Part shown: in pieces, positions 1 to 32,033 of the stretch
Numbering within the stretch: the first letter of the stretch is position 1
How the letters are laid out: each line of letters starts with the position of its first letter
Origin: Actinomycetota bacterium
GTDB taxonomy: Bacteria > Actinomycetota > Acidimicrobiia > Acidimicrobiales > AC-35
DNA length: 32,033 bases
NCBI GenBank assembly: GCA_005884125.1
Contig: VAXP01000131.1
Span: 3,786 to 35,818, forward strand
Direction of reading: 5' to 3'
The notes under the pieces: model-generated
Told to the model about the DNA's origin: nothing
Seen by the model: only the letters and a program-made list of their open reading frames with translations
The model's database searches: none
Position numbers and translations under genes: made by a program

Positions 1-387
1 GATGATGCCGCCCAGGCTGTGGCCGATGACGTGGACCCGCTCGGCCCCCGTGGCTGCTCTGACCGTTTCGACCCGCGCTCGAAGGTGCGCGGCCAGGGTG
101 GGGACGCTGTGCCGCAGAGGGTTGTAGTTCACGGTGTGGAGGCGGGTGAAGAGCGCGGCGCGCAGGTGCCGTTCCAGCGTGTACCACGCGGAGCGGTTGT
201 GGCCGTATCCGTGCACTAGGAGCACGGGCGTGTCACGGGCGGCGTCGGCGCCGGGCTCGACCACATGGACCCCGTCTTCGAAGAACCCGAGGGGGTATCG
301 GGCCACGCAGGTAGCCAGTGACACCGCTTCCCGTAGCTGGCCCACATAGGTGGCCGGCCGAGCGAGTGCGGTGGTGATGACGCTCAC
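1..387 (-). CDS. alpha/beta hydrolase (lipase/esterase type), N-terminal part only
   Basis: The minus-strand frame runs 129 codons from a GTG at 387 to the window edge with no stop, so only the N-terminal part is present. It contains a beta-strand followed by VLLVHGYGHNRSAW (HG oxyanion-type motif) and ends in HVIGHSLGGII, the nucleophile elbow, with the serine at about residue 124. This order is typical of alpha/beta-fold hydrolases of the lipase/esterase kind; the acid and histidine of the triad would lie outside the window. No signal peptide is visible, so a cytosolic enzyme is likely. The GTG start is chosen because GAGG lies 8 bases upstream and no earlier in-frame start is seen. The substrate cannot be told; lipase, esterase or another acyl hydrolase are all possible. 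Confidence 0.8.
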   Translation of the reverse strand, partial: MSVITTALARPATYVGQLREAVSLATCVARYPLGFFEDGVHVVEPGADAARDTPVLLVHGYGHNRSAWYTLERHLRAALFTRLHTVNYNPLRHSVPTLAAHLRARVETVRAATGAERVHVIGHSLGGII

Positions 388-639
388 AGAAGCCTCGACG
401 ACCTCGTTCTTTGCATGTTTCTCGGGCTCCACTTACGCACTTCTCGACCCGTTGGATACCCACTTCGCGGGCCATTTATGAGAATGACGTAGGCGAACTA
501 GCCCACCACCCCAAGGCTTTCCGGACATTGTCCCCGTGTCGCCCACGGAGGGGGTGGATATCCCGAGGGCCGCCGCCTGACTACCCAGGTGAGCGTCGAC
601 GGCGCTGGCCCGGTGCGTCGCCCTGACCGGCGCCGCGCG
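388..639. other. intergenic region, relatively AT-rich
   Basis: About 250 bases lie between the hydrolase start and the end of the Rieske-like gene. The part from about 400 to 520 is visibly richer in A/T than the rest of the window. I see no convincing coding frame, no tRNA-like cloverleaf and no TAnnnT box close to the hydrolase start. It probably holds the promoter of the minus-strand hydrolase and the end of the transcript arriving from 2576. Confidence 0.5.
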
Positions 640-643
640 TCAG
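623..643 (-). terminator. possible GC-rich hairpin at the end of the carboxyltransferase transcript
   Basis: CTGAC (623-627) and GTCAG (639-643) flank a GC-only centre and overlap the stop codon (642-640) of the Rieske-like gene. There is no T tract, so this would have to be a GC-hairpin type of terminator. The assignment is weak because such hairpins are common by chance at this GC content. Confidence 0.2.
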
Positions 644-1116
644 CGACGGGCTCCGCCCAAGTCGATCACCACGTGGCCGTGGGCGTCGACCGTGGCCGGG
701 AAGGACGTGAGGCCGGCGCCGTCGACCGGGTAGCTGCGCCCGTCGCATGGATCGCGAAAGTCGCGCCCCGCCGGCTCCCACCTCAGCTGGCACCGGCGCG
801 ACGCTCCGGGCGCGTGCGCTTCGAAGGCCAGCCATCCCTTGGTCGCGTCGGTGCCCAGGTGCTGCGCGTAGAGGTCGCGGTTGTGACGGAGGGGATCGGG
901 CAAAAGGATCGGACCGTCGCGGTCGACGGCGCGAGCGAGCACGCTGGCCCGTCCCATGTCATAGGGACCTCCACCGAAGGCGCCCTGCAGCTTGCCGCCG
1001 GGTTGGTTGGCCGAGCGCACGGCAAACACGACGATGAGGGCGGCGAAGACAACGCCGAGCAGGGCGGTGAGCAGCAGACCCGTCCTGCGCCCCCGCCCCC
1101 CGGGCCGGCGGCTCAT
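640..1116 (-). CDS. membrane-anchored Rieske-like protein lacking cluster histidines
   Basis: This 158-residue protein has a basic N-terminus, one hydrophobic segment at about residues 12-33 (likely N-in, C-out anchor) and a C-terminal part resembling the second half of a Rieske domain: C109-Q-L, then PCDGRSYPVDG with C124, then a strand pattern ending HVVIDLGG. In true Rieske proteins the ligands are CxH and CxxH. Here both cysteines are kept but the histidine positions hold Leu111 and Arg127, so a 2Fe-2S cluster is unlikely; the two Cys may form a disulfide. The start ATG (1116) overlaps the TGA of the upstream carboxyltransferase as ATGA, implying translational coupling. The Rieske relation is by eye from motif order and spacing; the function is unknown. 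Confidence 0.6.
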   Translation of the reverse strand: MSRRPGGRGRRTGLLLTALLGVVFAALIVVFAVRSANQPGGKLQGAFGGGPYDMGRASVLARAVDRDGPILLPDPLRHNRDLYAQHLGTDATKGWLAFEAHAPGASRRCQLRWEPAGRDFRDPCDGRSYPVDGAGLTSFPATVDAHGHVVIDLGGARR

Positions 1117-2576
1117 CGCAGGGCGCGGGCGGTGGCGGCGTCCACCCGGCGCAGGCGGTCCCCGGGACTGGCCTCGGCCAGCGCCGAGGCCACCGCCTCC
1201 GCCAGGGCACCGTCGTCCTCGGCCACGACCGCGTCGGCCACACCCAGCTCCACCTGGTCCCTCGCCGTCAGGCCCAGGCGCTGGGCCAGCTCGGGGGCTC
1301 GGCGGGCGTCGCGTTCCAGGATCGCCGCCGCTCCCTCCGGGGCGATGACGGAGAAGACGGCGTGCTCGAGCATCAGGAGGCGATCGGCGTGGGCCAGGGC
1401 CAGCGCCCCTCCGCTGCCCCCCTCCCCGACGCAGACGGCCACGCTCGCGGTCGGGAGACCGGCCATGGCCGCGAAGGTGCGGGCTATCTCTCTGGCTATC
1501 CCCTGGCCCTCCGCGTCCGGTCCGGGGTCGGCGCCCGGGGTGTCGATGAAGGTGACCAGGGGCAGCCCCAGGTGTCCGGCCAGGGCGATGGCCCGCTGGG
1601 CCAGCCGGTAGCCGGCGGGGCCCGGACGCCCCGATCCGGCGTGACGGTCGAGAGCCACGACGACGGCCCGTTGTCCGGCCACCGAGGCCAGACCCGCCCG
1701 CACGGTGGGGTCCGCGCCCCGAAGCTCCACCCACGAGGAGCACACCCCGGCGGCGCGATCTATCCCCGACGGTCGGTCGGGGGCGCGGGCCCGCAGCACC
1801 TCGGCCCACGCCGCGGTCGGTTCGGTTTCCTCCTCGGGTTCGGAGTCGGGAGCGCCGGCCGCCAGCTGCCTGCGGGCGAGAGGGAGGGCGCGGAGACCAA
1901 GGCAGGTCTCGATCCACGTCCCCTGCTCGGCCGCCGGCACCAGGGCGTCGACCAACCCGGCGGCGTAGGCGCTCTCGGCCGTGTGGGCACCCTCGGCCAG
2001 GCGCGTGCCCAGGGTCTGCTCGACGACCCGTGGCCCGGCGAAGCCCAGGGTGGCCCCGGGCTGGGCCGCGCACACGTCCACCAGCGACGCGTAGGACGCG
2101 TAGACCCCCCCGGTCGTGGGGGCCCGGTAGATCGCGACCGACAGCAGGCCGGCGGCGGCGTGGGCTCGGGCGGCCGAGGCGGTACGGGCCATCTGGACGA
2201 GCGAGACCATGCCCTCCTGCATGCGTGCGCCGCCCGAAGTAGTGATCACCACGACGGGCAGGCGCTGCCGCGTCGCCCGTTCGAAGGCCCGCACGACGCG
2301 CTCTCCGTGGACCGCCCCCATGGAGCCGCCCAGCACCTCGAAGCATCCCTCGATGAGCACGTAGTCGCTGGGGACGCCGTTGCCGGAGGACACGCCGTCG
2401 GGCGACACCACGTCGCCCACCCGGCACCGACCGGTCATCACCGACTCGGTGCACCCCTGGTCGGCTCGGGCCCGGGCCACGGCCCGGTCCAGAGCTTCCC
2501 GGTACCCAGGAAAGCGAAGGGGATCAGCCGAGGTCAGCTCGGCGTCCCACTCCTCCACCAGCGGGTGCAGGGGCAT
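1113..2576 (-). CDS. acyl-CoA carboxylase carboxyltransferase, fused beta and alpha (AccD-AccA type)
   Basis: The 487-residue protein joins two crotonase-like halves. The AccD-like half (about 1-255) carries [10 protein letters not shown] at 113-122 and the GGVYASYAS stretch. The AccA-like half (about 275-487) carries [20 protein letters not shown] and [12 protein letters not shown], the usual acyl-CoA oxyanion loops. Such proteins move the carboxyl group from carboxybiotin to acetyl- or propionyl-CoA in the cytoplasm. The N-terminal four-cysteine zinc ribbon of bacterial AccD is not visible. No biotin carboxylase or biotin carrier gene is in the window, so partners must be encoded elsewhere. 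It is divergent from the B12 mutase subunit and sucCD, which would fit propionyl-CoA as substrate, but acetyl-CoA cannot be excluded. The ATG at 2576 opens the long frame; the nearby ATG at 2583 is out of frame. Confidence 0.85.
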
Positions 2577-2630
2577 GGCTCATGGTGTTTAGCAGCACCT
2601 CCCGCTGGCGGGCCCGACAGGGTCAGGCCG

Positions 2631-2636
2631 TAGGAT
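2631..2636 (+). promoter_or_regulatory. -10 box TAGGAT for the B12-mutase/sucCD operon (near-leaderless)
   Basis: TAGGAT lies 8 bases before the GTG at 2645. Normal -10 to +1 spacing puts the transcript start within about two bases of the start codon. No clear -35 hexamer is seen. The box recurs at the same distance before several other genes here. Confidence 0.6.
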
Positions 2637-2644
2637 CACCGTCC

Positions 2645-3076
2645 GTGGAGCGGCCCTATCGCGTGGTGGTGGCCAAGCCGGGCCTGGATGGTCACGACCG
2701 GGGGGCCAAGGTGATCGCCCGCGCCCTGCGTGACGCCGGCTTCGAGGTCATATATACGGGCCTGCACCAGACTCCCGAGCAGGTGGTGGAGGCGGTGGTC
2801 CAGGAGGACGCCGACGCCCTGGGGCTCTCGCTGCTGTCGGGAGCCCACATGACGCTGGTGCCGAAGATCATCGAGCTGCTCCGCCGGCGCGGGGCGGGAG
2901 ACGTGCTGGTGGTGTGCGGCGGCATCATCCCCGACGCCGACATCCCCAAGCTCAAGGAGCTGGGCGTGGCCCAGGTCTTCACCCCCGGCGCCCCCTTGCC
3001 GGCCATCTCGGCCTGGCTACGGGAGGCGCTCGACGGCACGCAGGCGGGCGCAGGGACCGAGACGGGAGCGAGCTGA
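2645..3076 (+). CDS. acyl-CoA (methylmalonyl-CoA) mutase small subunit, B12-binding domain protein
   Basis: This stand-alone cobalamin-binding domain of 143 residues carries the DxHxxG motif at residues 15-20 (DGHDRG, with His17 the expected lower cobalt ligand), [11 protein letters not shown] and [11 protein letters not shown], the usual pattern of the methylmalonyl-CoA mutase C-terminal domain. Together with a separate catalytic subunit it would isomerise methylmalonyl-CoA to succinyl-CoA, or act on a related acyl-CoA. The catalytic large subunit is not in the window. GTG 2645 is preferred over an in-frame ATG at 2582 because the latter lies upstream of the promoter box and almost abuts the divergent gene. 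It is followed after one base by sucC, so its likely product, succinyl-CoA, is consumed by its own operon. Confidence 0.85.
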
Positions 3077-3077
3077 C

Positions 3078-4229
3078 GTGGACCTGTTCGAGTACCAGGG
3101 CAAGCAGTACTTCGCCCGCTTCGGCATCCCGGTGTCGCCGGGAGGAGTGGCCGACACCCCGGAAGAGGCGGTGGCCCGGGCCGACGAGGTCGGCTACCCG
3201 GTGGTGGTCAAGGCCCAGGTCCAGGTGGGTGGGCGAGGGAAGGCCGGAGGCATCAAGCTGGCCGCCGACGCGGCCGAGGTGCTCGCCCACGCCCGGGCCA
3301 TCCTGGGCATGGACATCCGCGGTCACATCGTGCGGCGCCTCTGGATCGAGCACGCGTCGGAGATCGCCCGTGAGTACTACGCCAGCTTCACGCTCGACCG
3401 GTCGGCGAAGCTGCACCTGGGCATGGTCTCGGCCCGGGGAGGCGTCGACATCGAGCAGGTCGCGGCCGAGGACCCCGACGCCATTGCCCGTCTCCACGTC
3501 GATCCGACCGAGGGCCTGACCAAGTCAGGTGGGAGACAGCTGGTGGAGCAGGCCGGGCTCGACCCCGAGGCCCGGGACGGGGCGGTCGACCTGCTGCTCA
3601 AGCTCTACAGCTGCTACGTCGACGGGGACGCCGACCTGGTCGAGGTCAACCCCCTCATCCTCACGCCCGAAGGTCGCGTGCACGCCCTCGACGCCAAGGT
3701 GACCCTGGACGACAGCGCTTCGTTCCGCCACCCGGAGTGGGACGAGTTCCGCACCCTGGAGGGGGACGACCCCAGGGAGACACTGGCCAAGCAGAAGGGC
3801 CTGCAGTATGTGGGCCTCGACGGTGAGGTCGGGATCATCGCCAACGGCGCCGGGCTGGCCATGAGCACCTGCGACGTCGTCAACCAGGTGGGCGGACAGC
3901 CGGCCAACTTCCTCGACATAGGCGGTGGCGCCAATGCCGAGGTGATGGCCAACGCCCTGGAGGTCATCAACACCGACGAGAAGGTGCGGTCGATATTCAT
4001 CAACGTCTTCGGAGGGATCACCCGCGGAGAAGAGGTGGCCAACGGCATCGTCCAGGCTCTCCAGCGCGTCGACATCGGTGCGCCCATCGTGATCCGCCTC
4101 GACGGCACCAACGCCGAACAAGGGCGAGAGATCCTCAAGGGGCTCGAGTCCGAGCGGTTCGTCTCGAGGCCCACGATGCTGGACGCAGCCCGCACGGCGG
4201 TGGCCCTGGCCGGGGGAGCACCCCGATGA
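3078..4229 (+). CDS. sucC: succinyl-CoA ligase (ADP-forming), beta subunit
   Basis: The 383-residue protein starts [19 protein letters not shown], the classic SucC N-terminus. It continues with an ATP-grasp domain ([16 protein letters not shown] at about 43-58; acidic Mg-binding region DLVEVNPL) and a C-terminal ligase-CoA domain ([35 protein letters not shown]). With SucD it converts succinyl-CoA, ADP and phosphate to succinate, CoA and ATP in the TCA cycle. Length matches the bacterial family. The GTG start lies one base after the stop of the mutase subunit, and the end overlaps sucD as ATGA, so the three genes form one operon. Confidence 0.96.
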
Positions 4230-5113
4230 GCATCTTCGTAGATGAGACGACCAAGGTCGTGATCCAGGGTCTGAGCCCGACGAGCCAGGGCTTCTTCCAC
4301 GGCATGCGCAACCGCGCCTACGGCACCAAGGTGGTGGCGGGCACCAATCCCAAGAGAGGCGGGACCGAGATCGAGGGGGTCCCCGTGTTCGCCACGGTCA
4401 AGGAGGCTGTGGAGGCGACGGGCGCCAACGCCGCCTTCAACTCCGTGCCTCCCCCATTCGCGGCCGACGCCGTCATCGAGGCGGCCGAAGCCGGCGTCCC
4501 CTTCATCGTCTGCATCACCGAGGGCATCCCCGCCCACGACGAGGCCCGGGCCTACAACCGCCTCAAGCGGGACTTCTCCGCCAGCCGCCTGCTCGGACCC
4601 AACTGTCCTGGGATCATCAGCCCCGGGAGGTGCAACATCGGGATCACCGCGGGTGAGATAGCCAAGCCCGGAGGGCCGGTCGGCATCGTGTCGCGGTCGG
4701 GGACGCTCACCTACCAGGCGCTCTACGAGCTCAAGCAGAAGGGGATCGGCGTCACCACCTGCGTGGGCATAGGCGGAGATCCGGTGCCCGGGACCAGCTT
4801 CATCGACTGCCTGGCCGAGTTCCAGGCCGATCCCGAGACGAAGGCGGTGATCATGATCGGCGAGATCGGCGGCTCGGCCGAGGAGGAAGCGGCGGCCTAC
4901 ATCGCCGAGCACGTGGACAAGCCGGTGGTGGCCTACGTGGCGGGGGTGACGGCGCCTCCCGGCAAGAGGATGGGCCACGCCGGCGCCATCGTCTCGGGCT
5001 CGAAGGGGACGGCCAAGGCCAAGATGGAGGCTCTCGCCGCGGCCGGGGCAACCGTGGCCGTGAACCCGACCGAGGCCGGGGAGCTCATGGCGGGGATGGT
5101 CGCCTCGCTGTAG
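4226..5113 (+). CDS. sucD: succinyl-CoA ligase, alpha subunit
   Basis: The 295-residue protein has an N-terminal CoA-binding Rossmann domain ([15 protein letters not shown] at about 11-25; GTNPKRGG) and a C-terminal ligase domain with [13 protein letters not shown], in which His251 is the expected phosphohistidine. It forms the alpha half of the succinyl-CoA ligase heterodimer. The ATG at 4226 overlaps the sucC stop by four bases, giving tight stoichiometric coupling. The gene ends only 7 bases before the 3' end of the convergent ABC permease gene, so the two transcripts probably share a termination zone. The length is normal. Confidence 0.96.
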
Positions 5114-5120
5114 GCAGGTG

Positions 5121-5951
5121 TCAGGGCTGGAGGAGCCGGGCCAGACGTGAAGAGGCCACACGCACGCCCCCCCATCCCAGTGCGCCCAGGTAGACGGCGG
5201 GGACGAGGAGGGTCCAGCGGATGTCCCCCAGCACCAGGGACCTCTCCAGGTTCACGCCCTGGTACAGGGGCGTCAGCCGGACCCCCCAGGCCACACCGTT
5301 CGGGTAGCGCGACAGGGGGAAGAAGGTGGCCGAGAACAGGAAGAGCGGGACCAGGGCCAGGTTCACGAAGTCGAAGTCGACGAAGGACCGCATCCAGGTG
5401 GTGGCGGCCAGACCCAGGCCGGCGAAGCCGTACCCGATGAGCACCGCTGCGGGTACCGCCAGCACGCCCCAGGGCGACGCCACCAGCCCCAGGGCGGCCA
5501 TGGTCAGGAGGAAGGCGGCCGCGTACACCGTCCCCCGCAGGAGGGCCCACCCCACCTCTCCATGGGCCACGTCCCCGACCCCGAGAGGCGTGGCCAGCAT
5601 GGCGTCGTAGGTGCCCGCGTACTTGTACTTGACGAAGAAGTTGAAGGTGGTGTCGAAGACCGACCCGTTCATGGCCGCGGCCGCAAGCAATCCGGGGGCC
5701 ACGAACGCCTCGTAGGTCACCAGCCGTCCCCCGGGGCCGGGAAGCCGCCCGACCAGCGCCCCCACGCCGACGCCGATGGAGAGCAGGTAGAGCAAGGGCT
5801 CGAAGAACCCGGTGAGGAACACGTACCACATGCGACGGTAGGCCAGGGCGTTGCGCTCGATGACGTGGACAGACCTGCGGCGCGACGGTCCCACGGGCAG
5901 GATCCGGCCCCGGGGGACGGCGGAGGCCAGGTCGGCCAGGCTCTCGGTCAC
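5121..5951 (-). CDS. ABC-2 type transporter permease (NodJ-like), second subunit
   Basis: The 276-residue membrane protein has about six hydrophobic segments. The conserved N-terminal amphipathic stretch (ERNALAYRRMWYVFLTGFFEP) is followed by membrane segments with VAPGLLAAAAMNG and LFLFSATFFPLSRYP, the hallmarks of ABC-2 exporters of the NodJ/DrrB group. GTG 5951 overlaps the stop of the preceding permease (GTGA) and is taken as the start. It resembles its neighbour throughout, so the pair probably arose by duplication and forms a heterodimeric channel. Cargo cannot be told; polysaccharide/lipid or drug export are typical of the family. Confidence 0.85.
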   Translation of the reverse strand: MTESLADLASAVPRGRILPVGPSRRRSVHVIERNALAYRRMWYVFLTGFFEPLLYLLSIGVGVGALVGRLPGPGGRLVTYEAFVAPGLLAAAAMNGSVFDTTFNFFVKYKYAGTYDAMLATPLGVGDVAHGEVGWALLRGTVYAAAFLLTMAALGLVASPWGVLAVPAAVLIGYGFAGLGLAATTWMRSFVDFDFVNLALVPLFLFSATFFPLSRYPNGVAWGVRLTPLYQGVNLERSLVLGDIRWTLLVPAVYLGALGWGGVRVASSRLARLLQP

Positions 5952-6724
5952 GGCGTCAGTCTCCGGGCGAAGGTGCGGGTCCCCCACCGCCAGCCCGCGG
6001 CGACGCAGGCGATGAGCACGGCGGTGTGGCCCGTGGCCGCGGCCCAGCGCGGGGTGCCCGTGGTGGCCTGGCGGCACAGCTCTATGGCGTGCCACAGGGG
6101 AGAGGCGACCGAGACCGGCCGCAGCCACGAGGGAAGCTGGCTGATGGGGAAGAAGGTGCCGGAGAACAGGAACAGGGGGACTATCCCCAGGCGCATGATC
6201 ACCGGGAAGGTGAGGTCGGTGTCCTGGGTGGCGGCGTAGGCCGCCAGCGGGGCCGCGAAGGCCAGGGCGCCAAGGGTCGCGGCGGGGACGGCCAGGATCC
6301 CCCAGGGCGAGGGCACCCCACCCAGGAGGACGGCCACGGCCAGGAAGGCGGAGGCCGCGGCGGTGGCGCGCACCCCGACCCACAGGACCGTTCCCCCGTA
6401 GAGGTCTGCGGCGCTGAGAGGCGTGGCGACCACGGCGTGATAGGTGCGTATCCACTTCGTCCCCGCCATGACCGGCCACAAGGACGAGCCCGCGGCCGTC
6501 TGCATGGCGCTGGCGGCCAGCAGCCCGGGAGCCACGAAGGCCAGATAGCCCACGCCCGCCACGTGCCCCGTCCTGCGTTCCACCAACCCGCCCAAGCCGA
6601 GGCCGATGGCGGCCAGGAACATGACCGGGGTGACGAAGCTGGAGAAGGCCGATCCCCGCCACAGCTTGCGGAACACGATGGCCTCGCGCTCCAGCACTCG
6701 CAGCATGGGGGGGGCGACGGCCAC
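5948..6724 (-). CDS. ABC-2 type transporter permease (NodJ-like), first subunit
   Basis: The 258-residue protein has the same architecture as the downstream permease: EREAIVFRKLWRGSAFSSF at the N-terminus, about six membrane spans, LAFVAPGLLAASAMQ, and LFLFSGTFFPISQLP near the C-terminal third. It starts with GTG one base after the stop of the ATPase gene (TGA-G-GTG) and ends in a GTGA overlap with the second permease, so the ATPase and both permeases are one translationally coupled operon. Its role would be the membrane half of an exporter powered by the 6726-7658 ATPase. Confidence 0.85.
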   Translation of the reverse strand: MAVAPPMLRVLEREAIVFRKLWRGSAFSSFVTPVMFLAAIGLGLGGLVERRTGHVAGVGYLAFVAPGLLAASAMQTAAGSSLWPVMAGTKWIRTYHAVVATPLSAADLYGGTVLWVGVRATAAASAFLAVAVLLGGVPSPWGILAVPAATLGALAFAAPLAAYAATQDTDLTFPVIMRLGIVPLFLFSGTFFPISQLPSWLRPVSVASPLWHAIELCRQATTGTPRWAAATGHTAVLIACVAAGWRWGTRTFARRLTP

Positions 6725-6725
6725 C

Positions 6726-7658
6726 TCAGTCCTCCAGGGTGCGGCCGGTGAGTATCAGGAAGACGTCCTCCAGGGTGCTCCGCCGCACCAGTACGGAGGC
6801 CGGCCTCAGCCCGTCGCGGGCGACGAGCTCGGCTGTGCCGTCGCCGTCCCCCGTGTACACCAGGATGCGGTCGGGCAGCATCTCCACACGCTCTCCGGAG
6901 CCGTTCAGCAGGGGTAGGGCGTCCCGTCGCTCCTCCGCGGTGGCGAAGCGCAGCTCCACCACCTCGCGGGTCGAGTGGAGCTGGATGAGCTCGCGAGGGG
7001 AGCCCTCGGCCACGATGCGAGCTCGGTCCATGATCACCAGGCGGTCACAGAGCTGCTCGGCCTCGTCCATGTAGTGGGTGGTGAGCACCAGCGTCACTCC
7101 CTGGAGTTTGAGCTGGTAGAGGCGCTCCCACACCAGGTGCCGGGCCTGAGGGTCGAGCCCGGTGGTGGGCTCGTCCAGGAGCAGGAGCTCGGGCTGGTTG
7201 ACCAGGGCCCGGGCGATGGTGAGCCGTCGCTTCATGCCCCCCGAGAGAGGGTCGACGCGGTCCTGGCGCCGATCACCAAGCTGCACGAAGTCGAGCAGCT
7301 CCTGGGCCCGCTCGCGAATGACGGACCGGGGCAGGCCGAAGTAGCGCCCGTAGATCGCCATGTTGTCCCAGACCGTGAGCTCGGTGTCGAGGTTGTCCTC
7401 CTGGGGGACCACGCCCAGCCGGGACCTGATGGCCGGGCCCTGAAGGGCGGGGTCCATCCCGAGCACGCTCAGCTCTCCCCCGGAGACGGGCGAGACGCAA
7501 CCGATCATGCGCATGGTCGACGTCTTCCCGGCCCCGTTGGGTCCCAGGAAGCCGAACGCCTCCCCGCGCTCCACCTTGAAGTCGATTTGGTCGACCGCGA
7601 TGTACGTGCCGAAGCGCTTGGTCAGGGCCCGTCCCTGGACGAGCGGAGGCGCGCACAT
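6726..7658 (-). CDS. ABC transporter ATP-binding protein (NodI/DrrA-like)
   Basis: The 310-residue ATPase is complete: Walker A GPNGAGKT at 39-46, Q-loop Gln86, signature LSGGM at 138-142, Walker B LLLLDEP at 158-164 with Glu163, and switch His195 (TTHYMDEA). The wording GGMKRRLTIARAL and LTTHYMDEAEQLCDRL is close to the NodI/DrrA exporter subfamily. The C-terminal 80 residues form the usual regulatory tail. It is cytoplasmic and first in the operon, followed by two permeases. The start ATG at 7658 has TAGCGT 8 bases upstream. Some family members export antibiotics and others lipo-oligosaccharides; nothing adjacent identifies the cargo. Confidence 0.92.
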   Translation of the reverse strand: MCAPPLVQGRALTKRFGTYIAVDQIDFKVERGEAFGFLGPNGAGKTSTMRMIGCVSPVSGGELSVLGMDPALQGPAIRSRLGVVPQEDNLDTELTVWDNMAIYGRYFGLPRSVIRERAQELLDFVQLGDRRQDRVDPLSGGMKRRLTIARALVNQPELLLLDEPTTGLDPQARHLVWERLYQLKLQGVTLVLTTHYMDEAEQLCDRLVIMDRARIVAEGSPRELIQLHSTREVVELRFATAEERRDALPLLNGSGERVEMLPDRILVYTGDGDGTAELVARDGLRPASVLVRRSTLEDVFLILTGRTLED

Positions 7659-7666
7659 GTTCGCCC

Positions 7667-7672
7667 ACGCTA
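7667..7672 (-). promoter_or_regulatory. -10 box TAGCGT for the ABC exporter operon
   Basis: On the minus strand TAGCGT ends 8 bases before the ATG at 7658, predicting a leader of about two bases or none. There is no recognisable -35. Confidence 0.55.
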
Positions 7673-7680
7673 GGACAAGC

Positions 7681-7698
7681 GGGCTCGGCCCGAGACCC
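7681..7698. promoter_or_regulatory. dyad between two divergent promoters, possible operator
   Basis: Arms GGGCTCGG (7681-7688) and CCGAGACCC (7690-7698) form an interrupted inverted repeat midway between the -10 boxes of the ABC operon and the 7724 dehydrogenase. This is a good position for a regulator of both; no regulator gene is adjacent. A chance GC-rich dyad is possible. Confidence 0.3.
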
Positions 7699-7709
7699 GA
7701 TTTCGCCCG

Positions 7710-7715
7710 TAGGAT
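7710..7715 (+). promoter_or_regulatory. -10 box TAGGAT for the 7724 dehydrogenase operon
   Basis: TAGGAT is separated from the ATG at 7724 by 8 bases, exactly the arrangement seen before the gene at 2645. It predicts a nearly leaderless transcript. Confidence 0.55.
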
Positions 7716-7723
7716 GGCCGCGA

Positions 7724-8848
7724 ATGGTGCGCCCTCACGAGGCGGTGGCGAGACGTCGCGTGGCCGTCCTCCCCGGCGACGACGCCGCCCCCGAGGCGGT
7801 CGAGGCCACCATGGGGCTGCTCGAGGCCATGGCCTTGCCGGTGGAGTGGGTGGTGCTGCCCGACGGTGAGACGATGGCCCGCAAGTTCTCCCGCCCCGAG
7901 CGCGACCAGCTCATCAGGGAGACGGTCGACTCCTGCGCCGCCGCCCTCTTCGGCGCGACCAGCGGGAAGACCGGCGCCGTCTGGTACCTCCGGTGGGGAA
8001 AGGACACCTACGCCAACGTGCGCCCGGTGCGTTGGCGGGAGGGCGTTCCCTCGCCCCTGCGAGACCCGGCGGGCATCGACTACGTGATCGTGCGCGAGAA
8101 CCTGGAGGACCTCTACGTGGGCATCGAGGGCGACCTCGGTGCCCTCCGCTCGTCGGGCCTCGACCTGCGGCCCCACGGGGGCCGCATCGACGTGTCTCCG
8201 AGCATCGGGCCGGCGACGGCGGCAGACGGGCGCTTCGCCGTGAAGGTCCTGACCAAGGAGAACACCGAGCGGGTCGCCCACTTCGCCTGCCGGCTGGCGC
8301 GGGAGCGCAAGGGCCGCGGGTATCCGGGCAAGGTCACGTGCTCGTGCAAGTACAACGTCCTCCCCCAGAGCGATGGCTTCTTCCGCCACACCGTGGCCGC
8401 GGTGGTCGCCGGCTACCCCGAGCTGGATTACGAGGAGTACATCGTCGACGACTTCGCCCGCCGGCTGGTGGCCACCCCCCGGGACCTCGACGTGGTGGTG
8501 ATGCCCAACCTCTACGGCGACATCCTCTCTGACGAGGCCGCGGCGACCGTAGGTGGCCTGGGCGTGGCCCCCAGCGGGTGCTACGGGGACGGCTTCGCTT
8601 ACTTCGAGCCCGTGCACGGCACCGCCCCCGACATCGCCGGTCGCGGCATCGTGAACCCCACGGCGACGACCCTTTCCGCAGCGATGCTCCTGCGCCACCT
8701 GGGCCTGGCCCTCGACGCGTCCCGGCTCGAGAGCGCTGTCGACGCCACCCTGGCCGCAGCGGACAACCTGACGCCCGACCTGGGCGGTCGGGGCACGACC
8801 CGCTCCTTCACCGGGGCGGTGCTGTCGAGGATCGGACAGGGGCGGTGA
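7724..8848 (+). CDS. isocitrate/isopropylmalate dehydrogenase family protein, probably NAD-dependent
   Basis: The 374-residue protein is a beta-decarboxylating dehydrogenase. The substrate loop LRWGKDTYANVRPVRW is at about 92-107, VIVRENLEDLYVG follows, and there is a metal/substrate Asp cluster around MPNLYGDILSDEAA. Near the C-terminus HGTAPDIAGRGIVNP has Asp-Ile where NADP-type isocitrate dehydrogenases have Lys-Tyr, so NAD is the likely cofactor. The substrate is uncertain: isocitrate, 3-isopropylmalate, homoisocitrate and tartrate-type relatives all share this fold. The true NADP-type icd is a separate gene at 16264, so this is a paralogue with another job. It is coupled by a GTGA overlap to an LDH2-type dehydrogenase, suggesting successive oxidation steps on hydroxyacids. 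Confidence 0.85.
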   Translation: MVRPHEAVARRRVAVLPGDDAAPEAVEATMGLLEAMALPVEWVVLPDGETMARKFSRPERDQLIRETVDSCAAALFGATSGKTGAVWYLRWGKDTYANVRPVRWREGVPSPLRDPAGIDYVIVRENLEDLYVGIEGDLGALRSSGLDLRPHGGRIDVSPSIGPATAADGRFAVKVLTKENTERVAHFACRLARERKGRGYPGKVTCSCKYNVLPQSDGFFRHTVAAVVAGYPELDYEEYIVDDFARRLVATPRDLDVVVMPNLYGDILSDEAAATVGGLGVAPSGCYGDGFAYFEPVHGTAPDIAGRGIVNPTATTLSAAMLLRHLGLALDASRLESAVDATLAAADNLTPDLGGRGTTRSFTGAVLSRIGQGR

Positions 8849-9900
8849 CCGCACGGGACGAGGCGGTCGGCGCCGTAGAGATCGGGCTCGACGATCTCCG
8901 CCGCCTGGGACGCTCGGCCTACGAGAAGGCCGGGCTCAGCTCCGGGGACGCGGAGACGGTGGTCGAGGTGCAGCTGGCCGCCGACCTGAGGGGCGTGGAC
9001 ACCCACGGGTTCCAGCGCCTGCCGTGGTACGTGGGACACCTCCTGGCAGGAAGGAACAACCCCAGCCCCCAGTGGCGGGTGGTGCGGGAGTCGCCCGTGA
9101 GTGTCCTGCTCGACGCCGACAACGCCCTGGGCCAGCTGGCCTGTGTGCGCCTGGCCGAGCTGACCATCGCCAAGGCGACGGGGTCGGGGCTGGCCCTGGG
9201 CGCCTCCCGCAACTCCAACGACTGGGGCTGCGGCGCCTACTACCCGCTCATGGCGGCCGAAGCCGGCTTCGTGGCCTTCGCCACCACCACCAGCGTCCCC
9301 ACGCTGGCCCCCTTCGGAGGGCGCACCAGGATGCTGGGCAACAATCCCATGGTCTTCGCCGTGCCCCGGCGCTCGGGGCCACCCCTGGTGCTGGACATGG
9401 CCCTCACGCCGGTGGCCCTGGGCAAGGTCATGCGGGCGCAGGCCGAGCACCAGCCCATACCGGAAGAGTGGGGCTTCCGCGACGACCAGGGCCGGCCCAC
9501 GACCGATCCCGCCGCCGCCCTGGCCGGGATCATCCCCGCCATCGGCGCATACAAGGGGACGGGCCTGAGCCTGATGATGAACGTGCTGGCCGGCATCCTG
9601 CCCGGCGGACGGCACTCCTCCGAGGTGGGCGTCGGTCACCGGGGCCAGCTCATGCTGGCCGTCTCACCCGATCTGTTCGGGGAGCGGGACCGGTTCCTCG
9701 GCCAGGTCGAGTCCATGGCCGCGGGCGTCAAGGGGGCCGAGCCGCTCCCGGGGGCGGTGGTGTCCCTGCCCGGTGAGCCCGAGAGCCTTCGGGCCGACCA
9801 GGCGAGGGAGCGGGGGTCCATCCGCTACCCGCCCTCGGTCGTGGCGGAGCTGGCCTCGATGGCGGCCTCGCTCGGGATACCGGGTCCCGACCGGGTGTAG
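8845..9900 (+). CDS. malate/L-lactate dehydrogenase family (LDH2/MDG2) oxidoreductase
   Basis: The 351-residue protein shows the LDH2 pattern: RGVDTHGFQRLPWYV with the expected catalytic His54, GSGLALGASRNSNDWG, FGGRTRMLGNNP, the LVLDMA strand and GAYKGTGLSLMMNVLAG. This NAD(P)-dependent family, unrelated to Rossmann-type lactate dehydrogenases, oxidises 2-hydroxyacids such as malate, lactate, ureidoglycolate or sulfolactate. The GTG start at 8845 overlaps the stop of the preceding dehydrogenase; it is preferred because it matches the family N-terminus and the coupling pattern of this genome. The family His commonly followed by S or G is G here. The substrate cannot be fixed from sequence. 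Confidence 0.85.
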   Translation: MTARDEAVGAVEIGLDDLRRLGRSAYEKAGLSSGDAETVVEVQLAADLRGVDTHGFQRLPWYVGHLLAGRNNPSPQWRVVRESPVSVLLDADNALGQLACVRLAELTIAKATGSGLALGASRNSNDWGCGAYYPLMAAEAGFVAFATTTSVPTLAPFGGRTRMLGNNPMVFAVPRRSGPPLVLDMALTPVALGKVMRAQAEHQPIPEEWGFRDDQGRPTTDPAAALAGIIPAIGAYKGTGLSLMMNVLAGILPGGRHSSEVGVGHRGQLMLAVSPDLFGERDRFLGQVESMAAGVKGAEPLPGAVVSLPGEPESLRADQARERGSIRYPPSVVAELASMAASLGIPGPDRV

Positions 9901-9927
9901 AAGAGTTGGCAGGGCCGGACAGGAGAG

Positions 9928-9936
9928 AGGAGGGGA
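9928..9936 (+). promoter_or_regulatory. strong Shine-Dalgarno before the amidohydrolase
   Basis: AGGAGGGGA precedes ATG 9942 by a 5-base spacer. It is one of few clear ribosome-binding sites here, and it stands in an intra-operon gene rather than at a transcript start. It decides 9942 over the in-frame upstream codon near 9906. Confidence 0.7.
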
Positions 9937-9941
9937 GCGGC

Positions 9942-11093
9942 ATGCCCATCTACTACTCGTGCGACTCCCACGTGGTTGAGCCTCCCGAGGTGTTCGAGGG
10001 GCTGGAGAAGGACTTCGGGAGCAGGGCGCCGCAGGTGCTGCGCAACGACCGGGGCGAGCGCACCGCCGTCACCCTGGGGAAGTTCCCCGTCCCCGTGGGC
10101 CGCTTCGGCATCGCCGGGCACCGCCTGGACGACCCCGCCACCGACGAGCTCATCCGGCGGGGATACGAGGGTCTCAACCAGGGGGTGTTCGACCCCGGCG
10201 CCCGGCTCAAGGAGCAGGAGCAGGACGGCATCGTGGGCGAGGTCATGTACCCGAGCATCAACATGGTCACCTTCTCGCTCCCCGACCGGGAGGTGGCGCA
10301 CGCCGTCTTCCGCCGGCACAACGACTGGATCCGCGACTACTGCAGCCAGGATCCCGAGCGCCTGATCGGCGTGGCTTGCCTGCCCCTGCCCGACGTGGAC
10401 GAAGCCGTGGCCGAGCTCGAGCGGGTCGCGGCCATGGGGATCAGAGGCGTCGCCATCCCCTGCACCGACCCCGCCGACAAGCCCTACTTCCACCCCGACT
10501 ACGAGCCCTTCTGGAGCGCGGCGGAAGCGGCCGGGCTGCCCATCACCATGCACATCTTCACGGGTACCACCTGGGACATGGGCTTCCCGCCCCATTGGGG
10601 CACGCCGGCGACGTCGATCATGGGCTACGCGCTGGCCTACGCGGGGGTGGCGGTGACGGTGGGCCACCTCATCTACGGCGGTGTGGCCGAGCGCCATCCC
10701 GGCCTGCGTTTCGTGGCCGCGGAGTTCGAGACGGGCTGGGTGGCGCACTTCCTCCAGCGCCTGGATCACGCCACCTACCGAGCCCGGGGCGAGGCCTCGC
10801 CCGACCTGACCGCCGAGCCGAGCGAGTACTTCCGCCGTCAGTTCTCCGTGACCTTCGAGGACGACGAGATCGGGGTTCGCACCCGCGACGTCATCGGCGT
10901 GGACAACATGCTCTGGGGCAACGACTACCCCCACCATGACTCCATCTGGCCCCGCTCCATGGAGGTGATCGGCCGCATCTTCGACGGAGTGCCCGACGAT
11001 GAGAAGGTGAGGATGACCAGCGGCAACGTGATCCAGCTCTACGGCATCAGCGAGGACGCCCTCCCCGGGGGCGGCACCGCTCGCTCGGACTGA
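9942..11093 (+). CDS. amidohydrolase family 2 (TIM-barrel) protein
   Basis: The 383-residue protein opens MPIYYSCDSHVVEP, where D8-S-H10 corresponds to the first metal motif of the amidohydrolase-2/ACMSD-like family. Further elements are EQEQDGIVGEVMYPS, LPDVDEAVAELERVAAMGIRGVAIP, MHIFTG, and a late WGNDYPHHDS holding the conserved Asp. Family members are metal-dependent hydrolases or decarboxylases of aromatic or other carboxylic acids, usually cytosolic. It follows the LDH2 gene after 41 bases with its own strong Shine-Dalgarno and precedes a broken acyl-CoA dehydrogenase, which points to an accessory catabolic operon. Hydrolase versus decarboxylase activity cannot be resolved here. Confidence 0.85.
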   Translation: MPIYYSCDSHVVEPPEVFEGLEKDFGSRAPQVLRNDRGERTAVTLGKFPVPVGRFGIAGHRLDDPATDELIRRGYEGLNQGVFDPGARLKEQEQDGIVGEVMYPSINMVTFSLPDREVAHAVFRRHNDWIRDYCSQDPERLIGVACLPLPDVDEAVAELERVAAMGIRGVAIPCTDPADKPYFHPDYEPFWSAAEAAGLPITMHIFTGTTWDMGFPPHWGTPATSIMGYALAYAGVAVTVGHLIYGGVAERHPGLRFVAAEFETGWVAHFLQRLDHATYRARGEASPDLTAEPSEYFRRQFSVTFEDDEIGVRTRDVIGVDNMLWGNDYPHHDSIWPRSMEVIGRIFDGVPDDEKVRMTSGNVIQLYGISEDALPGGGTARSD

Positions 11094-11107
11094 TCCGGGC
11101 TCGAGAG

Positions 11108-12339
11108 ATGACCGGCGCGGATGTGGCCATGAACCTGAGGCACGACGTGGAGTCGTGGCTGGAGCAGTGGTGGGATCCCGAGCGTCCGCTCCGGGAGTGG
11201 CGGGGCCTCTTGGCCGACTCCGGCTGGGGCTGTCCAACCTGGCCCACCGAGTGGTACGGCAGGGGGCTGTCGAACGGGCTGGCGGCGGTGGTGGCGGAGG
11301 TGTTCGCGGAGGTCGGGGCGGTGGGTCCCGCCGCGGGGGCGGGCATGGCCCTGGCCGCGCCGACCATCCTCGAGCACGGCTCGCCCGAGTCACCGGCGAG
11401 GACAAGTGGTGCCAGCTGTTCAGCGAGCCCGGCAACGGATCCGACCTGGCCGGGCTCACGACCAGGGCCGAGCGGGACGGCGACGAATGGGTGGTGAGCG
11501 GGCAGAAGGTGTGGACCACCGGGGCCCACCTGGCCGCCTTCGGCATGCTCCTGGCCCGCACCAACTGGGACGTCCCCAAGCATCGGGGCATCACCTACTT
11601 CGCGCTGCCCATGCGCCAGAGCGGGGTGGAGGCGCGCCCGCTGCGGCAGATGAACGGCCGGGCCTCGTTCAACGAGGTCTTCCTGACCGAGGCGCGCGTG
11701 CCCCACGCCAACGTGATCGGCGAGGCGGGTGGCGGGTGGGCGGTGGCGCTGGCCACCCTGGCTCACGAGCGGGGCCTGGCCACCGCCCGCCTGGCCGCGG
11801 TCCCGCCCCGGGGCCAGGGGCGCACGGCCCGGGAAGCGTCGGCCGAGGCGGCCGAGTACGCCAAGACCTACGAGTGGTACCCCCAGCGGGCGGGCCGGCC
11901 CGATGTGGTGCCGAGCCAGGCCCGGGCCACGGGGAAGGACGGGGATCCCGTGGTGCGCCAGGACGCGGCCCGGCTGGCGGCGTTGGAGCGGGTGGCCCGC
12001 TGGAACGTGGAGCGGGCCCGTGCCGGTCGGGCCGCGGGGCGCCCGCCCGGCCCCGAGGGCAGCCTGGCCAAGCTGTGCGGAAGCGAGATCGCCCGCGCCG
12101 CCTCGCGCCTCCATGCGGCCATGACCGGGGCGGGCGCCATGCTGTCGGGCCCTGCGTCGCCCCTGGAGGGCATCGTGGCCGAGATCATCGTCTCCGTCCC
12201 GGCCGGGTCCATCGCCGGAGGCACCGACGAGGTCCAGCACAACATCATCGGCGAGCGGGTCCTGGGGCTGCCCAAGGAGCCCCAGGTGGACGTGGACGTG
12301 CCCTTCCGGGAGGTGCGCACGAACGTCCCCCGGCGCTGA
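11108..12339 (+). pseudogene. acyl-CoA dehydrogenase interrupted by a small out-of-frame deletion
   Basis: Two frames together give one acyl-CoA dehydrogenase. Frame one, from ATG 11108, encodes the N-terminal helical domain up to MALAAPTILEHGSPE at about 11389. Frame two picks up at about 11386 with RVTGEDKWCQLFSEPGNGSD, the flavin/substrate middle domain (LTTRAERDGDEWVVSGQKVW), and continues through the C-terminal helical domain to AGGTDEVQHNIIGERVLGL at 12339. In the family, HG-x-PE is followed by about ten residues (Q-K-x-R-FLP-x-I) before TGE, so roughly 25-32 bases appear lost at the junction, a number not divisible by three. Either the gene is inactive or the base sequence here is wrong. 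Otherwise it looks intact, without internal stops. The context is the 3' end of the 7724 operon. Confidence 0.8.
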
Positions 12340-12393
12340 CGCAAACGCCCCGGACCGGTGGCGGAATGGTCGGGCGCGCCGGGGTGCCGCTGG

Positions 12394-12399
12394 TAGGTT
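12394..12399 (+). promoter_or_regulatory. -10 box TAGGTT for the purN operon, leaderless
   Basis: TAGGTT is followed by exactly 6 bases and then GTG 12406, so the predicted +1 is the first base of the start codon. Confidence 0.6.
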
Positions 12400-12405
12400 G
12401 AGATC

Positions 12406-12975
12406 GTGAGGCTCGGGGTCATGGTGTCCGGCAGCGGCACCATCCTGCGGGCCATCGCGGAGCACGACCTGCCCGTCGTGGTCGTACTCGCCGACCGGCC
12501 CTGCGCCGCCCTCGGGATCGCCGAGGACCTGGGTGTCCCCGCCGAGCTGGTGGAGCGCACGAGCTTCGCGCCCGACTTCGACCGCGACGCCTACACCCAC
12601 CTCGTGGTCGACGCCCTCAAGCGCCACGAGGTCGACGTCGTGGCCATGGCCGGCTTCGGCACCATCTTGAGCCCGGCCATGCACGGGGCCTACGGGGGCA
12701 TGATCCTCAACACCCACCCCGCCCTGCTCCCCGCCTTCAAGGGGTGGCACGCGGTGGAGGAGGCCCTGGCCTACGGCGTGAAGGTGACGGGCTGCACCGT
12801 GCACGTCGCCGCCCTGGACGTGGACACCGGTCCGATCCTGGCCCAGGAGGCGGTCGCGGTGCTGCCCGACGACACGGTGGAGACGCTCCACGAGCGCATC
12901 AAGGCCGTGGAGCGCCGGCTCTACCCGGCCACCATCCGGGACTTCATCGAGGCGGCCCAGGGAGCCACACCGTGA
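12406..12975 (+). CDS. purN: phosphoribosylglycinamide formyltransferase
   Basis: The 189-residue protein transfers a formyl group from 10-formyl-THF to GAR in purine synthesis. The catalytic set is visible: NTHPALLPAFKG (Asn and His), GCTVHVA, and the Asp of DVDTGPIL. The N-terminal phosphate loop reads SGSGTILRAI, where the usual motif is G-S-N-L: the Asn that normally contacts the substrate phosphate is Ile. It is slightly shorter than the common 200-210 residues. GTG 12406 is chosen because the -10 box sits 6 bases before it. The stop overlaps purH (GTGA), giving an operon purN-purH-folD-metF that both produces and spends folate one-carbon units. Confidence 0.92.
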   Translation: MRLGVMVSGSGTILRAIAEHDLPVVVVLADRPCAALGIAEDLGVPAELVERTSFAPDFDRDAYTHLVVDALKRHEVDVVAMAGFGTILSPAMHGAYGGMILNTHPALLPAFKGWHAVEEALAYGVKVTGCTVHVAALDVDTGPILAQEAVAVLPDDTVETLHERIKAVERRLYPATIRDFIEAAQGATP

Positions 12976-14483
12976 GGGCGCTTCTCTCCGTCTACGACAA
13001 GACGGGGCTGGAGGGCCTGGCCCGCGGTCTGGTGGGGCTGGGGTGGGAGCTCGTCTCCAGCGGGGGGACGTCGCAGGCCCTGGCCGCCGGGGGCGTACCC
13101 CACGTCGAGGTCGAGGCCGTCACCGGCGCCCCGGCCATGCTGGGGGGCCGGGTCAAGACCCTGCACCCCAAGATCCACGGGGGGATCCTGGCCGACCGGT
13201 CCAAGGACGAGCACCTGGCCGACCTGGCCGCCCAGGGCATCGAGGCCATCGACCTGGTGGTGTGCAACCTGTACCCGTTCATGACCGAGCCCTCCATAGA
13301 GACCATCGACATCGGGGGCCCGACCATGGTGCGGGCCGCGGCCAAGAACCACGACCACGTCGGCGTCGTCGTCGATCCCGGCGAGTACGGAGGCGTGCTC
13401 GACGAGCTGCGGCGTGACGGCGCCCTCTCCGAGGCGACGCGGCGCAGGCTGGCCCGGGCCGCCTTCGCCCACACCGCCGCCTACGACGCGGCCATCGTGA
13501 CCTGGATGGACGGCACGGCAGAGCCGCGGGAGGCGCTGCCGCCGACCCTCCACCTTGCCCTGGCCCGCACCGAGGAGAAGCTGCGATACGGCGAGAACCC
13601 CCACCAGCAGGGGGCCCGCTACCGCACCGTCGGCCGCCGGTCCTGGTGGGACCAGGTCGTGCAGCACTCGGGCCTGGCCCTGTCCTACCTCAACCTCTAC
13701 GACGCCGAGGCCGCCTGGCGCCTGGTCCACGACGTGGGGGACGGCCCCGCGGCGGCCATCATCAAGCACGCCAACCCGTGCGGGGTGGCCGTGGCCGCCG
13801 ACCTGGCCACCGCCTACCGGCTGGCGCTGGAGGGCGACGAGCGCTCGGCCTTCGGGGGCGTGGTCGCCCTGAACCGGCCCCTCGACCCGGCCACGGCCGA
13901 GGAGATGGTCGCCGGCCCTCAGGCCGATGTGGTGATCGCGCCCTCCTACCAGGCGGGAACCATCGAGGCCCTGGTGCGCAAGCGCAGGAACACCAGGCTC
14001 CTGGAGGCACCGGCTCCGGGCACCGAGGCCCTGGACCTGCGCCAGATCTCGGGCGGCTTCCTGGTGCAGGAGCCCCACCACTTCGAGACCACCCGTGACA
14101 GCTGGCGGGTGGTGACCAAGGCCACCCCCACCGAGGAACAGTGGCGCGACACGGAGCTGGCCTGGCGGGTGTGCGGCCACGTCAAGTCCAACGCCATCGT
14201 CCTGGTCGCCAACGGGCAGGCCGTGGGCATCGGGGCGGGCCAGCAGAACCGGGTGGAGGCGGGCGAGATCGCGGCACGCAAGGCCGCGGGCCGGGCCAAG
14301 GGCGGCGCCTGCGCCAGCGATGCCTTCTACCCCTTCCGGGACGGCGTGGACGCGGCCGCGGGGGCGGGGGTCGCGGTCGTGATCCAGCCCGGCGGGGGGC
14401 TGCGCGACGACGAGATAATCGCGGCCGCCGACGAGCACGGCCTCGCCATGGTCCTCACCGGCGAGCGCCACTTTCTGCACTGA
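12972..14483 (+). CDS. purH: bifunctional AICAR formyltransferase / IMP cyclohydrolase
   Basis: The 503-residue protein starts [20 protein letters not shown], the MGS-like IMP cyclohydrolase domain (about 1-190, with [24 protein letters not shown] and NLYPF). The AICAR transformylase domain follows, with [56 protein letters not shown] and [12 protein letters not shown]. It carries out the last two steps to IMP and uses 10-formyl-THF. The GTG start at 12972 overlaps the purN stop and matches the family N-terminus. The 3' end overlaps folD as TGATG. It is slightly shorter than the usual about 520 residues. Confidence 0.96.
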
Positions 14484-15355
14484 TGACGGCGCGCATCCTC
14501 GACGGCGCCGCCCTGGCCGCCCAGATCAGGGAGGACCTCTCCAAGCGGGTGGCCGAGCTGGCAGGCGCCGGGGTCCAGCCCGGGCTGGGCACTGTCCTGG
14601 TGGGGGACAACCCGGCCAGCGCCACCTACGTGCGCCTCAAGCACAGCGACTCCGCCGAGATCGGCATCGCCTCCTTCGGCGAGCACCTGCCCACCTCGGC
14701 CAGCCAGGCCGAGGTGGAAGCGGTCATCAGGCGCTTCAACGCCGACCCCGCCATCGACGCCTTCCTGGTCCAGGTGCCGCTGCCCAAGGGTCTGGACGAG
14801 GCCGCGGCGTTGCTCGCCGTCGACCCCGACAAGGACGTCGACGGCCTGCACCCCGTGAACCTGGGGCGCCTGGTGATGGGGGCGCCCGGGCCCCTGGCCT
14901 GCACGCCGTCGGGCATCCTCGAGCTCCTGGTGCACTACGGGGTCGAGGTCGAGGGGCGCCACGTGGTGATCGTGGGCCGGGGCCTGACCATCGGGCGCCC
15001 CCTCGCCCTCCTGCTCGCCCTCAAGAGGCCCCGTTGCAACGCCGCCGTCACCGTCGTGCACACCGGTGTCGCCGACCTGGGGCGCTACACCCGTCAGGCC
15101 GACGTGCTGGTGGCTGCGGCCGGAAGCCCGGGGCTCATCAAGGCCGACATGGTCAAACCCGGAGCCGCGGTGGTGGGGGCGGGCGTCACCATCGAGGGCA
15201 AGAACCGCCTGGTGAGCGACGTGGAAGAGTCGGTGGCCGAGGTGGCCGGGTGGGTGACGCCCCGCGTCGGCGGGGTGGGGCCCATGACCCGGGCCATGCT
15301 GCTCAGCAACTGCGTGCTGGCGGCCGAGCGGCGGGTGTCCTCGCCGAGCGCCTGA
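14483..15355 (+). CDS. folD: methylenetetrahydrofolate dehydrogenase / methenyl-THF cyclohydrolase
   Basis: The 290-residue protein has [13 protein letters not shown] at the N-terminus, [23 protein letters not shown] with the catalytic Tyr-x3-Lys, [24 protein letters not shown], a [10 protein letters not shown] loop and the NADP-binding [18 protein letters not shown]. It interconverts 5,10-methylene-THF and 10-formyl-THF in the cytosol. In this operon it supplies the formyl donor for PurN and PurH and shares methylene-THF with MetF. The ATG start overlaps the purH stop. The cofactor loop reads GRGLTIG rather than the usual GRSxxVG, a conservative variant. Confidence 0.95.
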
Positions 15356-15370
15356 TGGGTTGACGGCTCG

Positions 15371-16252
15371 ATGGTCAGGATCGGCGAGCTGCTCGCCGCC
15401 GGGAGGACACTGTCCTTCGAGTTCTTTCCTCCCGGGACGGAGGAGGCCGAGCGCACCCTCGAGAAGACGCTGATCGAGCTCGAGCCCCTGGCCCCGTCCT
15501 TCGTGTCGGTCACCTACGGCGCGGGTGGGTCGACGCGCGACAAGACGCGCCAGATCGTCGTCCACATCGCCAGGGACACCTCGATGACGCCCATGCCGCA
15601 TCTCACCTGCGTGGGGCAGAGCAGGTCCGAGGTCGTGGAGATCGTGCGCCGGTACCGCGAGCTGGGCCTGGTGAACATCCTGGCCCTGGCCGGCGACCCC
15701 CCGAAGGGGGAGGGCGAAGGGCCCTCCGACTTCCGCTACGCCATGGAGCTCATCGAGCTGGTGCGCTCGCTCGGTGACTTCTCGGTGGGGGTGGCAGCCC
15801 ACCCCGAGCTCCATCCCCGCTCTCCGGACCGCGAGAGCGACAGGCGCCACCTGGCGGCCAAGCTGCGGGAGGCGGACTTCGCCATCACCCAGTTCTTCTT
15901 CAAGGCCGAGGTGTACCTCGCCATGCTCGACGAGCTGGCCGCCCTGCGGGTGGACAAGCCCGTGATCCCGGGGGTGATCCCGGTGACCAACGTCAACCAG
16001 GTCGAGCGCTTCGCCCGCCTGGCGGGAGCCGAGTTCCCCCCCGACCTGGCCCAGCGCCTCTACCAGGTCGGCGACCGCCCCGAGGAGGTCCGCCGCATCG
16101 GGGTGGAGGTGGCGACCGGGTTGACGGCCGAGCTCCTGGACGCGGGCGCCCCCGGTGTCCACTTCTACACGCTCAACTCCTCCCGGGCGACCAGGGAGAT
16201 CGCCGCCAATCTGGGCCTCGGTCCCCCGGGCCGTTCACCGAACGGACGGTAG
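15371..16252 (+). CDS. metF: methylenetetrahydrofolate reductase
   Basis: The 293-residue TIM-barrel flavoprotein has [14 protein letters not shown] near the N-terminus (Glu being the general acid in the family), [43 protein letters not shown], a mid-barrel [13 protein letters not shown] and [10 protein letters not shown] at the C-terminus. It reduces 5,10-methylene-THF to 5-methyl-THF, feeding methionine synthesis. It starts 15 bases after folD without a clear Shine-Dalgarno and is the last gene of the one-carbon operon. The last codons overlap an inverted repeat just upstream of the icd promoter box. Confidence 0.94.
16231..16245. promoter_or_regulatory. inverted repeat just upstream of the icd -10 box
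   Basis: CCGTT (16231-16235), a 5-base centre and AACGG (16241-16245) form a perfect 5-bp dyad at the very end of metF, five bases before TAGGCT. It could be an operator in the -35/-10 spacer of icd or a weak attenuating hairpin for metF; there is no T tract. Confidence 0.3.
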
Positions 16253-16255
16253 GCT
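16250..16255 (+). promoter_or_regulatory. -10 box TAGGCT for icd, near-leaderless
   Basis: TAGGCT begins within the metF stop codon (TAG, 16250-16252) and is 8 bases from ATG 16264, the same spacing as at 2631 and 7710. Confidence 0.55.
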
Positions 16256-16263
16256 CCACTTCC

Positions 16264-17460
<1,197 letters not shown>

Positions 17461-17470
17461 ACATCGCGGA

Positions 17471-18625
17471 GTGAGCCTGACCGTGTCGAAGCGCGCCGTG
17501 ACCGCCGCGGGTGCGGCTCTGGCCCTGGCCCTGGCGGCCACGGGCTGCTCGGGAAGCTCGCACCGCCGCCCGGCATCCGCCGCCCTGACGCCGACCAGCT
17601 CGACGACCTCCACGTCGCTCAGCCCCACCTCGACCGCGGGTCCCACGACGACGGCCGTGCCCGCGTCGCTCGCCGCCACCGGCGCTCCCGTCCCGCCGCC
17701 TCCCGATCGGGGCGCCACCCCCGCGGTGGCGCCGGGCGGAAGCGTGGCCCTGGGTGTGCGGCCGACCCGCATCGTCCTGGCCTGGCCCGAGGCCTTCGTC
17801 CTCGGGGAGGCCACCGCCGGCCACTTCGACGTGGCCCGGGTCGACCTCCCCACCCTGGCCGTTGGGGCCCGGGTCACCCTCGCGGGCACGCCGGTGGGCG
17901 CCGGCGTCTCCACCGGCGGCCTCTACGTCGTGGCCGGGGGGGCGGGGGGAGCCACGTCCACCCTGTCCCGCCTCGACCCGACCAGCCTGGCCGTGCAGAC
18001 CCAGGTCGCCCTGGCCGGCCGGGGCAGCCAGGTGGTGGCCAGGACCGACGGCGTCTACGTGGCGCCGGGGACGACGCTCGAGCGCCGCGACCCGGTGACC
18101 CTGGCCGCCCGCGCCTCGCTGCCCATGCCTGCCCACGACGACGCCCCCGACCTGGCCGCCGACCCCAGGGCCACCACCTTGTGGGTCGTCCTGCCGGCGA
18201 CGGACCCCCCCCTGACGCTGGTCGAGGTGGACCTGGGGGCCTTCCGGGTCCTTCGCTCGCGGCGGGACCTGGGCGGCGTGCGGGGCGGGTCGGTGTCGGC
18301 CGTCCTCGACGGGGTGTGGGTGGGCTTCCCGACCGGTACCCAGAGCACGGCCGTGAAGATCAGGGCGACCGACGGGACCACGGTGGCCACCTTCCAGGGC
18401 GCCATGCCCAACTCCGCCGCGTACACCGTCTCCGGCTCCCGCCTGTGGTTCTCGGGGGGCCGGGCCGCCGGGCTCGGGTGCGCCGACGTGACCACCGGGG
18501 CCGTGGCCGGGACGAGCCAGGTGGCCCCCGAGGCCTCGCCCTTCGTCGCCGACACCCACGTGGCCGTGCTCGGTGACCCGGCCGGGGCGGTGCGCCTCCT
18601 CGTCCCCACCGACGCCTGTCGATGA
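17471..18625 (+). CDS. secreted lipoprotein with propeller-like repeats, unknown function
   Basis: The 384-residue protein has a basic N-terminus, a hydrophobic stretch and the lipobox LAATGC with Cys26 as the predicted lipidated residue. A Ser/Thr/Pro-rich linker follows (about 27-80), typical of surface lipoproteins. The rest contains recurring short strand patterns (GGLYVVAGG, DGVYVAPGT, TTLWVVLPA, DGVWVGFPT, SRLWFSGGR) about 40-50 residues apart, suggesting a beta-propeller of the YVTN/WD-like class. No catalytic motif is recognised. Sitting between icd and mdh it has no obvious metabolic link. GTG 17471 is taken because it places a normal signal sequence before the lipobox. Confidence 0.75.
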   Translation: MSLTVSKRAVTAAGAALALALAATGCSGSSHRRPASAALTPTSSTTSTSLSPTSTAGPTTTAVPASLAATGAPVPPPPDRGATPAVAPGGSVALGVRPTRIVLAWPEAFVLGEATAGHFDVARVDLPTLAVGARVTLAGTPVGAGVSTGGLYVVAGGAGGATSTLSRLDPTSLAVQTQVALAGRGSQVVARTDGVYVAPGTTLERRDPVTLAARASLPMPAHDDAPDLAADPRATTLWVVLPATDPPLTLVEVDLGAFRVLRSRRDLGGVRGGSVSAVLDGVWVGFPTGTQSTAVKIRATDGTTVATFQGAMPNSAAYTVSGSRLWFSGGRAAGLGCADVTTGAVAGTSQVAPEASPFVADTHVAVLGDPAGAVRLLVPTDACR

Positions 18626-18648
18626 GGCTGGGTGCCGCGTCGCGGCGG

Positions 18649-18654
18649 TAGCGT
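18649..18654 (+). promoter_or_regulatory. -10 box TAGCGT for mdh, leaderless
   Basis: TAGCGT ends 7 bases before ATG 18662, placing +1 at or next to the start codon. It also argues against an in-frame upstream start at 18632. Confidence 0.55.
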
Positions 18655-18661
18655 GACGCCC

Positions 18662-19657
18662 ATGGCCACCACATCGACGCGGCCCGTCCACGTGACCGTG
18701 ACCGGGGCTGCGGGCCAGATCGGCTACGCCCTGCTGTTCCGCATCGCCTCGGGCCAGCTGCTGGGGCCCGATCAGCCCATGGTGCTGCGCCTGCTCGAGA
18801 TCGAGCCGGCCATGAAGGCGCTGGAGGGCGTGGTCATGGAGCTCGACGACTGCGCCTTTCCTCTCCTCGACGACATCGAGCCCACCTCCGATCTGAAGAC
18901 GGCATTCGACGGAACGTCATGGGCCCTGCTGGTGGGGTCCGTCCCCCGCAGGGCGGGCATGGAGCGGCGGGACCTGCTCACGATCAACGGGGGCATCTTC
19001 AAGCCCCAGGGTCAGGCCATCGCCGCCAACGCGGCCGCCGACGTGCGGGTGCTGGTGGTGGGCAACCCCTGCAACACCAACTGCCTGATCGCCCGCAACA
19101 ACGCCCCCGACCTGCCCGACACGCGCTGGTTCGCCATGACCCGCCTGGACCAGAACCGGGCCACGTCCCAGCTGGCCATGAAGGCGGGCGTCCCCGTCAC
19201 CGACGTGACCAACGTGGCCATTTGGGGCAACCACTCCACCACCCAGTTCCCCGACTTCGCCCACGCGCGCATCCAGGGCCGGCCCGCCCCCAAGGTGATC
19301 AAGGACACCGAGTGGCTGAGGGGACCGTTCCTCGAGACGGTGCAGAGGCGGGGCGCGGCCGTCATCGAGGCCCGGGGCGCCTCGTCGGCGGCCTCGGCCG
19401 CCAGCGCCGTCATCGACTCCGTGGTCAGCGTGCGCACGCCCACCGGACCCAAGGGCTGGACGTCGCTGGCCGTGGTCAGCCGCGGTCAGTACGGGGTCCC
19501 GGAGGGGCTGGTGTTCGGTTACCCGGTGCGCTCGAAGAAGAAGTCCTGGGACGTGGTCGAGGGCATCGAGCACGACGACTTCGCCAAGGAGAAGCTGCGC
19601 GTCACGACCGAGGAGCTGCTGGCCGAGCGCAAGGAGGTGGCCGACCTGCTGGGCTGA
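18662..19657 (+). CDS. mdh: malate dehydrogenase
   Basis: The 331-residue Rossmann dehydrogenase has [20 protein letters not shown] at about residues 14-33, [15 protein letters not shown] (substrate loop arginines), [18 protein letters not shown] and [14 protein letters not shown], in which His191 is the catalytic base. The glycine-rich loop and the acidic end of strand 2 (LLEIEPA) fit the cytosolic-type, NAD-using MDH found in actinobacteria. It oxidises malate to oxaloacetate in the TCA cycle. ATG 18662 is chosen over 18632 because of the promoter box and the family N-terminus. It is monocistronic, ending at a convergent gene. Confidence 0.95.
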
Positions 19658-19686
19658 GGCCCGCCCAGCGGGGCCGGCCCGCCTTT
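19658..19686. terminator. possible GC-rich hairpin zone between convergent mdh and a small gene
   Basis: GGCCC (19658-19662) can pair with GGGCC (19671-19675), and the perfect palindrome GGGCCGGCCC spans 19671-19680, followed by GCCTTT. This is the most terminator-like stretch after mdh, but the T tract is only three bases. Confidence 0.3.
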
Positions 19687-19691
19687 CAGGA

Positions 19692-19910
19692 TCAGGCCTG
19701 GGCGGCGACGGCTACCTCGACCCCGAGGCGGCGGAGATAGGCGAGCTTGCGTTCGATGGCCTGGCGCCAGGCCGTCAGGTCGGCGTTGAAGCGGTCCCGG
19801 TCGCCATCCTCGAACGCGTGCTCCAGCTCATCAAAGGCTGCGTCTTCCGCGTCGAGAAGCTCCCGGTACCGCTGGAGGACGTGCTCGTCGATCACCTCTG
19901 CCAGCGTCAC
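19692..19910 (-). CDS. small acidic helical protein, unknown
   Basis: The 72-residue protein is rich in Asp, Glu and Arg and reads as two long amphipathic helices (residues about 5-35 and 38-62), with no Cys, membrane segment or known motif. It could be a small coiled-coil or adaptor-like protein. The GTG start at 19910 has GAAGGGGG about 7 bases upstream, one of the few good ribosome-binding sites here, and TAGATT farther upstream (19964-19959) could be its -10. It is divergent from the DUF2087 gene. That support makes it likely real despite its size; I do not recognise its family. Confidence 0.55.
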   Translation of the reverse strand: MTLAEVIDEHVLQRYRELLDAEDAAFDELEHAFEDGDRDRFNADLTAWRQAIERKLAYLRRLGVEVAVAAQA

Positions 19911-19958
19911 ATGGCCCCCTTCCCATGGTCGCGACCCGCGTTCGCGCTCGTACCAGGA

Positions 19959-19968
19959 AATCTACCGT
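19959..19968. promoter_or_regulatory. back-to-back overlapping -10 boxes for divergent genes
   Basis: AATCTACCGT contains TACCGT on the plus strand (19963-19968), 6 bases before GTG 19975, and TAGATT on the minus strand (19964-19959), about 48 bases before GTG 19910. The two boxes share the central TA, so RNA polymerase could serve only one direction at a time. Confidence 0.4.
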
Positions 19969-19974
19969 GTCGGA

Positions 19975-20259
19975 GTGGACGCCTCCATGCCCGAGCAGGC
20001 CGAGGTCCTGCGCCGGTTCCTCGAGCACGGGCGCCTGCGGTCGATGCCGGCCCGCCGGGCCAAGCGCAGGATGGTGCTCGACTACCTGGCCGGGCACTTC
20101 GAGCCCGGGCGGACCTACACGGAGGCGGAGGTGAACGGCATCCTGGCCCGCTTCCATCCCGACGTGGCCTCCCTGCGCCGCTACCTGGTCGACGAGGAGT
20201 TCCTCGAGCGCCGGGAGGGCTCGTACTGGCGGGCGGGAGGCACCTTCCACGTGGACTGA
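19975..20259 (+). CDS. DUF2087-domain protein
   Basis: The 94-residue protein has LRRFLEHGRLRSMPARRAKRRMVLDYLAGHF, YTEAEVNGILARFHPDVASLRRYLVDEEFLERREGSYWR: the layout of DUF2087, a small winged-helix-like domain often found alone or fused to transcriptional regulators. A nucleic-acid-linked role is suggested by the basic first helix pair but is not shown. GTG 19975 is preferred because TACCGT lies 6 bases before it, as in other leaderless starts here; ATG 19987, four codons later, is the alternative. The gene ends 29 bases before the convergent poly-gamma-glutamate hydrolase gene. Confidence 0.8.
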   Translation: MDASMPEQAEVLRRFLEHGRLRSMPARRAKRRMVLDYLAGHFEPGRTYTEAEVNGILARFHPDVASLRRYLVDEEFLERREGSYWRAGGTFHVD

Positions 20260-20261
20260 AG

Positions 20262-20278
20262 GCCCCCGGGGGCGGGCC
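20262..20278. terminator. GC palindrome between convergent genes
   Basis: GCCCCCGGGGGC (20262-20273) is a perfect 12-base palindrome. Alternatively GGCCC (20261-20265) pairs with GGGCC (20274-20278). It sits in the 29-base gap between two convergent stops, suggesting a bidirectional GC-hairpin terminator without a T tract. Confidence 0.3.
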
Positions 20279-20288
20279 GAGGCGGGGC

Positions 20289-20894
20289 TCAGGCCGCAGC
20301 CCAGTCCACGGCCCCCCGGGCCAGGGCCTCGACCAGGGCGGTTGTGGGCGGGGCCAGCCCCGGCCCTTCCCACGAGGCCCACACCGGTCCCAGGCCCCGC
20401 ACCCGGGGGGGCAGCTCGAGCTGGACTCCCCCCCGGCGGGCCCGGTTGACGGGGTTGTCCGGGTGCATGCCCCGCAGGCGTCCAGGGATGTCGGCCATAT
20501 CCGTGACCACCTGGTAGTCGGGCAGGGCCAGGCTCAGGCGGCGGCCCAGGTCCCGGGCCAGGGCCCGGTTGCCTCCCCCGAGGAGCAGGTCCGTCCAGCG
20601 CCCGTGGCGGCCGTAGCCGTGCAGGGCCACGACCACCTCCACGTGGTCGAGGAAGGCGGCCAGGGCGGGCGAGGCCGCGGGGTCGAACTCGTGGGAGGGC
20701 AGGTGCCAGCGCAGGCGGGGAGGCTGGACGACCGCGTACAGGGAGGCGCCCGCGGCCCGGGCCGCGGCCCGGGCGATGGTGTCCGTCACCCGCTCGAGCG
20801 AGCCGCCGTGGATGGCGAGGAAGCCGACCGAGGAGCCGAGGACCAGCTCCTCGGTGACGTCCTGCTCGTCCAGGAGCTGGGCCAGCCGGCTCAC
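20289..20894 (-). CDS. poly-gamma-glutamate hydrolase family protein
   Basis: The 201-residue protein has LAIHGGSLERVTDTIARAAA (His29), HLPSHEFDP (His68-Glu69) and VVALHGYGR (His92). This matches the zinc-binding plan of the poly-gamma-glutamate hydrolase / phage-replication-related family (PF05908, DUF867), where HGG-x2-E, a central H/E pair and a later HG bind zinc. Phage members cut capsule poly-gamma-glutamate; the job of chromosomal copies is poorly known. No signal peptide is visible. The GTG start at 20894 overlaps the stop of the upstream VOC gene (GTGA), so the two are co-translated. No phage genes surround it. Confidence 0.75.
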   Translation of the reverse strand: MSRLAQLLDEQDVTEELVLGSSVGFLAIHGGSLERVTDTIARAAARAAGASLYAVVQPPRLRWHLPSHEFDPAASPALAAFLDHVEVVVALHGYGRHGRWTDLLLGGGNRALARDLGRRLSLALPDYQVVTDMADIPGRLRGMHPDNPVNRARRGGVQLELPPRVRGLGPVWASWEGPGLAPPTTALVEALARGAVDWAAA

Positions 20895-21274
20895 TGCCGG
20901 CGCCGGAGGGGGTGGTCCTCCGGCACCTCCACCACCACGATCGGGACGCCGTCCGGGTCGGCCAGCCACATCTCCCGCAGCCCCCAGGGTTCGTCGGTCG
21001 GCGGTCGCGTCACCTCGACCCCTTTGCCCACCAGGTCCCTGTAGGTGGCGTCGACGTCCCGGACCTGGAGCCACAGCCGCAGCTTGTCACCGCCCGGCGC
21101 GTCCGAGCGTCCGGCCACCTCCAGGAAGCCCCCACCCAGGAAGTACACGACGCCCCGCGACCGACCCTGGCCGTACTCCCGGTAGACGGCGAGCGAGAGC
21201 AGCTCGCCGTAGAAGTGGCGCGAGCGTTCTGGGTCGGTGGGCCGCAGCAGCACGCGGCTCGACAGCACGTCCAT
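20891..21274 (-). CDS. VOC-family (glyoxalase/dioxygenase fold) protein
   Basis: The 127-residue protein shows two beta-alpha-beta-beta-beta modules: SSRVLLRPTDPERSRHFYGELLSLAVYREY, then LWLQVRDVDATYRDLVGKGVEVTRPP, ending in EMWLADPDGVPIVVVEVPEDHP. The metal-binding residues expected in active glyoxalases are only partly recognisable (the terminal Glu is present), so it may be an enzyme, a resistance-type binding protein or a substrate sensor. The start is uncertain: ATG 21274 gives the longest form, but TAGGCA (21279-21274) overlaps it, which fits better with GTG 21268. It is coupled to the poly-gamma-glutamate hydrolase gene. Confidence 0.8.
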   Translation of the reverse strand: MDVLSSRVLLRPTDPERSRHFYGELLSLAVYREYGQGRSRGVVYFLGGGFLEVAGRSDAPGGDKLRLWLQVRDVDATYRDLVGKGVEVTRPPTDEPWGLREMWLADPDGVPIVVVEVPEDHPLRRRQ

Positions 21275-21279
21275 GCCTA
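21274..21279 (-). promoter_or_regulatory. candidate -10 box TAGGCA for the VOC gene
   Basis: On the minus strand CGTAGGCA resembles the other boxes and lies 5 bases before GTG 21268, while it overlaps ATG 21274. If real, translation starts at 21268 rather than 21274. Confidence 0.3.
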
Positions 21280-21296
21280 CGACCGCGGGCCCGGCC

Positions 21297-22064
21297 TCAG
21301 AACAGGCAACGGTCGAGGCCGTTCACCCGGCTGAAGAGCTGGATGCGGAGGTCCACCACGTTGGCTCGCGAACCCAGAGACGAGGCCCGGCCGTCGCCGG
21401 CGCGCAGCGACGCGGCGAGGTCGTTGGCCACGACGGTGTACTGATCCCATCCCGACAGCCATTGCTCGACCGCGGGACGGTCCCGGTCCTGGACCGGGAT
21501 GAGGCGCAGCTGGGAGGCCAGCACGCCGAGCGCCGAGCCCAGCCGGTCGATGCGGGCCGCCCGCTCGGCCGGGCCCAGCCGCACCGGCCGGCGCTCCCGG
21601 CGGAGGGGATCGAGGGCGGCCGAGCAGGCGCCGTCGGCCGAGCGCACGAAGGCGGCGTCGGAGATCCGGGCCACCCGGGCCGCGCGGCCCACGGTCAGAA
21701 GGGTGCCGAGCAGGGCGGCCGCGGCCAGGGCCGCGGCCGAGGCCAGGGCCAGCCTGCGAGCCCGGCGCAGGGCCGCCAACCCGCCGCCCCGGACCCCGGG
21801 TCCCGGGGCCATGGGCGCCGACCCCGCCGCCGCCGCCGATCCCGGCGCAGCCGCCGATCCCGCTGCTGCCGTCGACCCCGGGGGAGCCGACCCCGGGGGT
21901 CCGGGCTGCCCCGGCCCCCGAGCCGGGGCCGGCAGCGCCGTCCCCGCCCACCCCGGCACCGGTCGCCAGCGGCTCGTCCAGCGCCGGCCGTCCCAGTAGC
22001 GCAGGGCCGAGGCGTGGCGGCGGTCGGCGTACCAGGCGGGGGGCTGGACCGATGGACGGCGCAC
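21297..22064 (-). CDS. DUF2510 membrane protein with Gly-Ser-Ala-Pro linker
   Basis: The 255-residue protein begins with a DUF2510-type motif (PPAWYADRRHASALRYWDGRRWT at about 8-30: W-Y, R-YWDG, W-T). A Gly/Ser/Ala/Pro linker of hexapeptide repeats follows (about 50-95), then one transmembrane segment at about 104-125 and an external helical domain of some 130 residues containing two cysteines (DGACSAAL and the penultimate RCLF). The architecture, with cytoplasmic DUF2510, linker, anchor and outer domain, is common among actinobacterial cell-envelope proteins of unknown role. GTG 22064 starts two bases after the stop of the 386-residue gene, so the two are an operon. Confidence 0.75.
   Translation of the reverse strand: MRRPSVQPPAWYADRRHASALRYWDGRRWTSRWRPVPGWAGTALPAPARGPGQPGPPGSAPPGSTAAAGSAAAPGSAAAAGSAPMAPGPGVRGGGLAALRRARRLALASAAALAAAALLGTLLTVGRAARVARISDAAFVRSADGACSAALDPLRRERRPVRLGPAERAARIDRLGSALGVLASQLRLIPVQDRDRPAVEQWLSGWDQYTVVANDLAASLRAGDGRASSLGSRANVVDLRIQLFSRVNGLDRCLF
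21817..21895. repeat. 18-base tandem repeat in the linker of the DUF2510 gene
   Basis: The 10-mer G(C/T)CGA(C/T)CCCG or a close form begins at 21817, 21835, 21853, 21871 and 21886, that is with periods 18, 18, 18 and 15. On the coding (minus) strand it specifies GS-xxxx hexapeptides. It is likely length-variable between strains. Confidence 0.6.
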
Positions 22065-22066
22065 CG

Positions 22067-23227
22067 TCAGCCCCCGCCCTCGGTCCCCGGGTCCGCGAAC
22101 GGCGCGTAGTAGGAGGGCTCGTCGGGATCGGGGCCGGCGTTGGTGCCCTCGACGGGCTCGAGCATGTCGAACACGGGTCCCGCGGTGGCCTTGGGCACGG
22201 TCCAGTCCAGCTCCGCCCCGGCGGCCTGGGCGAAGGGGCGCAGGAAGGTGAAGTACACGTAGGCGCCGCAGGTGATCTTCTCCCTGCGGGACATGGCGGC
22301 CACGTCGCGGTAGAGCTGGGCCTGGGCCGTGCGCACCTCGGCCACCACGGCGTCGAGCTCGTCGAGGGGCACGGGGCGCAGCGAGCCGTCGGGCGTGTCC
22401 GTGGTGAACAGGGAGAAGCCCACCAAGTGGTCGAGGTAGTTCTCGGGTGTGGTGACGCTGGTTCCCCAGTCGTTCACCTTCAAGCTCACGTCCTGCAGGA
22501 CGAGGCCCGCGGTCAGGTTCCGGTAGGGGACGTCCTTGGCCACGTGCGACCACCACAGGTCGCTCGGGCCCAGCCGGTAGAAGTCGCGCACCAGCAGGAC
22601 GCGGCCGCCGGGCAGCTGGTAGGGGCCCGTGTCACCGGTGCCCACCCTGGTGTCGAAGTAGAGCAGGAACAGGTAGGTCATGAGCGACGCGCTGAAGCGC
22701 TTCACCACCAGGGGGTCGACCCCGCCGTCGCCCACCGGCTCGACCCCGTCCACCAGGGTGGCGATGGTCGCCCGGTCGTAGGGCCGCACGGTGAAGCCCG
22801 CGTCCCAGGCCTGGCGGTGGCCGTCGCCCCGAAAGGCCAGCGCGGCCCGCTCCCAGAAGTCGAGCACCCGCCAGGTGCGCTCGGGCGGGTCCTCCACCAG
22901 CTGGAAGGTGGTGAGGAACTTGCGGCCGATGAGGTAGAAGTTCGGCACCGACCACAGGTAGACGGGATTGACCTGGGACCCCGGCCGCCGGCCCGACAGC
23001 CCGATCTCCTCGGCCGGGAGGCGGGCCTCGATGGCCTCGATCATCTCGGGGTAGCGGAACCACGCCTCGCAGCAGGCCACCAGGATGTACGCCGTCACCG
23101 GGATCAGCCCCGACTCCAGCGACGTGCGCTCGGCGGTCATGGCCCGGGAGATCTGGGCGTGGTAGTGGACGAGGCGGTTGGCCTCCTCCCGGATGCCTTC
23201 GGCGCCGAGGTCGGTGCGGGCGGCCAC
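22067..23227 (-). CDS. conserved-looking protein of unknown function (386 residues)
   Basis: I do not recognise this protein. It is a well-behaved globular sequence with no signal peptide. It has a mixed hydrophobic/aromatic core (LIPVTAYILVACCEAWFRYPEM, VYLWSVPNFYLIGRKFLTTF, FSASLMTYLFLLYFDTRVG) and several Trp/Tyr/Phe-rich loops (RDFYRLGPSDLWWSHV, CGAYVYFTFLRPFA). No nucleotide-binding loop, metal triad or PEP-type ATP-grasp motif is visible. The stretches at about 45-60 and 195-215 are hydrophobic but broken by charges, so membrane association rather than clear spans is possible. The GTG start at 23227 is divergent, 52 bases from the PEP-swivelling gene, and the downstream partner is the DUF2510 gene. 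The shared control region is the main hint that it belongs with its neighbours. Confidence 0.75.
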   Translation of the reverse strand: MAARTDLGAEGIREEANRLVHYHAQISRAMTAERTSLESGLIPVTAYILVACCEAWFRYPEMIEAIEARLPAEEIGLSGRRPGSQVNPVYLWSVPNFYLIGRKFLTTFQLVEDPPERTWRVLDFWERAALAFRGDGHRQAWDAGFTVRPYDRATIATLVDGVEPVGDGGVDPLVVKRFSASLMTYLFLLYFDTRVGTGDTGPYQLPGGRVLLVRDFYRLGPSDLWWSHVAKDVPYRNLTAGLVLQDVSLKVNDWGTSVTTPENYLDHLVGFSLFTTDTPDGSLRPVPLDELDAVVAEVRTAQAQLYRDVAAMSRREKITCGAYVYFTFLRPFAQAAGAELDWTVPKATAGPVFDMLEPVEGTNAGPDPDEPSYYAPFADPGTEGGG

Positions 23228-23266
23228 GCCAAGACTTCAGCGCCGCGGCCGGCGCAGCGCAAGCCG

Positions 23267-23272
23267 TACCAT
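23267..23272 (+). promoter_or_regulatory. -10 box TACCAT for the swivelling-domain gene
   Basis: TACCAT is followed by 7 bases and GTG 23280. It sets the start of the small gene, since the frame is open well upstream. Confidence 0.5.
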
Positions 23273-23279
23273 CGCCGGG

Positions 23280-23636
23280 GTGCGGGAGCTGGGGAGGGGG
23301 ACCAAGGTCTTCGACCACGCCCCGGTGGGGGGCGCCTGGCGGGTGCTCGAGGGTCCCGAGGACGTCCTCGGCCTCATGGACGCCGGTGGCGGTACGGGGG
23401 TGGTGGCCGTGGTCAGGGACGCAGGCGCCACGTTTCTCGCCCCCCTCTATCACGAGCTGACCGCGGTGGTGTGCACGAGCGGCACGCCGCGGAGCCACAT
23501 AGGCATCGTCAGCCGGGAGTTCCAGCTCCCGTGCGTCGTCGCCGCCGTCTTCCCCGGCGGGGAGCCGGGCCCGGGCACGGAGGTGGAGGTGGACTGCTCG
23601 GGCCCCGACGGGGTCATCCGTGCCCCAGCCGGCTGA
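23280..23636 (+). CDS. stand-alone PEP-utiliser swivelling (phosphohistidine) domain protein
   Basis: This small protein of 118 residues has a single domain: a beta-rich N-terminal half (VVAVVRDAGATFLAPLYHEL) leading to SGTPRSHIGIVSREFQLPCVV at about 67-87. This corresponds to the G-x-x-S-H-x-x-I-V-x-R-E-x-x-(I/L)-P signature of the PEP-utilising enzyme mobile domain, with His73 as the likely phospho-carrier. In PPDK, PEP synthase or rifampicin phosphotransferase this domain swings between an ATP-grasp and a second catalytic domain; neither is fused or adjacent here, so a partner in trans would be needed. GTG 23280 is chosen from the promoter box. The next gene overlaps by 17 bases. Confidence 0.75.
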   Translation: MRELGRGTKVFDHAPVGGAWRVLEGPEDVLGLMDAGGGTGVVAVVRDAGATFLAPLYHELTAVVCTSGTPRSHIGIVSREFQLPCVVAAVFPGGEPGPGTEVEVDCSGPDGVIRAPAG

Positions 23637-24441
23637 GGAGGGCCGGCAGCGGTCCGGCCCCGGGCCGTGGTGGATCGAGTGGTGGGAGCTGGTCTTCTGG
23701 GCCCAGGACTCCTCGCTGGCCGGATCCGTGCGCCTCACCCTGGTCCCCGGTGCCCAGCGGGCCTGGTACTGGGCCGACCTGGTGGGCGCGGGGCGGCCCC
23801 TGGTGGCGGCACGCGACGACGAGGTGGATCTGCCCAGGGGCCGGGCGCTGGAGGTCAGGGCCGAGGGACTGTGGTCGGTCCTGACCTGCGAGACGCCGCT
23901 CGAGCACTGGTCGGTCGGGCTGGAGGCGTTCGCGGTGGCACTGGACGACCCCGACGAGGCGCTGGGGCAGGCCCGGGGCGACCGCCTGCCCATGGGGCTC
24001 GACCTGGAGTGGGAGGCGGACGCCCCGGCCCGGGACACGGATCCCCTGGGCCTCCGGGCCGGCGGGAGGCGCTACGAGCAGCCCGCCCTGGTGCACGGCG
24101 AGGTCCTGATCGGGAGCGAGCGGGTGGCGCTGGAGTGCCCGGGATGGCGGGTGCGGGGCTGGGGGCAGGCGGACTGGAGCTCGTCCTGGAGCTGGGCGGC
24201 GTCCCGCCTCCATCGGGCCCCGGGCCCGTCGCGGGGCGAGGGGGCCGTGGTCGAGGCGGTGGGGCGGGCGCCCGTCGAGGTCCGGGACCCCGGCTCGGAG
24301 ACAGGGGGCCGGGACGCGGCCGTGCTCGGGCGCCTGGAGAGGTCGCTGTGCCGGGTGGGCCGGGGCGACGGGGACGAGGAACCGGGGTGGAGCGAGTCCT
24401 ACCGGCCCGCGGGGCCGATCAGGCTCGACCGTTCCCGGTGA
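23620..24441 (+). CDS. AttH/CrtC-like lipocalin-type protein
   Basis: The 273-residue, Trp-rich protein has an N-terminal strand-rich half ([36 protein letters not shown]), then [51 protein letters not shown] and [13 protein letters not shown]. The last resembles the G-x-R-x-HSWG-x-RDW element of the hydroxyneurosporene-synthase/AttH lipocalin-like superfamily, linked to carotenoid, lipid or terpenoid ligands. No catalytic residues can be named. The GTG start lies inside the end of the swivelling-domain gene (17-base overlap), implying co-expression. The 3' end overlaps convergent sdhB by 23 bases. The family call is by motif order only. Confidence 0.6.
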
Positions 24442-25173
24442 GGACGGCCGATCGGGCCAGGTCGCGGTTGAGGAAGGCGATGGTGTCCATGCCGATCTCC
24501 TTGGGGCACACCGCCGCGCACTCCCCGATGTTGGTGCAGTGCCCGAAGCCCAGCCCGTCCATGGTCTCGACCATGGCCTTGACCCGGCCCTTTCGCTCGG
24601 GCTGACCCTGGGGCAGGACACCGAGGTGGACGACCTTGGCCGCGGTGAAGAGCATGGCCGAGGCGTTGGGGCAGGCCGCCACGCACGCCCCGCAGCCGAT
24701 GCAGGCGGCCGCGTCCATGGCCGAGTCCGCGTCCTGCTTGGGGACGGCGATGTTGTTGGCCTCGGGGGCGCTCCCCGTCGACGCGCTGATGAACCCGCCG
24801 GCCGCGATTATCCGATCGAAGGCGCTGCGGTCGACGATCAGGTCGCGCACCACCGGGAAGGCGCCCGCCCTCCACGGCTCGATGGTGAGGGAATCCCCGT
24901 CGCGGAAGTGGCGCATGTGGAGCTGGCACACCGTCGTGGCCCGCTCGGGGCCGTGGGCGATGCCGTTGATCATGAACCCGCACATCCCGCAGATGCCCTC
25001 GCGGCAGTCGTGGTCGAAGGCGATGGGCTCGTCGCCGCCGAGGATGAGACCTTCGTTGACGACGTCGAGCATCTCGAGGAACGACATGTCCGGGCTTATC
25101 CCGCCGGCCTGGTAGCGCACGATGCGGCCTTGGTCGCCGGCATGGCGCTGCCGCCAGACGTCGAGGGTGAGGT

Positions 25174-25177
<4 letters not shown>
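24419..25177 (-). CDS. sdhB: succinate dehydrogenase iron-sulfur subunit
   Basis: The 252-residue protein carries all three cluster motifs. The plant-ferredoxin type 2Fe-2S uses Cys58, 63, 66 and 84 (CREGICGMC and TTVCQLHM). The 4Fe-4S set is [12 protein letters not shown] (Cys159, 162, 165, 169). The 3Fe-4S set is [12 protein letters not shown] (Cys214, 220, 224), with no extra Cys that would make it 4Fe-4S. It shuttles electrons from SdhA FAD to the membrane quinone site. [10 protein letters not shown] is the wording of the group with a single five-helix SdhC. The GTG start overlaps the sdhA stop (GTGA). Confidence 0.95.
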
Positions 25178-27117
<1,940 letters not shown>

Positions 27118-27127
27118 GGGGCGCTGC

Positions 27128-27856
27128 TCACTTCACGAGATGGACGAGCACGGCGACCGGGACGGTGCTGAACCCCAGTCCCACGATCAGGGCCAGGGTC
27201 AGGGCGCCCCGGTGTATCGCCCTGTCCCACCGGGGCCGGTTGACGCCGAGGGTCTGGAAGACGCTCCACGTGCCGTGGTAGAGGTGCAGCCCCAGCGCGG
27301 CCATGGCTGCGAGGTACACGGCGGTGACGGGCCAGCGCCGGAAGCCGGTGACCGCGTTGTGGTACACGTCGCCCCGCACGAAGTGGGGGTGCACCCCCCA
27401 CGACAGGTCCATGAGGTGGAACACGATGAAGCCGAGCAGGGCCAACCCTCCCCACCTCATCGTCCGCGACGCGTAGGACGCCTGGACCACGCCCGGGTGC
27501 ACGTAGCGCACGGGCCGGGCGGCCCGGCTCCGGAGGGCGAGCTGGGCGGTCAGCCCGATGTGGATCGTCACCGCGGTAAGCAGCACGATCCTGGCGATCC
27601 ACAACAGCATGGAGCGGGGCAGCAGGGGTTCGCCGATGGTCCGCAGATACTCCCCGTAGTGGTTGAGCTGGCGTGGGCCCTGGAAGGCGTGCAGGTTCCC
27701 GAGCATGTGGACCAGTACGTAGAGCACCCCCACCACGCCGGTGATGGCCACGAGCTGCTTCCTGGCCACCGAGGTCCCCGGCAGTAGGACGGGTGCGGCC
27801 GGGCCCGACGCCGGCGGGCTGCGCGTCGCTGCGGTCACGGCTCGATCCTCGCGCAC
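27128..27856 (-). CDS. sdhC: succinate dehydrogenase cytochrome b subunit (five-helix type)
   Basis: The 242-residue membrane protein has five hydrophobic segments (about 35-52, 82-106, 134-151, 175-195 and 215-238). Conserved histidines within them, His50, His99, His147 and His191/194, are suited to bind two hemes, as in type-B succinate:quinone reductases. It anchors SdhAB and passes electrons to menaquinone. No SdhD is present or needed in this type. The N-terminus is uncertain: GTG 27856 gives a longer Pro/Ala-rich tail, and GTG 27838 is the alternative; TAGGGAT lies 11 bases before the first and GAGGAT 6 bases before the second. It follows the GH2 gene by 36 bases on the same strand. Confidence 0.92.
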
Positions 27857-27867
27857 CGCCGCCGCCG

Positions 27868-27874
27868 ATCCCTA
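27868..27874 (-). promoter_or_regulatory. candidate -10 box TAGGGAT for sdhCAB
   Basis: On the minus strand GTAGGGATC resembles the GTAGGATC box of the 2645 gene with one extra G. It lies 11 bases before GTG 27856, predicting a short leader. A second, weaker candidate is GAGGAT (27850-27845), 6 bases before GTG 27838. Confidence 0.35.
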
Positions 27875-27900
27875 CTCGGAGCGGCTACTCGGCTACTCGG
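27872..27900. repeat. three copies of CTACTCGG between the GH2 and sdhC genes
   Basis: CTACTCGG occurs at 27872-27879, 27885-27892 and 27893-27900. The last copy includes the GH2 stop codon (TAG on the minus strand). It is probably a local slippage product, or a binding site next to the sdh promoter. Confidence 0.5.
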
Positions 27901-30076
27901 AGGCGACGGCCGAGGAGTAACGGTTGCTGGCGCGCACCTCGCCCGCCTCCAGCTCCAGCTCCAGCGTGAGAGGACCGGGGCAGGCGGGCGCCTCGGCTCT
28001 GACGGCGCCGACGCGCACGCACTCGTCGGCCGGGATCGGGCCCGACCACTTCCAGTGCCGCTCCAGCCCGGGCCCGGAGAGCCGGGCCGTGACGGTGGCG
28101 CCCGACAGCGGGTGGCGCAGGTCGCTCACCACGTGGACCTGCGCGACCACGGGCTGGCCCGGCGTGTAGGCCGGCGCCAGGCGGTCGGCGACGACGATCA
28201 CGGGGGCGCAGGCTGCGGCCAGGGCGTGATAGCCGGCCTTGGGCACCCGCAGGTGGTCGAGGACGGACCAGCTAACGGCCGGATGGCCATCGCCCAGGCA
28301 GAACTGGCAGAAGCCGCCCGTGGGCCGGTACTTGAGCCGGCGCAGGGTCTCTACGTGGTGGCGGATGAGGTCGGCCTGGTAGGCCTGGGTGGCGACCTTC
28401 CAGGCCCGATAGCTGTCGTGCCCGGCGGGGGCCACATGGCGATCGAAGCGGTCTCGCTGCAGGCCGTGGGTCCGGCCCAGGCGGGCCCAGTCGAGATGGG
28501 GCCATCGCTCGGGCTCCATGAAGTCGTCGCTCTCGGGCACGGCTTGGGCGCCGAACTCGGTGGGGAAGCGGGCCAGGCGGGGGAAGGCGGCCAGGGCCGG
28601 GCCCAGGTCCGCCGTCCTGCCCAGGTACCAGCCGAAGTAGAGGTGGCTGTCCGTGCCCCCCGAGCCGGGGTGGGGGAGCACCCCGGAGTGGGCGATGACG
28701 GGGCGGGTGGGGTCGGCCCGCTCCAGGGCCCGCTTCACCGAGGCGTCGAGGATGGTGCGGTTGTAGGTGGGCAGCTCCTGGGCGGCGACGAAGCGGGCGA
28801 TGAGGCGGGCCCCGCCCTGGAGACCAGCACCCGGCTCCAGGGCCAGGGCGAAGGGCTCGTTGTGCCCGCACCACACGGCGATGGACGGGTGGTGGCCGAG
28901 GAGGTCCACCGCCTCCCGGGCCTGGCGGGCAGCCTCCCGGCGCACGACCCGGGCGTAGCCCCACTGCAATGGCAGATCCTGCCAGAGGAGGAGCCCGGCC
29001 CGGTCGGCGGCGGCGTAGAGCTCGGGCCGGCTCACATGGCCGTGGACCCGGAGGAGGTCGAGGCCGGCGGAGCGGGCCAGGGAGACGTCGCGCCCGATCT
29101 CCTCGGCCGTCGCCTCGCCCAGCTGCATCCGGGTGGGACCCTGATTCGAGCCCTTGAGGAAGAGGCGCTCGCCGTTCACGGTGAGGGTCCAGCGCCGGAA
29201 GCGCAGCTGGCGCAGGCCCACCTCGACGCTGCGCCGGTCGCTGGCCGCTTCGTGGGCCGATTCGTCCGAGGAGCGGGCCCCGCCGTCGAGCCCGGCCTCC
29301 ACCGTCACCAGGTAGAGGGGCTGGTCGCCCAGGGCGTGGGGCCACCAGAGCCGAGGGTGTTCGAGCACCACCCGCCAGCCCACCCTGTTCTCGCCCGCGG
29401 CCACCGGGTGCTCGAGGAGGTGCTCGGTCTGCGGGTCCTGCTGGCTGTCGGGGCCGGTCAGGGGGCCCACGGTGGTGCGCAAGCCGACCTGGCCCGGCCC
29501 GGCCGCGTCGAGCACGGCCCGCACGTCGAGCACGGCCCGCTCGGGGCTGGCCTCGCTGCACAGCACGCGCAGACGGGCGATGCGGACCGGGCCGGTCTCG
29601 CTCAGCCGCACCGGACGCCACAGGCCGCCCGGGTTCCAATCGGGGTCGAGGGAGTCCCAGTGCTGGAACACGCCGGTCAGCGCCCGCTTGGCCGTCAGGT
29701 CGCGCGGCCTGGGGCAGGCCACCTCGACCGCCACCAGGTGCTCGGTGCGCTCGTCCAGGGGACGGGTGACCTCGAAGGTGTGGGGGAAGAAGTATCCCTC
29801 CGTGTCGCCCAGGTAGGAGCCGTCCACCCAGACGCCGGACTGATAGAAGACCCCCTCCAGGGTGAGCCAGGACCGCCGGCCCGCGGGGGGACGAGGGGCC
29901 TCGAAGCGGCGCCGGTAGAGCACGGGTTCGTCCTGCCGGGAGAACTCGGGTGAGGAGCGCCAGTGCCCGGGGACGGGCAGGGTGGACCAGCTCCTGTCGT
30001 CCAGGTCGGGATCTGGCAGGGAGCGCCGCAGAGCCTCGTCGGCGGGCGCCGCCGCCCACACGCCCGACAGTTCCAT
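27893..30076 (-). CDS. glycoside hydrolase family 2 enzyme (beta-mannosidase/beta-galactosidase-like)
   Basis: The 727-residue protein has the GH2 plan. An N-terminal jelly-roll (LPVPGHWR, YRRRFEAP, LTLEGVFYQSGVWVDGSYLGDTEGYFFPHTFEV) and an immunoglobulin-like domain are followed by the TIM barrel, which begins with LTVNGERLFLKGSNQGP at about 298. The acid/base is Glu407 in WCGHNEP and the likely nucleophile is Glu507 in FPTEFGAQ. No signal peptide is present, so it acts inside the cell on imported glycosides. NQGPTRM in place of the usual N-x-H of galactosidases favours a mannosidase- or exo-glucosaminidase-like specificity, but this is uncertain. It has its own promoter box and lies upstream of sdhCAB on the same strand with no sugar transporter nearby. 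Confidence 0.85.
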   Translation of the reverse strand: MELSGVWAAAPADEALRRSLPDPDLDDRSWSTLPVPGHWRSSPEFSRQDEPVLYRRRFEAPRPPAGRRSWLTLEGVFYQSGVWVDGSYLGDTEGYFFPHTFEVTRPLDERTEHLVAVEVACPRPRDLTAKRALTGVFQHWDSLDPDWNPGGLWRPVRLSETGPVRIARLRVLCSEASPERAVLDVRAVLDAAGPGQVGLRTTVGPLTGPDSQQDPQTEHLLEHPVAAGENRVGWRVVLEHPRLWWPHALGDQPLYLVTVEAGLDGGARSSDESAHEAASDRRSVEVGLRQLRFRRWTLTVNGERLFLKGSNQGPTRMQLGEATAEEIGRDVSLARSAGLDLLRVHGHVSRPELYAAADRAGLLLWQDLPLQWGYARVVRREAARQAREAVDLLGHHPSIAVWCGHNEPFALALEPGAGLQGGARLIARFVAAQELPTYNRTILDASVKRALERADPTRPVIAHSGVLPHPGSGGTDSHLYFGWYLGRTADLGPALAAFPRLARFPTEFGAQAVPESDDFMEPERWPHLDWARLGRTHGLQRDRFDRHVAPAGHDSYRAWKVATQAYQADLIRHHVETLRRLKYRPTGGFCQFCLGDGHPAVSWSVLDHLRVPKAGYHALAAACAPVIVVADRLAPAYTPGQPVVAQVHVVSDLRHPLSGATVTARLSGPGLERHWKWSGPIPADECVRVGAVRAEAPACPGPLTLELELEAGEVRASNRYSSAVASE

Positions 30077-30085
30077 GGTCGCCGT

Positions 30086-30091
30086 ACGCTA
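30086..30091 (-). promoter_or_regulatory. -10 box TAGCGT for the GH2 gene
   Basis: TAGCGT on the minus strand lies 9 bases before ATG 30076, predicting a leader of two or three bases. It overlaps one arm (GTACGC, 30084-30089) of a spaced inverted repeat whose other arm is GCGTAC at 30119-30124. Confidence 0.5.
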
Positions 30092-30145
30092 CCGGCGCGG
30101 GGGCGGAGGCCGTGGGCTGCGTACAGAGGAGGCCGGGGCGCGACG

Positions 30146-30151
30146 TAGGCT
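30146..30151 (+). promoter_or_regulatory. -10 box TAGGCT for the AAA ATPase gene
   Basis: TAGGCT is separated by 7 bases from ATG 30159, which it supports as the start although the frame is open from 29982. Confidence 0.55.
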
Positions 30152-30158
30152 CTCGGCC

Positions 30159-31559
30159 ATGAGCTCTCGACCGGCGACCCTGGGGCAGCTACGAGACTCG
30201 GGCTGGAAGTCCGTGCCCGTGAAGGAGGAGGTCCGGCGCAACGCCGTGGCCAAGGTCCGCGACGGTGAGCCCTTGGTGGAGGGGCTGCTGGGCTACGACG
30301 GCACCGTGCTGCCCCAGCTGGAGAACGCCCTGCTGGCCGGGCACGACATCATCTTCCTGGGCGAGCGGGGACAGGCCAAGACCCGCATGATCCGCTCGCT
30401 GGTGAGCCTGCTCGACGAGTGGCTCCCCATCGTCGCCGGCTCGGAGATCAACGACGACCCCTACCACCCCGTCTCCCGCCACGCCCGCGACGTGGAGGCC
30501 GAGCAGGGTGAGGACACCCCCATCCAGTGGATCCACCGCGAGCACCGCTTCGGGGAGAAGCTGGCGACTCCCGACACCTCCATCGCCGACCTCATCGGCG
30601 AGGTGGACCCCATCCGGGTGGCGGAGGGGCGCTACCTGTCCGACGAGCTCACCCTCCACTACGGCCTGGTCCCCCGCACCAATCGGGGGATCTTCGCCAT
30701 CAACGAGCTGCCCGACCTGGCCGAGCGCATCCAGGTGGGGCTGCTCAACGTCCTCGAGGAACGTGACGTGCAGATCCGCGGCTACAAGGTGCGACTTCCT
30801 CTGGACGTCATGCTCGTGGCCTCGGCGAACCCCGAGGACTACACCAACCGGGGTCGCATCATCACCCCCTTGAAGGACCGCTTCGGCGCCCAGATCAGGA
30901 CCCACTACCCGCTCGACGTGGAGACCGAGCTCGGCGTCGTGCACCAGGAGGCCAAGCCCCTGGAGGCGGCCGGGCTGCGGGTCCAGGTCCCCGAGTTCAT
31001 GGCCGAGATCGTCGGTCAGCTCTCCCACCTGGCTCGGGCCAGCGCCCACATCAATCAGCGTTCGGGTGTGTCCGTGCGGCTGTCCATCTCCAACTACGAG
31101 ACGCTCATCGCCAACGCCGCCCGCCGGTCCCTGCGAGGCGGAGAGCCCGACGTCGTTCCCCGGATCAGCGACCTGGAGGCGCTGGCCTCCTCGACCGCGG
31201 GGAAGGTCGAGATCGAGACGCTGGAGGAGGGCCGCGACGAGCAGGTGATCGAGCGGCTGATCAAGTCCGCCGTTCTCACCGTCTTCAAGTCCCGCTGCTC
31301 GACCGACCAGGTCAAGGAGGCCGTGCTCGCCTTCGAGGACACCGTAGTGGTGCACGCAGGCGACGACGTGCCCTCCTCGGCCTACGTGGAGACGCTCTCC
31401 CGCCTCCCGGGGCTGCGCAGCTCCGTGCTGCGCCTGGCCCAGGGGGAGAGCCCGGGCGCGGTGGCCAGCGCCACCGAGTTCGTGCTGGAGGGCCTCCATC
31501 TCTCCAAGCGGCTCAACAAGGAGGCCTCGGGAGGACGGGCGACCTACCGGGGCAGGTGA
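30159..31559 (+). CDS. MoxR/magnesium-chelatase-type AAA ATPase
   Basis: The 466-residue protein has a P-loop at 68-75 (GERGQAKT) with Ala in place of the last Gly, a Walker-B-like GIFAINELPDL at 177-187 with Asn instead of Asp before Glu183, sensor-1 ASANPEDY at 221-228 and the arginine-finger region LKDRFGAQI at 239-247. A C-terminal helical lid follows. These features fit the ChlI/MoxR-type ATPases, often annotated as magnesium chelatase or sigma-54-interacting regulators in actinobacteria. Such ATPases usually work with a von Willebrand A protein as a metal-inserting or remodelling chaperone. No VWA gene follows here; the next gene is PspC-like. It is cytoplasmic and starts at ATG 30159 with a leaderless-type promoter. 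Confidence 0.88.
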   Translation: MSSRPATLGQLRDSGWKSVPVKEEVRRNAVAKVRDGEPLVEGLLGYDGTVLPQLENALLAGHDIIFLGERGQAKTRMIRSLVSLLDEWLPIVAGSEINDDPYHPVSRHARDVEAEQGEDTPIQWIHREHRFGEKLATPDTSIADLIGEVDPIRVAEGRYLSDELTLHYGLVPRTNRGIFAINELPDLAERIQVGLLNVLEERDVQIRGYKVRLPLDVMLVASANPEDYTNRGRIITPLKDRFGAQIRTHYPLDVETELGVVHQEAKPLEAAGLRVQVPEFMAEIVGQLSHLARASAHINQRSGVSVRLSISNYETLIANAARRSLRGGEPDVVPRISDLEALASSTAGKVEIETLEEGRDEQVIERLIKSAVLTVFKSRCSTDQVKEAVLAFEDTVVVHAGDDVPSSAYVETLSRLPGLRSSVLRLAQGESPGAVASATEFVLEGLHLSKRLNKEASGGRATYRGR

Positions 31560-31649
31560 CGGCCTGAGGGCCTACTCCCGGGGGAGGGTTGTGCTCCTTC
31601 GCGGGGATGATTTCCGTCACAAGCTGTTCCCCGGAAGGGTCGGCCGGTT

Positions 31650-31655
31650 TACGGT
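31650..31655 (+). promoter_or_regulatory. -10 box TACGGT before the 9-codon ORF and the PspC gene
   Basis: TACGGT is followed by 6 bases and ATG 31662, so +1 would fall on the first base of a 9-codon ORF rather than on the pspC-like start. The 100 bases between 31560 and here otherwise hold only the short palindrome CTCCCGGGGGAG. Confidence 0.5.
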
Positions 31656-31661
31656 GCGGCT

Positions 31662-31691
31662 ATGAGCGAGCCGGAGACGATGCCCCTATGA
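31662..31691 (+). CDS. nine-residue leader peptide coupled to the PspC gene
   Basis: ATG AGC GAG CCG GAG ACG ATG CCC CTA TGA encodes MSEPETMPL. The start codon is placed where a leaderless transcript would begin, and the TGA overlaps the ATG of the PspC-domain gene as ATGA (31688-31691). Terminating ribosomes could restart on the main gene, whose own Shine-Dalgarno is weak (GGAG 11 bases before). No regulatory codon run is seen, so it may only deliver ribosomes. Alternatively it is a chance ORF. Confidence 0.45.
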   Translation: MSEPETMPL

Positions 31692-32033
31692 GCATCTGGG
31701 AACCGTCGGGAACGGGGCTGGGTGGTCCCGTCGGAGGAGGGGCCGGGCGTCCCCGCCTGGCCCGCAGCCGCAGCGAGCGGGTCTGGAAGGGCGTGTGCGG
31801 AGGTCTGGCCGAGACCCTGGGGGTGCAGCCCGTCATCGTCCGCCTCATCGTGGTGGCCCTGGCCGTGCTCCACCCCCTGGCCGTCCTCGTCGGCTACGTC
31901 ATCGTGGCCCACGTGATGCCCGTCCGGGGCAGCGACGAGGTGGTGGCCGGGCGCCGGTTCAGCGGCAGCGTCTCCCCCGCCCTCTTGGGGTGGGCGGCCA
32001 TCGCCATCGGGGGGCTGATCCTCCTGCACCGCC
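31688..32033 (+). CDS. PspC-domain membrane protein, N-terminal part
   Basis: 115 codons are visible before the right edge. After a Gly/Pro-rich N-terminus, the PspC domain reads RSRSERVWKGVCGGLAETLGVQPVIVRLIVVALAVL, with the diagnostic V-x-GG-LAE-LG, followed by the first membrane spans (about 57-77) and a further hydrophobic segment beginning at about residue 97. PspC proteins sense or respond to envelope stress; in actinobacteria they are often fused to histidine kinases or multi-span domains, which cannot be judged here because the gene is cut. It lies about 130 bases downstream of the AAA ATPase gene, with its own promoter-like box. Confidence 0.85.
   Translation, partial: MSIWEPSGTGLGGPVGGGAGRPRLARSRSERVWKGVCGGLAETLGVQPVIVRLIVVALAVLHPLAVLVGYVIVAHVMPVRGSDEVVAGRRFSGSVSPALLGWAAIAIGGLILLHR

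Follow-up and report, generated by a model that had tools for sequence, protein, structure and literature searches.

The DNA stretch analysed here, referred to as the window, comprises 32,033 nucleotides. Near its beginning it carries a small gene of a conserved family on the minus strand, followed by a carboxyltransferase gene on the same strand and by a B12-domain gene, sucC and sucD on the plus strand. The features of the locus are as follows:

640..1116, minus strand: gene encoding a membrane-anchored protein of 158 aa with a predicted cluster-free Rieske fold (ORF list and relatives)
1009..1077, minus strand: predicted N-terminal membrane helix, residues 14-36 (AF2 model and hydropathy/charge script)
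661..966, minus strand: predicted Rieske-fold domain, residues 51-152 (AF2 model, Foldseek, VIA and hhalign)
790..792, minus strand: Cys109, equivalent of the disulfide cysteine of the HLGC motif (hmmsearch, MAFFT and hhalign alignments)
745..747, minus strand: Cys124, equivalent of the second, disulfide cysteine of the CPCH motif (the same alignments)
1113..1116, minus strand: ATGA shared by the stop codon of accDA and the start of the family gene (sequence read)
1113..2576, minus strand: accDA, a fused AccD-AccA carboxyltransferase of 487 aa, a lineage-specific neighbour (profile matches)
2582..3076, plus strand: B12-binding C-terminal domain of methylmalonyl-CoA mutase as a separate gene immediately ahead of sucC (in 17 of 41 loci)
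3078..4229, plus strand: sucC, the conserved divergent neighbour (in 40 of 41 loci)
4226..5113, plus strand: sucD (profile match)

The gene at 640-1116 starts with ATG on the minus strand. The two cysteine motifs quoted in the initial annotation, C109-x-Leu and C124-x2-Arg, are present in its product as C109-Q-L111 and C124-D-G-R127, and both cysteine codons read TGC on this strand. The ATGA overlap with the carboxyltransferase gene was also described correctly: the upstream stop codon and the start of the gene share 1113-1116. The protein on its own gave no Pfam match even at E 10, no match to an NCBIfam model (it was the only member scanned there) and no useful match in a sequence search of the PDB. 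A one-sequence scan of genome contigs returned 417 pattern matches and no relatives among them, and a search at the level of the taxonomic family returned the window's own genome only.

Relatives were found at the level of the class. In a single-sequence search, 59 of 247 genomes of the class had a match at E <= 0.01; the weakest matches were only partly checked. A profile of 45 sequences matched in 120 of 395 class genomes; in 10 of these the sole match is an ordinary Rieske protein with intact CxH and CPCH motifs, leaving at most 110, some of them with partial matches. The profile survey undercounts the family: genome G002 has the gene (L070) but gave no match, with only nine of its sixty first-look candidates scored. 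The recurrence of matches in class genomes in both searches shows that the gene is not a chance ORF. Within a sample of the phylum, 27 of 396 genomes gave matches and 20 of them are in the class; the seven outside it are four ligand-bearing Rieske proteins and three proteins that match in the N-terminal part only. One genome (G153) has two copies of the gene close together, at L057 3424-3789 and 6781-7254, one of them partial.

The titles of 44 named loci fall mostly within the class. Twenty-five are titled Acidimicrobiia, Acidimicrobiales or Acidimicrobiaceae, and four carry the names Microthrix, Microthrixaceae or Ferrithrix, which the taxonomy, consulted at the level of the family or a species, assigns to Acidimicrobiia. 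The other 15 titles comprise eight generic actinobacterial names, three entries called 'bacterium', two Bifidobacterium breve, one Acidobacteria and one Candidatus Aldehydirespirator; these off-class or generic titles are perhaps binning labels. By its record titles, the family belongs to the class Acidimicrobiia. No title or abstract opening in the open-access literature was found to describe it.

A Rieske-like domain had been proposed for the protein in the initial annotation, and structure prediction overlaid on known Rieske domains agrees with this proposal. The AF2 model, computed with the 45-sequence alignment of the family, has a mean pLDDT of 83.6 and a pTM of 0.66; over residues 51-150 the pLDDT of ten-residue blocks is 94-98, except for 86 at residues 71-80. 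The best Foldseek match in the PDB, and the only one reaching E 0.001, is the Rieske protein PetC3 (5cxm, E 1e-3). The best 50 of 250 Foldseek matches are Rieske-type proteins, Rieske oxygenases, NirD, arsenite oxidase and chains of bc1/b6f complexes or respiratory supercomplexes. Re-examination of Foldseek's own matches with VIA-align gave Z 10.9 for both 9rk4 (rmsd 2.3, 93 aligned) and 5cxm (rmsd 2.2, 91 aligned), 10.0 for arsenite oxidase 1g8j, and 9.6 and 8.8 for the NirD structures 4aiv (rmsd 3.8, 99 aligned) and 2jo6. For the divergent member L101, Rieske ferredoxins are the best eight matches of the structure model, weakly so, at E 0.07 to 0.39.

Profile comparisons point in the same direction. 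When the PDB was searched with the family profile by hmmsearch, the first ten of 24 matches were Rieske proteins, the best at E 7.4e-4 and the other nine at 0.015-0.25. Unrelated proteins, mainly peptide deformylases, appeared from E 0.57 on, and only the first match lies at E <= 0.001. An hhalign comparison of the family with a set of ten Rieske proteins that carry the ligands, including one encoded in the genome of the window, gave a probability of 97.3% and E 2.2e-11. The Rieske model of Pfam matched none of the 45 family members. Taken from sequence profiles and from the predicted model, the domain of the window protein is judged homologous to ligand-bearing Rieske proteins, and a Rieske fold combined with loss of the cluster ligands is highly probable.

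The identity of the two remaining cysteines was assessed by alignment. In a Rieske protein encoded in the same genome (L176), the two loops read CVHLGC...FECPCHGS. Five hmmsearch alignments, MAFFT and hhalign all align C109 to the HLGC cysteine (or its GC equivalent) and C124 to the second cysteine of CPCH; the three methods draw on overlapping sets of family sequences and are not fully independent. On these alignments, C109 and C124 are the Rieske disulfide pair and not ligand cysteines. The initial annotation read the motifs as a CxH/CxxH arrangement with both histidines replaced and both cysteines kept. The first half of this reading stands and the second does not, as the kept cysteines are those of the disulfide and the ligand cysteines are gone. 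A protein that has retained its ligand cysteines and lost only the histidines is thus ruled out by the placement of C109 and C124 in all three methods.

The family was counted in 96 sequences, reduced to 89 (window included) by removal of near-duplicates. Both disulfide cysteines are present in 87 of the 89; the two exceptions are L009, where a cysteine lies a few residues earlier, and L020, whose reading frame is interrupted close to its end in the assembly. No cysteine lies between the two in any sequence, and none precedes C109 within the domain in 88 of 89. The two are 15 residues apart in the window protein, the same distance as between C65 and C80 of arsenite oxidase; this spacing is found in 51 of the 87 two-cysteine members, and a further 23 have 14. 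From the position of the cysteines, C109 and C124 likely form a disulfide. None of the four cluster ligands is kept in 84 of the 89 sequences, and one of four, the second histidine, in the remaining five, all of which belong to other orders of the class. The initial annotation had suggested surveying orthologues for loss of the histidines, and the loss of both extends to these 84. The ligand columns of the window protein are occupied by A, S, D and D; its first loop is two residues longer than that of Rieske proteins, which makes the two ligand columns there less certain in the MAFFT alignment. Since the same loss is seen in the relatives, sequencing error is ruled out as its cause.

Such a uniform loss of ligands could in principle mark a protein with a genuine Rieske fold that is decaying and has no function. 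The open reading frame, the invariant residues and a position maintained across many families of the class argue against a decaying remnant, which we consider scarcely credible. The former cluster site might also have been turned to binding a small ligand or a different metal. H86 occurs in 77 of the 89 members, as does W95, and the histidine at the second-His position in five could belong to such a site. However, no conserved set of histidines and cysteines is left at the two loops, and the 12 members without H86, which all come from other orders of the class, are also those without W95. A new site of this kind is therefore quite unlikely.

The N-terminal membrane anchor named in the initial annotation is borne out by the model, in which residues 14-36 form a helix, and by a simple hydropathy and charge script run over the 89 sequences. 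The script predicts a membrane helix for 88 of them, the 89th (L057b) being a partial copy, and 77 of the 89 show an N-in charge pattern. From this N-in prediction it follows that the Rieske-fold domain probably lies outside the membrane, where a disulfide would form. The arginine pair of the window protein fits a loose Tat pattern, as do five others of the 89 (the pattern was applied to family sequences only). In Tat-defective Corynebacterium, misassembly of the Rieske protein QcrA is described as a major cause of the growth defect (PMC4383559). The rarity of the Tat pattern in the family (6 of 89) fits export without a cofactor but does not prove it.

This topology bears on a further alternative, in which the C109-C124 disulfide would form or break according to the redox state of the envelope and thereby signal or switch binding. 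The joint retention of the two cysteines in nearly all members, with no other cysteine between or, in 88 of 89, ahead of them in the domain, would suit such a sensor, as would a compartment that is probably oxidising, given the predicted topology. Against it, the equivalent disulfide of Rieske proteins is described without a signalling role in the relevant part of PMC3758308, and the approximately 13 residues before the helix leave no room for a cytoplasmic output domain. A redox sensor is accordingly regarded as improbable.

The pairing with the carboxyltransferase gene, which had been found odd in the initial annotation, is not a property of the family. In the upstream ORF, residues 8-217 match AccD and residues 255-464 match AccA, and both halves score below the curated equivalog cut-offs. 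The pairing was surveyed in 41 loci, namely the window and 40 of the 58 other genomes matched by the single-sequence search. It occurs in two of them, the window and L039, which group as sisters in the sucC tree (97/92) and share the ATGA overlap, and in none of the 44 named loci. An accDA gene at E <= 1e-30 was found in four of the 41 genomes carrying the family. A conserved partnership with the carboxyltransferase is ruled out by these counts. The two sister loci and the four genomes with accDA imply that the link is a local insertion, and the coupling probably only sets expression in the window genome. The membrane localisation of the enzyme suggested in the initial annotation therefore cannot be the job of the family. 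A role of the protein in tethering or regulating AccDA at the membrane would be favoured by the translational coupling in the window and L039. It is opposed by the rarity of the gene pair and of accDA in these loci and genomes and by the topology, which would place the folded domain and the enzyme on opposite sides of the membrane, and it is considered highly unlikely.

The conserved neighbour is sucC, which encodes a subunit of succinyl-CoA ligase and is found upstream in divergent orientation in 40 of the 41 loci. Where no B12-domain gene lies between them, the family gene and sucC are separated by a median of 124 bases, and by fewer than 200 in 20 of 23 loci; the other three gaps are longer, the largest being 3,995. 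Of the 17 loci that have a B12-domain gene, 13 have the family gene within 73 bases of it and four have it farther away. Ten of eleven weak matches from other orders also adjoin a divergent sucC by their coordinates, while a search of the remaining one (G191) detected no sucC. Of the 44 named loci, which partly come from the same genomes, 33 have a divergent sucC, four were untestable, and seven have none upstream (L080, L081, L084, L088, L089, L090 and L094). This absence is weak for L094 and L080, which have only 303 and 1,015 bases of upstream sequence, and L081 has a B12-domain gene in place of sucC. The link to sucC is thus widespread, yet not universal.

Several other genes were observed in these neighbourhoods. 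An ORF for an FtsX/MacB-like ABC permease precedes the family gene in the same direction at L088 2302-6342 and L090 3214-6432 (the Pfam match was obtained for the L088 copy only), and in L088 the family gene is convergent with an ORF that resembles a UvrD helicase by eye. In several same-order genomes without a family match, the ORF divergent upstream of sucC resembles, by eye, a GDP-mannose dehydratase (L131) or a UbiA-like membrane protein (L132, L133, L135, L140 and L147). The window has more central-carbon genes at 15371-27117: a metF-like gene just under the cut-off, NADP isocitrate dehydrogenase, malate dehydrogenase and the succinate dehydrogenase flavoprotein.

We propose that the family consists of anchored, cluster-free Rieske-fold ectodomains that retain the disulfide and have a non-redox structural or binding role; this overall explanation is favoured with moderate confidence. 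The single N-terminal helix would anchor the protein, and the Rieske beta-fold would probably face the exterior of the membrane. With all four ligands lost, the domain would hold no [2Fe-2S] cluster and carry no electrons through one. The kept cysteine pair, which in Rieske proteins normally forms the disulfide linking the two loops that bind the cluster, would provide a structural disulfide outside the cell. The ectodomain would probably be an accessory piece of an envelope complex. For the role of the domain taken by itself, a structural or protein-binding function is, in our estimate, somewhat better than an even prospect. Of the rivals, redox sensing carries the most weight, followed by a new metal or ligand site and then by a link to AccDA. 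A broader view of the family as a class-wide natural 'apo-Rieske' protein is tentative and rather doubtful. Such a protein would have given up electron transfer and taken on a new task outside the cytoplasm, for example as a subunit of the envelope or of a respiratory complex, and a shared divergent promoter region would co-regulate it with succinyl-CoA ligase.

Three known groups of Rieske-fold proteins can be compared with the family. PetC and QcrA of bc1/b6f complexes are anchored in the membrane by their N-terminus, as is the Acidimicrobiia family. They have in common with it the fold, the disulfide cysteine pair, the W/F positions near the loops and the pattern of C-terminal strands; the family differs in its replaced cluster ligands, lacks the segment of the GPAP region and is not matched by the Pfam Rieske model PF00355. 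The small subunit of NirD/NasE-type nitrite reductases also has a Rieske fold, as reflected in the Z scores of 4aiv and 2jo6. NirD is a soluble cytoplasmic enzyme subunit, whereas the family has a membrane anchor in 88 of 89 sequences, the disulfide pair and a sucCD neighbourhood.

Accounts of the Rieske disulfide usually treat it as an aid to the cluster. The retention of the cysteine pair in a large family that has dropped the ligands suggests that the disulfide can act as a principal stabiliser of the fold; the Acidimicrobiia family offers a natural protein for testing this role. The small subunit of arsenite oxidase, AioB, shares the fold (1g8j) and the 15-residue cysteine spacing; its C65-C80 disulfide joins two loops, and AioB keeps its cluster and partners a molybdenum enzyme (PMC3758308). 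The same source describes the Rieske disulfide as a connection between loops and a shield of the cluster. A fold can now be given to an unannotated conserved gene beside a core TCA-cycle operon of Acidimicrobiia. In Bacillus bataviensis, NirD is described as having a Rieske fold with substituted cluster ligands (PMC3475470), and the substituted-ligand Rieske fold is therefore a known kind. What is new here is an anchored family that spans a class, with near-complete loss of the ligands and a retained disulfide pair.
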